Source of the DNA: Natranaeroarchaeum sulfidigenes
Lineage (GTDB): Archaea > Halobacteriota > Halobacteria > Halobacteriales > Natronoarchaeaceae
Length of the DNA stretch: 64,000 bases
NCBI RefSeq assembly: GCF_017094485.1
Contig: NZ_CP064786.1
Span: forward strand, 1,054,001 to 1,118,000
Reading direction: 5' to 3'
Below are positions 1 through 64,000 of this stretch, in pieces; the stretch's first letter is position 1, and every line of letters starts with the position of its first letter. A model generated the notes under the pieces. The model ran no database searches and was not told the origin of the DNA. It saw nothing but the letters and a program-made list of their open reading frames with translations. A program made the position numbers and the translations under genes.

Positions 1-352
1 GCTGGAGTCTTCTCCCTCTCTTGTCCCCCGTTTTTTTGATTCCACTGCCACTCCCCTGGACCAGTGACACTCCCTGTTGGTCGATCGTACGACATGTGTT
101 CACGTACCATGTTGGTCAGCAACATAAGACCTTGTCAGACGGGTGTCATGCTTCTGTCTCTCGGCTGTTCTGTCGACGTACGTACACAATGTAACATTGT
201 ATCATTAGTTACAGAGTTACATACTGACGGCACAGGGAAGACTCACACCGGGATACGTCATACATCGACGGTGACGGCGATGACGCTCACCCGTCAGGAG
301 ACCCGATCGTCCTTGCCAACGTTCACAAGCCTCTGTCACTTTTACCAACACG
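1..352. other. Intergenic region with no convincing gene
   Basis: An AT-rich leader precedes the first methyltransferase. A 101-codon open frame crosses it on the plus strand, but it is rich in Thr, Ser, Cys and His, lacks the acidic bias of real haloarchaeal proteins and overlaps the start of the methyltransferase, so I treat it as chance. The only structured part is a set of short repeats at 190-221, listed separately. Confidence 0.6.
190..221. promoter_or_regulatory. Candidate operator: TGTAAC dyad plus direct repeats
   Basis: TGTAAC at 190-195 is matched by its reverse complement GTTACA at 208-213, with 12 nt between. The heptamer AGTTACA also occurs twice in direct order (207-213 and 215-221). 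Such repeats in an AT-rich stretch could bind a dimeric regulator. They lie about 130 nt before the nearest start codon, which is far for a haloarchaeal leaderless promoter, so the target gene is uncertain and may lie outside the window. Confidence 0.3.
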
Positions 353-1216
353 ATGGGAGAGCGCGATAGCGACGCCGTCTCGGGAGTGTACGACGAACTA
401 CAGGACTCCCACGAGCGGATGTGGGACGAGCAGGGCCATCGGGGCCTCCACTACGGCTACCACGACGACGACCACGACGACCCTGCGAGCGCAGTGGAAA
501 ACACGACCCGCGTCCTCGCCACGCTCGCGGAGATCGGTCCCGACGATCGTGTGCTAGATCTGGGGTGCGGTGCGGGCGCGGCGTCGATCTGGATTGCGGC
601 CGAGCGTGGGGCCGAGGTCGTCGGGATCGACGTCAACGATGGACTGCTAGAGGCCGCACGGGAGTATGCTCGCGACAGTGATGTTATGGATTCGGTGATG
701 TTCCGGACGGACGACTTTTACGAGCTATCAACCGTCGAGAACGAATCAATCGATGTCGTCTGGGGGCTCGAAGCGTTCTGTCATTCACGAGCGGACGACA
801 CGGTGCTTGAACAGATTCATCGGGTACTTGCTCCCGGCGGTCGGCTCGTGGTTGGCGACCTGTTTCAGCGCTCTCGCAATCTCGACGACAGGGAAGCGAA
901 TCGTCTCGGGCGTGTCGATGACGGCTTTGGCGTGGATGTGACGCGGATCGACGTATTCGAGGCTGCTCTCGCCGACACAGGATTCGAGAACGTCTCGATC
1001 CGGGATGTCACCGAGGCTGTCCGACCGTCAGTCCGCAGACGGGGTATCACCGGCTTCGTAAACTATCCCATCCAGCGCCTTCGGGGGCTGTTTGGTGGTG
1101 GGGATGATCGGGAGCTGGCTCTCTATCGGGCGTCGTACGACATCTACAAACTGATCGGGGGCGGCGCGCTGGGATATTATATCGTGACTGCCGATCACTA
1201 CCATGAGGAGGATTGA
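353..1216 (+). CDS. Class I SAM-dependent methyltransferase
   Basis: The 287-residue protein has a Rossmann methyltransferase core. Motif I (VLDLGCGAGAAS) is at residues 67-78, an acidic strand end (GIDVN) follows at about 91-95, and the post-motif 'VLAPGGRLVVGDLF' is near 160-173. The layout resembles the tocopherol/sarcosine-dimethylglycine methyltransferase group, which methylates small molecules in the cytosol. The substrate cannot be read from the sequence. The His/Asp-rich stretch at about 33-43 (HYGYHDDDHDD) is unusual and could bind metal, which is only a guess. The next gene starts 65 nt downstream behind its own promoter, so the two are probably separate transcription units. Confidence 0.8.
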   Translation: MGERDSDAVSGVYDELQDSHERMWDEQGHRGLHYGYHDDDHDDPASAVENTTRVLATLAEIGPDDRVLDLGCGAGAASIWIAAERGAEVVGIDVNDGLLEAAREYARDSDVMDSVMFRTDDFYELSTVENESIDVVWGLEAFCHSRADDTVLEQIHRVLAPGGRLVVGDLFQRSRNLDDREANRLGRVDDGFGVDVTRIDVFEAALADTGFENVSIRDVTEAVRPSVRRRGITGFVNYPIQRLRGLFGGGDDRELALYRASYDIYKLIGGGALGYYIVTADHYHEED

Positions 1217-1226
1217 TTAGATGCAG

Positions 1227-1271
1227 TCTAATTGTTTAGACAACAAGTCTTATTATATTAGCCACGTCTAA
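1227..1271 (+). promoter_or_regulatory. Promoter and operator array of the metal importer operon
   Basis: A TATA-like stretch (tattatatta, 1251-1260) lies 20-30 nt before the ATG at 1281, as expected for a leaderless transcript. It is surrounded by dyads: TCTAA-4-TTAGA at 1227-1240, AGAC-5-GTCT at 1238-1250 and TTAG-6-CTAA at 1258-1271. Dyads with TTAG/CTAA half-sites are typical of DtxR-family metalloregulators (SirR/Idr type in haloarchaea). I infer metal-dependent repression of the operon. No regulator gene of that family is visible in the window. Confidence 0.55.
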
Positions 1272-1280
1272 ATTTATGCG

Positions 1281-2231
1281 ATGGCAATTCCAAGCGATGA
1301 CAGTCGTATCTCACGACGGTCAATGTTGGCGGCTGGTGCCAGTGTGGCTGGACTCGGAGTTGCTGGCTGTCTCGAAGCGGACGAGCAGCCGGGCAATACC
1401 GAGCTTTCGGCAGTCGCGGGCTCGTTTTTCATGCTGTACGATCTTTCACGCAACGTGGCCGGAGACCAGCTGCGGATCGAAGATCTGGTACCGGCAGGAG
1501 CACACGGCGACGACTGGGAACCAAACCCCGGTATTATCGAGGATGTCGCCGAGTCCGATGCCTTCGTCTATATCGACGGGTTTCGGAGCTGGTCGGACAA
1601 CGTGGCCGGGGCCCTGCCCCAGGACTACCCCGACGTAACGGTTATCGACGCCGCCGACGGGATCGACCACATCGAAGGCGAACAGGGTCGCGATATCGAC
1701 CCGCACTTCTGGATGGATCCGACCCTTGCACAGGAAGCCGTCGAGAACATCCACGATGGCTTCGCCGAGGCAGATCCCGATAACGCCGATGCCTACGAGG
1801 AGAACGCCGCGGCGTTCATCGAGCGACTCGACGACGTTCACGAACAGTACGAGGCTGTGATGGATCGGCGGGAGCGCGATCGTATCGTCGTCGGCAGTCA
1901 CAACTCCTTCGAGTACTGGCGCGAACGGTACGACATCGAGGTCCACTCGCCTGTCGGGATCTCGCCGGACGGGGAGCCGACGCCCCAGGAGATGGAGGAG
2001 ATTACCGGCATCATCGAGGACCACGACCTGAACTACGTGCTCTACGACAAGTACGAACCGGACGACTACGCGGTGAGCATCGCCGAGCAGACGGGCGCCG
2101 AGACGCTTCCGCTCTCGCCCATCGAGGCGACCACCGAAGAGCAACTGGCGGATGGGATGGGATATGTCGAACACATGCTCGATATCAACCTTGCGACCCT
2201 CGAACGCGCACTGGAAGTACCGGAGGAGTAA
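1281..2231 (+). CDS. znuA: Metal ABC transporter substrate-binding lipoprotein (ZnuA type)
   Basis: This is the extracytoplasmic metal-binding component of an ABC importer (cluster A-1, zinc or manganese). The N-terminus carries a Tat motif (RR at residues 12-13) and a lipobox ending at Cys30, so the protein is probably exported folded and lipid-anchored. The three family His ligands are visible: His75 in AGAHGDDWEP, His142 in DPHFWMDP and His207 in GSHNSFEYW. The His-rich loop of many ZnuA proteins is missing, so zinc versus manganese is not settled. The gene heads a three-gene operon with the ATPase 3 nt downstream. The start at 1281 fits the TATA spacing. Confidence 0.88.
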   Translation: MAIPSDDSRISRRSMLAAGASVAGLGVAGCLEADEQPGNTELSAVAGSFFMLYDLSRNVAGDQLRIEDLVPAGAHGDDWEPNPGIIEDVAESDAFVYIDGFRSWSDNVAGALPQDYPDVTVIDAADGIDHIEGEQGRDIDPHFWMDPTLAQEAVENIHDGFAEADPDNADAYEENAAAFIERLDDVHEQYEAVMDRRERDRIVVGSHNSFEYWRERYDIEVHSPVGISPDGEPTPQEMEEITGIIEDHDLNYVLYDKYEPDDYAVSIAEQTGAETLPLSPIEATTEEQLADGMGYVEHMLDINLATLERALEVPEE

Positions 2232-2234
2232 TCG

Positions 2235-2975
2235 ATGAGACCGGTTATTGACGCCGAAAACGTCTCGTTCGCCTACGACGACCAGCTCGTCGTCGAGAAC
2301 ATCTCGTTGAACGTACAGGAAGGCGAGTTCCTCGGACTTGTCGGACCGAACGGGAGCGGCAAGACAACGCTGCTGAAACTCATGCTCGGTTCGCTCTCGC
2401 CCGACACCGGAACCGTCCGGCTGTTCGACCAGCCGGTCGACGAGTTTGAGGACGGTAAACGACTCGGCTACGTCTCGCAAGCCTCCACCGAGGTTGCAAA
2501 CTCTATGCCGGTAACGGTCCGTGAGGTCGTCCGAATGGGTCGGTATCCACACGTCGGTCTGAACGCCCTGTCCGACGAGGACGAGGCGCTCGTCGAGGAG
2601 GCACTCGAACAGGTGGGGATCACGGACCTCGCGGATCGCCGTATCGGTCGCCTTTCGGGCGGACAGCAACAGCGCGCATATATTGCACGGGCGATCGCCG
2701 CCGAAGCGGATCTGCTCGCTCTCGACGAACCGACAGTCGGCGTCGACGCCGAATCCCGCGAGGCGTTCTACGATCTACTCGACGATCTCAACGACCAGGG
2801 GATCACGATCCTGCTGATCGAACACGATATCGGCGTGGTTGCCGAACACGTCGACCGGGTCGTCTGTATCAACCGTGAGCTCTACTACGACGGCGATGTC
2901 GATGCCTTCCTCAACAGTGATGCACTGCTCGAAACGTTCGGCACCGCCGGGAAAGCCGTCACTGCCCTCTCATGA
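2235..2975 (+). CDS. znuC: Metal ABC transporter ATP-binding protein (ZnuC type)
   Basis: This 246-residue cytoplasmic ATPase energises the metal importer. Walker A (GPNGSGKTT) is at residues 37-45, the Q-loop near 81 (VSQAS), the ABC signature LSGGQQQR at 140-147 and Walker B (LLALDEPT) at 160-167, followed by the switch His in LLIEHDIG. Length and motif order are normal for ZnuC/MntB proteins. It starts 3 nt after the binding protein and overlaps the permease start by 4 nt (ATGA), so the three genes are almost certainly co-translated. Confidence 0.92.
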   Translation: MRPVIDAENVSFAYDDQLVVENISLNVQEGEFLGLVGPNGSGKTTLLKLMLGSLSPDTGTVRLFDQPVDEFEDGKRLGYVSQASTEVANSMPVTVREVVRMGRYPHVGLNALSDEDEALVEEALEQVGITDLADRRIGRLSGGQQQRAYIARAIAAEADLLALDEPTVGVDAESREAFYDLLDDLNDQGITILLIEHDIGVVAEHVDRVVCINRELYYDGDVDAFLNSDALLETFGTAGKAVTALS

Positions 2976-3952
2976 ATCCGCTTCGTCGCCTCGATCTGAA
3001 CCGACGGGACGTGCAGTCAGGGCTAGTCGTAGGCGGGCTTGTCTCGATCTACCTGTTCGTCGCGGTACTGTTCCCGACGCTGTTCGATCTGTTCTGGTCA
3101 GGGAGCGGGCTCTGGTCGGGTGCTTGCGGCGTCGGTACTGCCCTGGGTACCGGAATGCTCTGTAACCCGTTCCTCCAGCGTGGGCTGACAACCGGCGTCT
3201 TCATCGGCATCGCCGGGCCGCTCATCGGCGTCTATCTCGTCAACAGACAGATGGCACTGATCGGCGAGGCACTTGCCCACACTGCCTTCGCCGGGGTCGC
3301 TATCGGCCTCGTGATCGGCAGCACCATTGAATGGCTGAACTATCCACTCGTAGTTGCGCTGATCGTCGCCGCCATCGCCGCACTCGGACTGCAGTATCTC
3401 GCAAGCCACACCGATGCCTACGGCGACGTGCCGATTGCCATCCTGCTCGTCGGTAGTTTCGCCCTCGGTATCGCCATCATCTCGCGAGGCTACGGCTTCG
3501 GCGCGACTATCAACAGCTATCTCTTCGGCAACATCCTCACGGTGCAGTTCCACAACGTCCAGTTGATGGCTGCAATTTCGCTGGCGGTGATCGGTGTCGT
3601 CACCGTCACTCACAAACAGCTCCTATACATTACGTTCGACCGTGAAGCCGCTACACTTTCGCGGATCAACGTTGATTTCTTCGATACGCTCCTGATCGTG
3701 CTCACCGCACTGGTCGTCGTCGCCGCGATTCAGATTCTCGGCGCGATCCTCGTCGCCGCAATGCTCGTCGTGCCCGTGGCTGCGGCGATGCAACTGACTG
3801 ACTCCTTTACGCGATTGATGTGGCTCTCAGTGCTAATCGGCGAGATCGCAGTGCTCGGCGGTGTGGCACTTTCCTACCAGTGGAACATCGCGACCGGCGC
3901 GATGATCGTTCTCGTCGCTATCGCGATCTACCTGCTCGCACTGTTCCGATAG
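2972..3952 (+). CDS. znuB: Metal ABC transporter permease (ZnuB type)
   Basis: The 326-residue integral membrane protein has about eight to nine hydrophobic segments and matches the ABC-3 (ZnuB/MntC) permease family. The conserved cytoplasmic region around residues 85-115 (MALIGEALAHTAFAGVAIGL) contains the family 'GEALAHTAFAGVA' signature that contacts the ATPase. It closes the operon. After its stop there is a long gene-poor stretch. Between its first two membrane segments it has an extracellular loop with two Cys residues (about 50-65) that could form a disulfide. Confidence 0.9.
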   Translation: MNPLRRLDLNRRDVQSGLVVGGLVSIYLFVAVLFPTLFDLFWSGSGLWSGACGVGTALGTGMLCNPFLQRGLTTGVFIGIAGPLIGVYLVNRQMALIGEALAHTAFAGVAIGLVIGSTIEWLNYPLVVALIVAAIAALGLQYLASHTDAYGDVPIAILLVGSFALGIAIISRGYGFGATINSYLFGNILTVQFHNVQLMAAISLAVIGVVTVTHKQLLYITFDREAATLSRINVDFFDTLLIVLTALVVVAAIQILGAILVAAMLVVPVAAAMQLTDSFTRLMWLSVLIGEIAVLGGVALSYQWNIATGAMIVLVAIAIYLLALFR

Positions 3953-4293
3953 CCGATCACGCCACGCCCCAGATCGAGTGAACGAGTCAGCCGAGTGTTT
4001 TTATATACTCACCGTTGTCAGTTCCCAGATACATGGTTCGATTCCCAAGTGACGCGTACCTCCAACGGCTATAGCCGTGGTTTTCCGAGGAGTCTCTGTA
4101 TGAATACAACGGGCGGAGGATCGATATTTCCGACGATCTCCTCGGCAAGACAGAACATACCTACCTCACGCCGCGGCTAATTTTCCATTGCCGGTGTGGA
4201 GAGACTGACACAAAAGTATTAACAGTTGTGTGAGAAGATACAGTTACGTTAGAGACGGCTTTGAGCCAGTCAGAGCACAGGAGTAAACGAGAA
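3953..4293. other. Gene-poor spacer with palindromic remnants
   Basis: No coding sequence is convincing here. The spacer holds a perfect 14-bp palindrome at 4065-4078 and an 8-bp inverted repeat, CCGAGGAG (4085-4092) against CTCCTCGG (4138-4145), both described separately. An AT-rich run (acaaaagtatta) near 4211-4222 may be the promoter of the downstream gene, which has an AGGAG ribosome binding site at 4279-4283. Confidence 0.5.
4065..4145. repeat. Palindromes resembling an IS200/IS605 element end
   Basis: ACGGCTATAGCCGT (4065-4078) is a perfect palindrome followed by GGTTTTCC and one arm of an 8-bp inverted repeat (4085-4092 with 4138-4145). The form 'acggct-AT-agccgtgg' is close to right ends of IS200/IS605 (TnpB-carrying) elements as I know them from archaea. 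No transposase or TnpB frame is nearby, so this would be a solo end or a non-autonomous derivative. The 14-bp hairpin could instead act as a terminator for the metal importer operon. Confidence 0.35.
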
Positions 4294-5115
4294 ATGAGCG
4301 ATGAGACGATCGACGTAATCGAGGGTGGGTCGGTATTACTGCTAGGTGTTTCTGGATCGGTAACTGAAGAGTGCTGTGACACACTTCTGGATGTTGGTCC
4401 GGCGGCCAGCAGAGCCGAGATACGTGTGAGTTTCCCCGTGGACATAACTGATCGACCCCGTCTCGATACGGGGACAACTGGTCGGCAACCGAACAAACAC
4501 GGACAGATCACCGTCGGCGACGTTCTACGGTCTGCAGAGTCGTCGAGTCCGGACTTCGATGCACCAGTAGCTTCCGATATCGTCGAGGATCCCGGCAATC
4601 TAACCGGGATTGGAACGTCCGTGAGCAAGTTCTGTGAGACATGGTCGACGAGCGATCACCGGATCGTCCTGTGCTTTGATTCGATCACACGACTTCTGGA
4701 ACACTCCGATCCAGAAGTCGTATTTCAGTTTCTGCACACGCTCCTCGAACGGCTCGACGGTGTGGATACCGTCTCGCATTTCCATATCGACCCCGACAGC
4801 CACGACGAGCAACTTATTTCCACGGTCTCGTCGCTGTTCGACCAGGTCGTCGATCCGAACGATCCAGGAGAGCTACTCGACGAGTCGAACCTCGAAGACG
4901 AGACGGACGACACTGAGCCATCCCTCAGTGACGGCATCCCGGCGACATCGGGCTCGTCACAGGCCTCTGATGATGACATCGCAGCGCGCCTGAACGATCA
5001 ACCACGCACACAGGAAGACAGTACACAGCGCCGAGGTGCTTCGAGTTCGGAAGCGACCGACGACGATATTGCCGAACAGTTGGACGAGCTCGATAGTACC
5101 GAGCCTGACGAGTAG
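4294..5115 (+). CDS. DUF7504-like haloarchaeal RecA-fold protein
   Basis: The 273-residue protein has an N-terminal alternating beta/alpha region that starts with a strand ending in LLLGVSGS (about 14-21), where a P-loop would sit, but no GxGKS/T is present. A strand with a terminal Asp follows ('HRIVLCFDSITRLLEH', about 126-141), like the Walker B of KaiC/RecA-type proteins. The last third is disordered, Ser/Asp-rich and contains two near repeats, 'SSxASDDDIAARLN' and 'SSEATDDDIAEQLD'. This matches what I recall of haloarchaeal DUF7504 proteins, probably degenerate RecA-superfamily members of unknown role. The start at 4294 is chosen because AGGAG sits 10 nt upstream. Confidence 0.65.
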   Translation: MSDETIDVIEGGSVLLLGVSGSVTEECCDTLLDVGPAASRAEIRVSFPVDITDRPRLDTGTTGRQPNKHGQITVGDVLRSAESSSPDFDAPVASDIVEDPGNLTGIGTSVSKFCETWSTSDHRIVLCFDSITRLLEHSDPEVVFQFLHTLLERLDGVDTVSHFHIDPDSHDEQLISTVSSLFDQVVDPNDPGELLDESNLEDETDDTEPSLSDGIPATSGSSQASDDDIAARLNDQPRTQEDSTQRRGASSSEATDDDIAEQLDELDSTEPDE

Positions 5116-5117
5116 CC

Positions 5118-5525
5118 TTACTGGTCGAGTATCGCCGTCAATTCATTGACGATCTCCGAAACCGGTGCCTGCGGATCGACCGAGAGATAGAACCCTTCCT
5201 CCCTCTGGAGCACCCGTATGATTGCTGCATAATCAGTGTACGTAACGAAGGCGTTCGTCTCGGTGACCTGGGGGTACAGTTCGTTGAACAGCTCCCGTTC
5301 GAGGAAGTCGACGTTCATGTACTCGTGAATGACGTCACCCACGACCCAGACATCCGTCTCGCTGTCGTATTGGTCGAGTGCTCTATCGCTGACGTACAGA
5401 ATATGGAAGTCGTCCGGAGTGAACTCACCACAGACGAAAATGTCGTCACCGACCCGGTCCTCGACTGCTCGAAGTGCGGCTGTTGCGTTGAAATCGGTGA
5501 GGACCGAGCCGTTCCGGATAGCCAT
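5118..5525 (-). CDS. Small haloarchaeal protein, DUF7522-like
   Basis: This 135-residue acidic protein lies tail to tail with the DUF7504-like gene (2 nt between stops). It has mixed alpha/beta character with the segment 'FTPDDFHILYVSDRALDQYD' (about 35-54) and 'TNAFVTYTDYAAIIRVLQREEGFYLSVD' towards the C-terminus. It resembles short haloarchaeal proteins grouped as DUF7522, from memory only. No catalytic motif, Cys cluster, signal peptide or membrane segment is seen, and no function is assigned. Confidence 0.6.
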   Translation of the reverse strand: MAIRNGSVLTDFNATAALRAVEDRVGDDIFVCGEFTPDDFHILYVSDRALDQYDSETDVWVVGDVIHEYMNVDFLERELFNELYPQVTETNAFVTYTDYAAIIRVLQREEGFYLSVDPQAPVSEIVNELTAILDQ

Positions 5526-5719
5526 ACCACATCTATTGCAGCCTCGTAGTTGATAAGTATTATTGCATGGTATAGAACGGTTGTCGCGAATTCGGGCAAG
5601 CGGGCTAGGCGGAGTTGGCGAGGGCTGGCGGCCAACTGATCAGGTGGTGTGTCTCTACACAGCACGGTGCACACGGAGAACGAAACCCTTTACATACAGC
5701 CACTCGAATCCCCATATAC

Positions 5720-5792
5720 GGGGCCGTGGGGTAGCTTGGTATCCTTCGAGCCTTGGGTGCTCGCCACCTCGGTTCAAATCCGAGCGGCCCCA
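5720..5792 (+). tRNA. tRNA-Pro (anticodon UGG)
   Basis: The 73-nt gene folds as a full cloverleaf. The acceptor arm is GGGGCCG (5720-5726) with CGGCCCC (5785-5791) and discriminator A at 5792. The anticodon stem is CGAGC/GCTCG around the loop CTTGGGT, which gives anticodon TGG. The T-arm loop contains GGTTCAAATCC. CCA is not encoded. A TATA-like TTTACATA at about 5688-5695 lies about 27 nt upstream of position 5720. Copies of the gene's 3' end follow downstream. Confidence 0.96.
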
Positions 5793-6084
5793 TCAATTCT
5801 GCGAGGAACGAACGTGACGAGCGAATAGTGTACCCGCAGGATTTGAATCCTACAAGACGAGCGAAGCGAGTCTTGGTCCGGTTCAAATCCGAGCGGCCCC
5901 ATATTGCTGTCGTGAACATTTCCGTGAGCGACAGCAATCTAACCAGTGAGGGTTTGAAGTAGAGGCCAGCAAGCGTAGCGACGCTGTTCGCGTGGTTCAA
6001 ATCCGCTGGATTTGATTTGAATCCTGCCAGTCGCGCACAGGAAGCGAGCACGTCTGGCTTCGGTTCACATCCGAGCGCCCCCCG
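5793..6084 (+). repeat. Two tandem tail cassettes derived from the tRNA-Pro 3' end
   Basis: A perfect 24-nt copy of tRNA positions 5770-5793 (T-arm and acceptor end) is at 5879-5902, and a decayed copy with about three changes is at 6061-6083. Each copy is preceded by an inverted T-arm fragment (ggatttgaatcc at 5839-5850; gatttgaatcc at 6014-6024) and then a hairpin (CAAGAC 5853-5858 with GTCTTG 5870-5875; GCCAG 6026-6030 with CTGGC 6054-6058). A 10-bp hairpin (5903-5912 with 5929-5938) opens the second cassette, and an extra T-arm fragment sits at 5994-6004. No protein gene fits here. Confidence 0.8.
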
Positions 6085-6163
6085 ATTTTGTGAGAGTTCA
6101 GGAACGTAGCAACTGATATCTCGAAGCGGTTCGCCGCGTCGGCAACCAGGCTTGAAAAATTAC

Positions 6164-6805
6164 CTACTCCTCGTCGAGACGGAGGTGGAACCCCCAGGAG
6201 ATATCCGTCCCGTTTGGCATCGTATCGTCTTCGTCTGCGGAATACCCGAACTCGACGCCGAAGTAGAGACTCGGTGGGAGCGCTCGGAGCTCCTCGGCAT
6301 CATCGACGGAGTCGTGCAGTAGCGCGAGCGTTTCCGTGTGTGTCTCGTCCGGTTCGATCGTCGCCGTTTGATAGTCCATCGTCGTTGCGAACCCATCCGG
6401 AAGCCACCAGACGCCGTCGTCATACTCGTACTGGTCCTCGACGCTGCCCTTCGGATACAGTGAGAAGTCGTCATCACCCCCAGCCGTCCAGAACATCGCA
6501 TCCCGACGTTCACCATACGTGATGGTTTCTTCGCCGGTGTTCGTCAGTGCAACATCGATGATTAGCGGGGAGTCCGCTGTCGCTTCCGACGTGATCGAAA
6601 CGTCGTAGGCGAGCGGGTCGATACCGTCGAGTGGGTCCGGTTCGATGAGTGGATACATATCTTCCTGGGAGTCCTCGTCGCTGGAATTTGCGTCGTCATC
6701 CGACTGTGGGTCGTTCCCGTCTCCCTGTTCTCGTCCATCGGACTCTAGACAGCCCGACATGGATGCAAGAACTCCGGCCGAAGCCAAAAACGAACGTCGG
6801 TTCAT
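6164..6805 (-). CDS. Tat lipoprotein of unknown function
   Basis: The 213-residue protein begins MNRRSFLASAGVLASMSGC: twin Arg at residues 3-4 and lipobox Cys at residue 19, so it should be exported by Tat and lipid-anchored outside the cell. An Asp/Ser-rich linker follows (about 22-50), then a single all-beta domain with 'LIIDVALTNTGEETITYG', the pattern of an immunoglobulin-like or intracellular-proteinase-inhibitor-type fold. An upstream in-frame ATG at 6859 would bury the signal behind 18 residues, so 6805 is preferred. A TATA-like 'gaatatac' lies about 25-30 nt upstream. Function is unknown. Confidence 0.78.
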   Translation of the reverse strand: MNRRSFLASAGVLASMSGCLESDGREQGDGNDPQSDDDANSSDEDSQEDMYPLIEPDPLDGIDPLAYDVSITSEATADSPLIIDVALTNTGEETITYGERRDAMFWTAGGDDDFSLYPKGSVEDQYEYDDGVWWLPDGFATTMDYQTATIEPDETHTETLALLHDSVDDAEELRALPPSLYFGVEFGYSADEDDTMPNGTDISWGFHLRLDEE

Positions 6806-6997
6806 ACCTGTACCGTGAGGGTGTAGTAGTATATTCGTACCGTAGACGCAAACGGGCATTTGTGTCTTTACCGGGGACTCCCGTCGGCGTCGAGACTATC
6901 ACGACGACAGACCGCGGACCCGTGCAAAGACGTAGGTGTCCAGATATGATCGCAAAGCCGCGAAACGAATTTGTAGTATCACCGAATAGCAGTTCCT

Positions 6998-7228
6998 GTG
7001 CCAGAAGACTCGTCGCTGACCGAATTCACGGAGATGGCTGACGATCAGTCGCAGGCGTCTCCCGAGGACGAAACGGACCAGCAGTCGACGGACGCGGTCG
7101 GAGACACGCTAACAGTCACATTCACGTGGAGCGGTGACGGCGGGTACTGTGCGGAGTGCAAGGAAACGGTCGCGCGTCGTTGGACCAGTGCCGGCCAACT
7201 CGTCTGTACTGACTGCAAAGAGTGGTAA
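6998..7228 (+). CDS. Small zinc-ribbon protein (DUF7573-like)
   Basis: The 76-residue protein has a disordered acidic N-terminal half and a C-terminal zinc ribbon with paired cysteines, CAEC (about 52-55) and CTDC (about 70-73), ending in KEW. The N-terminus MPEDSSLTEF matches the family start 'MxEDxSLxEF' as I remember it for haloarchaeal DUF7573, which supports the GTG at 6998 over the internal ATG at 7034. The stop directly abuts the stop of the convergent exonuclease-family gene. The role is unknown, possibly nucleic-acid or protein binding. Confidence 0.72.
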   Translation: MPEDSSLTEFTEMADDQSQASPEDETDQQSTDAVGDTLTVTFTWSGDGGYCAECKETVARRWTSAGQLVCTDCKEW

Positions 7229-8005
7229 TCAATGGTTGCCGTATTGTAGCTCTGCGAGTACCGGAAGATGATCTGACGGGTAACGCTGTCGTTGATCCGT
7301 TTCCGAGCAGGTGCCAGACTGTCGAACGGAGAACGCAGTGTCGACGAAGACGTGATCGATAATCCACTCGTCGTGCAGCGATTCGAAGTCGGTCCGGGTG
7401 GTCGGGGGGCCGAACGGTGGCGTGGTACTCACGGCACGAGCGTCACGCAACGGGGAGTCTGCGAGTAGTCGATGCGGCGGAGAGTCAGGTTCACAATTCC
7501 AATCGCCGGTCAGAATCGTCGGCCCGTCGCTGTCGAGTTCACGTACGAGCAGCGCTGCTGCTTCACGTCGCGCCTGCTCTCCCGCGTGGTCGAGATGCGT
7601 GTTACAGTGGGTGAGTGTCTCTCCGGCCACCTCATCGCGTAACCAGAAACGGGTCGCGATCCGGGGCAGTTCGGCGTCCCAGCCGACGCTACCGGGCTGA
7701 TCGGGCGTCTCGGAGAGCCAGAACGTCTCTCGATCCAGTAGCGAGAATCGATCACGCCTGAATCCGATTGGCGTGTGCTCGCCGCCACCGTCCGCCCGTC
7801 GTCCCTGACCGAGGATCTCGTACTCCGGAAGCCGATCACGGAGGTCGGCGAGTTGGTGGGGGAGCGCCTCCTGGAACCCCACGAGATCTGGACGGCGCGT
7901 ACGGACGATGTCCGCGACGCCGTCCCGGCGCTCGGACCACGAATCCTCACCATCCTCCGACGTATCGTACCGGACGTTGTAGCTCATGATCCACAGCGTG
8001 TTCAT
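7229..8005 (-). CDS. Endonuclease/exonuclease/phosphatase family hydrolase
   Basis: The 258-residue protein has the DNase I-like (EEP) fold with its metal-dependent phosphoesterase residues in order: Asn10 (SYNVRYD), Glu46 (GFQEALP), His in NTHLDH (about 135), Asp-x-Asn in TGDWNCEP (about 167-172), and the terminal SDHLP His (about 247). There is no signal peptide, so it should be cytoplasmic. The family hydrolyses nucleic acids, inositol phosphates or sphingomyelin, and the true substrate cannot be read here. Length is typical of stand-alone single-domain members. Confidence 0.85.
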   Translation of the reverse strand: MNTLWIMSYNVRYDTSEDGEDSWSERRDGVADIVRTRRPDLVGFQEALPHQLADLRDRLPEYEILGQGRRADGGGEHTPIGFRRDRFSLLDRETFWLSETPDQPGSVGWDAELPRIATRFWLRDEVAGETLTHCNTHLDHAGEQARREAAALLVRELDSDGPTILTGDWNCEPDSPPHRLLADSPLRDARAVSTTPPFGPPTTRTDFESLHDEWIIDHVFVDTAFSVRQSGTCSETDQRQRYPSDHLPVLAELQYGNH

Positions 8006-8047
8006 AGCTTGCAGTGAGTTCGGTCATGCCAAGAGTCTCCCGATCCC

Positions 8048-8770
8048 TTACAGCCGCCGCACTCGACCGGCTGTAACGTCGATTTCGGGACCGTACTGGT
8101 AGATCGGCTCGCTTTCCGGAACGTCGAACCCGGCGGCCTCGAACAGGTCGTTTCGATCGATCTCGACGTCGGCATCGCGCAGCGTCCAGGGGTCGTGTGC
8201 AATATCCCCGGCGTACAGTTGATCACCGCCGAGGTCGACCGCTGGCAGTCGGTCGTGGCCAACCGCGTAGAACCGGTAGCGTTCGGTCAGGAATCCCTCC
8301 AGCGTTCCCGGCTCTGGCTGATACGGTTCTCCAGTCGGACGGTATGTCGCGTCGAAAGATGCAGGCGGAACGCCGTCGTGAGTTCGCCGACTTCGGAATC
8401 GGATCCCCTCGTGAAATCGAGCGACGTCCATCTCGGCTCTGTAGTACGGGAGCCCGAACAGTGTGCGGGCAACCGGGACGCCGATCCGGTCGTCCGCATC
8501 GAGGTTGTAGAAGTAGATTCCCGGCGGTCCATCCCCGTGGGTAACGTAGGTACGCAGGTTCAGCTCGGGAAACGAGAGCCCGAACGGGACACCGCGCGGG
8601 CTGATGTTACTCATCACGAACGCAACGACGCTCAAATATGCCTGTCCCTCGAACTCGTCGACGTCGAGGCCGTCCGGGAGTGTCGACTGGACGAGCTCGG
8701 GATCGACTGGCCAGTGGGCGAAGAGCACGTCTTCCCAGCGCATCGACAGCGCAGTCGGACGGTTGATCAT
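8048..8770 (-). CDS. DUF2071 (YqjF-like) family protein
   Basis: The 240-residue protein matches DUF2071. It has the N-terminal 'MRWEDVLFAHWPVDPELVQSTLP' (the family W..LLFAHWPV..LR..LP signature), a central 'LRTYVTHGDGPPGIYFYNLDAD' and 'ARTLFGLPYYRAEM'. The fold is distantly related to acetoacetate decarboxylase. No enzymatic activity has been firmly established for the family. It lies 42 nt upstream of the EEP hydrolase on the same strand and could be co-transcribed with it. Confidence 0.85.
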   Translation of the reverse strand: MINRPTALSMRWEDVLFAHWPVDPELVQSTLPDGLDVDEFEGQAYLSVVAFVMSNISPRGVPFGLSFPELNLRTYVTHGDGPPGIYFYNLDADDRIGVPVARTLFGLPYYRAEMDVARFHEGIRFRSRRTHDGVPPASFDATYRPTGEPYQPEPGTLEGFLTERYRFYAVGHDRLPAVDLGGDQLYAGDIAHDPWTLRDADVEIDRNDLFEAAGFDVPESEPIYQYGPEIDVTAGRVRRL

Positions 8771-8831
8771 GCTGGAATTCAGGACCCGACGTACTGAAAC
8801 CTGTCGCCTACGCGAGGACGCAGGAGAGAGT

Positions 8832-8850
8832 CCACGACTTCAGTCGTCGG
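8832..8850. repeat. Short hairpin like an IS200/IS605 right end, or cbf5 terminator
   Basis: The sequence ccACGACttcaGTCGTcgggg forms a 5-bp perfect stem with a 4-nt loop just after the cbf5 stop. The string 'ccacgacttcagtcgt' is very like subterminal hairpins of TnpB-type IS200/IS605 elements in halophiles. No element gene is nearby. It could be an element scar, or a simple hairpin ending the adk-cmk-cbf5 transcript. Confidence 0.3.
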
Positions 8851-8855
8851 GGAGG

Positions 8856-9758
8856 TCAAACGAGAACGCGTTCGAGTTCGACCGCGGTCCCGCGTTCGGT
8901 GTCGGGATCACCGACCAGCCGTCCGAGACAGACCGCCGCATCGTCCGGCGTGTAACACGCGACCAGTGGCTCTGTGACGTTCTCGTCTACACCGTCGACA
9001 TCGATCACGCCCGGCGCGTACACCGGTGCCCCCTCGGCGACTTCCTGAGCGGCAGAATGGGCAATCGTTACACGTGGAATGTGAGTGAGGGCGCGTTCTG
9101 CTGGCGAGACGACATCCCGTAGCGGACCCTCCTCGCCATCGTCGAGTACCGCAAGCGCGTCGACGAGATCGTGCATAGTCTGCAGATCCGTGTCGTCGAA
9201 CGGGTCGGTGGCTGTGCGGCGAAGATGGCCCATATGTCCGCCGGTTCCCAGCGCAAGGCCGATATCGTGACAGAGCTTGCGGATGTACGTTCCGCTCTCA
9301 CACCGGATCCGCAGGAGTGCCTGCCGTTCTCGCACCTCAAGGAGATCGAGATCATAGACCTCACGAACTCTCAGACGACGGGAGACGGCGCTCTTTTTGG
9401 GCGGCTTCTGGTAGAGCCGTCCCTCGAATTCGGCCACAACCGCTTCGATATCGCTGGGCGGATCGTCGTGAAGCTCAAGGACCGCGACATACTCCTTGCT
9501 TCCCTCGAGAAACACCTGTGCGAGCCGGGTCGCGTCACCGAGCAGGACTGGCAGACAGCCGGTTACCTTCGGATCGAGCGTCCCGGAATGGGCCGCGCCC
9601 CACTCACCGGCGTACGCGTCCTCCGGAACGTGTTCGCCGACCGCATCCCGGAGGTCGCCCGTCACCTGATGTGCGGAGGGGCCAGGGGGTTTATCGAGAT
9701 TAATGACGCCGAAGCTAAGTAACTCGGCGGGCGATCGTTCCGCTGGCGGGCCACGCAT
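8856..9758 (-). CDS. cbf5: H/ACA RNP pseudouridine synthase Cbf5
   Basis: The 300-residue enzyme is the catalytic subunit of the H/ACA guide-RNA complex (with Nop10, Gar1, L7Ae) that pseudouridylates rRNA, and it can also act on tRNA U55. The catalytic Asp62 is in HSGTLDPKVTG, the second TruB-type block is 'YQKPPKKSAVSRRLRVREVYDL' (about 116-137), and a C-terminal PUA domain covers about 215-300. It ends the minus-strand group adk, DUF106, cmk, cbf5 and starts 3 nt after cmk, so the two are co-transcribed. Archaeal Cbf5 rather than bacterial TruB is supported by the length and the PUA domain. Confidence 0.92.
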   Translation of the reverse strand: MRGPPAERSPAELLSFGVINLDKPPGPSAHQVTGDLRDAVGEHVPEDAYAGEWGAAHSGTLDPKVTGCLPVLLGDATRLAQVFLEGSKEYVAVLELHDDPPSDIEAVVAEFEGRLYQKPPKKSAVSRRLRVREVYDLDLLEVRERQALLRIRCESGTYIRKLCHDIGLALGTGGHMGHLRRTATDPFDDTDLQTMHDLVDALAVLDDGEEGPLRDVVSPAERALTHIPRVTIAHSAAQEVAEGAPVYAPGVIDVDGVDENVTEPLVACYTPDDAAVCLGRLVGDPDTERGTAVELERVLV

Positions 9759-9761
9759 GGG

Positions 9762-10337
9762 TTAGAACTCGTAGTCGGCGGTGATTTGTAGCTTGCCTTC
9801 GTCGCTCGCGGCGTCATACCCCTCGACGGATTCGACGAGGAGGTCGAACACCGTCGCCTCGTCCCAGCGAGCGGTGTTGATACTCAGGTCGTAGATCGAT
9901 AGATCGGCGATGTCGATATCGTAGTAGTCGAGATACCGGTCGCGCTCGCTTGCCTCCCGTTCTTCAGTCTCGCGTTTGGCCTGGTCGACCGATTTGTCCT
10001 CACGGTCGGCGATCCGGGCAGCACGAACATGGAGTGGTGCGTCGAGCCAGATCCGGACATCGGCCTCGTCGGCAGCAAGCCAGCCCGACAGTCGAGATTC
10101 GAGCACGATGTCGTCGCGTTCGCGAGCGATCGTCTGGAGTCGTCGGTCGAGATCCCGATCAATCTGGTCGTCTTCCTCCGCGAGTTCATTGAATTGGGCG
10201 AGTGAGTAGTCCCGCTCTTCTGCCAGCGAGCGGAAGATATCGCCGCCGCTCACGTGCTCGATGCCGAACTCGTCGGCCAGCGCCGCCGCAGTAGTGCTCT
10301 TCCCGCTGCCCGGCGGGCCGGAGACTGTTAGTAACAT
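9762..10337 (-). CDS. cmk: Cytidylate kinase
   Basis: The 191-residue enzyme phosphorylates CMP/dCMP with ATP. The P-loop GPPGSGKST is at residues 7-15, the nucleotide-binding helix '[13 protein letters not shown]' at about 30-42, and the lid Arg pattern '[29 protein letters not shown]' follows the archaeal Cmk family. It is shorter than bacterial Cmk, as expected for archaea. The C-terminus ends 3 nt before cbf5. In archaea cmk is normally found with secY, adk and cbf5, which fits this neighbourhood. Confidence 0.92.
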
Positions 10338-10398
10338 ATGCCATCTCGGTGACTGCCGGTAAAAGAGGTTTTGAACTTGGGTCGGTTCCGCCGGACGA

Positions 10399-11301
10399 TC
10401 AGGACGGCGTCGTGTTGATATTCAGCGCCTTCCGGATCAACTGGGTGAACCCGAGCGAGCACAGGAAGTACCAGACGATCCAGGACTGCATGGGCCCGAC
10501 GATTCCCGAAGCGAGCGTCACTTCGCCAGCGAAGGGCATGACCATCGTTTCCTCGGCCGCCGTGAGCTGCCCTGCGTTGACCGCCCAGTAGATCCACAGG
10601 AAGATCGGGATGGTAAGGACCATGATCCAGACCATCGGCCGGAACTGCTCTTTAAACATCCCGATCTGGTCGCCCATCGCCTCCATCTGTTCTTCCTGAA
10701 TGCGTTCGAGTGCCTCGTCGTCACCGCGCTCTTTGGCCTCCTCACGACGGTCCTGCAGGGCCTTCATCTGTTCCTGGTACTTGGACATCTTCTCCATGTC
10801 CATCAGGTTGGCCTGCAGCAGCGTCGAGTACATCCCGGTCAGCATCGCAGCGATCAGGATCACTGCATAGAACGGCAACACGGCGTCGATCGGGCCCAGA
10901 AAGAGGTTGATCGTCCCACCGATAATGTCTCGTACGGGATCGAAGTAGTAGCCGACCATCATCGCGATCGTTGCCAGACCGGCCATCTTGTCCCACTGTG
11001 TCCAGGAGCTTTCCTCCTCGATTTCGGGAGTGTCCGGATCCGGGAACGTGACGCCGCCATCTTCATCGATGACATCCTCGACGCCGTCGGGGTCGGAGAA
11101 CTCGAACCCGTCGTCACTACTCCGGAGAACACCCTTTTCGATCAGACGACCCCACTGGCCGCTGGTGACCTCGTTCTCGACGTCGGTCCACTCGACGTGG
11201 CCGCCGTTCTCGTCGGCGACGGATTTGATCGCCGTGATCGCGTCCGCGAAGCTCTCGTCTTCCTCGACGAGAGACTCTACTTTCTCCGCTGTCCGAACCA
11301 T
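10399..11301 (-). CDS. DUF106 membrane protein (EMC3/YidC-like insertase)
   Basis: The 300-residue protein has an acidic N-terminal soluble region (1-100), membrane segments at about 107-125 and 140-162, a cytoplasmic coiled coil rich in Met and charged residues ('[33 protein letters not shown]', about 180-215), then two more membrane segments (about 225-250 and 265-290). This is the layout of archaeal DUF106 proteins, which belong to the Oxa1/YidC/EMC3/GET1 superfamily and insert proteins into the membrane near SecY. The N-terminal acidic domain is longer than in minimal members. It sits between adk and cmk, the usual place. Confidence 0.88.
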
Positions 11302-11388
11302 TTGCTCGCAACTAGGCGGGGCGGGGTATTCAACAGTTGTGATCCAGTTGGCCGTACGGGCCTCGCGTTCGACGCGAAACAGAGCTCT

Positions 11389-12024
11389 CTAGACCGCGTT
11401 CTCGATCGCAGCTTCGACGTCCGCCCAGACCTCGTCGGGGGACTGTTCGCCGTCGATCCGGACCAGCGTTCCTTCCGTCTCGAAGTGATCGACTACCGGC
11501 TGGGTGTTCTCCTCGAAGACGCTCAGCCGTTCGCGAGCCGTCTCCTCCGTGTCGTCCTCGCGCTGGACGAGCCGCTCCCGGACCTCCTCGTCGTCCGGCA
11601 TGTCGAATTCGGTATGGTAGGTGTCGCCGGTCTCTGGGTCGACACGACGACCGGTCAGTCTGCGAAGTAGCTCCTCGGTGCCGACGTCGAGCAGCAAAAC
11701 GGCGTCGAGATCGGTGATCTCGTCGAGATACTCGGCCTGATCGAGATTGCGCGGATAGCCGTCGAGGACGTAGCCGTCCGCTTCCTGGAGTGCCGTCTTG
11801 ACGATCTCGTTGACGACTTCGTCGGGGACGAGTTCGCCCTGATCCATGTACTCGCCGGGCGTGTCGTACTCCGTATCGAGATGGCTGATATCCATCCCCT
11901 TGTTCGCGCGCAGCGCGTCACCCGTAGTGACGTGCTCGACGTCGAACTGCTCGCTGATGCGTGCGCTCTGTGTGCCTTTCCCTGCTCCGGGGGCTCCGAG
12001 TAGCAGTACGTTTGGACTGGCCAT
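11389..12024 (-). CDS. adk: Adenylate kinase
   Basis: The 211-residue enzyme interconverts AMP, ADP and ATP. The P-loop [10 protein letters not shown] is at residues 10-19, the AMP-binding '[12 protein letters not shown]' at about 36-47, and '[13 protein letters not shown]' near 88-100 carries the conserved Arg. The LID region (about 125-160) has no zinc-binding cysteines. It is of the long bacterial-like type used by haloarchaea. In most archaea adk follows secY directly, but here secY lies 11.5 kb away on the same strand. Confidence 0.93.
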
Positions 12025-12101
12025 ACTGGGAGGTTAGCCTCCCGAGTTAAAGCTTTGAAGAAACCGGTCCGACTTTGAGCGCAGGGCGAAAACCTACGAC
12101 C

Positions 12102-12497
12102 ATGACCCGATTCGACGCCGAGACCACCGAAGAACGCCGAGCGCTCGCCGAGGACGCTATCGCCGCACACCGCGAGCGGGCGAGTCCGTTCCTCACACTC
12201 GAAGCGGAGCTTCCCGACAACGCGGGCGAGGATGCCGTCCCACCGTGGGTACAGCTTTCCGATCACACGCTGAACCTCGATTGCACCGACGCCGAACTCG
12301 ATCGACTCAAGTCCCTGCTCGATTCGTACGGTGCGTTCAGCGTCGACGAGCTCGTCCGTCCCGAGGAAGCTGAAGGAACGAACGCGCGCGTGCTTGCCCG
12401 AACCGACGACGAGCGGATCGCACAGTTCGTCGAGGACGTCTTCCGACAGGTCTACGAGCGCGAGGCGGACTACCGGCTCTGGGCCGCGGAAGTGTAG
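12102..12497 (+). CDS. Conserved haloarchaeal protein of unknown function
   Basis: The 131-residue acidic protein starts MTRFDAETTEERRALAE and is divergently oriented from adk. It is mostly helical at both ends with a central segment 'VPPWVQLSDHTLNLDCTDAELDRLKSLLDSYGAFSVDELVRPEEAEGTNARV' (about 48-100). I recognise it as a haloarchaea-specific family but cannot give a reliable family number. It has no signal, membrane segment or Cys pair. The ATG at 12102 is preferred over one nine codons upstream because the first residues of the longer form (SAGRKPTT) are basic and untypical. Confidence 0.68.
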   Translation: MTRFDAETTEERRALAEDAIAAHRERASPFLTLEAELPDNAGEDAVPPWVQLSDHTLNLDCTDAELDRLKSLLDSYGAFSVDELVRPEEAEGTNARVLARTDDERIAQFVEDVFRQVYEREADYRLWAAEV

Positions 12498-12563
12498 CCC
12501 GGATCGCAGACCTCACTCGCTTGCTCCGATGGGCTTTTGCGACCGGCAGGCGCTCCTTTGGGT

Positions 12564-12980
12564 ATGCCCGCAACCGCACACCATGTCGGCATCACCGTCT
12601 CGTCGCTCGAAGAGGTCCTGCCGTTCTACCGGGACGTGCTAGGACTGGATGTCATCACCCGATTTTCCGTCTCCGGGGAGGCGTTCGCGACTGGCGTCGG
12701 CGTCGAAAATGCTACTGGCTCCTTTGCCCACCTGGATGGCGATGGAACCCGCATTGAACTCGTCGAGTACGATCCAGAAGGGGCGGATATCGAGGAGCCG
12801 TCCCTCAATCGCCCTGGCGCGATTCATCTCGGACTCGACGTAGATGATATCGACGCATTCTACGAGGCCCTTCCCGAGGATGTCGAGACGATCAGCGAGC
12901 CGCAGACGACCGAGAGCGGGACGCGGATCTGTTTCCTCCGGGATCCGGAGAAGAACCTCGTCGAGGTTCTGGAGCAATAG
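12564..12980 (+). CDS. Glyoxalase/VOC superfamily metalloprotein
   Basis: The 138-residue protein is two paired beta-alpha-beta-beta-beta modules. Metal ligands of the family appear as His in TAHHVGITV (residue 5 or 6), Glu in 'TRIELVEYD' (about 70), His in 'AIHLGLDVDD' (about 88) and Glu in 'NLVEVLEQ' near the end (about 135). This matches lactoylglutathione lyase-like and methylmalonyl-CoA epimerase-like proteins, with substrate undetermined. The start at 12564 places the first strand at residue 7. The stop lies 7 nt from the stop of the convergent helicase gene. Confidence 0.83.
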   Translation: MPATAHHVGITVSSLEEVLPFYRDVLGLDVITRFSVSGEAFATGVGVENATGSFAHLDGDGTRIELVEYDPEGADIEEPSLNRPGAIHLGLDVDDIDAFYEALPEDVETISEPQTTESGTRICFLRDPEKNLVEVLEQ

Positions 12981-12987
12981 GGTTCGT

Positions 12988-15657
12988 TCAGGCGTAAAAC
13001 AGTGCGGGGCGTCGCTGCGACTCACTCCCCTCGTCGAGTTCCCCTCTCGATCGCTCGCCCAGCAAATACTCGAAGACGTCAATGGCCGACCCACGTAGCA
13101 GCGGCGCGTTATCGTTGCCGCAGTTCTCCGAGTACGTGCAGGCTGGACAGCCGTCAGGGCGGCCACACTCGCAGTCTTCGAGCCGATCCCGGGCGTGGGC
13201 AGACAGCGTCTCGAACTCCTCGTAGATCGCTCGCGCGAAGCCGATCCCTCCCTCGACGCCGTCGTAGAGGAACCAGCCGGAGGCGGTTCCATCCGACTCG
13301 GCGGCCCGGTTGGCGATCACCGCTTCGACCGCATCCATGGACTGGGACGCGGTCGCTCCAAGTTCGTCGTGTTCGGGGCTCGCGTAGTGGCTGTCGAGCA
13401 CGAGCGTCGAGAGGCCCCCGAGGTCGTTCTGGTCGACCAGCAGTTCCAGCGGTGCGGTCTTGATCATCGCGTGCTCGGCGGCGTGCAGGCCCGCGACGTA
13501 GCCCATCTGTGGCGCATCCGCCCGCTCGGGGTCGATGCCGGTTTCGGTGCCGTGTTCGCGGTACTTCGCGAGGAGGCTACGCTCGACGTCCTCGGGGACT
13601 TCGACCCAGCAAAGCTGGGTGTCCATCTGGATCGGCGGGCGACCGGTCGGGAGCATTCGCTCTTTGGGCTCGTTCGATTCGATATAGACCTGATCGTAGG
13701 AGTGGTGATGTACGAGGACGGTCCCGGTGCCGAAGTGAAGCCGAAAACCGTTGACCTCGCGGGATTGTTCGGATTCGGCGTCGACGACGTTCACGTCGGT
13801 GAGCGTCCGAGTGTAGTACTCCCGGTCCACCGGTTCGAGTTCGATGGTGGGCTGGGGGCGGTCATCGTGGACACCCGTGACCTCGAATTGCTCGCCATCG
13901 AACAGCCGCACTGCGCCCTCGTGGTAGTCCCGGTACGCGCGGTTTTGGGCCACGTTCTCGGCGTCGAACTCGCCGACAGCCGACTCATCGACTCCGTCAG
14001 CGAGCCGGAGTTCGTACTCGTCGCCGCCAGTACCGTAGATACTCACCCCGGTCTGCGGACGGCGCGCACCTGCGTAATGGACGACGGCGTCGAGATAGCC
14101 GGTCAGCCGCCCGGTGCGTCGCCACATCTCGACGCCAGCGCGGAGTCGCTTTTCCCCCGCGAACGTGTCGATATCAGACTCATCCAGGGCGATCTCGTCG
14201 GCCGCACAGAGTAGATGCTGGGCGAAGACGGCGTCGTTGCCGGTGTCGACGACCGCGTCCTCGACGTCGGTATCGAGGAGGTACTCGGGGTTGTCGATGA
14301 CGTACTGGTCGAGAGTGCGGTGGTCTGCGACGAGTACGCCGACGCTCCGCGAACCTCCACGTCCCGCCCGGCCGATCCGCTGCCAGAACCGCTGGCGCTG
14401 GCCTGGGTAGCCCAGCAGGACCACGCCGTCGAGGTCCCCAATGTCGATACCGAGTTCGAGCGCGGAGGTGGTAGCGAGACCAGCTATCGAGCCGTCTTTG
14501 AACGACCTCTCCCGATCCTGGCGGGTAACCCGGCCCATCCCCGCGTTGTACGCCGCAAGTTCTGGCCGTGGCGGCGGGTACTGACTCCCGGCTGATTCTC
14601 GATGCTCATTGGCTCGCTGGACTGCAATCTCGGTGAGCTTTCGGCTCGGGCAGAACAACAGCGAGTCGACGCCATGGTAGGTGAGGTGGTTCCAGACCCG
14701 TGGCGCATCGACCGACGCAGGGAGTCGTGCAGTGATTCCGCCGTCGACACCCGGTGCGGTCGGCGGTTCATCCGCGGCGAAGACCGCCCCGTCGCTGTGC
14801 GTGTCGTCGCCATCGGTCGGCGGCGGGTTCCACAGCAGCAGGTCGCGCGGCCCGCGCGGCGAGCCGTCATCGTCGACCACCGTCACGGCCTCATCGAGCA
14901 GTTGTTCGGAATGCTCGGCCGGGTTGCCGATCGTCGCAGAGGTCAGGACGTACTGTGGGTTGCCGCCCCAGTGGTCGACGACCCGGCGGAGTCGCCGGAG
15001 TATCCAGGCAACGTGCATCCCCTGAACGCCGGTGTGAGTGTGGGATTCGTCGAGTACCACGAGGTCGAGTCCCGAGTAGAACCGGCTCCAGCGGTCGTGG
15101 TCGTGCAAATACGTGCTCACGCCCATCGGGTTCGTCAGGATCACGTCGGCGCGCTCACGGATCTCCCGTCGATCGGCCCGTGGGGTGTCGCCGTCGTACC
15201 GGGCAACACGGACATCGAGGCCCATCTCGTCGTAGAGGTCGTCCAGCGCCTCGTGCTGGTCGGCCGCCAGCGCCTTCGTCGGGTAGATGCACAGTGCCGT
15301 CGCGCCGTCCTCGCCGGTCCGGGAGCCATCGGGCGCGAGCACCTCCGCGTCGAGCAGGTTCCGGGCGATCTGCAGTGCGTAGATGTCGGTCTTTCCCGAG
15401 GAGGTGGACGTGGCGACAGTGACGTTCTTGCCCTGAGCCAGCGCGGCAAGCGCGTCCGCCTGATGACTGAACGGGTCATAGGGATATCGCTCGTCGAGAC
15501 CAGGGCGGAGCACCTCGCTTGCCGGGATCGTTTCGGCTTCACGGGGCGAAAGTGGCCGGTACGTGATCGACTGCGAGTCGAGTGAGACGCCCTCTCGGGG
15601 GAACGTCTCGATCAGGTGTTCGATATCGATCGTCGTAGTGTGTGAATCGGTGGTCAT
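12988..15657 (-). CDS. mrfA: DEAD/H-box DNA helicase with DUF1998/MZB domain (MrfA/Hrq1-like)
   Basis: The 889-residue superfamily 2 helicase has Walker A at 82-90 (ATSTSSGKT), DESH at 203-206, motif III 'LTSATIGNP' (about 240), and motif VI 'GRAGRGG' (about 425). A long winged-helix/DUF1998 part follows, and near the C-terminus a Cys cluster (C-x-C, then C-x2-C and a further Cys, about 838-856) matches the MZB zinc site of MrfA and Hrq1. These enzymes unwind DNA 3' to 5'. Bacillus MrfA with MrfB repairs mitomycin C damage. Here the exonuclease partner lies immediately upstream on the same strand (23 nt), which supports the MrfA assignment over a general Lhr helicase. Confidence 0.85.
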   Translation of the reverse strand: MTTDSHTTTIDIEHLIETFPREGVSLDSQSITYRPLSPREAETIPASEVLRPGLDERYPYDPFSHQADALAALAQGKNVTVATSTSSGKTDIYALQIARNLLDAEVLAPDGSRTGEDGATALCIYPTKALAADQHEALDDLYDEMGLDVRVARYDGDTPRADRREIRERADVILTNPMGVSTYLHDHDRWSRFYSGLDLVVLDESHTHTGVQGMHVAWILRRLRRVVDHWGGNPQYVLTSATIGNPAEHSEQLLDEAVTVVDDDGSPRGPRDLLLWNPPPTDGDDTHSDGAVFAADEPPTAPGVDGGITARLPASVDAPRVWNHLTYHGVDSLLFCPSRKLTEIAVQRANEHRESAGSQYPPPRPELAAYNAGMGRVTRQDRERSFKDGSIAGLATTSALELGIDIGDLDGVVLLGYPGQRQRFWQRIGRAGRGGSRSVGVLVADHRTLDQYVIDNPEYLLDTDVEDAVVDTGNDAVFAQHLLCAADEIALDESDIDTFAGEKRLRAGVEMWRRTGRLTGYLDAVVHYAGARRPQTGVSIYGTGGDEYELRLADGVDESAVGEFDAENVAQNRAYRDYHEGAVRLFDGEQFEVTGVHDDRPQPTIELEPVDREYYTRTLTDVNVVDAESEQSREVNGFRLHFGTGTVLVHHHSYDQVYIESNEPKERMLPTGRPPIQMDTQLCWVEVPEDVERSLLAKYREHGTETGIDPERADAPQMGYVAGLHAAEHAMIKTAPLELLVDQNDLGGLSTLVLDSHYASPEHDELGATASQSMDAVEAVIANRAAESDGTASGWFLYDGVEGGIGFARAIYEEFETLSAHARDRLEDCECGRPDGCPACTYSENCGNDNAPLLRGSAIDVFEYLLGERSRGELDEGSESQRRPALFYA

Positions 15658-15680
15658 AGTAGCACGTCTCGTCGATCATC

Positions 15681-17177
15681 TCAGAAGTCGGTGAGTCCGG
15701 TCTGCTGGCCCCCGGTGTCGGTTGCACTGTCGGTCGGGTCGCGGCGTCTGGCGTCTTCGATCGCCTGCCAGACATGCCAGAGCGCTCGGCAGTCGTCCTC
15801 GCAGTATCGGCGATGCCGATTCCAATCAGGTTCTGCGGCCGGATCGTCGGGAGCACGCATGAACCGCTGGTAAGCCGCGGCGGTCTGAGCACCTGTCAGT
15901 CCCGTCTCCACGCCCTCGTACCCGAGCGCGCGGGCCACATCGTCGAGCCGATTCGTCCGGCCCGGAAAGAGGGCGTTGCTCTCTCTGACGCCCCACGAGT
16001 ACAGATCGTGTTTCCAGAGATCGGCCCACGCGTCGACGTATTTAGGAGCGTGCTGGCGCAGGAATCGCTCGATGACTGGATAATCGAAGCCGTCGCCGTT
16101 CCAGGTCAGAAGCGTTCGCCCGGCGTGCGTGCCAAAGAGGTAGTCACAGAACCGCCGGACGTTCGCTTCGGGATCGGTGGGCGTCTCGTCCTCGATGAAC
16201 GCCGTGTACTCGTCCGCTTCCGGGTCGTAGAGACCGAACTGCCAGACGACCGTCGGCGAGAGCCCGTCAGTCTCGATATCGAGACAGATCGGCGGCCGCC
16301 CATTCCGCAGTACAGGAAGGGACTCGTTCGTCAGCCGTAGCGGATCGCCGGTCTCGATCACGTCAGCATGGGCGTGCATCGTCTCAGCCGATTCCCGTCC
16401 GATGCCGGGGAGTTCGGCGAGCGTTGAGATCGACGTTTCGACAAGGTCTGCTCGTGTCGCAATACCGCGGCGGTGGAGTGTTTCCTCCGTCTTCGATCCG
16501 ATTCCCTGGATCGAACGGAGACCGAGACTGTCGGCCCCGACGGACTCACCGGCAGCCGCGCCGGTTTCCGTACAGCAAATCAGCGTCAACTCGGCCGGGT
16601 TCTCCGCCGCCGCCATTCCGTGCACGGTCACTTCCGGTACGCCGTGGTCACTCTCCCAGACGTGATGATAGTTCGCAGGCTGGCGTCCCGCGAGGACAAG
16701 CAGCGGCCCGGCAACCGACTCCTGAATCGTTGCCAGTGCATCCGCTCCCGGCAATCGAGCACTCAGGGTTGTCGTATCGTACTCGACCCCGAGATCGGGG
16801 ACCACGAGAACAGTGACAGTTTCGCATGTCGAGTACTGGTTATCTGAGAACGCCACCGAAAGCTCATCGAGGGCGGTTCGATCTCGAACTGTCAAGAGAT
16901 CGTGTGTTGTCTCGGAGCTGTCGACAGTGGCTGCCTCGAGGACTGCTCCGTCGTCCCGCCGCCGATGGTGTGAAATGGTACCAATCCCTGCCGATGGCGC
17001 GATCACTGGGACGTCCGTGGCAGTGCGGATGCCACCGTACAGCGAGGGATCGAACCCGTCGACAAGACAGACAGCCTCCGGATCGAAATACTCCAGTGCA
17101 TCCTCGATCGCTCTGGGGGAGAGTTTGCTGTTCGCTCCGGGAATCGAGAGGAGATCGAGCGACGTTCCGGGAGCCAT
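15681..17177 (-). CDS. mrfB: MrfB/YprB-like DEDDy exonuclease with HhH repeats
   Basis: The 498-residue protein ends in an RNase H-like exonuclease domain (about 292-480) with the catalytic set Asp300-x-Glu302 (CLDIETDGL), Asp365 (NGDGFDYPVI) and Tyr458-x3-Asp462 (YCEDD). This is the YprB/MrfB family, the partner of the MrfA helicase that lies 23 nt downstream. Unlike the Bacillus protein, which as I know it carries TPR repeats, it has a tandem helix-hairpin-helix region (222-270, 'IQGIGSKTEETL' and 'LPGIGRESAETM') for DNA binding and an N-terminal alpha/beta domain (1-200) I do not recognise. A TATA-like atttaatt lies about 30 nt upstream of the start. Confidence 0.8.
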   Translation of the reverse strand: MAPGTSLDLLSIPGANSKLSPRAIEDALEYFDPEAVCLVDGFDPSLYGGIRTATDVPVIAPSAGIGTISHHRRRDDGAVLEAATVDSSETTHDLLTVRDRTALDELSVAFSDNQYSTCETVTVLVVPDLGVEYDTTTLSARLPGADALATIQESVAGPLLVLAGRQPANYHHVWESDHGVPEVTVHGMAAAENPAELTLICCTETGAAAGESVGADSLGLRSIQGIGSKTEETLHRRGIATRADLVETSISTLAELPGIGRESAETMHAHADVIETGDPLRLTNESLPVLRNGRPPICLDIETDGLSPTVVWQFGLYDPEADEYTAFIEDETPTDPEANVRRFCDYLFGTHAGRTLLTWNGDGFDYPVIERFLRQHAPKYVDAWADLWKHDLYSWGVRESNALFPGRTNRLDDVARALGYEGVETGLTGAQTAAAYQRFMRAPDDPAAEPDWNRHRRYCEDDCRALWHVWQAIEDARRRDPTDSATDTGGQQTGLTDF

Positions 17178-17531
17178 TGCGTCGCTCTGATGGAAGGGAG
17201 GGGACGAATTAAATCTGTGGACCGTATCGGTAGTATTGATCCGGATAGAGAAATATGGGCTCTGAAATACTGGCGCTGGACTAACTGACCCGTCTCACGG
17301 CGGGGTAATGGGCAAATCACTCACGTTCACTCACTTCCTCGTGGAGAAATATACACCAGCCAAAAATAACGAGCAAGTAGGCGCTAGAACTTCAAAAGCT
17401 AGATGTTCGACGCCTCTACCACCAGAAAACGAAAATCAATGGCGGGGACAGGGTACATGATGTTAACAATAACTCCCTTAAACGAACGACATCTACTTAC
17501 TATGCACCATGGAGGTAGTACCGGTGAACCG
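17178..17531. other. Divergent promoter region between mrfB and the DUF411 gene
   Basis: No gene is seen. On the minus strand 'atttaattc' at about 17204-17212 is a fair TATA box for mrfB (leaderless spacing). On the plus strand 'ccttaaac' at about 17477-17484 could drive the DUF411 unit. It lies about 22 nt before an in-frame ATG at 17502, and GGAGG at 17511-17515 lies before the ATG at 17532. The stretch is visibly more AT-rich than the ribosomal region. Confidence 0.5.
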
Positions 17532-18011
17532 ATGAGTCGGACCAGACGATCGCTACTGATAACCGGAGTTGCTGCCGCGGGAGCCGCGCTTGCCGGATGT
17601 CTTGATGGGTCGGCGAGCCCGGACGAGGAGGCCTCCTTTACGCAGGCCACGTCGTATATGGAACCGAGCTGTGAATGTTGCGTGGTTCACGCGGAGTATC
17701 TCGACGAAACTGACGCAGAGATCAATGCCGTCGAACTGTCGAACGAAGAGCTTGACGAACTGAATCGAGAACTGGGAATTCCGTCGGACTACCGGAGCTG
17801 CCACGTGACCGAAGTCGAAAACTATGCTATTGCTGGACACGTTCCAGTCGGCGTGATCAACGAAATCCTCGAAGCGGAACCGTCCGCGGACGTCATCACC
17901 CTCCCCGATATGCCGTCGGGGTCGCCGGGGATGCCCGGCTCAAAAGAAGAGGAATGGGTGTTCTACGCGATCGACGACGATGGGAATATCGAGGAGTTCA
18001 CTCGAAAATGA
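17532..18011 (+). CDS. DUF411 metal-binding Tat lipoprotein
   Basis: The 159-residue protein has twin Arg at residues 5-6 and a lipobox ending at Cys23, so it should be Tat-exported and lipid-anchored. The mature part is DUF411: the C-x-C-C cluster Cys47/Cys49/Cys50 (SCECC) and 'RSCHVTEVENYAIAGHVPVGVI' with Cys90-His91 and His103. DUF411 proteins occur in copper-resistance clusters of bacteria and are presumed to bind copper. A shorter family core is usual; here an acidic C-terminal tail is added. An in-frame ATG at 17502 is an alternative start. The stop overlaps the next start (ATGA), so the genes are coupled. Confidence 0.85.
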   Translation: MSRTRRSLLITGVAAAGAALAGCLDGSASPDEEASFTQATSYMEPSCECCVVHAEYLDETDAEINAVELSNEELDELNRELGIPSDYRSCHVTEVENYAIAGHVPVGVINEILEAEPSADVITLPDMPSGSPGMPGSKEEEWVFYAIDDDGNIEEFTRK

Positions 18012-18544
18012 GAGTGACACGGATCACGTCGGTTCTGGTTGCACTCGTGGCCGTTCCAGTGATCCTCTCGACGTCTGTCCGGGCACACTGTCCGTTATGC
18101 AGTGCCGGTGCCGGCGGCGTCGCCGGCGGCGCATCGGCGCTGGGTGTCGGTCTCGAAGTAGTTGGCGTCTTCATCGGCGCGTTCGCCGCGGCAACAGGAT
18201 TCTGGACAACTAAATATATCAGTACACAGTATGTTCGCAATCAGGAGTATCTCGTGGCTGGCGGGATCTATCTCTCGATCGTTGCTCCGATCCTCCCGAT
18301 GATGACCGAATACACGCCGATATATCTCTCAATGACCGGTGAGTATGGGTCGCTGTTGAACCGGACGTACATGCTCAACGACTATCTGGTCGGTGCGATA
18401 CTCGGTGGCGCGATCACGTCGGTCACGCCTCGTATCAGCAGAACCGTGAGCAAAATTCGTGGTTCGACGGTCCCGTTTCAGGGACTGGCAACTACGTTCC
18501 TCTTGCTCGGCGTTATCGCCGCCAGCCTGCATACGATTCTTTGA
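18008..18544 (+). CDS. Membrane protein with exported HCPLC motif
   Basis: The 178-residue protein has an N-terminal signal-anchor (about 7-24) followed at once by His27-Cys28-Pro-Leu-Cys31 and a Gly/Ala-rich stretch (SAGAGGVAGGASALG) leading into a second membrane segment (about 38-58). Two or three more hydrophobic segments follow (about 77-90, 118-138, 155-175). The CPLC motif should sit at the outer face and could be a redox or Cu(I) site. The start at 18008 overlaps the DUF411 stop by 4 nt. I do not recognise a characterised family. Context suggests a partner for the DUF411 lipoprotein. Confidence 0.75.
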   Translation: MRVTRITSVLVALVAVPVILSTSVRAHCPLCSAGAGGVAGGASALGVGLEVVGVFIGAFAAATGFWTTKYISTQYVRNQEYLVAGGIYLSIVAPILPMMTEYTPIYLSMTGEYGSLLNRTYMLNDYLVGAILGGAITSVTPRISRTVSKIRGSTVPFQGLATTFLLLGVIAASLHTIL

Positions 18545-18553
18545 GAGGCACAG

Positions 18554-18982
18554 ATGATAATCGCACTGCTCACGATCACGGTTCTTTTCGGAACACTGTT
18601 AGTCGTCAAGTCCATCTCGAATGCCGAGTTCTGTGTGATTTGTGCCTCGGTCAGCGGAACTTGGCTTGTGCTTCTGGGATTACTATACGCTGGCTACTAC
18701 GGAAACCAACTCGCCATCGCCATCCTCCTTGGCCAGTCGATCGTCGGCGCGATGTATCGTTTGAAGGGTACGCTCCCCGATCGACTCTCCGTCTTTACGC
18801 TACCATACGTCCTCACAGCGACGGCTGCCGGATATCTACTGCTGGCCGCCGAGGAACTACAATATTTGCTCGCCCTCCTGATTTCCGTCTGGCTAGGTAC
18901 CGTCTTGCTCTATACCTACAGAACAAACGAGCGGGTCGAAAGCGCGTTTGACGAGATGATTGCGTGTTGTCGTGATTGGTAG
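18554..18982 (+). CDS. Small membrane protein with intramembrane CVIC motif
   Basis: The 142-residue protein has four to five hydrophobic segments. Between the first (2-19) and second (about 33-48) lies 'NAEFCVICASVSGTW' with Cys27-x2-Cys30, again a thiol pair at a membrane edge, and a Cys138-Cys139 pair ends the protein. It begins 9 nt after the CPLC protein and should be the third gene of the DUF411 operon. The paired thiols in two adjacent membrane proteins suggest electron or Cu(I) relay with DUF411, which is inference from context only. Confidence 0.72.
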   Translation: MIIALLTITVLFGTLLVVKSISNAEFCVICASVSGTWLVLLGLLYAGYYGNQLAIAILLGQSIVGAMYRLKGTLPDRLSVFTLPYVLTATAAGYLLLAAEELQYLLALLISVWLGTVLLYTYRTNERVESAFDEMIACCRDW

Positions 18983-19027
18983 GGCCTACTGGCGACGTTC
19001 AGGGGCGATGAAACGGCCGGGTGGATG

Positions 19028-19228
19028 CTACGCAACTTGATACCCTGCGTCTTTGATCGCGGCGTGTATGTCATTCTCTCGAACGTCATCATCAGTGCCG
19101 ACTTCGACAGATTCGCTCTCGTGGTCAGCACTTACTTGTATTACCCCATCAAGTTCTTGGAGCGACTCCTCGATGTTCTGTTCGCACCCTTCACAACTCA
19201 TCCCAGTGACGGTGATCGTTCGCACCAT
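19028..19228 (-). CDS. copZ: CopZ-like heavy-metal chaperone
   Basis: The 66-residue protein is one heavy-metal-associated (HMA) ferredoxin-like domain. The metal motif GMSCEGC has Cys12 and Cys15, and the last strand ends 'AIKDAGYQV' as usual. It should carry Cu(I) in the cytosol and hand it to the CopA N-terminal HMA domain. It is divergent from the Lrp/TRASH regulator across a 129-nt intergenic region that holds a long dyad, so both are probably controlled from there. Its acidic surface (DHESESVEVGTDDDVREND) is normal for a halophile. Confidence 0.92.
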   Translation of the reverse strand: MVRTITVTGMSCEGCEQNIEESLQELDGVIQVSADHESESVEVGTDDDVRENDIHAAIKDAGYQVA

Positions 19229-19289
19229 GTTGTAGTAGAAGAGCTATTCTCTTATTGCAGTTTGTGTTTCGATTGTATGGCCATCCACC

Positions 19290-19313
19290 GGCTTGACTTT
19301 TGAAAGCAAAGCC
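19290..19313. promoter_or_regulatory. 24-bp dyad, candidate operator for the Lrp/TRASH regulator
   Basis: The dyad has outer arms GGCTT (19290-19294) and AAGCC (19309-19313) and inner arms CTTT and AAAG around a 2-bp centre, so 9 of 12 positions pair. It lies between the divergent copZ-like and regulator genes, 62 nt from one start and 45 nt from the other. A shorter related dyad, GCTT-4-AAGC with the shared string CAAAGCC, is at 20021-20033 before the copA unit. This fits autoregulation plus control of copper genes, by inference. Confidence 0.45.
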
Positions 19314-19357
19314 AAAATCGGAGAATACTAATGCACCTCGGGGTGGTAGCTGGGTAC

Positions 19358-19951
19358 ATGAGAAACCCAGATGAGGTTGACCTCGAAATCATCCGGCTGC
19401 TGATTGATGATGCCCGGCGTCCGTTCAGCGAAATAGCTGATCACGTCGGTCTCACTCCTCCTGCGGTTTCCGATCGCGTTGCACGGTTGGAGGAGTTAGG
19501 AGTGATTCGTGACTTTACGCTTGACGTAGATCGAACGAAGCTGCAGAACCGCGTTCCGATCATGATTCACCTGACAGTAAAACCCGAAGCTGTCGAACGC
19601 GTTTTCAATCGGTTGTATGAGCTGGATGAAACCGAACACGTCTTTCAGCAGTTCGATGGGGGCATCGTGGCACACGTAAACGCACCGGACCAAGAGGCTC
19701 ACGCGTGGTTCCGAGATACCCTCGAAATGGACGATATCGACACATACGAACTCATCCCGCTTGCCAGATACGAATGGAGTGTCGGAATCACTCCCTCCGA
19801 TTTCACCATTTCGTGTGCCGTGTGTGACAATACGGTCAAAAGCGACGGAGAGACTGCCCGAATCAACGGTGATGTCAAGGTCTTCTGTTGTCCGTCGTGC
19901 AAAAAGAAATACGAACAACAGTACGAATCACTACAGGAGGGAGTCAACTGA
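19358..19951 (+). CDS. Lrp/AsnC-type copper regulator with TRASH domain
   Basis: The 197-residue regulator has an N-terminal winged helix-turn-helix ('FSEIADHVGLTPPAVSDRVARLEELGVI', about 23-50), an Lrp-type ligand-binding half (about 65-140) and a C-terminal TRASH domain whose metal cysteines are C153-x2-C156 and C177/C178-x2-C181. Halobacterium has a well-known homologue (VNG1179C) that controls the copper ATPase, and the same role is expected here. The internal ATG at 19358 is preferred over 19331 because MRNPDEVDLEIIRLL matches the family N-terminus. copA and its upstream small ORF follow on the same strand. Confidence 0.9.
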   Translation: MRNPDEVDLEIIRLLIDDARRPFSEIADHVGLTPPAVSDRVARLEELGVIRDFTLDVDRTKLQNRVPIMIHLTVKPEAVERVFNRLYELDETEHVFQQFDGGIVAHVNAPDQEAHAWFRDTLEMDDIDTYELIPLARYEWSVGITPSDFTISCAVCDNTVKSDGETARINGDVKVFCCPSCKKKYEQQYESLQEGVN

Positions 19952-20057
19952 AACCGGCAGATCCTCTTTCGATTTTTAAATTTGGCATCCCGTTCAGTAG
20001 AGTTATTATTACAACAAATCGCTTAACAAAGCCACCCGTACGTCTAACTGTGAACTC

Positions 20058-20174
20058 ATGAGCAACTCAATCCCACAATTCAGGCGTTCGCAGGGAGCGA
20101 GCACGTCACAGGCTACGGTGAGTAGTTTCCAGACCTGGGCGAATCGACTGGGTAAGAGTACCGCAAGGAGGTGA
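20058..20174 (+). CDS. 38-residue small ORF coupled to copA
   Basis: An ATG at 20058 opens a 38-codon frame (starts [10 protein letters not shown], ends GKSTARR) whose stop lies inside the copA Shine-Dalgarno sequence, 7 nt before the copA start. A TATA-like cttaac at 20022-20027 is about 30 nt upstream, suitable for a leaderless message. The peptide is basic and Ser/Thr/Gln-rich, with no Cys or His, so it is not a metallochaperone. It could be a small protein or only a translated leader that sets copA translation by coupling. Its coding status is unproven. Confidence 0.45.
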
Positions 20175-20177
20175 TCC
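20166..20177 (+). promoter_or_regulatory. Perfect 12-nt Shine-Dalgarno sequence of copA
   Basis: AGGAGGTGATCC is the exact complement of the conserved 3' end of archaeal 16S rRNA (GGATCACCTCCT). The GGAGG core ends 10 nt before the copA ATG at 20182. Such an extended match is uncommon in haloarchaea, where most first genes are leaderless. It overlaps the stop of the upstream small ORF, so terminating ribosomes would be delivered right to it. Confidence 0.8.
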
Positions 20178-20181
20178 GACA

Positions 20182-22464
20182 ATGACAACTGACAAAACAA
20201 ACACCGAACGAACCGACATTTCCCTGACAGGGATGTCGTGTACCACATGCGCTTCGACAATTGAGGACAGTCTCGAAGACATCGACGGTGTAGAAGACGC
20301 CTCGGTCAACTTCGCCACAGAGCGAGCGGACATCGATCACGACGAATCTGTCTCCGTCGAAGACCTCGTCGAAGCCGTGGAAGCCGCTGGATACGGTGTC
20401 CGTGATGAGTTGCTCGAAGACGAGATGGAGGGCGAAGAAGAACTCCAGGAGATGCGCCAGCTGGCGATCCGCTCGTGGATCGTCACCTCGCCGATCGTCC
20501 TCCTGATGGTGTTCATGTGGACGCCACTGGAGGTCCTGACAGGCTTCCAGATCGACGTCGCCATGTTCGTCTTCGCCACGATCGTCGTCTTCTACTACGG
20601 TATTCCGACCCACACATCTGCGATCAGGGGCATCCAGAATGGGACGTTCAACATGGATTCGCTGATATCGATCGGTACGGTCGTCGCGTGGGTAACAGGC
20701 GTCATGGTCTTCGTCACGCCGATGGAGAACTATGCCGGCGTCGGGGCGATGATCATGGCCTCGCACAACGTCGGAACCTACCTCGAACACCGAGCCAAAG
20801 GTCGGGCGAGCTCGGCTATCGAGGGGCTGATGTCCATGCAGGCGGAGACGGCAGCGATCCGGAAGGACGGTGAAGAAGTCGAAATCCCCGTCGAAGACGT
20901 CGAGGTCGGGGACGTGATGGTCGTCCGTCCGGGCGAGAAGGTGCCGCTCGACGGAACCGTTGTCGAGGGCCGGAGCAGTGTCGACGAGTCGATGGTGACT
21001 GGCGAGTCCGATCCGGTGACGAAAGCGGAAGGCGACGAGGTGATTGGCGCAACCGTCAATCAGGCCGGGATGATCAAGGTGCGAGCCGAGAAAGTCGGCG
21101 ACGACACCTTCCTATCGCAAGTCGTCGAACTCGTTGAAGAGGCCCAGGGGACCAAAGTCCCGATCCAGGCATTCACCGACCGGATCACCAACTACTTCGT
21201 TCCGACCGTCCTGATACTCGCAGCACTCTCGTTCGTCCTGTGGTTCGTGTTCCCGGGTGAAATGGGGGCCGTCGCCGGCCTTGCCGAGCCATACCTCCCC
21301 TGGGTCGATCTCGCGCTTGATCCATTGACGCTTGGGATCTTCGCGGCCGTTGCCGTTCTGGTGATCTCCTGTCCGTGTGCGCTCGGACTGGCGACGCCGA
21401 CGGCGCTGATGGCCGGTACCGGGAAGGCCGCCGAGAACGGCATCCTGTTCCGCGACGGCGAGGCCATCCAGACGATGAAGGATCTCGATGTCGTGGTGCT
21501 GGACAAGACGGGGACGATCACGGAGGGTAACCACTCCGTGACGGACGTCGTGGGCGGTGACGACCCTGCGGTCAGTGCTGACGGTGGCAGTCTAGAAGAG
21601 CCAGGTCTGTCCGAACGCGAAGTGGTCAGACTCGCCGCCTCCGCCGAACGGGGCAGCGAGCACCCGATCGGACAGGCCATCATCGACTACGCCGACGAGG
21701 AGGGTATCGAACTCACCGAGCCGGCGGCGTTCGACAACGTCGCCGGAAAGGGAATCGAAGCGGAGATCGACGGACGGACGGTCCACGTCGGAAACACGAA
21801 GCTGTTCGAAGACGCCGGTATTCCCCTCGCCTACGAGGACGCGTTACACGCCCTGGAGCAGGACGGAAAGACGACGGTACTCGTCGCAGTCGACGGCGAA
21901 AACGTCGGGGTTATCGCCACGGCCGACACGATCAAAGACGAATCCGAGGCGGCGATCCAGGAGCTGCACGAGCGGGGGCTCGAAACCTGGATGATCACCG
22001 GTGACAACGAGCGGACTGCCCGCGCGATCGCTGACAAAGTCGATATCGACCCCGGCCGCGTCATGGCGGGAGTCCTCCCGCAGGACAAGATCGACAAGGT
22101 CAGCCAACTGCAAGACGAGGGCTACAACGTTGGGATGGTTGGTGACGGCATCAACGACGCACCGGCTCTCAAACAGGCGAATATCGGCGTCGCCATCGGT
22201 ACGGGGACCGACATCGCCATCCAGTCCAGCGACGTCAGCCTCGTCCGGGGGTCGCTCGACGCGCTCGTTGACTCGTTCACGCTGTCGGAGAAGATCTTCC
22301 AGAAGATCAAGCAGAACCTCTTCTGGGCGTTTATCTACAATACGGTGGCGATCCCGATTGCGTTCTTCGGGCTGCTTCACCCGGTAATCGCCGTCGCTGC
22401 GATGATCACGTCGAGTATTTCGGTCATCACGAACTCGACGCGGCTGGGGAAGATCGAGCTGTAG
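20182..22464 (+). CDS. copA: Copper-exporting P1B-type ATPase CopA
   Basis: The 760-residue pump exports Cu(I) at the cost of ATP. One N-terminal HMA domain carries Cys20-x2-Cys23 (GMSCTTC). The phosphatase loop has TGES ('[11 protein letters not shown]'), membrane segment 6 has Cys397-Pro-Cys399, and the phosphorylation site is Asp441 (DKTGT), followed by a nucleotide-binding 'HPIG' block and the hinge GDGINDAP. Membrane segment 7 has the YN pair (FIYNTVAIP) and segment 8 has MITSS, which with CPC mark the Cu(+) subgroup rather than zinc or cadmium pumps. It is preceded by the regulator and its small ORF. Confidence 0.95.
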
Positions 22465-22538
22465 GGCGGGTCATCCCCACCCGCTCTGCTATTGAAACAG
22501 GGGCTACGTTAACAGATAACCAATGATACTGATGGCTC

Positions 22539-23195
22539 ATGACTGAAGAACCGTCACATCCGCTGTTTGCGGCGATCTATGATCCAGTGACGTGGCTAGC
22601 AGAACGCACCATACTGCATCCCCATAGGGCATACTTGACGCGAGATCTTGATGGAAGAGTGCTGGATCTTGGTACTGGTACCGGGGCGATGTTTCCGTAT
22701 TTCACTGAGGAACCTGCTTCGAGCCAGACAGTCGAATTGCACGCGGTTGAGCCGGACACTCACATGAGAAAGCGGGCACAACGGCGAGCGGAGAAACTAG
22801 ACCGGGATATCGAGATTCGGTCAGCACGCGCGGAATCGCTTCCGTATCCAAACGATTCATTCGATATCGTCATCGGATCGATGGTCTTCTGCACAATTCC
22901 AGATGTCGAGACAGCAATCAGCGAAGTCGTACGCGTGCTAAAACCCGGTGGGGAATTCCGGTTTCTCGAACACGTCGCCGCTGACGGATGGCGACGGCGG
23001 GTGCAAGGATTGATTGCACCACTATGGTACCGGACTGCTGGCGGGTGTCACCTGACACGTCGGACAACATCAGTGTTCACTAATCAAGAAATGCTTGATG
23101 TCATCGAGATTGAACGAATGTCAATTGGTATTACACCCGTTCGACCATTCGTTCGTGGGCGACTGTGCCATCGGCGAGTGACAGATGATCACTGA
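22539..23195 (+). CDS. METTL7-like SAM-dependent methyltransferase
   Basis: The 218-residue enzyme has motif I 'RVLDLGTGTGAMFPYF' (about 40-55), the adenine-pocket region 'SARAESLPYPNDSFDIVIGSMVFCTIPD' (about 98-125), and 'LKPGGEFRFLEHVAADGWRRRVQ' plus 'GGCHLTRRT' (about 140-172), the pattern of the METTL7/UbiE-like group in which vertebrate members methylate thiols. An alkyl-thiol or quinone substrate is possible but unproven. It lies 74 nt after copA on the same strand, so it might be copied along with the copper genes. Base composition is visibly lower in G+C than copA. Confidence 0.8.
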   Translation: MTEEPSHPLFAAIYDPVTWLAERTILHPHRAYLTRDLDGRVLDLGTGTGAMFPYFTEEPASSQTVELHAVEPDTHMRKRAQRRAEKLDRDIEIRSARAESLPYPNDSFDIVIGSMVFCTIPDVETAISEVVRVLKPGGEFRFLEHVAADGWRRRVQGLIAPLWYRTAGGCHLTRRTTSVFTNQEMLDVIEIERMSIGITPVRPFVRGRLCHRRVTDDH

Positions 23196-23285
23196 GCAGG
23201 AACCGTCGACACAAAAATTTCCTCTCAGTGGCCGGTTGCCAAGCAACGGGACGAAGATGTGACGGCATCCAAGCATGCCAGATAG

Positions 23286-23510
23286 GAGAATCTACTTTTC
23301 GACGACGAACGCCGGATCCTCGAACCGATCATCGAATCATCCGGTTTAACGCCAATCGAACGCAGGGATCGGTCCAATTTCTCGAAGAGCTAGGTCAGCC
23401 AAACAGTCACATCACTTGAAAAACGCGGGTACACGAACGTTGAGATTGACTTTGCTGCGCGAACCGTTGGACATGCCCACGGCTATGCAAACTCAATAAA
23501 TAAAATGTGG
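23286..23510 (+). pseudogene. Remnant of a winged-helix (HTH) regulator, broken by a stop
   Basis: Reading from 23286 gives ENLLFDDERRILEPIIESSG... ending FSKS, then an in-frame TAG at 23391-23393, then VSQTVTSLEKRGYTNVEIDF in the same frame. Together these read as helix-turn-helix recognition and wing parts of a MarR/DUF7343-like haloarchaeal regulator ('FSKS-x-VSQTVTSLEKRG'), with the stop where a Lys codon is expected. No start or full N-terminus is visible upstream, and the frame also has a TAG just before 23286. This fills the gap between the methyltransferase and secY. It looks like a decayed gene fragment rather than a sequencing error. Confidence 0.5.
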
Positions 23511-23525
23511 AACCACGCTGGGTCC

Positions 23526-24980
23526 TTATTTCCCGAACATGTCCCGCATCATCGGGTGCATCTCCATGAGCTGCTCCTCTGCGATCTCCTCGTACAGTTT
23601 GTACGTAATGGAGACTGTCAGCAGCAGCCCGGTACCGGTGACTTCACCGATGGTGCCGAGCATGTTCGCGCCGACCGCGAGGACGCCGACGAGTGCACCG
23701 CCGATAACCGTCACTTGCGGGATGTACCGCTCCATGACTTTCTCGACGACGCCGACGTTCTGGCGGAAGCCGGGGATCTGCATCCCCGAGTTCTGAATTT
23801 GCTTTGCAGTCGCCTCCGGACCCATGTTCGTCGTCTCGACCCAGAAGATCGCGAAGATCGCCCCGCCGACGACCATCACGAACAGGTCGACACTGACCCG
23901 TATCATGATGTCCGCCGGGGCCTGTGCGACGGCTTCTGTCCACCACATCCAGTCGTCCGGACTGTAGATCGGTGCGGTGTAGTAGAAGAACCCTGCCGTG
24001 GGTTGTCCGTCAGAGTAGACACCGAGCCACGCTGGCATTTCCGTCGTCCGGTCGAGGATCCGACCGATGAACTGAACGTTCGCCTGCAGCGCGCGAACGA
24101 GGATCATCGGCAGGACGCTGGCGTAGATGAGCTTCACGGGGAAGCGACCACGGGCGCCCTTGACCCGGCTGTGACTCAGCGGGATCTCGACCCGGACGCT
24201 CTCGGCGTAGACGACGATGGCGAAGATCAGCACCGTCGTGATCAGCGCGAGTATCTGTCCGTCACCGAAGATCAGGAAGTCGAGGCCGCTACCACTTGCC
24301 AGCGAGCCAGTGGGACCCTCCCGCCCGAGCGCGATGTTGACCCAGGTCGGGAAGAACCCTCCTTCGCCGGGGCTAATGAATCCGGCGACGAGCTTCTGGC
24401 TCACACCAGCGATGATGAACAGCCCAACACCGCTGCCGACGCCCCACTTGGAGACGATCTCGTCCATGTACAGGATGAGGATGCCGCCGAGCACGATCTG
24501 GGCGAAGATGATCACGCGAAGTCCTTCGAGCGGGATGCCAAGCTGTGTGGCAACGCCCTGACTCGCCTGCAGGAAGCCTGCCCAGACCAGCGGCACCGCC
24601 ATCAGCACGGTCATCACGACGACCAGTAGCTTCTGGAGTCCCTGGTAGAGTACCTGATCCCGCGGGTCGTTCGTATCCAGCCCGAGCAGGTTCGCCCCGC
24701 CCAGTAGCTGGAGGACGATACTCGCGGTGACGATCGGGGCGATCCCGACCTGCATCAGTGTCCCCTGTTCAACGGCGAGAATCGACCCAAACTGGCCGAA
24801 TACGTCCGCTTGCTCTCCTTCCCGAGGAACACCCCACAGTACGATGTTCGTCAGGAAGAAGTACAGCATCAGGATCCCACCGGACCACAGTAGCTTGCGC
24901 TTGAACGGCACGTGGCTTCTCGGTCTACGGACTACGGGCATCCGCGTGAGGACCGGTTCAGCAGCCTCCTTCCATCCCAT
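23526..24980 (-). CDS. secY: Protein translocase subunit SecY
   Basis: The 484-residue protein is the channel subunit of the Sec61/SecYE translocon that passes proteins across or into the membrane. Ten hydrophobic segments are recognisable, including the plug region after the first segment and the 'GSGVGLFIIAGV' segment (about 200-211). The C-terminus ends MREMHPMMRDMFGK-like, exposed to the ribosome. It closes the long ribosomal protein operon. In most archaea adk would follow, but here a pseudogene and the copper region come next. Confidence 0.95.
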   Translation of the reverse strand: MGWKEAAEPVLTRMPVVRRPRSHVPFKRKLLWSGGILMLYFFLTNIVLWGVPREGEQADVFGQFGSILAVEQGTLMQVGIAPIVTASIVLQLLGGANLLGLDTNDPRDQVLYQGLQKLLVVVMTVLMAVPLVWAGFLQASQGVATQLGIPLEGLRVIIFAQIVLGGILILYMDEIVSKWGVGSGVGLFIIAGVSQKLVAGFISPGEGGFFPTWVNIALGREGPTGSLASGSGLDFLIFGDGQILALITTVLIFAIVVYAESVRVEIPLSHSRVKGARGRFPVKLIYASVLPMILVRALQANVQFIGRILDRTTEMPAWLGVYSDGQPTAGFFYYTAPIYSPDDWMWWTEAVAQAPADIMIRVSVDLFVMVVGGAIFAIFWVETTNMGPEATAKQIQNSGMQIPGFRQNVGVVEKVMERYIPQVTVIGGALVGVLAVGANMLGTIGEVTGTGLLLTVSITYKLYEEIAEEQLMEMHPMMRDMFGK

Positions 24981-24983
24981 GTC

Positions 24984-25481
24984 TTATTCCTCGTCTTCGT
25001 CAGTCTGGGATACGTCTTGTGGTTCGTCCTCGTCTTCTTCTCCGCGTTCCGAGAGGACCGCTTCACCGTCTGCCTCCTCGATAAGCGCGCGAGCACTCGC
25101 GGAGAAGGCGTCAGCGACGATTTCGAGCTGATTCCGAACCTGTCCGCCACCCAGTACCTTGACCGCGTCGGCCTCGTAGCCGTCCTCGACGATATCGCGT
25201 GCGTCGATACGATAGCGACCGTCGACCTCCTCGGCGTCGCCGTCAGCGACGTACAGCGTTGCGTCTTCATCGAGCTTCTGGACGTCGATCGTCAGAACCT
25301 CGTCTTGCGCTGATTCCGGGCGGGTGAAGCCGTGTTTGCCGAGCGGTTCGTAGTTGTGGAACTCGTGTTTGTCACGCCCGGCCGCACCTCGGCCACCGCG
25401 ATGACCGGCACCGCGTCGGTTCTTGTGGGAACCCCCGCTGTGCGTGCGCGAGCCGCGCTGTCGTCGTTTCTTACTAGTCAT
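24984..25481 (-). CDS. rpl15: Large ribosomal subunit protein uL15
   Basis: The 165-residue protein starts MTSKKRRQRGSRTHSGGSHKNRRGAGHRGGRGAAG, the Gly/Arg-rich N-terminal tail that threads into 23S rRNA, followed by a globular C-terminal domain with an acidic tail. The open frame extends 34 codons further upstream into uL30, which I reject because those residues are an antisense-like Arg/Ser run and the family starts with this basic tail. It lies 3 nt before secY. Confidence 0.93.
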   Translation of the reverse strand: MTSKKRRQRGSRTHSGGSHKNRRGAGHRGGRGAAGRDKHEFHNYEPLGKHGFTRPESAQDEVLTIDVQKLDEDATLYVADGDAEEVDGRYRIDARDIVEDGYEADAVKVLGGGQVRNQLEIVADAFSASARALIEEADGEAVLSERGEEDEDEPQDVSQTDEDEE

Positions 25482-25485
25482 TGTT

Positions 25486-25953
25486 CTATCGCATTGCGGT
25501 GAGGAGTTCGTCGATCTCCTCTGTCGTGTGCTTTCCGAGCTGGCCGCCCTCCTTGGTCGGGTGTTTGATACCCTCGTGACCACCGCGTGGCGGGTGCAGA
25601 CGGAGGACCGGCGAAAGCCCTTCGTCTCGCAGCTTCGTCTCCTCGTCCAGTAGCGCCTCGGTGAATGCCGTTACGTCGTCGTAGTCGGTGTTCTCGGCGA
25701 TCCACTCGTCGTCGATGTCCGCGCTGCCCTCGAGCGGCTCGGCGCGGCGGCGGATCAGCTCCTCGACGACGTCCTGGCTCGGCTCGCCGTGTGCGACGTG
25801 GTCGTGGACCTTCGTGATCATTCCGCGGTAAGTCTCGGTCTCGGGCACGAGCGTACAGTGATTGACGCCGTGGAGATTCAGCATATCCATGGTGTCTTTC
25901 ACGTCGCCGAGCATGTTGACCTCGCCACGAAGCTGAACGATCGCCTGCGTCAT
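25486..25953 (-). CDS. rpl30: Large ribosomal subunit protein uL30
   Basis: The 155-residue archaeal-type uL30 is about two and a half times as long as the bacterial protein because of the C-terminal extension seen in archaea and eukaryotes. The core '[36 protein letters not shown]' (4-39) is the ferredoxin-like rRNA-binding fold. The tail includes '[24 protein letters not shown]', typical of archaea. The start overlaps the uS5 stop by 4 nt, showing tight coupling. Confidence 0.94.
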
Positions 25954-26597
25954 TCTACCACCTCACGCTGTTCCTGGGTGTACTCCGGGACGCGTGACTC
26001 TGCGGCGTTACGCAGCGCGTTGTACGTCGCTTTTGCGAAGTTCACCGTAGTGCGGGTGTTGCCGTGGCTCTTCGTCCAGGCGTCCTCGACACCAGCGAGT
26101 TCCAGGACCTTGCGGGGCGTCTCCGCCGCTGCAAGTCCGAGACCTTTCGGTGCGGGTTTGACTTCGACTTTTACGCTGCCTGCCTTGCCCGTCGCTTTGC
26201 GGGCGAGCGAGTGGTCACCACCGGCGCGGTCCTCCCAGGAACCGCTCCCGCGGGGAACGTCGATGATGTTCAGCTTGGCGATGTCGATCGCCTTCTGGAT
26301 CGCGGCACCGACCTGATCGTCGCGGCCTTCCGCGTAGCCGACGTAGCCGTCGCGGTTACCGATCGCGACGACACAGCGGAACTTGACTCGGCGACCCGAG
26401 TCGGTCATCCGCTGTACCATGTTGATGTCGAGCACTTCGTCTTCCAGCCCCGGGAGGAGCTGGTCGACGACTTCGGCCTCCTTCAGCGGGAGTCCGGAGT
26501 TGAGGGCGTCTTCCATCGTATCGATGTCGCCCTCCTGTACCTTTCGACCGAGCCGTGTTACTGGCTCCCAGCCGTCGTTGTAGTTGTTTCCGCTCAT
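25950..26597 (-). CDS. rps5: Small ribosomal subunit protein uS5
   Basis: The 215-residue protein has the double-stranded RNA-binding-like domain with '[36 protein letters not shown]' (about 70-105) and the C-terminal domain with '[40 protein letters not shown]'. It helps form the mRNA entry tunnel and decoding accuracy. It overlaps uL30 and uL18 by 4 nt each, so the block is translationally coupled. Confidence 0.95.
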
Positions 26598-27145
26598 TGT
26601 TCGAGGATCTCCTCTCGCACCGTATCGAAGTGCTCGGGTAGGTCTGTGGCATCGAACTCGCCGCTGTACAGCGGCTCGTCGAGCTGTTCGTCGTACTCGG
26701 CGATATGCTCGCCGCGGTTACGCTCCCAGTCGGGAAGGACGCTGTCGTTGTGCGGGATTTCGAGGCCCGCGTCGATCGCTCCCTCCTGTACTGCGAATAC
26801 TTTACTCCCTTCTGTCGCCGTGTTAAGGCCGATGTCGAGCACCGCCTGCTCGGTGCCATCATCGAGCGCGCGTTTGCCAGCGAGCAGTCCAGTCAAGTAC
26901 GCTGCAGGGATGTTGCCCGTTGGGGCTTCCCAGCCGTACTCGGCCAGATCGCTGGAGTGTGCACTCGCGATGGTCTCGTCGCCGTTCGGACCCGGAACGA
27001 TCAGCTGCGCCGTCACGTGCTTGTTGCTCTTGCGAGCGACCAGCCGTGGTTTGCCGGATTTGAGCAGGCGCAACCTCTGATGGTAATCGGTCCGAACCTC
27101 ACGACGGCGCCGCATCGGCACCTTGTATCGTGGTCCAGTTGCCAT
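26594..27145 (-). CDS. rpl18: Large ribosomal subunit protein uL18
   Basis: The 183-residue protein binds 5S rRNA together with uL5. The N-terminus [40 protein letters not shown] is the basic 5S-binding tail, and '[32 protein letters not shown]' (about 83-114) is the archaeal/eukaryotic signature. The C-terminus is the longer archaeal form with '[27 protein letters not shown]'. It overlaps uS5 by 4 nt and eL19 by one. Confidence 0.95.
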
Positions 27146-27615
27146 TACTGATCACCTTCGGCGTCGACGTCGACGCCGTAGTTGTTTTCGATGTAGTTCA
27201 CCAGCCGTGCTACGTCGCGGAACTCGCCACCACGGGACTTGTTGTACAGCTCCCGGTACTGACCGGGGTCGATGGTCCCGTCGTCGCGGAGTTCGCGGAG
27301 CAGCTGTCGCTGGGCACGAACCTTCGCCGACCACTCTTTTTTCTTGTTCTGTCGAGCACCGGCCTTCCCTTTGCGCTTGCCGGGGCCTTTCTGGTGGCCG
27401 TAGGCACGCTTGTCGGCGCGCTCGCGAGCGCGACCGCGGGAGTTGCCTTTCTTCTCCGTTGCCGTGATGATGCCCTGATCGACGAGTTCTCGGATATCCT
27501 CGCGCGTGATCGCGTCGACGATCTCGCCCTGTGCTTCGGGGTCGAACCAGACGCGGTTCTTCCCGACATCGAGGACGTCCGCTGCGAGTCGTTTCTGTGC
27601 TTTCAGATCAGTCAT
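27145..27615 (-). CDS. rpl19e: Large ribosomal subunit protein eL19
   Basis: The 156-residue protein is one of the archaeal/eukaryotic-only proteins. It begins [27 protein letters not shown] and has the basic linker '[33 protein letters not shown]' (about 58-91) that penetrates rRNA, followed by an Arg-rich C-terminal helix pair. The presence of eL19 and eL32 inside this operon is an archaeal order. It overlaps eL32 by 4 nt. Confidence 0.95.
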
Positions 27616-28316
27616 TCTTCGACCTCCACTTCGACGTAGGTCGGGTTGAGGACGCGAACGCCCTGTTCCTCTGCCATCTCTTCGATGCGCTCGCGCTTGC
27701 GAGCACCGACCGTCGAGGCGATCCGGACAGCTTCACGATCACCGTCAACGCCCTCGAGGTCGTCCGTGTTGTGTACACGGACCTCCTCGAAGCCGCTCGG
27801 GTGCTTGCCACGGACCGGTTTGGGCGTTCGGTAGCCCGCCTCGACCATTGCGCCTTTCCCCTTGATGCCACGGCGCTGCTTCGAGAGTGCGCCGCGTGGT
27901 GCGCGCCAGTTCTCGGGGATCCGCTTTTTCTTGTGGTAGTCCTGTGCCCTGAACGCGGGCTTGCTCGCCGAACGTCGCTCGGCGATCAGACGTGCCTCAT
28001 CGTCGCTGAGGTCGGGCGTCTTGTCGGCCAGCCCGCGTGGCTGGAGTTCGGTCTCGACGTCCTCCTCGGCGTCCTCTTCGACGTCCTCGTCTTCGATTTC
28101 GGCCTCCGAATCGGCCTCTTCGTCGAGTTCGAGATCACCGACATCGGCCTTGATACGCGCAGCGAGGGCGTTCCCGATACCGTCGACGTCCGAGAGGTCG
28201 TCCTGGCTCGCCGCCTTGACGTCCTCGACGGATTCGATGCCTGCTTCTTCGAGCGCTTCGGCTTTGCTCGCGCCGACACCGCTGATGTCTTCGAGTTCTT
28301 CGGGTTCGTCTGCCAT
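27612..28316 (-). CDS. rpl32e: Large ribosomal subunit protein eL32 with N-terminal HhH extension
   Basis: The conserved eL32 domain covers about 105-234 ('[35 protein letters not shown]...'). It is preceded by about 100 residues with a helix-hairpin-helix-like repeat ('[48 protein letters not shown]') and a very acidic linker. This extension is known from haloarchaeal L32e proteins and is not a fusion artefact. The domain binds the 23S rRNA surface. The extension resembles DNA/RNA-binding HhH repeats, with role unclear. Confidence 0.94.
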
Positions 28317-28319
28317 CTA

Positions 28320-28856
28320 TCAGGCACCTCCTTTGCTGGGTTTCTGGGTGATGTAGACGCCGTCCTGGAAGACACGAACGTCTTTGCCCGAAACCCGGGT
28401 TAGCTGTTCGATATCGGCAGCAGTCTGTCCAACGGCCTCCTTGTCGGGGCCACTGACCGTCACGATCTCTTCGTCGACGTCGACCTGCGTGTCGCCGTGG
28501 ATCGTCGTCCGACGGGCCGCTTTCTCGCCAAGGAAGTTCTCGATGACGACGTCGCCATCCTCGACCCGAACCTGCATCGGGAAGTGGGAGTAAAACACCT
28601 CCATGGTGTACTCCCAGCCTTCGGTGACGCCGTGGATCATGTTCTCGACGTGGCTCTGGAACGTGCCAACCGTCGAGAGCGTCTTCGCGTCCTCGGCGTC
28701 GCTTTCGATGACGACCTCGTTGTCTTCGACCTCGACAGTGACGTCGGGGTACCAGAGGCGTCGCGTGACGCTGCCGTTCGGTCCTTCGATCGTCAGTTCG
28801 AGGTGGTCGACCTCTGCGCTGACTTCGTCCGATAGTTCGATTGCTACTCTCGTCAT
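28320..28856 (-). CDS. rpl6: Large ribosomal subunit protein uL6
   Basis: The 178-residue protein starts MTRVAIELSDEVSAEVDHLELTIEGPNGSVTRRLWYPDVTV and has the two related alpha/beta domains of uL6, with the conserved C-terminal 'VYITQKPSKGG'. It lies near the GTPase-associated centre. The frame continues 43 codons upstream inside uS8, but the proper archaeal N-terminus is at 28856, whose ATG overlaps the uS8 stop (TAATG). Confidence 0.94.
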   Translation of the reverse strand: MTRVAIELSDEVSAEVDHLELTIEGPNGSVTRRLWYPDVTVEVEDNEVVIESDAEDAKTLSTVGTFQSHVENMIHGVTEGWEYTMEVFYSHFPMQVRVEDGDVVIENFLGEKAARRTTIHGDTQVDVDEEIVTVSGPDKEAVGQTAADIEQLTRVSGKDVRVFQDGVYITQKPSKGGA

Positions 28857-29248
28857 TAGTACACGTACGCGATGACCTGGCCACCGATGCCCTGCTCGCG
28901 GGCCTCGTAGTGGCTCATGATGCCGTGACTGGTCGTCACAACGAGCGTCCCGTAGTCCCGAGCGGGGAGGAACCGTTTCTCCCACTTCTCGAACTCGTCA
29001 GCACCCGCGGAGTAGCGGGGCTTGACGGGGCCACACTCGTTGATGGCACCTTTCAATTCGACCTCGAACTGTCCGGATCGGCCGTCATCGACGAACTCGA
29101 AGCCGTCGACGTACCCGCGGTCGTAAAAGACCTCGAGCACCTGTCCGATCTCGTTCGAGGCGGGCGATACCTCGTGGGTCAGGTGACCCACACTCTCGGC
29201 GTTACTGATCCCCGAGAGGGCGTTGCTAAGCGGATCGTTTGCCGTCAT
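28856..29248 (-). CDS. rps8: Small ribosomal subunit protein uS8
   Basis: The 130-residue protein starts MTANDPLSNALSGISNAESVGHLTHEVSPASNEIGQVLEVFYDRGYV and ends with the 16S-binding segment 'TLVVTTSHGIMSHYEAREQGIGGQVIAYVY', both standard for archaeal uS8. It binds the central domain of 16S rRNA. The ATG at 29248 is chosen over an upstream extension that overlaps uS14 entirely. One nucleotide separates it from uS14. Confidence 0.95.
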   Translation of the reverse strand: MTANDPLSNALSGISNAESVGHLTHEVSPASNEIGQVLEVFYDRGYVDGFEFVDDGRSGQFEVELKGAINECGPVKPRYSAGADEFEKWEKRFLPARDYGTLVVTTSHGIMSHYEAREQGIGGQVIAYVY

Positions 29249-29249
29249 A

Positions 29250-29426
29250 TTATCGGTACTTCCTGAATCCCATGTCTCGGGCGATCTCTCGGAAGCACTG
29301 TCGGCACAGCCAGATGTTGTACTTCCCGACGAGACCTTGCTTGCGGCCACAGCGCTGGCACTCCTCTAGCTGGCCGGTGCGCTTGGTGGCGTGCTCGCCC
29401 GTCTGGTCGTTTTCACTTTCGCTCAT
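29250..29426 (-). CDS. rps14: Small ribosomal subunit protein uS14, zinc type
   Basis: A 58-residue frame starting [18 protein letters not shown] has the zinc site Cys23-x2-Cys26 and Cys41-x2-Cys44 (CQRC, CRQC) and ends '[14 protein letters not shown]', the full uS14 signature. It sits between uL5 and uS8 as in other archaea. It is short enough to be missed by a length cut-off. The start overlaps the uL5 stop by 4 nt. Confidence 0.95.
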
Positions 29427-29947
29427 TGTTCTACCTCCACGTCGAACGCCGATTCGACGAACGCGACTGCGTCGTCGGGATCGAGTCGGTGGTTCGAGGG
29501 GATCGAGCGGCTTGCTTTCTTGCGTTTCGTAACGCGATAGCCGGGACGGACGAGGTTGACCGTGACGTCCAGTCCGAAGATCCCGATACTCGGATCGTAC
29601 TCCTGACTCGGGAAGTCCGTGTGTTCCTCGATACCGAAGCTGAAGTTGCCGGTGTCGTCGAACTGCGTCGGCGACACGTCCGCGATCGGGAGCGCCGTCT
29701 CAAGGAACTCGTGGGCTTCGTCGTCACGAAGGGTGACCTTCGCGCCGATCGGATCGCCCTGACGGATCCCGAAGTCGGGTTTGGTCGCTTTGGCCTGCGT
29801 CCGGACGCTCTGCTGGCCCGTGACCTCTTCGAGGATCTCTTCCCCGTTGGCGAGTTCGCGGCCACCCTGACCGACGCCCATGTGGACGACGACCTTCTCG
29901 ACCTGAGGCTCACGCATATCGTGGAAGTCGGCTTCTGCTTCACTCAT
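29423..29947 (-). CDS. rpl5: Large ribosomal subunit protein uL5
   Basis: The 174-residue protein binds 5S rRNA and contacts the P-site tRNA. It starts [29 protein letters not shown] and has the conserved '[29 protein letters not shown]' near 125-153. The frame overlaps the eS4 coding end by 8 nt, and its stop overlaps the uS14 start. Length and motif order are those of other haloarchaeal L5 proteins. Confidence 0.95.
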
Positions 29948-30698
29948 CGTCGCTCACCTCCTCATCGTCGGCGTCTTCAGCCGCATCGTCGTCGAGACCT
30001 CCCTCGACGAAGTTCTCGTCGATAACGACGACGTACTCCTCGACGGTCTCGAAGTCGGGGCTTCCCGCGACGCCTTCGACTTCGACGCGGTTCTCACCGC
30101 TGCCGGGCGTCACTTCGATCGTCGTCGCCTCGCCGATCTCGCCGGCGTGCTGTCCGCTGACCGCCGTGACGAGTGCGCCTTCCTCGTACGGGAAGTGGGC
30201 GACGATTTCGTCGGTCTCGTTGTCGACGACCAGCGAGTCGTCCCCGCCGTATTCGCTCGCGTCCTCGACGAGCAGGTTCTGCCCGTCGTGGAGGTTGAGC
30301 TGGGTGTCGCCGCCGGCGACCTGACGCTTGCCGATGATCTTTCCGAGCTTGCTGCCCGCGGATTCGGCGTCGATCTCGGTCAGTGCGAGGCGTCCTCCCT
30401 CGTCGGGGAAGACGCGGTAGTACTCTTCGCGCTCGACGAATGCGAGGATATCGAACATCCCGACGGGACGGCGGTAATCGCGTACCTCGTCGCCGTTGAT
30501 CAGGACGTTCCCCGATTCGAGCGCGTACCGTGCTTCCTTCTTGGAGTCGGCGTAGCCGAGCACGTCCCGCAGCAGGACGACGAGGGGAACCCCTGCGTCG
30601 CCGTGGGGGCCGTCGTCGGCCTTGACGGTGAACGTTTCCGTCTTGCGCTCGACCGGCCAGGAATCCGGTGCGGATAGTCGTTTCTGGTGGTTCGTCAT
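29940..30698 (-). CDS. rps4e: Small ribosomal subunit protein eS4
   Basis: The 252-residue archaeal/eukaryotic protein has an N-terminal segment ([26 protein letters not shown]), an S4-like RNA-binding domain ('[40 protein letters not shown]', about 48-87) and a C-terminal KOW-type part. The last 20 residues are almost all acidic ([17 protein letters not shown]), a halophile trait. It overlaps uL24 by 4 nt and uL5 by 8 nt. Confidence 0.95.
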
Positions 30699-31051
30699 TG
30701 GGTATCACCCTGGAGTCGCTCCTCGCGACGGTCGTCGGAGAGGTCGAGGTCGATGATCCGCACGTTGCTGGGATCCAGCGGCCGTGGGACCTCTTCGCCG
30801 TCAGCGGTCTCGACCGTGACGTCCTCGACGTGGAGGACGGAGTCTTTCAGGTCGACCTGAACGACTTCGCCTTCCTGCCCGGCGTGGTCGCCGCGCATGA
30901 CCTCGACAGTGTCGCCCGCGTTGACGCGGGTCCGTCGAGTGTCGTACTCCTCACGGAGTTCCGAAGAGAGCGTCGCCTGCACGTACCTGTGAAGCTCGTG
31001 CAGGGAGGCGTTCTCCACTTCGTTTCGTTGTTTGTGTGGTTGTCGTGACAT
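30695..31051 (-). CDS. rpl24: Large ribosomal subunit protein uL24
   Basis: The 118-residue protein starts [29 protein letters not shown] and carries the KOW motif '[26 protein letters not shown]' (about 45-70), which nucleates 23S rRNA folding near the tunnel exit. The ATG at 31051 is preferred to one three codons upstream because the family begins with MSxQPxKQR. One nucleotide separates it from uL14. Confidence 0.94.
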
Positions 31052-31052
31052 A

Positions 31053-31451
31053 CTATACAATCATCGTAGCCGTGCTTGCGATACTTCCGAACCGCTCTGC
31101 GACTTCCCGCGCGATCGGACCCTTGATCTCGGTCCCGCGCGGTTCCTCGTTCTCGTCGATGATGACGGCCGCGTTGTCCTCGAACTTGAGGCGCGTGCCG
31201 TCGGGGCGTCGGATGGGCTTTCGCTGGCGGATGACCACCGCTTCGAGCACCTGACGACGCATTTCGGGCGTCCCCTTGGTGACCGAGACGGTGATCTTGT
31301 CGCCGATGCCGGCTTTCGGGTGACGGTTCTTCGTCCCCGAGTAGCCGGATACGCTGATGACGCGCAGTTCGCGTGCACCAGTGTTGTCGGCACACGTGAT
31401 CAGGGACCCCTTTTCGAGGCCCTGGGTCACGTCAGCTTTCATCGCTTCCAT
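31053..31451 (-). CDS. rpl14: Large ribosomal subunit protein uL14
   Basis: The 132-residue protein starts [34 protein letters not shown] and contains the invariant 'CADNTGA' plus '[36 protein letters not shown]', the full uL14 pattern of the subunit interface. The first of two close in-frame ATGs (31451) is chosen because MEALKADV-like starts are the haloarchaeal norm. It follows uS17 by 2 nt. Confidence 0.95.
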
Positions 31452-31453
31452 CG

Positions 31454-31819
31454 TTACTGCCCCCCCGTCGTCGCGGCTGCCTCGTCGGCAACCTGCTCGA
31501 CGACGACGTGACTTTTCGTCTTCGAGAGCGGTCGTGTCTCTGCTATCTTGACCGTGTCGCCGACCTCGATGTGGTCCAGCACGCCCGGCACGTGTGCCGG
31601 GATGCGGGAGCGTCGCTTCATCAATCGGTCGTACTTCGGAACGTTCACGTCGTACTCTCGTTCGACGATCACGGTCTTTTCCATGTCCGTCGAGACGACT
31701 TCGCCTTCGAGGACCTGCCCTCGAACAGCGAGATCGCCGTAAAACGGACACTTCTCGTAATCGTATGTGGCCGGGTCGTCCGGCTCTGGTGGTTGTTCTA
31801 CGTCTAATCCAATTGCCAT
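31454..31819 (-). CDS. rps17: Small ribosomal subunit protein uS17
   Basis: The 121-residue archaeal uS17 starts [34 protein letters not shown] and carries the OB-fold core '[41 protein letters not shown]' (about 38-78). It binds the 5' domain of 16S rRNA. Its first 16 nt overlap the end of the RNase P protein gene in another frame, one of the larger overlaps in the operon. Confidence 0.95.
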
Positions 31820-32238
31820 GGTGATGTACCTCGTGTTTCGGTGCGTTCTGCGGGTCGTGAGAGCAGTCGTGAGCCATCCACCGTAACGTAGGTCACGCCC
31901 TCGCCGGAGGGGCCGTCAGCGTCGGTTTCCCGACCGTCTTCCGACGGGTCCGCCGTCGACTCGGCCTCCAGTTTGGACATGATCCCCGCCCCATTCACTG
32001 GGGCGGCGGCTTCATCTGTGTCTGCGTGTTCGAGCGCGAACTCGAACGTCGATCCCTGCTTTGGCACCTGCCGCACCCGAGACTCCTCGGCCGCCACGTC
32101 GCTCACATGGAGCGTGTTTGCGGTCTCGACCACGACACGCCCCGCTATCCCGATCAGATCGGGGTTTGGGGCGTCAACGACCCGTACGTACAGGCCATTG
32201 AGTTCGTGTCGTGGGAGTGTCTCGGGTGTCAGTGGCAT
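31804..32238 (-). CDS. rnp1: RNase P protein component 1 (Rpp29/Pop4)
   Basis: The 144-residue protein is the archaeal Rpp29 subunit that, with Rpp21, supports the catalytic RNase P RNA in tRNA 5' processing. The Sm-like core is visible in '[35 protein letters not shown]' (11-45) and '[15 protein letters not shown]' (about 54-68), and the C-terminus '[20 protein letters not shown]' closes the barrel. An acidic insertion (about 70-110) is longer than in other archaea. Its place between uL29 and uS17 is conserved in archaea and ties RNase P to ribosome supply. Confidence 0.9.
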
Positions 32239-32240
32239 CG

Positions 32241-32456
32241 TTATTCGTCGTCTTCGAAGTCGCCTTCTTCGCTCTGGATCGTCTTGATCCGGGCGATGGT
32301 CCGACGCAGTTCGCTGATGCGACCCGGATCGTCCGGGGCGCCACCAGCGGCCTGCACTGCTTTCGCGTTCAGCAGTTCGGTCTTGAGTTCGTCGAGTTCG
32401 GCCTCACGCTCGGCCGCCGTCATATCGCGGATCTCTTCGACGTGGAGGATCCCCAT
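32241..32456 (-). CDS. rpl29: Large ribosomal subunit protein uL29
   Basis: The 71-residue protein is a two-helix coiled coil at the tunnel exit, near the SRP and SecY binding site. It starts [39 protein letters not shown] and has the family '[20 protein letters not shown]'. It overlaps the uS3 stop by one nucleotide. The C-terminus ends in an acidic run, as usual in halophiles. Confidence 0.95.
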
Positions 32457-33376
32457 CAGGCATCACCCTCCTCGTCGTCGATCTCCTCTTCCATCTCGTC
32501 GAGCAGTTCGTCAGCCTCCTCCTCGACTTCCTCGTCGAGTTCGTCGAGCTCCTCGGCGATCTCGTCGTCGCCTTCGGGAACCTCGACCTCCTCGAACTCC
32601 TCTGCAGGCTCGTCGGTCTCGATGACTTCCTCGACGACTTCCTCGTCGGCGACATCGGCGGCAGCCTCGGAGTCGGCCGCTTCGGCTTCGAGCTCTTCGA
32701 GCTCCTCGTCTTCGGGCTCTTCGAGCAGCTCCTCGACGCCCTCGTCGGTCTCGACCTCTGCTGCGAGCTCGGAGACGTCGGCGTCTTCCTCGATGCGGAA
32801 GTCGTCGGGGAGCTCGGCTCCCGGCGGGATGATCTTGACGTCAACGCCGATCGTTCCGAGCTTCATCACTGCGACGCCCTGACCGTGATCCACGATGGTT
32901 TCGGCGGGCTCGCCGTTGTGCTTGATGTAGCCGTCGTTGAACTTCTCGACGCGTGAGCGAGCACCGGTGACCTTCCCGGAGAGCACGATCTCGGCACCCA
33001 GCGCGCCAGCATCCATGATGCGTTCGAGCGTGGTGTGGCCCGCCTTTCGGAAGTACCAGCCGCGTTCGAGCGCATTGGCGAGTCGGTCGGCGACGATCCG
33101 TGCGTTCAGGTCGGGCTCTTCGACCTCCTGAACGTCGATCTGGGGATCCTCGAGGTTGAACCGATCTTCGAGGGCCGTCGTGATCTTGCGGATGTTCTCT
33201 CCGCCCTTGCCGATCACCATACCGGGTTTCTCGGCTTCCAGGACGATCTGTGTGCCCATCGGCGTCTTGGCGACGTCCATGCCACCGTAGCCGGCTCGGC
33301 CGAGCTCCTCTTCGAAGAACTCGTCGATCTGGGACAGTTGAAGGCCGTCTTCGATGAACTCGTGTTCGTCTGCCAT
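32456..33376 (-). CDS. rps3: Small ribosomal subunit protein uS3 with long acidic tail
   Basis: The 306-residue protein has an N-terminal KH domain ('[25 protein letters not shown]', about 49-73) and the C-terminal uS3 domain ending near '[15 protein letters not shown]' (about 180-195). The last about 100 residues are a Glu/Asp-rich low-complexity tail without aromatic or basic clusters. Such tails occur in haloarchaeal S3 but this one is long. uS3 lines the mRNA entry tunnel and unwinds mRNA. It overlaps uL22 and uL29 by one nucleotide each. Confidence 0.95.
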
Positions 33377-33849
33377 TATTCGTCACCTCCCTCTTCGGGT
33401 TCTGCGAGGATCAGCTCGACGTCGACCTCCATCGTGTTCCAGGGGCTCGCACGACCCATCGCGCGGGGTTTGCGACCCTGAACTTCGCCGACCTTGTGGG
33501 CGGCGACGTGTTCGATGAGCATCTCCTCGGGCTCGAATCCCTGCTGCTCCGCGTTGTTCATGCCGTTCTGCAGCAGATCGATGAAGGCCTTGCTGGCCTT
33601 CTCGGGGTATCGACCGGCGTCCCAGCCGTCGATACCCGAGCGGTGACCAACGCCGCTGTTGTGCTGTCGGAACGGAACGGGCTGTTCCTCGTCGATGACC
33701 GCTTCGAGGTACTCGACGGCCTCGGCGGCCGTCTTGCCCTTGATCTCTCGGGCGATCGCCCTGCTGTGCTTGTGGCTCATATGACGCTCCCGAAGCATCG
33801 CTTTCGCGGTGGTCTCCGGGTCGGCGTCGACGCTGTAGTTGATTCCCAT
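33376..33849 (-). CDS. rpl22: Large ribosomal subunit protein uL22
   Basis: The 157-residue protein starts [38 protein letters not shown] and has the tunnel-lining hairpin near the C-terminus ('[33 protein letters not shown]', about 115-147). It binds all six domains of 23S rRNA. The archaeal form is longer than the bacterial one because of an insertion near '[35 protein letters not shown]'. It shares one nucleotide with uS3. Confidence 0.95.
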
Positions 33850-33852
33850 GGT

Positions 33853-34278
33853 TTATTTGAGCGGTACGAACTTCGACGAGCGGGTCGCTCCGATCCCGGC
33901 CTGTCCGTGTTCGACCGAATTTCGGGTCAACTGGAACTCGCCGAGATAATGTCCGATCATCTCGGGCTCGATTTCCACGCGCTCGAAGCCCTGACCGTTG
34001 TGGACCGCGAAGGTAAGACCAACGAACTCCGGCAGTACCGGCATGTCACGAAGGTGGGTTCGGATCGGGTTGTTCGTGGACTCGTCTTCGCTCGTCTCGC
34101 GGGCCCGTTCGAGCAGTTTCTCGTGCTCGACACCGAGTCCGCGTTCGATGGTTCGCCGCTGTCGTGCGGGAAGCAGTTCCGCGACTTCGTCTACGTCCAT
34201 GTCCTGCAACTCGTCGAGCGTATGGCCGCGATAGGTGAACTCGCCTTCGCGACCGGTTCTGTATTCTGATCCACTCAT
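33853..34278 (-). CDS. rps19: Small ribosomal subunit protein uS19
   Basis: The 141-residue archaeal uS19 has an N-terminal extension ([43 protein letters not shown]) with the RNA-binding '[11 protein letters not shown]' and the core '[43 protein letters not shown]' (about 73-115). It sits in the 30S head and contacts uS13. It overlaps uL2 by 4 nt. Confidence 0.95.
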
Positions 34279-34997
34279 TCTTTTCCACCTCGTCCGGTTC
34301 GGCTGGACGCGATGTCACCGACCTTCCGGCCCGGCGGTGTATCCCGCGAGACGGATTTCGGCTTGCCGGGGTGCTGGCGGCCACCGCCACCGAAGGGGTG
34401 GTCGACCGCGTTCATGGCAACGCCACGGACGCGTGGGTACTTCGTGCCCCGGGCTTTCATTTTGTGATACTTGTTACCGGCTTTGACGAACGGTTTCTCC
34501 GTTCGGCCACCACCGGCGACGACCCCGATGGTCGCTCGGCACTCGGGATCGAGTCGCTTGACCTCGCCGCTTGGCAGCTGGACGACAGCCGCGTCGCGGT
34601 CGTGCGTGATGAGGTCGGCGCTGACGCCCGAGGATCGGGCGAACTTGCCACCGTCTCCGGGGCTGGACTCGACGTTACAGACGGGGACACCTTCCGGAAT
34701 CTCGGCGAGCGGAAGCGTGTTGCCCGGCTGGATCTCCGCGGAGATCCCAACCTGAATGGTATCGCCGACTGCGACACCTTCGGGGGTAAGGATCATCCGC
34801 TGATCGCCGTCCTCGAACTCGACGACCGCAATCGGCGCACTGCGCGCTGGGTCGTGTTCGATATCGACGACCGTCCCGGAGACGAGATCGCTCTCTTCGG
34901 GGGTCTTGTGCTGCTTGTCGGACTTGTATCGGTGCGAGGGAGCCCGGAACGTCGAGCCACCGCGACCGCGTCGCTGTCCCTGAATTCGTCGTCCCAT
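34275..34997 (-). CDS. rpl2: Large ribosomal subunit protein uL2
   Basis: The 240-residue protein is close to the peptidyl transferase centre. It starts [35 protein letters not shown] and has the signature '[37 protein letters not shown]' (about 193-229) with the His that approaches the active centre. It is the short archaeal type lacking part of the bacterial N-terminus. It follows uL23 by 2 nt. Confidence 0.96.
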
Positions 34998-34999
34998 TA

Positions 35000-35263
35000 T
35001 CAGAACACCCCGATTCTGGATGCGACTTCGTCGGCCGCGTCGTCGGGGCCGAGTTCGACTGTCGCTTTCTTGGTTCCGTCCATGGTGATCTGTGTGTTCA
35101 CGTCGACGACTTCGACGTCGAAGCGATGGGAAACCGCGTCGGCGATCTCCGGCTTCGCGGCATCGACGTCGACGACGAACTGCAGCTTGTTCTCGAAGTC
35201 CATGTCGTTCATCGCCTTCTCGGTGACGAGCGGATGAACGATGACGTCTCGATCCTGCGTCAT
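35000..35263 (-). CDS. rpl23: Large ribosomal subunit protein uL23
   Basis: The 87-residue protein starts MTQDRDVIVHPLVTEKAMNDMDFENKLQFVVDVDAAKPEIADAV, with the conserved 'HPLVTEKAM' segment. It sits at the tunnel exit and docks the signal recognition particle and SecY. The start overlaps the uL4 stop by 4 nt. It lacks the extended loop of bacterial uL23, as in other archaea where eL39 takes that space. Confidence 0.95.
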   Translation of the reverse strand: MTQDRDVIVHPLVTEKAMNDMDFENKLQFVVDVDAAKPEIADAVSHRFDVEVVDVNTQITMDGTKKATVELGPDDAADEVASRIGVF

Positions 35264-36012
35264 CGGTCTGCCACCTCCTCGATGGCGCTCTCGGTAAACA
35301 CCGTCAGTCGGCCTCCGTTCGCGCCGGGCGCGAGGTCTTCCGTGTTGACCTCGCTCGCCGTCGCGACGTCTGCGCCGGCGAGGTTGCGGGCCGCTCGGGA
35401 CGGGCCAGCCTCGCTCGACGTGACAAAGAGGATCGACCGCGGGTTCGTGTACTTCCGTCCGCGGGTCGTCCCTCGACCAGCGCGGACCGATCGGTTCTCG
35501 TCGGCGCGTTCGATGTCCTCGTGGACGCCGAGGGCTTCGAGCAGGGAGACGACCTCCTGGGTCTTCTCAAGCTCCTCGAACTCGTCGTCGACGACGAGCG
35601 GGAGTTCGAGATCCTCGTCGAACTCGTGACCGCGTTCGGCGACTGCTTCCGCGTCCGCCGTTGCGGCGATCGCGGCGCGGGTCGCGAGCTTTCGCTCCTT
35701 GTCGTTGATGTCGAGGCCCTGATCTTTCTCGGCCTTCGGCGGGTGTGCGCGGCGGCCACTGACGGCCTGCGGGACACGGCGTGCGGTACCGTTCTCCCGT
35801 GGCACGTGTGCCATGCCGCGACCGCTACCCTGTGACTCCGCAGGTGTGCGAAGCCCAGCGTACTCGTCCGAGCCGTAGTCCTGTTTCCGGTTTGCCTGAG
35901 CGGCGAGCACTGCGCGCTCGATCAGATCCGTCCGGATCGGCGTCTCGAAGACGTCCGGAAGGTCGATCGTGCCCGCGTCCTCACCGTCGAGGTCACGTAC
36001 TGTTGCCTGCAT
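35260..36012 (-). CDS. rpl4: Large ribosomal subunit protein uL4
   Basis: The 250-residue archaeal uL4 starts MQATVRDLDGEDAGTIDLPDVFETPIRTDLIERAVLAAQANRKQDYGSDEYAGLRTPAESQGSGRG and has the tunnel-reaching loop 'ENGTARRVPQAVSGRRAHPPKAEKD' (about 73-97). In archaea it lines the constriction with uL22. The gene follows uL3 by 3 nt and overlaps uL23. Confidence 0.95.
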   Translation of the reverse strand: MQATVRDLDGEDAGTIDLPDVFETPIRTDLIERAVLAAQANRKQDYGSDEYAGLRTPAESQGSGRGMAHVPRENGTARRVPQAVSGRRAHPPKAEKDQGLDINDKERKLATRAAIAATADAEAVAERGHEFDEDLELPLVVDDEFEELEKTQEVVSLLEALGVHEDIERADENRSVRAGRGTTRGRKYTNPRSILFVTSSEAGPSRAARNLAGADVATASEVNTEDLAPGANGGRLTVFTESAIEEVADR

Positions 36013-36015
36013 AGA

Positions 36016-37029
36016 TTATCCTTGATTCGATTCCGTAGATACGTAGCGCACCTCGGGATCGAGGCGCGGCTGGTCGTTCGGTCGCACGGCCTGGCGGAAC
36101 CGAAGGACGCGCTGGGAGGGCCCTGGAAGGGACCCTTTCACGAGCGCGTACTCGCCGTCGATCTCGCCGTAGTTGACGAGGCCACCCGCGGGGGTGACGT
36201 CGTCGTCGCCGAGATCGATCAGGCGTTTGTTCAGCTCCGTTCGCTGGTGGTAGCCGGTCTGACCCTGCTGTGGAACCGTCGAGCGAACTCGGGACGGGTT
36301 CCACGGGCCGAGGTTACCGATCCGGCGCCGCCAGCCCTGACGTGCGTGCTTTCCTTTTCGTTTCTGAACGCCCCATCGCTTGACTGGGCCCTGCGTTCCT
36401 TTCCCTTTCGTCACACCGGCGACGTCCATGTACTCGCCGGGCCGGAAGATCTGGTCGGCGTCGTGTTCGCCGCCGTCTTCCAGCAGTTCGAGACCGTACT
36501 CGAGGCGGTCCTCGATGGAGCCGCCGCCGATCCGAGTCTCCATGACATCGGGTTTCTTTTTCGGAACGCTCTTGACCTCGCTCGGAACCGTATGCGTGAT
36601 CATCCGGAGGTCGGCGATCCGACCCTCGGCAACTGCGTCGCGGATCTCCGTCTCCGCGGCGTCCGCGTCGTGTTCCTCGGGAAGGTCAAGTGTGCGATCG
36701 AGTTCCTCGTGGAACTCGGTGGCCCAGACTTCGGTCAGCGGTTTCTGACCGTAGGGCGTGTCCTCGTACGCTCGCAGGGCGACCGCCCGCATGGGCGGCG
36801 TCTCCACGATGGTGACCGGAACCGTCTCCTCCATTCCCTCGGTGGGCGAGTCGGCTTCGTCGTTGATCATCACCACGTGGGTCATGCCAGCCTTGTAGCC
36901 GGCAAAACCCTGAAGCGTCGGCTGTCCGTCGTCACTCGGCCACGAGTTGAAGCGTGGGACCTCGCTGGTCGCACGCTTGCGTGGGCCGAATCCCAACGAG
37001 CCTTTGCGTGGTCTGCTTGGTTGTGGCAT
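36016..37029 (-). CDS. rpl3: Large ribosomal subunit protein uL3
   Basis: The 337-residue archaeal uL3 starts MPQPSRPRKGSLGFGPRKRATSEVPRF and has the core 'FRPGEYMDVAGVTKGKGTQGPVKRWGVQKRKGKHARQGWRRRIGNLGPWNP' (about 195-245) whose loop reaches the peptidyl transferase centre. It is the first ribosomal protein of the operon. The SPOUT methyltransferase gene ends 7 nt upstream, so both should share one promoter. Confidence 0.96.
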   Translation of the reverse strand: MPQPSRPRKGSLGFGPRKRATSEVPRFNSWPSDDGQPTLQGFAGYKAGMTHVVMINDEADSPTEGMEETVPVTIVETPPMRAVALRAYEDTPYGQKPLTEVWATEFHEELDRTLDLPEEHDADAAETEIRDAVAEGRIADLRMITHTVPSEVKSVPKKKPDVMETRIGGGSIEDRLEYGLELLEDGGEHDADQIFRPGEYMDVAGVTKGKGTQGPVKRWGVQKRKGKHARQGWRRRIGNLGPWNPSRVRSTVPQQGQTGYHQRTELNKRLIDLGDDDVTPAGGLVNYGEIDGEYALVKGSLPGPSQRVLRFRQAVRPNDQPRLDPEVRYVSTESNQG

Positions 37030-37036
37030 TGTGTTC

Positions 37037-37942
37037 TCACTCTGGGAGTGTTAGGCAGGCAAGCGAGGCGAACATCGCTTCTTCAGTTCGCACCACCTGG
37101 CTGCCCTGGTTTGGAACCGTATTGAGCCAGAGGTCGAACCGGCTGGGTGCGCCCGGTTCGACGTCGATCCGCGACGGGACCGTCCCATCGCGTGTCTCGT
37201 CTCCGTTCCCGGGGACTCCGTCCCCGTCCGCTCGTTGCTCGATGGATACCCCATCGAGCATCTCCGGAAGCCCTCTCTCGGGCGAGCCGAAGGCGACGGT
37301 CATCCCGTCGGCCTCGATTCGTCCGGCCAGCGTTCCGAGTCGCGAGACGCTGAGGTTCTCGCCGAACCTCGACGTCGCGATCCGGACACCGGCGTCCTCA
37401 CGGCCGAGCGCTTCCGAAAGGTCCATGCGATGGATCGATAGCCCCGAAACGGGCTCGTCGACCAACTTCGCACGGACCGGCTCTCGCGAAGAGATCCTGA
37501 CTGTTACGCGCTCTCCCTCGTCGACCTCCATTTTCGGAGGAACGACAAGCGAGATCGGGTGTTGCAAGCCGCAATTGACCCGTACGCGCCCGTCAGGTCC
37601 GACCTCGGTCACGATTCCCTGTCTTGTCGACCCCGAATCGTCGGATTCGGAGCCGGTCTGTGACGGTGCGCGGAGCGGCGGCAGGACGCCCGCGTACTCC
37701 AGTTCGCTCCGCGTTCCCCACGCCTCCTTTCGGAGGTGCGGCGGAGTCGCGGCGTACCGCAGCACGGTTTCGACGAACCCGCCGCCCCATCTGCGTTCGC
37801 CGTCCCGATCAGGGAAGACGATCAGACGGTCCGCCCGGAAGACCGTTGCCGCACGGGCAACGTAGCCGATCTTGCGAGTTGCCTCGCGTTTGTCTTCGGC
37901 TTCCCGGACGAGAGACGACGGCACGAGTACGCTGACTGTCAT
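37037..37942 (-). CDS. SPOUT-fold RNA methyltransferase (DUF171, putative rRNA uridine N3-MTase)
   Basis: The 301-residue protein starts MTVSVLVPSSLVREAEDKREATRKIGYVARAATVFRADRLIVFPD. The SPOUT methyltransferase halves (about 1-80 and 200-301, with the trefoil-knot Gly-rich 'VAFGSPERGLPEML') flank an OB-fold insertion with 'GIVTEVGPDGRVRVNCGLQHPISL' (about 110-133). This is the C9orf114/SPOUT1 (Methyltrans_RNA2) family, annotated in archaea as putative RNA uridine N3 methyltransferase. It leads the S10 operon, which fits an rRNA target. The 175-codon upstream extension is rejected. A TATA-like ttttag lies about 55-60 nt upstream. Confidence 0.87.
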   Translation of the reverse strand: MTVSVLVPSSLVREAEDKREATRKIGYVARAATVFRADRLIVFPDRDGERRWGGGFVETVLRYAATPPHLRKEAWGTRSELEYAGVLPPLRAPSQTGSESDDSGSTRQGIVTEVGPDGRVRVNCGLQHPISLVVPPKMEVDEGERVTVRISSREPVRAKLVDEPVSGLSIHRMDLSEALGREDAGVRIATSRFGENLSVSRLGTLAGRIEADGMTVAFGSPERGLPEMLDGVSIEQRADGDGVPGNGDETRDGTVPSRIDVEPGAPSRFDLWLNTVPNQGSQVVRTEEAMFASLACLTLPE

Positions 37943-38168
37943 GCCGTGACGCTTCGACGCCTCGCCACTAGACTGTGCCGATCTTTTCCCGTCCGGCCCT
38001 AAAAGGGTGCCGGATCGTTTTCGCCACTGAGAGCCGTTCACACCCGTGTTGTGAAGGGTTACCGTGGTTTTGTTACGGGCTGTCCAGAGACAGTTGTCGA
38101 ATGCAATGGTCCCTCGCGTGCGCGCACCTGAAAGACTTACAGTCCGGTGCCTGCTTTGACTCTGTAGG

Positions 38169-38573
38169 ATGTCAGCTAACGCATCGTCCCCATCGCTCGT
38201 AATCCGAGCGCTATGGTTTGTCTTCGTCGGCTGGTGGCTCACCGGTCTCTGGCTCTCGGTCGCCTGGTTCCTGAACATCACGATCATCGGGATTCCGATC
38301 GGGATCAAGATGATTAACCGCGTCCCGAAAGTACTCTCACTGAAGTCGTCACAGCGACAGCTCATGGCCGGGCCGGACGGGAGCGTCGTCGAGTCGGGAC
38401 CGAAACAGCCCAGCCTCCTGCTCCGTGGCGTCTGGTTCGTCTTCGTCGGCTGGTGGGCCAGCGCCATCTGGACCGGGGTCGCCTACCTGTTGACGCTGTC
38501 GATCGTCGGTATCCCGCTCGCGGTGATCATGTACAACAAGCTTCCTTTCATCGTCTCGCTGTACAAATACTGA
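38169..38573 (+). CDS. YccF-domain membrane protein
   Basis: The 134-residue membrane protein contains two copies of the YccF repeat: 'IRALWFVFVGWWLTGLWLSVAWFLNITIIGIPIGIKMI' (11-49) and 'LRGVWFVFVGWWASAIWTGVAYLLTLSIVGIPLAVIMY' (about 83-121). Each copy holds one or two hydrophobic segments, so the topology is about four passes. The function of YccF proteins is not established. It is transcribed divergently from the ribosomal operon. The promoter lies in the 226-nt gap, with a TATA-like 'cttaca' about 30 nt before the start. Confidence 0.88.
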   Translation: MSANASSPSLVIRALWFVFVGWWLTGLWLSVAWFLNITIIGIPIGIKMINRVPKVLSLKSSQRQLMAGPDGSVVESGPKQPSLLLRGVWFVFVGWWASAIWTGVAYLLTLSIVGIPLAVIMYNKLPFIVSLYKY

Positions 38574-38713
38574 GGCGTCGAGAGTGGTTGCGGATGTTCT
38601 GGGGGTGAGCCGGTCCAGATCGTGGCTCCGTGCCGTGGTTCTTCCTCTCGAACCGCCTCGCTTTCGCAACTCTTATACAACAGTCTCTCGTTATCTGTGA
38701 ATGCAGACAGGGC

Positions 38714-38784
38714 GCGTCGGTAGTGTAGTGGTATCACGTGACCTTGCCATGGTCACAACCGGGGTTCAAATCCCCGCCGACGCA
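38714..38784 (+). tRNA. tRNA-Gly (anticodon GCC)
   Basis: The 71-nt gene has acceptor arm GCGTCGG (38714-38720) with CCGACGC (38777-38783) and discriminator A at 38784. The anticodon stem TGACC/GGTCA encloses TTGCCAT, which gives anticodon GCC. The T-arm is GGGGTTCAAATCCCC. CCA is not encoded. A TATA-like cttatac at about 38670-38676 provides the promoter. The 3' end is duplicated about 90 nt downstream. Confidence 0.96.
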
Positions 38785-38900
38785 TTTCTCAGCGCTCACA
38801 ATTCCGTGAGCGCTGTGTATGCGGTACGAGGGGATTTGAACCACGCAAATCCGAACGCGTGAGGATTTGCAATCGGGTTCAGATCCCCGCCGACGCATTC
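38785..38900 (+). repeat. Tail cassette derived from the tRNA-Gly 3' end
   Basis: In order: a perfect 10-bp hairpin CAGCGCTCAC/GTGAGCGCTG (38790-38815); an exact 13-nt inverted copy of the T-arm, ggggatttgaacc (38830-38842); a second perfect 8-bp hairpin GCAAATCC/GGATTTGC (38845-38852 with 38863-38870); and a direct copy of the tRNA T-arm plus acceptor end (38875-38899, one mismatch). The layout is the same as behind tRNA-Pro at 5793-6084, although the sequence copied is that of the local tRNA. Confidence 0.82.
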
Positions 38901-39263
38901 TTGCGGTGGTTTCACCCCCGGCCAGTTCGCTCCTCGGTTCAGCCAGACCATCGGAACACTCGTCACTCAGAAAACAGACGGGATTCTCTCGCTGTATCAT
39001 GATAGCAAACCGCAGCACAAAGGGGAGTGCACGGAGGAGATACTACAATCTCTCATCACGGTTGAGGAACGCACCGGCCAGTATTGATCTTGCTGAGATA
39101 TCTCTGAGTTCCGAAGTGGTTCGCGCCGTCGAGAACGGCTGCCGTTTGCTCGACGCATCACACTTTCCTACAGCGTCGGTCTGAAGATGGCGGGTGGCTA
39201 TACAGCGCCTGGTTCGACGGGTAATCTCATCATACTAATCAGGGAGTGAGAGGAGTAGCGAGT
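38901..39263. other. Non-coding spacer downstream of the tRNA-Gly tail
   Basis: I see no gene in this stretch. It is AT-richer than its surroundings and could hold further decayed tail or element sequence, but no repeat is clear enough to name. The last part supplies the promoter of the ATP-grasp gene: a weak 'catcatactaatc' at about 39228-39240 lies 25-35 nt before the start at 39264, and GGAG lies at 39252-39255. Confidence 0.5.
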
Positions 39264-40460
39264 ATGTCAACGGACGTGGGGGTGGATGGCGTACTGATAC
39301 CAACGGGGTTCGATCCCGGCAGTTACTCGTGTGTCCGGTCACTGTCTCGTCGCGGGATCCGGACGCTCGTTGCCTCCCAGTACGATTCAGTTCCTGCAGC
39401 TGGATCGCGTTTTTGTGACGAGTTTGTCCGTATCCCTGCGCCAAACGACGATTTACTCGCGTATCGAGATGCATTGCTACAACTGGCGGCCCGTAAGGAC
39501 GTGACGACGATCCTCCCGCTCAGGCCACAGGACACGTACCTGTTCTCACTGTACGAGTCATTGTTCGAAGAACACGTTTCCCTGGTGACGCCACCAATGG
39601 AGACGCTCAGAACTGTCCACGACCGAGTGTTGCTCGTCGAGGCGGCGGAATCGGCGGGTGTCCCAGTCCCCGAAACCTGTCTTCTCTCCGATGTCGAACG
39701 CGTCGACCGTAAGCTGATCGTCAAATCACGGTACAACCTGCTCGCGAGCGAATACCTCGATTCGTACTCCGAACGGGAATCGGCGACCGCAAAGGCCGTG
39801 AGCCACTACCGACCGGGCGACGAGTTCGACCGAGAGTCGCTCACCGAGGAAATGGGCCACGACCCGATCGTCCAGGAGTACATTCCCTCAAGTGACGAGT
39901 ACGTCTTCGGGGCGCTCTACGATCACGGGCAGGCAGTTGCGACCTTCCAGCACCGCCAAATTCGCGGGGACTCCTACACCGGCGGCGGTGGTGTCTACCG
40001 CAAATCGGTCGATATCCCCGAACTCGAACGTGTCGGACGGCAGATCCTCGACAGCATTGAGTATCACGGCCTCGCCTGCATCGAGTATATGCGTCACGAG
40101 GAGACCGACGAGTTCGTCCTCACGGAGATCAATCCCCGGCTCTGGCAGTCCCTGCCCTGTGCGGTCCGCGGTGGTGCTGATTTCCCGTGGTACTACTGGC
40201 TACTGGCGACAGGCCAATCCGATATGATCGATCCACACTACGAGGTCGGCGTCGGGTCTCACCTGCTGTACGGCGAGTTCGGACATCTCCGTAGCGTCTT
40301 CACCGATGACTCGCCGATCGTTTCCCGTCCCTCCGCGCGGGGAGCGGTCTGGGAGATCGTCCAGTCATGTTACGATGATCCACACTTCGATAACCTTCGC
40401 TTCGACGATCCACGACCCTTCGTTCGTGGGCTCGGACACGTCCTGAAAAAGGGCAAGTGA
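39264..40460 (+). CDS. ATP-grasp carboxylate-amine ligase family protein
   Basis: The 398-residue protein begins with a preATP-grasp domain ('DGVLIPTGFDPGSYSCVRSLSRRGIRTLVAS', about 9-39), then the ATP-grasp fold with 'RKLIVKSRYNLLASEY' (about 141-156), 'DPIVQEYIPSSDEYVFGALYDHGQAVATFQHRQIRG' (about 192-227), and the Mg-binding 'FVLTEINPRLWQSLP' (about 286-300). Enzymes of this type join a carboxylate to an amine via acyl phosphate. In haloarchaea similar genes sit near cell-surface sugar genes, but here no such neighbours appear, so the substrate is open. The start is at 39264, not the GTG six codons upstream. Confidence 0.82.
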   Translation: MSTDVGVDGVLIPTGFDPGSYSCVRSLSRRGIRTLVASQYDSVPAAGSRFCDEFVRIPAPNDDLLAYRDALLQLAARKDVTTILPLRPQDTYLFSLYESLFEEHVSLVTPPMETLRTVHDRVLLVEAAESAGVPVPETCLLSDVERVDRKLIVKSRYNLLASEYLDSYSERESATAKAVSHYRPGDEFDRESLTEEMGHDPIVQEYIPSSDEYVFGALYDHGQAVATFQHRQIRGDSYTGGGGVYRKSVDIPELERVGRQILDSIEYHGLACIEYMRHEETDEFVLTEINPRLWQSLPCAVRGGADFPWYYWLLATGQSDMIDPHYEVGVGSHLLYGEFGHLRSVFTDDSPIVSRPSARGAVWEIVQSCYDDPHFDNLRFDDPRPFVRGLGHVLKKGK

Positions 40461-40526
40461 CCGCGCCTGCCGCCGAAATAGACATTCAACGCGGGGTTTT
40501 TGCCCTCCCCGTCGCAACCGTATGTT

Positions 40527-41084
40527 GTGACCGACGATAGCCTCTCGTGGGAGACCATCGACTCCCAGACTTCCTACACGTGTCCCGGCTTCGACGTCGA
40601 AACCGACGATGTCCGACTGCCAGATGGCACCGAAACGACGTTCGATTATCTTTCGGAACCACCAGCAGTGATCGTACTACCGTTTACCTCGGACGACGAT
40701 GTCGTCGTCATCGAGGAGTGGCGACAGGCTGTCGGCCGCATCAATCGTGGGCTACCGGTCGGAAGCGTCGAACCGGACGACAGGTCGCTGATAGCAGCCG
40801 CCCGCCGGGAACTTCGTGAGGAGACTGGCTACGAGGGCGATGAGTTCGAGCAGCTGACCACGGTCGAACCGATGAACGGGGCCGCAAACAGCGTCTATCA
40901 TCTGTTCGTCGCCCGAGGCTGCGAGCCGACTGCCGAGCAGGACCTCGATCACAACGAGAGTATCCGTGTCGACACGACGACGTTCGAGGCACTCCACGAC
41001 GCTGTCGCCAACGACGAAATCCGTGACGGGCGGACGGTGCTCGCCGTCCTTCGATATCTGATCGCCGACGAACGGAATCCTTAG
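40527..41084 (+). CDS. NUDIX hydrolase
   Basis: The 185-residue protein has a Nudix box in '[26 protein letters not shown]' (about 79-104), with the catalytic REL-REE-TG core intact. The Glu normally seven residues before RE is replaced because the loop has one extra residue and an Asp, a small variation. The fold resembles ADP-ribose pyrophosphatases, which hydrolyse nucleoside diphosphates linked to X. The GTG at 40527 is chosen. The longer reading from 40500 uses a TTG, and the ATG at 40522 is out of frame. It precedes tgtA by 25 nt. Confidence 0.82.
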
Positions 41085-41109
41085 GCCGACACCTGCCCTC
41101 GTCCCGAGC

Positions 41110-42579
41110 ATGCGCGATCACTTCGAGTCACGCGACACTGACGCTGCGGGACGGATCGGAGAGCTAACCGTCCCGCGGGCTGGCGTCACCGTCGAAACCC
41201 CGGCGCTGCTGCCGGTGATCAACCCGAACCTCCAGACGATATCGCCAGCCCGTCTCCAGGAGGAGTTCGGCGCGGAGATCCTCATCACAAACTCCTACAT
41301 CATCCACAACAACGAGGACCTCCGCGAACGCGCCCGCGAGGAGGGGTTGCACGACCTGCTCGATTTCGACGGCGCAATTATGACCGATTCCGGCTCCTTC
41401 CAGCTTTCCGAATACGGCGAAATCGACGTCAGGACCGATGAGATCCTCCGGTTTCAACACGAGATCGGCTCCGACATCGGGACACCGGTCGACATCCCCA
41501 CGCCGCCTGACGTCTCACGCGAGCGTGCGGAATCCGAACTTGCTACCACACAGGAACGTATCGAGGCGGCCGAGTCGATCGACACCGGTGAGATGCTCGT
41601 AACGGCTCCTGTACAGGGATCGACGTACCCCGATCTGCGCGAGCAAGCGGGTGCACACGCAGACGCCACCGGCCACGATGTCTTCCCGATCGGCGCGGTT
41701 GTACCTCTGATGAACGAGTATCGCTACGGGGATATGGTCGACGTCGTGGCGGGAGCCAAACGTGGGCTTGGCATCGATGCTCCAGTCCACCTGTTTGGGG
41801 CCGGGCATCCGATGATGTTCGCGCTCGCCGTCGCGATGGGCTGTGACCTGTTTGACTCCGCCGCCTACGCCCTGTACGCCCGCGACGACCGCTACCTGAC
41901 CGTTCGGGGCACCGAGCACCTCGACGAGTTGGACTATCTTCCCTGCTCGTGTCCAGTCTGTATCGAACATACGCCCGCCGACCTGCGCTCGCTCGACGAT
42001 CAGGCGCGCGAGGAAGCGCTCGCGGCGCACAATCTCCACGTTACCTTCGCGGAGATCCGTCGTATCAAGCAGGCGATCCGAAGCGGTAACCTACTCGAAC
42101 TCGTCGAGGAGCGTGCCCGGAGCCACCCTGCCATGCTCGATGGCTATCGCGCACTATGTGATCACACAGACCAGCTCGAACGTGAGGACCCTGCTTCGAA
42201 GAGCACGTTCTTCTATCTCTCCCACGAGAGCGCTCGACGACCGGAAGTCCGGCGTCATCACCGTCGTCTTGACCGACTCGACCCCGAGGGGACGGTCCTT
42301 CTAACCGAAGGCGACAGTTCGAACAACTACGACGAATCGTGGCGGATCGTCCCACCCTTTGGCCCGTTTCCCCGCGCACTCTCGGAAACGTATCCGCTAA
42401 CTGCTGAAGTACCCGACCGACTTGATGTGAGCGCGTACGAGGCCGCAGCCGACGGCGTCACTCGGGTCGTCGAGTCGAACCCCGATACGGAGTTCGTACT
42501 CGGTCACTGGGACTGGCCCGCGTCGGCGCTCGACCGCGTCCCCGACCGGGTCGACTCGTTCGTACTCGGCGAAAAGTAG
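41110..42579 (+). CDS. tgtA: tRNA-guanine(15) transglycosylase (archaeosine pathway)
   Basis: The 489-residue enzyme swaps guanine-15 in the tRNA D-loop for preQ0, the first committed step of archaeosine on tRNA. It has the TIM-barrel '[33 protein letters not shown]' (about 33-65) and the acidic '[13 protein letters not shown]' with Asp93 at the active site. Zinc ligands are Cys279, Cys281 and Cys284 (CSCPVC) plus a His. It lacks the PUA domain, which in this family resides on ArcS. ArcS follows 218 nt downstream on the same strand. Confidence 0.94.
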
Positions 42580-42797
42580 CACACGCTTATATCCCTGCCA
42601 GCTGTCCACATCCTTATCAACCATCGAGCGGCCAGCGGTACCCATGCACTGACATTCGCCTCGGAGCGGTTCGCGGGTGTGCGACATCACGCTCCGAGAA
42701 CAGCCGGTGTCGCCTGTTCGCCAGAACGTCCTCGCTTCCCAGCGCCGCGGCGATCCGGGACCGATAGCCTCTTTCACGCACCGGGATAGGGCTAGGT

Positions 42798-44549
42798 ATG
42801 ACCGACTATTTCGAGGTGCTGGAGCGTGATGGGGCTGCCCGGATCGCCCGGCTCCGTCTTTCCGATCCGGTAACGACGCCAGCCCTCGTCGACGACGTCG
42901 TCGAGGACGCCGGAAGCCTCTGGCCCGAGGAGCGGGAACTACCCGACGGTGACGAGAACGCCCTCACAATCCTTCCCCACCGTGGCCTTCCAGCCGGGAC
43001 CGCCGACGAGGTGAAAGATTCGTTTGCCGTCGACTATCCCGAGGTCGACTACCCAAGCGCAGCTGTCGTGACGCCCGGTACAGCCGCCGATTACGGTGCC
43101 GACGCGTACGTCCTCTCGGACGCACAGGGTTCGATCGGCCACGGGAGCGCGTTCCGCGACGCGATCGTCGAGACGAAAGCAGCGATCCCCGCCGACAGTG
43201 CGCTGTATCTCTCCGGCGTCGCCACGCCGGTCAACGTCGCCACGCTCGTCTACGCGGGCGTCGATCTGATCGACGAGCATCGGGCAGTCGTGAAAGGACT
43301 CGAAGGCAAGTATCTCACCACCGAAGGCGAACACTTCCTCGAAGATCTCGAGGAACTCCCCTGTGCCTGTTCGGCCTGTCAACAGTCCGCAGAGGAGTTC
43401 GACCGCGAGGACTGTGCCGAGCACAACGTCCACGTACTCCGGGCCGAGATCGCCCGCGTCCGCGAGCGGATCCGCGCTGGCCGCTTGCGCGACTACATCG
43501 AAGGACAGGCCCGCCACGAGCAGTGGTGTACTGCCGCACTCCGAGAGTTTGATCAGCAGTGGTCGTATCTCGAACAGCGAACGCCGGTCCTCAGGCGCTC
43601 CGAACTGGTTTCGGCCACTGAGGATACGATCCGCCGCGTCGAGATCCAGCGCTTCGCTGATCGCGTGACAAGTCGGTACCGGAACCGCTTTTCGAACCCG
43701 CTCGTACTCGTCCCGTGTTCGGCGACAAAGCCCTACAGCGAGTCACAGAGCCACGGTCAGTTCCACGAGGCGATCGGCTTCCGGGGACACGTCGTCTCTA
43801 TGACTAGCCCGATCGGCGTCGTCCCCCAGGAGCTAGAGTGTACCTATCCAGCCCAGCACTACGACTCCGTTGTTACTGGACGCTGGTCCGAAGACGAAAA
43901 GCAATTCGTCGCGGACGTCCTGCAGGCCTACCTCGAACGCAACGAGTATCCATCGGTAATCGCACACGTTCCTGGCGAGGGGTATCGAGACATCTGCGAA
44001 CGCGTCGAAACGGCGCTCGGACTGGAGTTCGAGTATACCGTCGAGGAGCATCCGACGGACACCGACTCGCTTGCCAATCTCGCGGGCGCACTCGAGGGGG
44101 AACTCAAGTACTCCAAACGCGAGCGCGAACAGAATACTGTGAGAGCGATCGCCGACTACCAGTTCGGTGACGGCGCTGGCGACGCGCTGTTCGAGGATAT
44201 CTCGATGCAGAGTCGCTACCCGAAACTCCGTGTGCATAACTCTGAGGGCGACCAACTCGCTGCGATGGTCCCGCAGTACGGTGTCCTTTCGTTCACACTC
44301 GCGGGCGCGCGCCGGTGGGTTGAAAGTGACGCACCGACCAAACGCGTCGAGATCGACGCGTTCGTTCCTCACGGGGACGTGCTCGCCCCCGGTATCGTCG
44401 ACGCGGACGACGATATCCGGGTAGGTGACGAAGTCGTCATCGAGGGGCCCAAGGCGTTCGGTGTCGGCCGCGCAGAGATGAACGGCCCGGAGATGGCAGA
44501 GAGCACACGCGGGATCGCGACATCAGTGCGGCACGTCGAAGAGCAGTAG
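42798..44549 (+). CDS. arcS: Archaeosine synthase ArcS
   Basis: The 583-residue enzyme adds lysine to preQ0 on tRNA, the step before RaSEA forms archaeosine. The N-terminal third is a degenerate transglycosylase, with zinc ligands retained in 'ELPCACSACQQS' (about 190-201). The ArcS core has the hallmark PC-x3-KPY-x-x-S motif around Cys307 ('PCSATKPYSESQSH', about 306-319). A PUA domain closes the protein ('RRWVESDAPTKRVEIDAFVPHGDVLAPGIVDADDDIRVGDEVVI', about 505-550). It is the PUA-bearing partner of TgtA. Confidence 0.93.
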   Translation: MTDYFEVLERDGAARIARLRLSDPVTTPALVDDVVEDAGSLWPEERELPDGDENALTILPHRGLPAGTADEVKDSFAVDYPEVDYPSAAVVTPGTAADYGADAYVLSDAQGSIGHGSAFRDAIVETKAAIPADSALYLSGVATPVNVATLVYAGVDLIDEHRAVVKGLEGKYLTTEGEHFLEDLEELPCACSACQQSAEEFDREDCAEHNVHVLRAEIARVRERIRAGRLRDYIEGQARHEQWCTAALREFDQQWSYLEQRTPVLRRSELVSATEDTIRRVEIQRFADRVTSRYRNRFSNPLVLVPCSATKPYSESQSHGQFHEAIGFRGHVVSMTSPIGVVPQELECTYPAQHYDSVVTGRWSEDEKQFVADVLQAYLERNEYPSVIAHVPGEGYRDICERVETALGLEFEYTVEEHPTDTDSLANLAGALEGELKYSKREREQNTVRAIADYQFGDGAGDALFEDISMQSRYPKLRVHNSEGDQLAAMVPQYGVLSFTLAGARRWVESDAPTKRVEIDAFVPHGDVLAPGIVDADDDIRVGDEVVIEGPKAFGVGRAEMNGPEMAESTRGIATSVRHVEEQ

Positions 44550-44908
44550 CAGGGAGGCCACCGAGGATACTCGACGGATTACGCCCGTGGGAGTCCGGTT
44601 CTTTGTGTAGGTGAGTGACCGGGACTGTAATATAACTGTTTCTGCACGATCTTTCTGTCATCCACGGTGAAACGCTCAGATGCGGGATGTGACGCCGACC
44701 GTAATCGAGGATCGAAGGACAGTGACTCGTAGTTTATTACACCTGTTGTTAAGGATTTTGCCCGGTGGAGATGGGCCGGAACACGGGTGCTCAGATACGA
44801 TTGGCTCTGACCGATGTATGTCGATAACCGTAAAATAAGCGGGTAGAGGGCCTGAAACCGGAGTTCGTGTCGTTACATCTATTAGCCTCTGGTAGAGAGA
44901 ACCACTAG
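44550..44908. other. Intergenic region before the GH32 gene
   Basis: No gene is evident. The stretch is AT-rich with several poly-A/T runs and differs in composition from arcS. Close to the next gene, 'catctatta' at 44876-44884 lies 25-33 nt before the ATG at 44909, a fair TATA box for a leaderless transcript. No clear sugar-responsive dyad is recognised. Confidence 0.5.
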
Positions 44909-47092
44909 ATGACCGATCTTCCGGATTCCGTCGGGTTCCTGCTGGCGGACGAACCGTCACCCGAACAGCGCGCCGCGCTGAACTGGGCGACCGATGCCGG
45001 AATCAATACCGACCGGGTCGAACTCGACGAGCTTTTAGAGGGCTCTGACTCCCTGTCACGCTACGAGGTCCTCTGGTGGCACCGTGACGAACCGACCGAC
45101 ACCGCCGAACAGTTGAATGACTGTCGGGACCAGCTCTCTCAATGGGTCGCTGATGGAGGTGGATTGTTGCTCTCGCTCCGAGCCCTCGAAGCGATCGAAC
45201 CACTTGGTATCGATCCTGTCGCACCAGATGCAACCGGGAACATCGAACCGGAACACGAGCTCGGTCTGCTCTGCAAATCGATCCACGCTAACAGCCCAGT
45301 GTTCGAGGAGTTCGACGCACTCCGCATCCCAACCCGTGCCGCACACGGAACTCAGCAGTTCGCGCGATACGATGCGGTGTTACCCGAACACGGGGAGGTG
45401 CTAGCGAGCACGATCCGTGCTGGCGAAGATGTCCCAGACCAGCCTGCACTGATCGGCTGGCAGTACGGGGATGGTGACGTCGCCGGCCTCGGGACCGCGG
45501 TGACCTTTGCGGGCGCGACGAACGATCGCTGCGTTCACAACCGGACACGGCTGTTCCGTAATTTGCTATCGGTTCTGGCCTGCGAACAGCGACTTACTGA
45601 TGGTCGGCCAAAAGACGTCAATCAACTGGAGACGATGCGCGAGAATCTGTCGGATGACCGCCACCGTCCACAGTATCATATCACTGCCCCCGCGAACTGG
45701 CTGAACGATCCGAATGGCCTCATTCACTGGAACGGCGAGTTCCACGTATTCTATCAGTACAACCCCGGCGGCCCGTACCACGACACGATCCACTGGGGGC
45801 ACGCGGTCAGCGACGATCTCGTACACTGGGAGGATCGTCCGGTCGCGCTTACCCCCTCCCCTGATGGCCCGGATCGGGACGGCTGCTGGTCCGGCTGTGC
45901 GTTCGACGATGATGGTACGCCCCGGATCATGTACACCGGCGGTCGTGATGAACTGCAGCTACCCTGCCTGGCGACCGCCGCGGACGACGACCTGAACGCC
46001 TGGCAGAAAGATCCCGAGAACCCGATCATCGATACGCTCCCGGTGGATCCTCCGCTCCGGTCGACGGAACACTGGAAAGCCGAGTTCCGGGATCACAACG
46101 TCTGGCGAGAGGACGACACCTGGTATCAACTAATCGGCTCCGGTGTCGAAGGAGGTGGTGGAACCGCGCTGTTGTACTCCTCGACGGATGACGAACTACG
46201 TCAGTGGTACTACGAGGGGCCGATCCTCACGGGCGATCCCGAACAGGACGGCGCGATGTGGGAGTGTCCCGAACTGCTGGATCTCGGCGAGAAACAGCTG
46301 TTGCACATCTCTAACTACGACGAGGTCCGGTACTATCTGGGCTCGTACGAGAACGGCGAGTTCGAGACCGAACGAACCGCCCAGCTCGATTACGGTGACT
46401 TCTACGCCCCGCAGTCGCTCCGGGCCGACGACGGCAGGATACTGACCTGGGGCTGGATCTGGGAGGCCAGAGACGAGAGCGCTCAGTGGGATGCGGGCTG
46501 GTCGGGGGCACTTTCGCTCCCCCGTGAACTCGACCTCGACGACCGTGGGCGGCTTCGCCAGCGCCCGGCAAACGAACTCGAATCCCTTCGTGAACGCCAC
46601 GTCCACGAGGGGGGTTGCTCCCTCCACGACCAGTGGCTTGACCTCGATACGGACGGACTGAGCTACGAGCTATCGGCCGAAATAAAGCTCGACGATGCCG
46701 AAGCCTTCGAAATCGTGATCGGCGAGTCTCCTGATGGTGAGGAGCGGACGCCGATTCGGTATACCCGGGATAGCGAACTCGTCGTCGACCGAAGCCACTC
46801 CAGCCACGATGAGCGTGCCTCGAAGGCACCGGATCGTATGCCGATCGCACCGGTCGACGAACCGCTTTCGCTCCGGCTGTTCGTAGACGGCTCGGTTGTA
46901 GAACTATTCGCGAACGAACGCCACTGCCTGACGACGCGAATCTATCCCACACGGTCAGACAGCGACAACCTGTCGCTCCACGCGAAGGGTGGAACGGTAG
47001 AGCTACTCGATCTCGACGTCTGGGAACTCGGCCGGGCGTGGACCGAAAGCGAAGAATTGTCGGGCGAACAGGCCCCCGGTCAAACCGACTAG
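44909..47092 (+). CDS. GH32 beta-fructosidase fused to an N-terminal GATase-like domain
   Basis: The 727-residue protein has an N-terminal alpha/beta domain (about 1-235, '[25 protein letters not shown] ... [14 protein letters not shown] ... [18 protein letters not shown]') that looks like a class I amidotransferase/ThuA or DUF4960-type fold, without a visible catalytic Cys. A GH32 five-blade propeller follows: nucleophile Asp267 in WLNDPNG, stabiliser Asp395 in FRDHNVW (RDP in most members, here RDH) and acid/base Glu452 in ECPEL. A beta-sandwich ends the protein. It should hydrolyse sucrose, inulin or levan. No signal peptide is visible. Its stop overlaps the convergent permease stop (CTAG). 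Confidence 0.88.
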
Positions 47093-47874
47093 ACGTCTTT
47101 TCTGGTGAACCAGACTGCGCTGACCCCGACGAGGACGAACGTCATCAGCATCAATGTTGCAGCTCCAGCGAGGTCGTAGGAACTCTCCAGCAGGATTTCG
47201 TTCGGATCGAAGTACCGCATTGGTGCGACTGCCCCGATAGCCTCGTAGTCAGTTCCGTTGAGCAACGATTCGAACAGGAACAGCGCGAAGGTTCCACCGA
47301 GCGCGACCCGCTGGGCAATACTGGTTCGGTCGAACGCGACCGAACAGAGAATGCCGATTCCCGCGCAGGCGAACAGGTACGGAATCGAGAGCAGATGAAT
47401 CGCTGCCAGATCGGCAATCGATATCGACTCGCCGATCAACTCGACGCTTGCGAGGACGACAGGCGGAACGAGCACGTTGACGAGGAGGATCGGTACGGCA
47501 AGCGACGCGAACTTCTCGGTGAGAAGCCGTCGTCTGGTAACTGGCATGGCCAGTAGCGTGTCCATCCGCCCCCGATCGATGTCATCGGCGATGATTCCGG
47601 CCGCGCTGTAGGCCAGATACAGTCCAAGCAGAATAGTCCAGCCGAAAACGTACAGCTCAAAGGCCAGAAATCCCTCGATCGAGGCCATCGTCTCGATGTC
47701 GAACAGCTGAATGAGCTGGGGTGGGTACGCCTCCAGCAGTTCGTCCTCGTCGAAGGAGTCGCTAAAGGAGGGGTACACCCAGATCACGACCGCGGCGAGT
47801 ATGGCCATCCCAGCGGAGAGATAGACACTGCCTTTGATTCGTTTCCGTCCGTCGTAGCGCAGGAACTCGAACAT
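47089..47874 (-). CDS. ABC-2 type exporter permease
   Basis: The 261-residue membrane protein has six hydrophobic segments (about 17-35, 72-92, 115-140, 150-170, 175-200, 237-255) and the family pattern of an ABC-2 permease: an N-terminal cytoplasmic helix and a long first loop '[33 protein letters not shown]'. It forms an exporter with the ATPase directly upstream (they share one nucleotide). The substrate is unknown. The position between a GH32 and a GH68 gene raises the idea of sugar or peptide export, without direct evidence. Confidence 0.85.
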
Positions 47875-48779
47875 CAGTTTTCACCGTAGAATTTCAGGAA
47901 GACGTCTTCGAGCGGGGCCTCTTCGATCGATAGATCGAGAAGTTCGTACTCGCCAAGGCGAGTCAACAGCGCGTTGATATCCCCGGTAAACGTGAACGTA
48001 CACTCGGTGAACGTGTCGGGCCGGTCACCGTCGACCTCACCGAACTCCGGATCGTGAACGCCGTCGATATCGAGCGTACCGATCGGAATCGGCGCATCCG
48101 CATTGACTCTCACCGATTTTCCGGTCCGCTCGAGGAGGCTGTCGATCGGTTCGATCGCCGCCAGCTGCCCATCGCGGATGATTCCGACCCGGTCACAGAG
48201 CCGGCGAACCTCGCTCAACACGTGAGAAGAAAAAAACACTGTGACGCCGTCCCGCTGTTCGGCGCGGAGGAACTCCGCAAAGCGTTGCTGGAGGAGCGGG
48301 TCGAGGCCGCTGGTCGGCTCGTCAAGTACGACGAGATCGGGGTCGTGCATGAACGTCGTCACGATGCCGAGCTTCTGGACGTTTCCACGAGAGTAGTCCC
48401 GCACTGGTCGGTCGAGCGGAGGCTCGAACAGGTTGAGCAGTTCGTCACGGCGTTCGTCGCCTTTCACTGCGGCGTGCAGATCAAGGATCTTCGTCCCCGT
48501 CGCGTCCTCATCAAATCCCGGCTCGTCCGAGAGGTAGCCGATCCGGCGTTTGGCCTCGATGAGTGCGCGCTCGTCGGTGGCGTCATGGCCGAGGACTCGG
48601 GCGGAGCCACTCGTCGGAGAAATAAAGCCAAGCAGGGTCCGGATCGTCGTGGTCTTTCCGGCTCCGTTCGGACCGAGATAGCCGAAGATCTCGCCAGTCT
48701 CGACCTCGAAGGTGAGATCGTCGTTGGCGAGGACGTCGCCGTAGTCCTTCGTCAACCCATCGAGTTCGATAGCTGCCAT
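47874..48779 (-). CDS. ABC exporter ATP-binding protein
   Basis: The 301-residue ATPase has Walker A in 'GPNGAGKTT' (about 37-45), the atypical signature 'YSRGNVQKLG' (about 133-142) used by ABC-2 drug/lipid exporters, Walker B 'LVVLDEPT' (about 155-162) and the switch His in 'VFFSSHVLSE'. The last about 80 residues form a C-terminal regulatory domain common in the NatA/CcmA group. It is translated just before the permease. The pair resembles bacitracin/Na(+)-type exporters. Confidence 0.88.
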   Translation of the reverse strand: MAAIELDGLTKDYGDVLANDDLTFEVETGEIFGYLGPNGAGKTTTIRTLLGFISPTSGSARVLGHDATDERALIEAKRRIGYLSDEPGFDEDATGTKILDLHAAVKGDERRDELLNLFEPPLDRPVRDYSRGNVQKLGIVTTFMHDPDLVVLDEPTSGLDPLLQQRFAEFLRAEQRDGVTVFFSSHVLSEVRRLCDRVGIIRDGQLAAIEPIDSLLERTGKSVRVNADAPIPIGTLDIDGVHDPEFGEVDGDRPDTFTECTFTFTGDINALLTRLGEYELLDLSIEEAPLEDVFLKFYGEN

Positions 48780-48851
48780 ACCGGTGGCTACTCCCGGCGA
48801 GTATTTGATTGTGAGGGTGAACTGATAGAACGCGATGGGGCCTGGTGGATT

Positions 48852-50135
48852 TCAGTACTCGCCGCCGTCTTCGCCAGTCAGGCGGTACTCGGAGAGGAGT
48901 TTGGGGAGGTCCTCCTCGGGGAGCGGGAGATGCCCGTGTTCGAGTGTGCCGATGATCCGCGTCTCGGCTCCCGAGAGTTCGATCCGGAGGGTGGGCGCGA
49001 GCGTCCCGCCGAAGCGCCGTTGCTGTTCTTCGGGTGGGAGCCCGGCGACGTCGTCGAGGGACAGTCCCCGGAGATCGTAGTAGTTGAAGAAGCTACTGAC
49101 CAGAATCTCCTCGCGGTGGGGATAGGCGAGCCAGGAGTAGGTCTGGAACGGTGCGCTCGCGGGGTTGGTCGCGACCAGTCCGCTCCCGTTCAGTGGCTCG
49201 TACTCACCGCGCAGGGAGTCAGCGACGAAGCCATAGAGAGCGTCGTACCCTTCGAGCCCTGGGGCGAATGTATGTTCGTGACTGGAGATGAAGAGGTAGT
49301 ACGAGCTATCCCGGACGATCATGTGCGGTCGTTCGAGCTCCTGGTTCGTACAGACGCCTTCGAGCAGCGGTTCGCGCAGGTCCCAGTCAGTCGGATCACC
49401 GGTTTCCGAGACGGCGAGGCCGACACTGCCGTTGAATTCCTCGTGGACCGGGTCGCAGTCATAGGGGTTGTCCCCCTCCGGGACGGGTGTGTTGGCCTCG
49501 AAGAGTAGACAGGTTTCGCCGGTTGCGGGGTCCTCGAAGAACCACGGATCTCGAAAGGTGTAGATCATTCCGCGGGACTGTGCTTCGCGCTCGTAGTACT
49601 CGCCGTCCGGTTCGAGGATGATTTCGTGGGACCACGGGCCGTCAATTGAGAGGCCGTCTTCGTCAGTGTCGATCGTACCCCCAGCGCCGACCGCGATGCG
49701 TTGGTGGTAGCTCAACTCCTCCTCGTCGCGGTAGCCCGCGGCTGTGTAGTAGAGGTAGACGGTACCGTCGTCGTACAGTGCGGAGCCAGCCCACTGTCGA
49801 GAGCCGAAGGCGTTGTCGTCGAACGCCGTCCCACCGCATGTCCAGTTCTTTCCGTCGACCGAGTAGAAATAGCGGATCGTCGCGACGTCGTGGCGCTTGC
49901 CCGGCAGTAGCTCTTTGGGCGCACTCAGCGAGAAGATGACGCGATAGCCGTCTATCTCCGCGATCGATCCGTCGCGGTTCCGCAGGAGCCACGTATCCCA
50001 GATATGGACTTCGTCATCGGTCTCCTCCTCGGGCGGGTAGACGATGGGGCCGACCGTTGCATCGGTCCGCTCGATCGTCGCCGCCTGTTCACGTGTCCAG
50101 CGCGGTGTTGACCCGTCGGTCGTCTCGTCAGTCAT
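48852..50135 (-). CDS. GH68 fructosyltransferase (levansucrase/inulosucrase type)
   Basis: The 427-residue protein shows the full GH68 active site. Nucleophile Asp47 is in IWDTW, transition-state stabiliser Asp196 is in FRDP, and acid/base Glu268 is in ELERPH. The sucrose-pocket motif 'RQWAGSA' is at 113-119. These enzymes split sucrose and build levan or inulin. Most are secreted, yet here the N-terminus (MTDETTDGSTPRWTREQ) has no signal or Tat motif. The ABC exporter genes follow on the same strand. The start at 50135 is chosen over GTG two codons upstream. Levan versus inulin cannot be decided. Confidence 0.9.
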   Translation of the reverse strand: MTDETTDGSTPRWTREQAATIERTDATVGPIVYPPEEETDDEVHIWDTWLLRNRDGSIAEIDGYRVIFSLSAPKELLPGKRHDVATIRYFYSVDGKNWTCGGTAFDDNAFGSRQWAGSALYDDGTVYLYYTAAGYRDEEELSYHQRIAVGAGGTIDTDEDGLSIDGPWSHEIILEPDGEYYEREAQSRGMIYTFRDPWFFEDPATGETCLLFEANTPVPEGDNPYDCDPVHEEFNGSVGLAVSETGDPTDWDLREPLLEGVCTNQELERPHMIVRDSSYYLFISSHEHTFAPGLEGYDALYGFVADSLRGEYEPLNGSGLVATNPASAPFQTYSWLAYPHREEILVSSFFNYYDLRGLSLDDVAGLPPEEQQRRFGGTLAPTLRIELSGAETRIIGTLEHGHLPLPEEDLPKLLSEYRLTGEDGGEY

Positions 50136-50224
50136 ACCCACATATGGGTGGAGGGGTGAAAAAACGATTCCGTTTTTTGGCTATCGATAACAACTGGCGT
50201 TGTAAATGATCTATCCAGTCCGGG

Positions 50225-50377
50225 TCAGTGCTGTTCGTGGATGTGATCGCGAAGCGCGTCCGCCTCGTCGAACGATGTGTCACATTCCGCACAGGTGTTG
50301 TGGTGCAGTGCGACGTGCTGGGTGACGCCGGCTGCCGAACTGAACTCCGAATCGCAGGTGGAACAGGTATATGCCAT
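50225..50377 (-). CDS. Two-finger C2H2 zinc finger miniprotein
   Basis: A 50-residue frame, too short for a length cut-off, reads MAYTCSTCDSEFSSAAGVTQ onward and contains two C-x2-C...H-x3-4-H fingers: Cys5/Cys8 with His21 and His25 or His26, and Cys29/Cys32 with His45/His50. Haloarchaea have many such small zinc-finger proteins that affect biofilms, motility or transcription. It is preceded by an AT-rich region and stands alone between GH68 and raSEA. The role here is unknown. Confidence 0.82.
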   Translation of the reverse strand: MAYTCSTCDSEFSSAAGVTQHVALHHNTCAECDTSFDEADALRDHIHEQH

Positions 50378-50663
50378 TACGTTATTAACTCAAGAAGAGG
50401 AGCTTAAAAAGAGTTGCTAGGAAACTACTGCCGAACGTTGTTATCCGAGGCTATCTCTCCGGGTGGTGCGTTAATAACACGGACATCTATCTGAGCTATC
50501 TGGCCCCGCTGTTCCGTTCATAATTTGACTCCGGCTGTTCTCCAAACTACGTACCGGTCACCGGTGGCATATCTCGCGCTCACAGGCAGTCTGCAGTGAT
50601 CACTACATCTCTCGACTCGCCAAGCCGAAGCCGCTTTACCGCCCGCACCGCTACGGTGGATCA

Positions 50664-51734
50664 ATGAGCAAGCCGAGCCCCGAAGTCTACGAGCAGGGAA
50701 AGGGTATGGACGCCCACAACAAGGTGATGCGGGAGATCCGCTCGGAGAAAGACGCGACCTACGACCCACACGAGCCGACGCGGGTCTGGATCGACGAGGA
50801 CAACACGCCCGACGGCGTCTACCAGAGCCTGACGATCATCCTGAACACAGGCGGCTGTCGCTGGGCGCGGGCCGGCGGCTGTACGATGTGTGGCTACGTC
50901 GCCGAAAGTGTTGAGGGCGGGAGCGTGAGCCACGAGGCGCTGATGGATCAGATCGACGTCTGTCTCGATCACGAGGACAGCGAGGCCGAGGAGCGATCCG
51001 GCCTGATCAAAATCTACACCAGCGGCTCCTTCCTCGACGAGCGCGAAGTCCCCGCGGAGACGCGTCGGGCCATCGCCGAGACGTTCGCCGACCGCGACAG
51101 GATCGTCGTCGAGAGCCTCCCAGACTTCGTCGAGCAGGGAAAGATCGAGGACTTCACCGGGCAGGGACTGGAGACCGATATCGCAGTAGGGCTCGAAACC
51201 GGGACCGACCGTGTCCGGCGGGACTGCGTAAACAAGTATTTCGAGTTCGAGGACTTCATCGCGGCGAGCGAAGAGGCCGACGCCGCAGGCGCGGGAATCA
51301 AGGCCTACTTGCTGATGAAGCCACCGTTCCTCTCGGAGTCCGAGGCGATCGAGGATATGATCCGCTCGATCGAGAAGTGTGCGGAGTACGCCCATACCGT
51401 CTCGATGAATCCCTGTAACGTCCAGCGATACACGATGGTCGACGAGCTCCACTTCCGTGGTGGCTACCGCCCGCCGTGGCTCTGGAGCGTCGCACACGTT
51501 CTCGAAGAGACAGCAGACGCCGACGCCATCGTCGTCTCCGACCCGGTCGGCCACGGGAGCGACCGCGGGCCACACAACTGTGGGGACTGTGACGACCGCG
51601 TCCAGCGTGCCATCAAGGATTTCGACCTGCGCCAGGACCCGAGCGTCTTCGGGCAAGTGACCTGCGAATGCGAGCGCACGTGGGAGGCTGTTGTCGAACG
51701 GGAAACGACCTTCAACGGTCCACTCACGCGATAG
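50664..51734 (+). CDS. raSEA: Radical SAM enzyme RaSEA (archaeosine synthesis)
   Basis: The 356-residue enzyme completes archaeosine by turning the ArcS lysine adduct into the formamidine group. The iron-sulfur ligands are Cys65, Cys73 and Cys76 in the CX7CX2C pattern of this subfamily ('CRWARAGGCTMCGY'). The radical SAM barrel contains 'IKIYTSGSFLDEREV', 'VGLETGTDRVRRDCVNKYF' and 'GIKAYLLMKPPFLSE'. A C-terminal zinc-like 'NCGDCDDRV ... TCECERTW' follows. Its partners tgtA and arcS lie about 6-8 kb upstream, on the same strand but split off by the fructan locus. Confidence 0.92.
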   Translation: MSKPSPEVYEQGKGMDAHNKVMREIRSEKDATYDPHEPTRVWIDEDNTPDGVYQSLTIILNTGGCRWARAGGCTMCGYVAESVEGGSVSHEALMDQIDVCLDHEDSEAEERSGLIKIYTSGSFLDEREVPAETRRAIAETFADRDRIVVESLPDFVEQGKIEDFTGQGLETDIAVGLETGTDRVRRDCVNKYFEFEDFIAASEEADAAGAGIKAYLLMKPPFLSESEAIEDMIRSIEKCAEYAHTVSMNPCNVQRYTMVDELHFRGGYRPPWLWSVAHVLEETADADAIVVSDPVGHGSDRGPHNCGDCDDRVQRAIKDFDLRQDPSVFGQVTCECERTWEAVVERETTFNGPLTR

Positions 51735-51870
51735 CTACTCAGAGTATCCAGTGGCTACGGATTGCTGTCGACTCTTTTCCGAGCAGTACGCGTTTCGTTC
51801 GATCCGGTATGGGGCGTGTACTGAATACAGCTCTTCGTCGAGTGGCTACTGTGCTACGAGGTGAACTGCG

Positions 51871-52002
51871 GTGACACAATCGGAACCGGAACACGCGGAA
51901 GTCGAACTCGTCTATCATGCAGATGGCGGTCTCGAACTCCGCGACGGCGTCGATACGGATCGGTGGATCGCGACCGACTCACCAGTCGAAGTGCGACAGT
52001 AG
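51871..52002 (+). CDS. 43-residue acidic haloarchaeal miniprotein
   Basis: A GTG at 51871 opens a 43-codon frame (MTQSEPEHAEVELVYHADGG..., ends VRQ). The pattern 'VELVYHADGGLELRDGVDTDRWIATD' is a small beta-hairpin motif that I have seen in haloarchaeal DUF7331-like miniproteins, so I take it as coding. Its stop is 2 nt from the stop of the convergent histidine kinase gene. No Cys, signal or membrane segment is present. Function is unknown. Confidence 0.6.
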   Translation: MTQSEPEHAEVELVYHADGGLELRDGVDTDRWIATDSPVEVRQ

Positions 52003-52004
52003 TG

Positions 52005-54269
52005 CTACTTCGGTTCGAGGTCGTCCTCGGTCAGCGCCTTCGGTACCGTCAGGTGAACGCGAGTTCCGTCGATCCCCTCGGTCTCGAACGAGAGCGTCCC
52101 GCCGGACTGCGTGACCACCCAGTTTACCAGCCACAGTCCCAGTCCGCTGGCGTGGCGTAACTGTGTAATCTCGCGATCCTCTTCGAGTAGTTCTCGCTCT
52201 TCCCGTGGAATCCCCGGCCCGTCGTCCTCGACTGTCACTGTCACTTGCTGAGCGTCGTTGACGCTGACCGTGACATCGACCGCGGGCTCATCGGTATCAT
52301 TGTGGACCACAGCGTTATCGAGGACGTGATAGATAGCCGTCCTGAGCATGTTGTCCGACCGGGCGTGTGCGCTGTCAGGCGTCGACACGGTGAACTCTAC
52401 GTCCTCGTGTTCGTTGTCGACTCTATCGACCATCGACTGGACGCCCTCGACGACATCGACCGATCCGAGGTCCCGCTCGTCGTGTTCGAGCGTCTGCTCG
52501 ACGGCACGGGTCTTCTCTGCAAGCGATATCAACTCGTCGGCACGTCGTTTGATCGTTTCGGCGTAGCCGTACTCGTCTCCTGTGGACGATTCGAGCATCT
52601 CGGCACAGCCTTTGACGATGTTCATTCCGTTTCGCAGGTCGTGTCTGAGCACCCGATTTAGCACCTCGACCCGTTGTTGCTGGCGTTTCCGCTCGGTGAT
52701 ATCGGTGTAGACGGCGTAGGTCAGCGGACTATCCTCACCCAGCTCGACCGGCACAACGGTGAGCAGGAACTCGCGTCGCCCACTCGATGTCTGGCGCTCG
52801 ACTTCGGTTTCGATCAGTTCTCCACGTCGCCCACGCTCGTTGAGTTCGTCCGCCCGATCGGTACCCTCTGGTGGCACAACGAACCGATCGATCGATTCGC
52901 CCCGAAGTTGGTCCACATCGTAGCCGAACGTCCGCTCGAAGGCGGGGTTCGTATCGAGGACGATCGGCTGGTCGCCCTCGTACCTGATACTCGCGACGGG
53001 ATCGGGGACGTTTTCGAACAGGGCGGCAAAGCGGTCGCGCTCGTCGACGAGTTGTGCTTCCGCTTCGATCCGTTCGATGGCGTTCGCGACGTGAGCGAAC
53101 AGCAGCTCCGCGATCTCGGCGTCGTCGTACCCGAACCCATCGGAGTCGAGAACGCCAGCCTGGAAGAGCCCGTTTTCGCCAACGGGCACGCTGAGCAGGG
53201 AACGGATATTCGTCTGTCGAGTCTCGTCTCTACGCTCGTGGAGATCGTTGACGACGAACGTCCTATCTCCACGTACCGTCCGCTGGTGGATCTGTTCGTC
53301 GAGACAGCAGATCGGAAACGCCTCGATATCGATCCGTGGATCGGTGACGTGCCAGCGTGGCTGGCCGTCGTGAGTAGTCTTGAGACAGCATACGTCGATG
53401 TCCAGAACATCGATCACTGCGTCGAGCGCGATATCGTCGATCGTTTCGATCGCCCGCGTGTTCTCCAGTTGTGTCGCGACCCTGTGGACGCTCTCGACGT
53501 TGCGCTTTCGTTCTCGCAGTTCCCTCTCCAGTTGTTTTTGGTCTCTGATGTCTCTGACTGAGCCCACCGTCCCGTTGAAGGGCTTCTCACCGGGTAACAG
53601 GGACATGACGACTTCGCAGGGGACTCGGTTGTCGCTTCGCGTGACCAGCTCGATCTCGTAGGTCGTTACGCTCGGGCCCCCCTCATCGAGCATCTGCTTG
53701 ATGAGCGTTCGTCCCTGTACGACATCCTCGTCGGTCATAATCGCCGAGACGTGCTTGCCGAGTAGTTCCTCGCGAGAGTAACCCGTCATCGAGGCAACCG
53801 CGTCGTTGACCATCGTGTAACACCCGTCGGTGTCAAGCGAATAAACGCCATCCGCGACGGTTTCGATGATCAGGTCTCGCTGTTCAAGCTCCCGCCGTTC
53901 ATCCGACAGCCGTGTCGAGTCGGCAGAGACGACGGTACCGATTCGCTCGACGAGTTGAGACTCGATCTCTTCGGGACCGACGTAGGCGTCGACACCGGCG
54001 TTGATCGCAGCTGCGAGGTGAGTTTCATCCCGAGGCCCACAGAGTACGATCGGGAGCGAACTCTCTTTGTCGACCGTCTCTTGCCACAGCTCACCACCTT
54101 CGGTCGAGACGTACACGATACAGTCGGCGTACGACCGGGCGTCTGACATGGAAGTTCCCGAATCCTCGGCGGCAACAGTGGTGGCACCGACGTCTTCGAG
54201 CGTCCGAACGACTCGATCACGCAGCGGTGAGGACGCTCCGACCATCGACACAGTAAGTTCAGCTAACAT
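52005..54269 (-). CDS. Multi-sensor PAS/GAF histidine kinase with receiver-like domain
   Basis: The 754-residue cytoplasmic kinase reads in order: a receiver-like domain (about 1-118) in which the usual phospho-Asp strand ends 'CIVYVST' without an Asp, PAS (about 130-245), GAF (about 260-405, with a Cys-Cys pair in 'IDVCCLKT'), PAS (about 415-535), HisKA-type dimerisation with His in 'RVLRHDLRNGMN' (about 545-556), and an HATPase ('DNAVVHND', 'VEDDGPGIP', 'GLGLWLVN') at 640-745. No response regulator gene is near. The ATG at 54269 is preferred over the GTG/ATG 12 codons upstream because the domain begins there. Confidence 0.88.
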   Translation of the reverse strand: MLAELTVSMVGASSPLRDRVVRTLEDVGATTVAAEDSGTSMSDARSYADCIVYVSTEGGELWQETVDKESSLPIVLCGPRDETHLAAAINAGVDAYVGPEEIESQLVERIGTVVSADSTRLSDERRELEQRDLIIETVADGVYSLDTDGCYTMVNDAVASMTGYSREELLGKHVSAIMTDEDVVQGRTLIKQMLDEGGPSVTTYEIELVTRSDNRVPCEVVMSLLPGEKPFNGTVGSVRDIRDQKQLERELRERKRNVESVHRVATQLENTRAIETIDDIALDAVIDVLDIDVCCLKTTHDGQPRWHVTDPRIDIEAFPICCLDEQIHQRTVRGDRTFVVNDLHERRDETRQTNIRSLLSVPVGENGLFQAGVLDSDGFGYDDAEIAELLFAHVANAIERIEAEAQLVDERDRFAALFENVPDPVASIRYEGDQPIVLDTNPAFERTFGYDVDQLRGESIDRFVVPPEGTDRADELNERGRRGELIETEVERQTSSGRREFLLTVVPVELGEDSPLTYAVYTDITERKRQQQRVEVLNRVLRHDLRNGMNIVKGCAEMLESSTGDEYGYAETIKRRADELISLAEKTRAVEQTLEHDERDLGSVDVVEGVQSMVDRVDNEHEDVEFTVSTPDSAHARSDNMLRTAIYHVLDNAVVHNDTDEPAVDVTVSVNDAQQVTVTVEDDGPGIPREERELLEEDREITQLRHASGLGLWLVNWVVTQSGGTLSFETEGIDGTRVHLTVPKALTEDDLEPK

Positions 54270-54403
54270 GCGACAATTCTGCTCTGGCTCTGTCAAGACA
54301 CCCAATTACCTTTAATCTTTGAGCTGGCCGCAGGAGGCTGATTAATACAGTACATATTATTTAGGTTGTTTATGACTTCACATCACTAGTGTAAGTACAA
54401 AAC

Positions 54404-54415
54404 TATATGTATATG
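54404..54415 (+). promoter_or_regulatory. TATA region of the peptide/nickel transporter operon
   Basis: The string ctatatgtatat at 54404-54415, centred 25-30 nt before the ATG at 54435, is a strong TATA-like element with correct spacing for a leaderless message. The 130-nt gap is very AT-rich and also supplies the promoter for the divergent histidine kinase (minus strand, 'gattaaagg' near 54310). Confidence 0.65.
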
Positions 54416-54434
54416 TAGCTCGCGACTTGTTCAT

Positions 54435-56009
54435 ATGCCACACGGTATCAATACAGACCGGCGGACGTTTATGAAATCGGGGGTCGCCGCGGGGACGCTC
54501 GTAACCGTTGCAGGGTGTCTAGGAGAGGACCCGGACCAGGACGAGTTCACCGTCACACTTTCACAGTTCCCTGATACGATCGACCCGCTGGATCACATCA
54601 CCGGCGACTACTTCGACGTGTACGACCACATCTACGAGCCGCTATTCGACTTCGAGCCGGGAGAAGGGATCTTCCCCCGCGTCGTCGATAGCTGGGAAGC
54701 GACGGAGGACGGCGTCACCGAACTCCAGCTTATAGACGACGTGGTGTTTCACAACGGCGACGAACTGACTGCCGAAGACGTCGCCTGGACGATCAACCGA
54801 ACGGTCGACCCTGATCTGGGTGTTCCGAGCCCGATCGGTACCTTCGGACTCGGCTCGATCACGGGCGCGGAGGCCGTCGACGAGACGACACTCCAAGTGA
54901 TGCACTCCGCGTCGGCGGGTCTCGCGGAGTTCGAGTACGGAAACTACGCGCGAGCGATCCCCAGAGACTGGGCGATCGATAACCACGACGCAGAAAACGA
55001 GGCGATTAGCGGCTCCGATGCCGAGGACTTCAACGGAACTGGTCCGTACGAGGTCGTCGATTTCACCTCGGGCGAAGAGATCGTTCTGGAACGGTTCGAC
55101 GACTACTGGGGCGACGAACCACCGTTCGAGCGCGTGGTATTCAACGCCGACGGGGAATCCAGTGGGCGAGCGGCCGCGCTCGAAACGCAGGAGACCGATC
55201 TCACGATCAACATCCTCCCTGAGGACGTCGATACGGTCGACGCCGCCGATGGCGTCGAGATCCGGGACGTCACGAGCTTCCGGACGGTCTTCTGCCCGAT
55301 GAAGAACACGGTCGAGCCGTTCGATAGCCAGGAGTTCCGGCAGGCAATGAACTACGCCGTCGACAATCAGGGGATCGTCGATACAGTCCTGAGCGGTTTC
55401 GGCGAGGCCAGAGGACAGCCTGTCTCACCGGGGATCAACGGGTTTAACGACGAGATCGAGCCGTACGCCCAGGACGTAGGAATGGCAGAGAGTCTCGTCG
55501 AAGAAAGCGGATACGGCGGCGCGGAGATCGAGCTTCAGGCACCACAGGGTCGCTATCTCAACGACGCCCAGATCGCCGAACAGGTCGCCGACCAGATCGA
55601 CCAGCTCGACAACGTTAGCTGTGACGTGAACATCGGCGACTTCGAGGTCGTCTCCGACGCGAATCAGGCGGGCGTCGATCCTGACGAGTTCGAGATCCCG
55701 TTCTACATGATCGGCTGGGGCGTCATCACGGGCGACACCGATTACGGAGTGCAGGGATTCTTCAGGATCCCGGACAACCCCAACCGGACCTTCGAAGACG
55801 AAGAACTGAGCGACGCGATTCTGGAGAGCCAGCAGATCGACGATCCGGACGAGCGTCGCGCCCAGCTCGAGGAGGTCAACCGACTCGCACACGAGAAAGC
55901 GCCGTTCGTGTATCTCCACACACAGGAGAGTATCTACGGCATCAAAGAGGAGATCCAGTGGGATCCCCGCGAGGACGAGACTGTCTACCTCTGGGAGATG
56001 GAGCAGTAA
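54435..56009 (+). CDS. dppA: Dipeptide/nickel-type ABC transporter substrate-binding lipoprotein
   Basis: The 524-residue protein belongs to the SBP family 5 (oligopeptide, dipeptide, nickel, some sugars). Twin Arg is at residues 9-10 and the lipobox ends at Cys28 (VAGC), so it is Tat-exported and lipid-anchored. The family block 'VDSWEATEDGVTELQLIDDVVFHNGDELTAEDVAWTINRTVD' (about 80-122) is clear. The C-terminal lobe runs to 'EEIQWDPREDETVYLWEMEQ'. It heads a five-gene operon (A, B, C, D, F). The substrate cannot be determined from sequence. Confidence 0.9.
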   Translation: MPHGINTDRRTFMKSGVAAGTLVTVAGCLGEDPDQDEFTVTLSQFPDTIDPLDHITGDYFDVYDHIYEPLFDFEPGEGIFPRVVDSWEATEDGVTELQLIDDVVFHNGDELTAEDVAWTINRTVDPDLGVPSPIGTFGLGSITGAEAVDETTLQVMHSASAGLAEFEYGNYARAIPRDWAIDNHDAENEAISGSDAEDFNGTGPYEVVDFTSGEEIVLERFDDYWGDEPPFERVVFNADGESSGRAAALETQETDLTINILPEDVDTVDAADGVEIRDVTSFRTVFCPMKNTVEPFDSQEFRQAMNYAVDNQGIVDTVLSGFGEARGQPVSPGINGFNDEIEPYAQDVGMAESLVEESGYGGAEIELQAPQGRYLNDAQIAEQVADQIDQLDNVSCDVNIGDFEVVSDANQAGVDPDEFEIPFYMIGWGVITGDTDYGVQGFFRIPDNPNRTFEDEELSDAILESQQIDDPDERRAQLEEVNRLAHEKAPFVYLHTQESIYGIKEEIQWDPREDETVYLWEMEQ

Positions 56010-56070
56010 GTGACGCGGCGTTCCCACATCGACATCCCGTTCCCGCAATGACAGCACCAGCGGTGTACCC

Positions 56071-57060
56071 ATGACGAGCGCGAAGTTCCTCGTCCGACGG
56101 CTACTGCAGGGTATCGTCGTCATCTGGGGAGTGGTGACGATCATGTTCGGACTACGGGCCGTGTCGCCCGGCGATCCGGCGAACCTGATGCTCGCAGAGG
56201 GTGCCAGCGATGCCCTCATCCAGCAGGTCCGACAGGAGGAGGGGCTTGACCAGCCGATCTACGTCCAGTACTTCGATTACGTACAGGGACTACTCGTCGG
56301 CGACTTTGGCTACTCGTGGCGCTCGAACAGGGAGGTCGAAGCCATGGTCATCGAGCGGATCCCGGCGACGCTGGAACTGGCAGTCGCCGCGACGATCGTG
56401 GCGATCGTCATCGCCATCCCGCTCGGCGTGATCTCGGCGACGCGCCGTAATGAGCCGGCAGACTACGGTGCGACGCTGTTCTCGTTGCTCGGTATCTCGA
56501 CGCCGAACTTCTGGCTCGGGTTGATGCTGATCCTCGTCCTCGGCGTCTGGGCCGGTATCCTTCCGACCGGTCGCCGACCCGTCGGCCTCGCCGAGGCGAT
56601 CATGACGTTCGTCCAGTACGGGTACGCGGGTGATCTGGTCACCTGGGTTAGATACATCACGCTTCCGGCGATTACACTTGGAACCTACTTTACGGCGCTT
56701 ATCACCCGGCTCACGCGGAGCGGGATGGTCGACGAACTGGGCAAACCCTACGTCACGGCCAGTCGGGCGAAGGGACTCCCCAACGTGCTGGTCCGGTACA
56801 AACACGTGTTACGGAACACGATGATTCCGATCATCACCGTCCTCGGCCTCCAGCTCGGGACGCTGATGGGCGGGGCGGTCATTACCGAGACCGTCTTCAA
56901 CTGGCCGGGACTGGGACTCCGACTCATCGACGCCTTGCGCATCCGCGACTGGCCACTCATGCAGGGGATCGTGGTGTTTATTGCGATCGCGTTCGTCTCG
57001 ATCAACATCTTCGTCGACGCCATCTACGCGTCGCTGGATCCACGGGTGGGAGACGAATGA
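56071..57060 (+). CDS. dppB: Peptide/nickel ABC transporter permease (DppB type)
   Basis: The 329-residue permease has six hydrophobic segments (about 8-28, 100-120, 132-155, 185-205, 245-270, 290-312) and the EAA-loop region 'VDELGKPYVTASRAKGLPNVLVRYKHVLRNTMIPIITVLG' (about 219-258) that contacts the ATPases. It begins 61 nt after the binding-protein stop. Its stop overlaps the DppC start by 4 nt, so the two permeases are coupled. Confidence 0.92.
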   Translation: MTSAKFLVRRLLQGIVVIWGVVTIMFGLRAVSPGDPANLMLAEGASDALIQQVRQEEGLDQPIYVQYFDYVQGLLVGDFGYSWRSNREVEAMVIERIPATLELAVAATIVAIVIAIPLGVISATRRNEPADYGATLFSLLGISTPNFWLGLMLILVLGVWAGILPTGRRPVGLAEAIMTFVQYGYAGDLVTWVRYITLPAITLGTYFTALITRLTRSGMVDELGKPYVTASRAKGLPNVLVRYKHVLRNTMIPIITVLGLQLGTLMGGAVITETVFNWPGLGLRLIDALRIRDWPLMQGIVVFIAIAFVSINIFVDAIYASLDPRVGDE

Positions 57061-58043
57061 TCTCCGATCGTGTTCGATCGAACCTCACATCGACGTTTTC
57101 GGAGAGCCTGCTCCCCAAGCTCGGACTCCTGTTGCTGGTTTCGATCGTCCTCATGGCGGTGTTCGCACCGATGCTGGCGACCCACGACCCGACGCGGACC
57201 GGCCACTACAGCGATCAGGGCGCGCCGTACCCGCCGCCGGGGTTCGACTACACCACCCAGATCTCACAGGACGGTGAGATTGAGGTCGAACCGACGAGTG
57301 AGCACTATCTGGGGACGAACACTGCCGGACAGGACGTCTACTCGCGGTTCGTCTACGGCGCGCGCGTCTCGTTGCTGGTCGGGTTTACGGCGACGGTGCT
57401 TGCCCTCTTTATCGGCGTACCGGTCGGGCTCGTCGCAGGCTACTACGGCGGCCGCGTCGACGACGTGCTGATGCGGGTTGCGGACACGATGCTCGCGTTC
57501 CCCGCACTCGTGCTTGCGCTGGCGCTGATCGGAATCTTCGGCGAATCCCCGATATGGGTGCCCGATCCGATCGTAGTCGCCGGTCTGGCTCCGGGGATGC
57601 CCGAATCGATACCGATACCCGGGACAGTGACGATTGTCGCCGCGCTCGTCATCTGGGTGTGGTTCGCTCGCGTTGCGCGCGGCGAAGCGATGTCGATCCG
57701 GTCCGAAGGCTATGTGAAAGCTGCACGGAGTTTCGGCGCTAGCAACCGGCGGATACTGATCGATCACGTCCTGCCAAACAGCCTCACGCCGATCATCGTC
57801 CTCGCGACGATCCAGGTCGCAGTGATCATCCTACTGGAGGCTTCGCTCGCATATCTCGGCTTCTCGGGCACGACGCTCTCGTGGGGCTACGAGATCGAAC
57901 GCGGGCAGGACGTCCTCCGAACCCGTCCGTGGGTCGCGATGTTCCCCGGAATCGGGATCGTACTGGCGGTCATTAGCGTTAATCTGCTCGGCGACTGGTT
58001 CCGCGACGCGCTGGACCCGAACATCGAAGGTGAAGGACATTGA
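57057..58043 (+). CDS. dppC: Peptide/nickel ABC transporter permease (DppC type)
   Basis: The 328-residue second permease has an N-terminal extracellular insertion with 'HDPTRTGHYSDQGAPYPPPGFDYTTQISQDGEIEVEPTSEHYLGTNTAGQDVYSRFVYG' (about 42-101), typical of DppC/OppC, then six hydrophobic segments. The ATPase-facing loop is 'IRSEGYVKAARSFGASNRRILIDHVLPNSLTPIIVLA' (about 217-253). It is tightly packed with DppB upstream and the ATPase downstream (4-nt overlaps). Confidence 0.92.
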   Translation: MISDRVRSNLTSTFSESLLPKLGLLLLVSIVLMAVFAPMLATHDPTRTGHYSDQGAPYPPPGFDYTTQISQDGEIEVEPTSEHYLGTNTAGQDVYSRFVYGARVSLLVGFTATVLALFIGVPVGLVAGYYGGRVDDVLMRVADTMLAFPALVLALALIGIFGESPIWVPDPIVVAGLAPGMPESIPIPGTVTIVAALVIWVWFARVARGEAMSIRSEGYVKAARSFGASNRRILIDHVLPNSLTPIIVLATIQVAVIILLEASLAYLGFSGTTLSWGYEIERGQDVLRTRPWVAMFPGIGIVLAVISVNLLGDWFRDALDPNIEGEGH

Positions 58044-59257
58044 CACGAGATCTGCTTCGCGTCTCCGACCTCTCGACGCGGTATTTCACACAGGAGGGAC
58101 AGGTAAACGCCGTCTCGGATCTCGATCTACGGATCGAGGGCGGCGAGGTATTCGGGATCGTCGGCGAGAGCGGGAGCGGGAAAAGCGTCACCGCCCGTTC
58201 GCTCGTCGACCTGATCAATCCGCCCGGACGGATTACCGGGGGTGAGATCTGGTACCGTAACGACGACCTCGCGGATGGGGTTCGAGGGGACCACCCCGAC
58301 GCAGTTGATGGTTCGTTCGTCGACCTTCGGGGGATCCCCGAGGGGATTAGAGACTCCCTGCGTGGGACGTCGTTTAGCATGATCTTTCAGGACCCCGAGA
58401 GCAGTTTCAACCCGAGCCTGACCGTGGGCGAACAGCTCGCGGAGGCGGTCGAGGTCCAGCGCCGAGCGAGCCCGAATCCCCGATCCACGCGTGCCCGAAC
58501 GAAATCGGCGGAGTACTCGCTGGGGTCGTACGCGCTGTCGACCGTGATGCCGTCGAAACGGTACGTCTCCCCCGAGAGTCACGACCGTGCCGTCGAGTTA
58601 CTGGAGCTGGTCGGGATCCCTGATCCGGGCAAACGCGCCGAGGAGTACCCCCACGAGTACTCCGGCGGGATGCTCCAGCGCGCGATGATCGCACAGGCCA
58701 TCGCGGGCGAGCCCGACGTGTTGATCGCCGACGAGCCAACGACCGCACTCGACGTGACGATTCAGGCGCAGGTGCTGAACCTGCTCGACGATCTCCAGGC
58801 CGAAACTGGGATGACTATTCTGCTAATCACCCACGATCTGGGCGTGATAGCCCGGATGTGTGACCGGGTGGGCGTGATGTACGCTGGGGAGATCGTTGAG
58901 CGGGGGACGCTCGAAGACGTCTTCGACGGGCACATCCATCCCTACACTGCTGGCCTGCTCGGGAGTGTCCCCGAACTCGACTCGGCAGGCGGGGCGCTGA
59001 CCCCGATTGAGGGGAACGTCCCGAGCCTGCTCGATGCCGAGATGGCCGACCGCTGCCACTTCGCGGACCGGTGTCCGAAGGCAATGGACGACTGTCTCTC
59101 ACACCCGCCCGAATACGACGCTGAGGGTGCCGATTACCACACTGCTCGATGTGTCCTCGCCACACGGGACTACGACGAGGCTGATGCACTACCACAGGAC
59201 TACTTCGATGCCACCGGAGATACGGACGACCCCGTACAGATGGAGGCTGACGAATGA
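58040..59257 (+). CDS. dppD: Peptide/nickel ABC transporter ATP-binding protein (DppD type)
   Basis: The 405-residue ATPase has Walker A (GESGSGKS, about 38-45), the family signature '[38 protein letters not shown]' (about 211-248) and the C-terminal oligopeptide-HPY domain with '[33 protein letters not shown]' (about 336-368), the Cys cluster that can hold an iron-sulfur centre in some members. A TTG start codon at 58040 overlaps the DppC stop. An insertion (about 140-180) separates the two halves, as in haloarchaeal members. Confidence 0.92.
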
Positions 59258-60630
59258 GTTCCGACGATGCCGACCCCTCTGTGTCCGCCGAGACCGACAC
59301 CCTCAACGCGGCCTCCGCGGCCGACGATCAGGTACCGGAACCGCTCGTCCGGGTCCGAAACCTCACCAAGTACTTCTGGGAGCAAGACTCCCTGCTGGAC
59401 CGACTGTTCGGCGACGAACCGGTGCCGGTTCGTGCCGTCGACGGCATCGATTTCGACGTCTACCGCGGCGAGACTCTCGGGCTGGTCGGCGAGTCCGGCT
59501 GTGGGAAATCGACTACCGGCGAGACGTTGCTCCGGCTTCAGGAGCCGAGCGACGGTCGCGTCGAGTTCGCGGGCGAGAACGTCTACGAACTCTCGGGTGA
59601 GAACCTCGATGCGTTCCGACAGGACGCACAGATCGTCTTTCAGGACCCCTTCTCCAGTCTCGATCCGCGAATGACGATCGGTGATACTGTCCGGGAGCCC
59701 CTCGACATCCACGAGGTCGGGACCGCCGACGAGCGCCGCGAGCGGGTCCGTGACCTGCTGGAGCGAGTGGGCCTGTCGGCCGACCAACTGGATCGCTACC
59801 CCCACGAGTTCTCCGGTGGCCAGCGCCAGCGTATCGGAATCGCTCGTTCACTTGCACTCGAACCCGACTTCCTCGTGCTGGACGAGCCGACAAGCGCCCT
59901 CGACGTCTCGGTGCAGGCGCAGGTGCTGAACCTGCTCGACGACCTGCAGGATGACTTCGATCTTACCTATCTGCTCGTCTCCCACGACCTCTCGGTGATA
60001 CGGCACGTTTCCGACCGGGTCGCGGTGATGTATCTCGGCGAACTCGTCGAGGTCGGACCCGCCGAACAGATCTTCGAGGACCCGAAACATCCGTACACGC
60101 AAGCGCTGCTGGAGAGCGTTCCACGAGCCAGCACTGACGAGCAAGAACGCGATATCCGGACGCTCAAGGGAGACGTCCCATCACCACGAAACCCGCCGAG
60201 TGGCTGTCGTTTCCGTACACGGTGTCCGCAGGTCATCCCGCCGGACGACGTCGACATCGAGCAAGCGGAGTTCCGGGCAATCATGAACGTCCGCGAGCGG
60301 GTTGAGAGTCGCTCGGTTGAGATCGAGGAGCTCTGGGAGCAAGTCAGTGATGGGGATGCGAACGAGGACGAAGCCTCCCGCGACCGGCATCGGGCCGAGT
60401 TCCTTGATCGCCTCGCCGATCGCCTGCTCGACACGTCGCTGTCGGAACCACACCGCTCGCGCGTCGAGGAGACCTTCTCTCACATCGCCGACGAGGAGTG
60501 GGAGGCTGCCGAGACGCTGCTGCGCGAGCACTACGAGAGTGTCTGCGAGACGACGACCCCGCAGTTACAGGCCGAACGGCATCCCGTCGCCTGTCATCTC
60601 TACGAGGGGGCGAAGCCTGATAGTGATTAA
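59254..60630 (+). CDS. dppF: Peptide/nickel ABC transporter ATP-binding protein (DppF type) with C-terminal extension
   Basis: The 458-residue ATPase has a Ser/Asp/Ala-rich N-terminus (about 1-28), Walker A 'GESGCGKST' (about 78-86), the signature '[38 protein letters not shown]' (about 186-223), and the oligopeptide-HPY motif beginning '[16 protein letters not shown]' (about 314-329). The HPY block is then interrupted by about 110 residues of charged helices before the closing 'HPVACHLY' (about 445-452), where DppF proteins normally continue within about 25 residues. The insertion is rich in Glu and Arg. It ends the operon. Confidence 0.91.
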
Positions 60631-60710
60631 TATACTGCCGGCGGAATATTTTAGGAATATATGGATATAAGGACAGAACGCTTATCTACCAGTGAGTCTC
60701 TGTAACATGC

Positions 60711-60902
60711 ATGAGTACGACGGAACACGACGCGGAATCGGGGCGCTCGAACGGCATGGAGGATCAATCAGTCGAGTTTCTGCATGATGACCGAGTCGAC
60801 CCGAACGAGGTGACGCTGTTCACGCCCGGCGACGACAGCATCGCAACGGAGTGGATCACGGCTGACGTACGTACCGCAGTCGCCCTCGACGACGTTCGCT
60901 GA
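60711..60902 (+). CDS. 63-residue haloarchaeal protein, DUF7511-like
   Basis: The small acidic protein has the pattern 'VEFLHDDRVDPNEVTLFTPGDDSIATEWITADVRTAVALDDVR', which matches what I remember of haloarchaeal DUF7511 ('DRPDECTLFP...TxWITA...V.LD.MR'). A TATA-like 'cttatcta' at about 60681-60688 lies about 27 nt upstream, so the message would be leaderless. No motif suggests a function. An out-of-frame ATG sits 4 nt upstream. Confidence 0.7.
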   Translation: MSTTEHDAESGRSNGMEDQSVEFLHDDRVDPNEVTLFTPGDDSIATEWITADVRTAVALDDVR

Positions 60903-60952
60903 CGGTTCCCCAGTCCGAAACAAGTTTGCGCCGGACACCCGAACGATGGCGC

Positions 60953-61345
60953 ATGGTCGCGGATCCCGACGAAGGCCTCGTCACCGATCTGATGCTCGGG
61001 CTGATGGTCGCGTTCGGGTTCGACATCATCCTGCTCCTTGGAGTATTCTGGATCGCCGGATTCGTCCCGTTTACCGCGTTTCTCGGCGGTACAGTACTAA
61101 TCGTCGGCTGGTACGCCGCCTGGATCGGCTACCGGTGGTGGGCGCTTAGGACGGCCGAGACGACCGAGGCAGACCCCGTGAAGGAACTCAAAGGCAGGTA
61201 CGCAAGCGGCGAGCTCACCGAAGACGAGTTCGAAACGAAACTGGAGACCGTGATAGACGATCAGAACGCAGGCGACGCCGTCGGTCGGGACGAGGTCACG
61301 GAGCGGGGACAACGCGAGCAGTCAGCCGGTGGGTCCGAGCACTAA
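60953..61345 (+). CDS. SHOCT-domain membrane protein
   Basis: The 130-residue protein has two membrane segments (about 13-35 and 40-62) followed by a cytoplasmic SHOCT domain 'DPVKELKGRYASGELTEDEFETKLETVID' (about 77-105), a short helical motif found at the ends of many membrane proteins, thought to mediate oligomerisation. A charged tail ends it. The ATG at 60953 is chosen over one nine codons upstream whose residues are very basic. Function is unknown. Confidence 0.8.
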   Translation: MVADPDEGLVTDLMLGLMVAFGFDIILLLGVFWIAGFVPFTAFLGGTVLIVGWYAAWIGYRWWALRTAETTEADPVKELKGRYASGELTEDEFETKLETVIDDQNAGDAVGRDEVTERGQREQSAGGSEH

Positions 61346-61363
61346 CCCCTTCGCTCGAACCGA

Positions 61364-62044
61364 CTACTCCGCGGCAAACCCTTCGAGCACGCCCTGGCCC
61401 TCGGTCGCGCCGACGTCCGGAAGCGTCGCGCGCTCGGGGTGGGGCATCAGCACGGCGACGTGGTCGTTTTCACCGAGAATCCCCGCAACGTTGTCCTTCG
61501 AGCCGTTCGGATTCGCTTCGTTCGTCACGTTCCCCTCGGCGTCACAGTACCGGAAGAGCACGCGGTCGCTGTCACGCAGTTCCGCGAGTTTCTCGTCAGT
61601 GATCTCGAAGCGCCCTTCGCCGTGGGCGATGGGGATTTCGATCACGTCGCCCTCCTCGTAGGCTGCGGTCCAGGGCGTGTCGGCGTTCTCGACGCGCAGG
61701 TAGACGTGTTCGCACTGGAACCGGGCGCTCTCGTTGGTCGTGAACGCGCCCGCGGTGAGTCTCGATTCGGAACCGATCTGTGCGCCGTTGCACACGCCCA
61801 GTACGGGCGTTCCCGACTCGGCTGCCGCCCGGACGTCGTCCATGATCGGCGAGCGCGCGGCCATCGCCCCTGCCCGAAGGTAGTCCCCATACGAGAAGCC
61901 GCCGGGGAGCATGATGCCCTCGGTCTCTTCGGGCAGGCCGTCCTCGTGCCAGACGATTTCGGCGTCGATGCCCAGATGATCTAGCGCGCGGATGGCGTCG
62001 CGGTCGCAGTTCGAGCCGCCGAATCGAATTACTGAGACCGTCAT
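61364..62044 (-). CDS. purQ: Phosphoribosylformylglycinamidine synthase, glutaminase subunit PurQ
   Basis: The 226-residue amidotransferase supplies ammonia to PurL in the fourth step of purine synthesis. It starts MTVSVIRFGGSNCDRDAIRALDHLG. The nucleophile is Cys85 (GVCNGAQ), and the His/Glu pair is in 'MPHPERA' (about 205-211). The oxyanion block 'LPGGFSYGDYLRAGA' is at 46-60. The longer reading frame upstream runs into purS and beyond and is not used. It overlaps purS by 4 nt. PurL itself is not in the window. Confidence 0.94.
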   Translation of the reverse strand: MTVSVIRFGGSNCDRDAIRALDHLGIDAEIVWHEDGLPEETEGIMLPGGFSYGDYLRAGAMAARSPIMDDVRAAAESGTPVLGVCNGAQIGSESRLTAGAFTTNESARFQCEHVYLRVENADTPWTAAYEEGDVIEIPIAHGEGRFEITDEKLAELRDSDRVLFRYCDAEGNVTNEANPNGSKDNVAGILGENDHVAVLMPHPERATLPDVGATEGQGVLEGFAAE

Positions 62045-62292
62045 CGTTCGTCGACGTCGACCTCGTAGTCGTGGATCGTCGGGTTGGCGAGCAGTCGCTC
62101 GGCCATCTCGTCGGCTTGCGCCTGGGCGTCCTCGGCCGAGTCGGCGTCGAGATCGATCTCGAACCGGTCCGCCGAGCGGAGTTCGGAAAGCTCGAAGCCG
62201 AGGCGTTCGAGCGCCTGCTTGGTCGTTTCCGCTTCGGGATCGAGCACGCCCTGCTTGAGCCGCACCGTGACCGTGGCGGTGTAGGCAGTCAT
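62041..62292 (-). CDS. purS: Phosphoribosylformylglycinamidine synthase subunit PurS
   Basis: The 83-residue PurS protein bridges PurQ and small-type PurL. The start MTAYTATVTVRLKQGVLDPEAETTKQALERLGF is the classic PurS N-terminus, so the ATG at 62292 is preferred over the frame's upstream start at 62349. Its end overlaps the purQ start by 4 nt. The two are transcribed divergently from purU across a 170-nt gap. Confidence 0.94.
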   Translation of the reverse strand: MTAYTATVTVRLKQGVLDPEAETTKQALERLGFELSELRSADRFEIDLDADSAEDAQAQADEMAERLLANPTIHDYEVDVDER

Positions 62293-62462
62293 CGCGTAAA
62301 CGTGGCCGTCCGTGAGCAAAAACACTTGTGACTTGCCCCGCGTATCCACGTACGTGGATACTGAACGCCCCTCTCAGACGAAAGGGGCCGACGCGCGAGC
62401 AGGCCTCACCGGTGGAAGACCGCCGAAAACAAGCCTTTTTACTGCCGCCGCTCAGGATCGAT

Positions 62463-62504
62463 ATGATGGACGTAGCTGATCCTGCCCGGAGGTGGTGGCG
62501 ATGA
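62463..62504 (+). CDS. 13-codon leader ORF overlapping purU
   Basis: ATG at 62463 opens MMDVADPARRWWR, whose TGA (62502-62504) overlaps the purU ATG at 62501 in the ATGA arrangement. Inside it lies the GGAGGTG ribosome binding site of purU (62488-62494). The tandem Trp and Arg codons just before the stop are notable. If translated, it would couple purU translation to passage of the leader. Its reality is not proven: it may be a chance frame. Confidence 0.35.
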   Translation: MMDVADPARRWWR

Positions 62505-63484
62505 CGAACGACTTGACCGAGATTACGGTGATCGGAGACGACGCCACCGGACTCATCGCGCAGTTCACGACGCTGATGTTCGAGCGCGGGATCAACATCG
62601 AGGACCTCGATCAGGCGGTCCGAGACGGACTCTTCCGCATGACGATGACCGTCGACACCGAGGAGATGGTCTGTACGGAAGAAAAGCTCCGACACGACTT
62701 ACAGGAACTCGCGGACGAACTCGATGTCGACGTGCAGGCCCGGTTCCCCGCCGATCGGGAGACCCAGCAGATCGCGGTGCTCGTCACGAAAGAATCTCAC
62801 TGTCTCGAAGCCCTCTTCGAGGCGTGGGCAAACGACACGCTCGGCGCGGATATCTCGGTCGTCATCGGCAACCACGATGACCTCCAGCCGCTGGCCGAGC
62901 AGTACGGCGTGCCCTTCTTCGATATTGGCGACGAGAAGGGTACCCCCGACGAGGAAGAGCTCCTGGATCTGCTCGCCGAGTACGACGCCGACCTGATCGT
63001 GCTGGCGCGATATATGCGCATCCTCAGCCCGAACGTGGTCTTCCGCTACGAGGACCGCATTATCAATATTCATCCGAGCCTGCTCCCCGCGTTCCCGGGC
63101 GCTCGTGCCTACGAACAGGCCATTCAGGAGGGGGTTCGGATCGCCGGGGTGACTGGCCACTACGTCACGACCGACCTCGATCAGGGGCCGATCATCACCC
63201 AGCGCGCCTTCGACGTCCCCGACGATGCGACACGCGAGGATCTCAAAGAGCGCGGTCAGCCACTGGAAGCCGATGCCCTCCTTGAAGCCGTGCGTCTGCA
63301 CCTGAACAACGACGTGTCGGTCCATCGTGGGCGGACGAGCCTGCGTGAAAAGGCCGAGGGATACCAGCTCGGCCTCACTGAGGAAGCCCGGAAGGCCAAC
63401 CCCGATCGTCCCGTCGATGGACTGGGCGAGGCTGTCGCCGGGAAATCAGGTGTGGACGCAAAAAGCGAATCCGCGGACGATTAG
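62501..63484 (+). CDS. purU: Formyltetrahydrofolate deformylase
   Basis: The 327-residue enzyme has an N-terminal ACT domain ('EITVIGDDATGLIAQFTTLMFERGINIEDLDQAV', about 6-39) and a formyltransferase-like hydrolase domain. The catalytic Asn-His-Asp set is visible in 'INIHPSLLPAFPGARAYEQAI' (about 187-207) and 'TDLDQGPIITQ' (about 225-235). It releases formate from 10-formyl-THF and feeds formate-dependent purine steps. The start at 62501 is supported by GGAGGTG 6 nt upstream. The C-terminus ends in a charged tail of about 35 residues, longer than in bacteria. Confidence 0.93.
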   Translation: MTNDLTEITVIGDDATGLIAQFTTLMFERGINIEDLDQAVRDGLFRMTMTVDTEEMVCTEEKLRHDLQELADELDVDVQARFPADRETQQIAVLVTKESHCLEALFEAWANDTLGADISVVIGNHDDLQPLAEQYGVPFFDIGDEKGTPDEEELLDLLAEYDADLIVLARYMRILSPNVVFRYEDRIINIHPSLLPAFPGARAYEQAIQEGVRIAGVTGHYVTTDLDQGPIITQRAFDVPDDATREDLKERGQPLEADALLEAVRLHLNNDVSVHRGRTSLREKAEGYQLGLTEEARKANPDRPVDGLGEAVAGKSGVDAKSESADD

Positions 63485-63496
63485 CTGAACGAGTTC

Positions 63497-63835
63497 CTAC
63501 GCAGATCGACGCCGGGCGTTTTGTCTCCGTATTGCCTGATACGACGCCGATACCGTAATTGCCACGAGGAAATATCCGAGCGAGATGGCCAGGACGAGTC
63601 CGATTACGGAGTTAAACAGGGCTTCGGGCAGCACTGCCGAGAACAGGATAATCCCCGGGAGCGTGAGTAGCTTTATGAACACGAGATCGAAGACTGCAGC
63701 CAATTCATGTGGTATCCAGAGGCCCGAGGCGAGCCACGCAAATCCACCGATAGCGATCGGCCACAATATAAAGAAAACGCCTGCAGTCAGCCGACCGAAC
63801 AGGATCGGCCGAAGCAAGGGGAGGGCCTGAGACAT
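63497..63835 (-). CDS. Small four-segment membrane protein
   Basis: The 112-residue protein starts MSQALPLLRPILFGRLTAGVFFILWPIAIGGFAWLASGLW and has about three to four hydrophobic segments (about 15-33, 45-65, 73-98). The C-terminus is basic (RRQNARRRSA), which suggests it faces the cytoplasm. No family is recognised. It is convergent with purU (12 nt between stops). The ATG at 63835 is preferred over one 14 codons upstream. Confidence 0.65.
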   Translation of the reverse strand: MSQALPLLRPILFGRLTAGVFFILWPIAIGGFAWLASGLWIPHELAAVFDLVFIKLLTLPGIILFSAVLPEALFNSVIGLVLAISLGYFLVAITVSASYQAIRRQNARRRSA

Positions 63836-63903
63836 ACTTGAATGTACGATAGCTGTTATTATAGCTGTTTCCCTCAACCAATCCCTGCCGTCTCGTCAGC
63901 GGA

Positions 63904-63969
63904 CTGACGCCCGAAAGCCGTCAGTGGTAACGGTTCATGACTCCTGCTGGTGATCGGCCGACAGGAGTC
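63904..63969. repeat. Two tandem hairpins at the window edge
   Basis: CTGACG (63904-63909) pairs with CGTCAG (63919-63924) and, 15 nt on, GACTCCTG (63939-63946) pairs with CAGGAGTC (63962-63969), both perfect. No gene overlaps them inside the window. They could be a regulatory leader or terminator of a gene beyond the edge, or the end of a small element. The window stops too soon to decide. Confidence 0.4.
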
Positions 63970-64000
63970 GAATTATCAGTTCCGCGGGGATCGTACCAGA

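Follow-up and report, generated by a model that had tools for sequence, protein, structure and literature searches.

Many tRNA genes of the haloarchaeon Natranaeroarchaeum sulfidigenes are followed by short cassettes in which a hairpin (hp1), an inverted copy of the T-arm, a second hairpin (hp2) and a direct copy of the tRNA 3' tail succeed one another in this order. The family is real, order-wide and tRNA-specific; in functional class it is most like the att-site cassettes of tRNA-targeting integrative elements, and it is a member of none of the families tested. We tentatively read the cassettes, at somewhat less than even confidence, as cargo-less att-like ends that would fold as single-stranded DNA, rebuild a double-stranded T-arm in doing so, and be gained and lost by recombination at tRNA tails.

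Cassettes behind tRNA-Gly(GCC) and tRNA-Pro(TGG)

The window analysed was a stretch of 64,000 nucleotides (positions 1,054,001 to 1,118,000 of contig NZ_CP064786.1). A first-pass annotation, made from the sequence alone, had listed, behind tRNA-Gly(GCC), hairpins of 10 bp and 8 bp, an inverted T-arm of 13 nt between them and, after the second hairpin, a tail copy that differs at one position; on direct reading the order and all sizes were exact (Table 1). The stem of the Gly hp1 joins 38790-38799 to 38806-38815 around the loop AATTCC and is preceded by TTTCT, which lies immediately 3' of the tRNA end. The inverted arm GGGGATTTGAACC is the exact reverse complement of GGTTCAAATCCCC in the tRNA (T-loop and 3' half of the T-stem). 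The hp2 stem is formed by 38845-38852 and 38863-38870, and the tail copy GGGTTCAGATCCCCGCCGACGCA departs from the tRNA-Gly tail by a single change of A to G. As had been claimed, this copy matches the Gly tail better than the Pro tail.

The tRNA-Pro(TGG) locus, for which the same design had been proposed, holds three such cassettes in tandem. An 11-mer reported to be shared by the two loci, TTCCGTGAGCG, was located at 5920-5930 and 38802-38812, and represents one variant of a tandem-GA hairpin motif that recurs in the cassettes. No Rfam 15 family matched the cassettes of the window at the gathering score. In this haloarchaeal window, positions 37497-37596 of the minus strand scored 75.9 bits against the L4-Archaeoglobi ribosomal protein leader of Rfam (RF03135).

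Table 1. Features of the Gly and Pro loci, in coordinates of the window
Feature	Position	Strand	Basis and remarks
tRNA-Gly(GCC) gene	38714..38784	+	ARAGORN, Rfam RF00005; source of the copied tail, 38761-38784
Gly hairpin 1 (module hp1)	38790..38815	+	sequence, fold
Gly inverted T-arm GGGGATTTGAACC	38830..38842	+	sequence
Covariance-model match, Gly cassette	38830-38897	+	covariance model
Gly hairpin 2 (module hp2)	38845..38870	+	sequence, fold
Gly direct tail copy GGGTTCAGATCCCCGCCGACGCA	38875..38897	+	sequence; 21/22 nt match
tRNA-Pro(TGG) gene	5720..5792	+	ARAGORN, Rfam
Pro cassette 1	5793..5901	+	hp1, inverted T-arm 5837-5849, hp2 5850-5879, tail copy 5880-5901 (22/22)
Covariance-model match, Pro cassette 1	5837-5901	+	covariance model
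Pro cassette 2	5902..6005	+	sequence; hp1 5902-5938, inverted T-arm, hp2, truncated tail copy GGTTCAAATCCG 5994-6005
Pro cassette 3	6006..6083	+	inverted T-arm 6011-6023, hp2, tail copy 6062-6083 (19/22)
Covariance-model match, Pro cassette 3	6011-6083	+	covariance model

The family within the genome

Rfam found 44 tRNA genes in the genome, and the flanks of each were scanned for its own tail; a match of at least 15/22 no more than about 480 nt downstream counted as a copy. Of the 44 genes, 27 were followed by one or more cognate tail copies, often two to four; the annotation's "two independent loci" were thus right in design and an understatement in number. No cognate tail copies were found upstream, where the best match over the 44 genes was 15/22, and the tails of other tRNAs gave mean best downstream matches of 12-16/22. 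Measured against both controls, the 21/22 match of the Gly copy to its own tail is not due to chance.

The cassettes are ~75-240 nt long, contain no gene and are flanked by cognate tails on both sides; they fold in keeping with the unit order. In 63 of 63 units, taken from two genomes, the inverted T-arm fitted the tRNA of its own locus more closely than it fitted other tRNAs on average. Inversion of the whole tail was considered and rejected: the acceptor part of an inverted copy was undetectable (own tRNA better than others in 62/113), so the inversion is confined to the T-arm. At Phe, Tyr and Pro(CGG) there are units of a second kind, which copy a larger part of the tRNA and carry their hairpins between the 5' strand of the T-stem and the T-loop. 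Units of another class, with tails of ~14 nt after other recurring hairpins such as GCAAACAAACCGCGTTTGC, occur downstream at L009, L017, L036, L037 and L047, in tandem and with up to three 75-bp repeats.

A covariance model gave 43 matches in this genome, which comparison of coordinates with the tRNA list resolved into 39 distinct sites and 4 opposite-strand shadows. Thirty-six sites lie directly behind a tRNA and three are displaced behind integrase elements (two Tyr cassettes moved 4.7 kb by such an element, and one site behind an integrase gene with a partial tail). With 39 of 39 sites linked to a tRNA or an att site, the proposal of a family of tRNA-linked units is strongly supported. A 24-nt hp2 core is common to many isoacceptors while the tails stay cognate. 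All 15 hp2-core sites in the genome are tRNA-linked, and hp2 was on this ground rejected as a dispersed PATE-like repeat.

Distribution across genomes

The search of haloarchaeal genomes with a profile or covariance model that the first-pass annotation had proposed returned further tRNA-linked matches. The model matched 32 of 40 relatives. Across the phylum 247 genomes were searched; the 41 with a match all belong to the haloarchaeal order, with none outside it. A scan of 84,980 prokaryote species for the hp2 core and the following T-arm found 57 loci, haloarchaeal without exception. Within Halobacteria there were 58 matches to the hp2 pattern, four of them cut by the end of the locus; a called tRNA lay upstream on the same strand in 53, and 51 passed an automatic test for a cognate tail. 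Three of the remaining matches were read by hand and proved to be a cognate Met, an intron-bearing Trp and a truncated copy of Ser; this reading added two matches to the 51. Among 29 haloarchaeal tRNA-Gly(GCC) loci, about half carried the cassette, as a single unit or in up to four copies; the hairpin sequences vary strongly and the order of elements is constant.

This distribution bears on a purely replicative origin, in which template switching at the structured tRNA gene would make inverted and direct tail copies with no dedicated enzyme and gene conversion would keep the tails cognate. Such debris would include cognate copies of both kinds, as observed, and also the larger copied part of the tRNA in the Phe, Tyr and Pro(CGG) units. 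However, hp1 and hp2 sequences recur and the element order is fixed over dozens of genomes, and cassettes are absent outside one order although structured tRNA genes are present in every genome. We regard this origin as highly improbable.

Strand and folding molecule

RNAalifold analysis of 24 units gave 16 pairs, 10 of which had double changes, that is, covariation of the stems. Among 129 distinct arm pairs, G.T exceeded A.C by 101 to 49 on the sense strand. Tandem-GA hairpins, defined as stem, GA, 2 bp, small loop, 2 bp, GA and stem, reached 4.9/kb in the units compared to a background of 0.1-0.16/kb. Their strand bias was 77 on the tRNA-sense strand to 0 on the opposite strand, a count that includes related units and does not stand for 77 independent events. 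When folded with DNA parameters, 99 of 141 units had the lower energy on the sense strand.

Triloops of the form GNA made up 33 of 52 in the cassettes and 11 of 147 in the background, and none of 17 cassette tetraloops was GNRA or UNCG. Loops of the GNA and GNNA type form very stable DNA mini-hairpins, e.g. GCGAAGC (PMC4686876). In these mini-hairpins GAA is more stable than GTA (PMC6479982), and the cassette loops follow the same order. Because the loops are of the DNA mini-hairpin type and the two tetraloop classes are lacking, single-stranded DNA is likelier than RNA to be the molecule in which the sense strand folds, as far as sequence can indicate. A kink-turn RNA was rejected, as the tandem GA loops appear mostly symmetric (2x2) and without a 3-nt bulge.

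The same data were weighed for an RNA that is transcribed behind the tRNA, folds into two hairpins and controls termination, processing or tRNA folding. Such a trailer would be consistent with the strict sense orientation and tRNA linkage, with stems that covary and show wobble of the G-U type on the sense strand, and with the T-run immediately behind the tRNA. It is at odds with the loop types, with the many tRNAs that have no cassette, with the presence of the same modules at the ends of elements, 4.7 kb away from the tRNA promoter, and with the lack of an Rfam family match, and we consider it very unlikely.

Association with SNJ2-type integrase elements

The annotation's idea of a common machinery is plausible insofar as some SNJ2-type integrase elements carry the same hairpin modules in their att ends. 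Between tRNA-Tyr and the Tyr cassettes lies a 4.7-kb element (L140:662-5435, G000:C1) that encodes a tyrosine recombinase, ends in the same hairpin module plus tail, and is missing from the congener. Its integrase contains PF00589 and PF02899 domains and is 47.8% identical to the SNJ2 integrase; homologs of it were found in 33 of 40 relatives. The module, or for Tyr and Phe a similar one, was present inside the att ends of the Tyr element, a Phe element and Pro(CGG) elements in three genomes, at the boundary between the 5' strand of the T-stem and the T-loop. The Pro(CGG) elements are the clearest case; the module within their att site aligns with the gene-less Pro(CGG) cassette of this genome. 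Integrase elements are placed between the tRNA and older cassettes. The Tyr and Phe elements might have acquired their module locally, through recombination with cassettes next to them.

The att ends examined came from 28 integrase genes close to which a tail could be recognised (sets of 13 and 15). About 11 of the 28 have a tandem-GA hairpin on the sense strand, either ahead of the att site or at it. The remaining att ends, including several elements with short att cores, had no module, and reading of the attP sites of SNJ2-group viruses (cores of 13-15 nt) revealed no such hairpin. We therefore rejected the hairpins as universal attachment ends of SNJ2-type elements; with most att ends and the SNJ2-group attP sites lacking it, the module is a frequent rather than a general feature. 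A virus origin was also rejected, since the hp2 core was not found in viral contigs and the SNJ2-group attP sites lack the hairpins.

At tRNA-Ile, the att core of the SNJ2-like element is only 14 nt and corresponds to the acceptor end, not the T-arm. A likely integrative element of ~43 kb, with an integrase gene near each end and the 14-nt att core TCCGCGTTGGCCCA, lies at tRNA-Ile(GAT) (G000:C1:2732154 to about 2775620).

The att-end sample also bears on whether the cassettes are merely scars of integrative elements, with the tail copy being attR after loss of cargo and the hairpins conserved element ends that survived deletion. The integrase elements found between tRNA and older cassettes, the tendency of older copies to be worse, and 14-nt partial tails in the arrays that resemble SNJ2-type att cores would all agree with scars. 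Random decay, however, should not preserve one architecture and covarying stems across the order, and tandem-GA hairpins are missing from most integrase att ends, so that we judge this explanation quite unlikely.

On the Haloarcula halophila plasmid NZ_CP119561.1 (L290, ~1.4-1.5 kb into the locus), 16 called tRNA genes are densely arrayed. Within this array a tRNA-Cys(GCA) gene, for which ARAGORN makes no call, is split exactly at the boundary of T-stem and T-loop by an hp2 module of ~67 nt.

A small mobile hairpin of single-stranded DNA, REP- or PATE-like, might produce such a gene if hp2 inserted at the 5' edge of the T-loop and integrases only supplied spare tails. Single-copy tRNAs would be killed, and hp2 would persist only in tail duplicates, att ends and redundant tRNAs. 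Beyond the split gene itself, hp2 cores common to many isoacceptors in cognate surroundings speak for such a hairpin, as do the PATEs and small mobile repeats related to IS605 ends in haloarchaea (PMC3119063). Against it, every hp2-core site in this genome is tRNA-linked, and insertion of hp2 alone explains neither hp1 nor the cognate inverted T-arm. The tRNA-Cys case could equally be a deletion between a tRNA tail and hp1; being compatible with insertion into T-arms as well as with deletion, it keeps the mobile hairpin alive as an explanation, but an unlikely one.

Turnover between genomes

Comparison to a congener (G001) showed several tRNA loci that differ cleanly in their units, occupied in one genome and empty in the other. 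Units at Gly(CCC) and Pro were present in this genome only, those at Cys and directly behind the Tyr gene in the congener only, and Leu(TAA) had one extra tRNA-proximal unit in this genome. The first-pass annotation had held that clean absence would show mobility. The presence/absence pattern between congeners was found as anticipated, but loss through the direct tail copies explains absence equally well: outgroups carry related units at Gly(CCC), so the absence in the congener may reflect deletion between direct tails. Clean absence was therefore rejected as proof of mobility, which is supported only in part.

Units at Arg(CCT) have a common hp1 and different hp2, and units at Leu(TAA) a common hp2 and different hp1, which indicates that the two hairpins are exchanged independently. 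Tail copies were better in the proximal than in the distal position in 24 arrays, equal in 13 and worse in 10, a weak trend that gene conversion could also produce. Behind tRNA-Leu(TAG), the 480 nt downstream score identical in this genome (L040) and the congener (L112), with other tRNA loci diverged, which, from the sequences, suggests recent exchange.

A model for cassette gain and loss

The anatomy of the units, their cognate tails, the signature of strand and loops, the distribution and the occurrence of the module in some integrase elements are established by the analysis; we infer that single-stranded DNA is the substrate, that a recombinase is involved and that cassettes are actively gained. 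In the tentative att-cassette model, the sense strand would fold as single-stranded DNA and the inverted T-arm would pair with the copied T-arm, giving a T-arm in double-stranded form with a very stable mini-hairpin of the GNA type as its cap. An SNJ2-type tyrosine recombinase, or a relative, might join the folded end to the tRNA gene by recombination, placing cassettes or whole elements beside the tRNA and each time leaving a cognate tail. Direct tail copies would later recombine, with precise deletion of units as the outcome.

Several findings count against this reading. The most difficult is that the hp2 core crosses isoacceptors while tails remain cognate, whereas simple att recombination would bring the tail of the donor; a putative swap of hp2 between the two inverted T-arms could explain the combination. 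The Gly(CCC) absence is explained by loss. Further points are the majority of integrase att ends and the SNJ2-group attP sites that lack the hairpin, the 14-nt acceptor-end core at tRNA-Ile, the possible local origin of the module in the Tyr and Phe elements, the hp2 core not found in viral contigs, and the weak trend in copy quality along the arrays.

In outline the model is integron-like, with the tRNA gene possibly in the role of attI and the folded cassette end in that of attC. A wider proposal, which is possible but doubtful, is an archaeal cassette-array system that uses each tRNA gene as an insertion platform for gene-less and sometimes gene-bearing cassettes with single-stranded ends that refold into the T-arm of the tRNA concerned, evolved independently of integrons and was kept order-wide.

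Comparison with known systems

The cassettes are a natural record of integration at tRNA genes, make it testable why integration favours these genes, and point to a candidate system of single-stranded DNA recombination in archaea. They also carry a warning for annotation, as tail copies can pass for partial tRNAs or att scars. The first-pass annotation knew of no description of the cassette, and a literature search, chiefly of journals outside subscription, likewise found PATEs, partial tRNAs and SNJ2 att sites and no description of it. Partial tRNAs noted in haloarchaeal genomes were treated as remnants, and the available parts of that source describe no hairpin cassette.

SNJ2-type elements (pleolipovirus SNJ2 and relatives) resemble the cassettes in lying at tRNA 3' ends with a tail copy and in being flanked by direct copies of the tRNA 3' end, and some appear to share the hairpin module in an att end, most clearly at Pro(CGG). 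They differ in encoding a tyrosine integrase, whereas the cassettes are gene-less and the integrase sits in separate elements; most of their att ends lack the module, as do the SNJ2-group attP cores of 13-15 nt.

The rtT repeats of E. coli tyrT are tandem repeats of about 178 bp that lie behind a tRNA gene and contain its 3' tail, at one locus. The cassettes appear to be distinguished by their presence at many tRNAs across an order, by the paired inverted T-arm and by strand-specific hairpins. REP/REPIN sequences and PATEs are, like the cassettes, short non-coding palindromic repeats, and fold as single-stranded DNA as the cassettes may. PATEs, described in haloarchaea (PMC3119063), have IS605-like ends and are dispersed, whereas the cassettes are tRNA-linked with cognate copies (39/39 model sites tied to a tRNA or att site), and the duplication that flanks them is the tRNA tail.

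With integron cassettes and attC sites the analogy is functional: a tandem array at one fixed site, an imperfect palindrome, and a folded single strand that, in the cassettes, would rebuild the core. Integrons carry gene cassettes, whereas the haloarchaeal arrays carry none, and their core is the T-arm of the tRNA, a cognate one for each array. The R'/R'' core consensus of attC is GTTRRRY / RYYYAAC. The cassette copy begins GTTC(A/G)AA, and the last bases of the inverted arm are TTTGAAC or TTCGAAC, so that the fourth base is C rather than R and the sequences depart from the attC consensus. The sense-only GA hairpins, the GNA loops and the stem covariation agree with a folding of the single strand that would recreate a double-stranded core.
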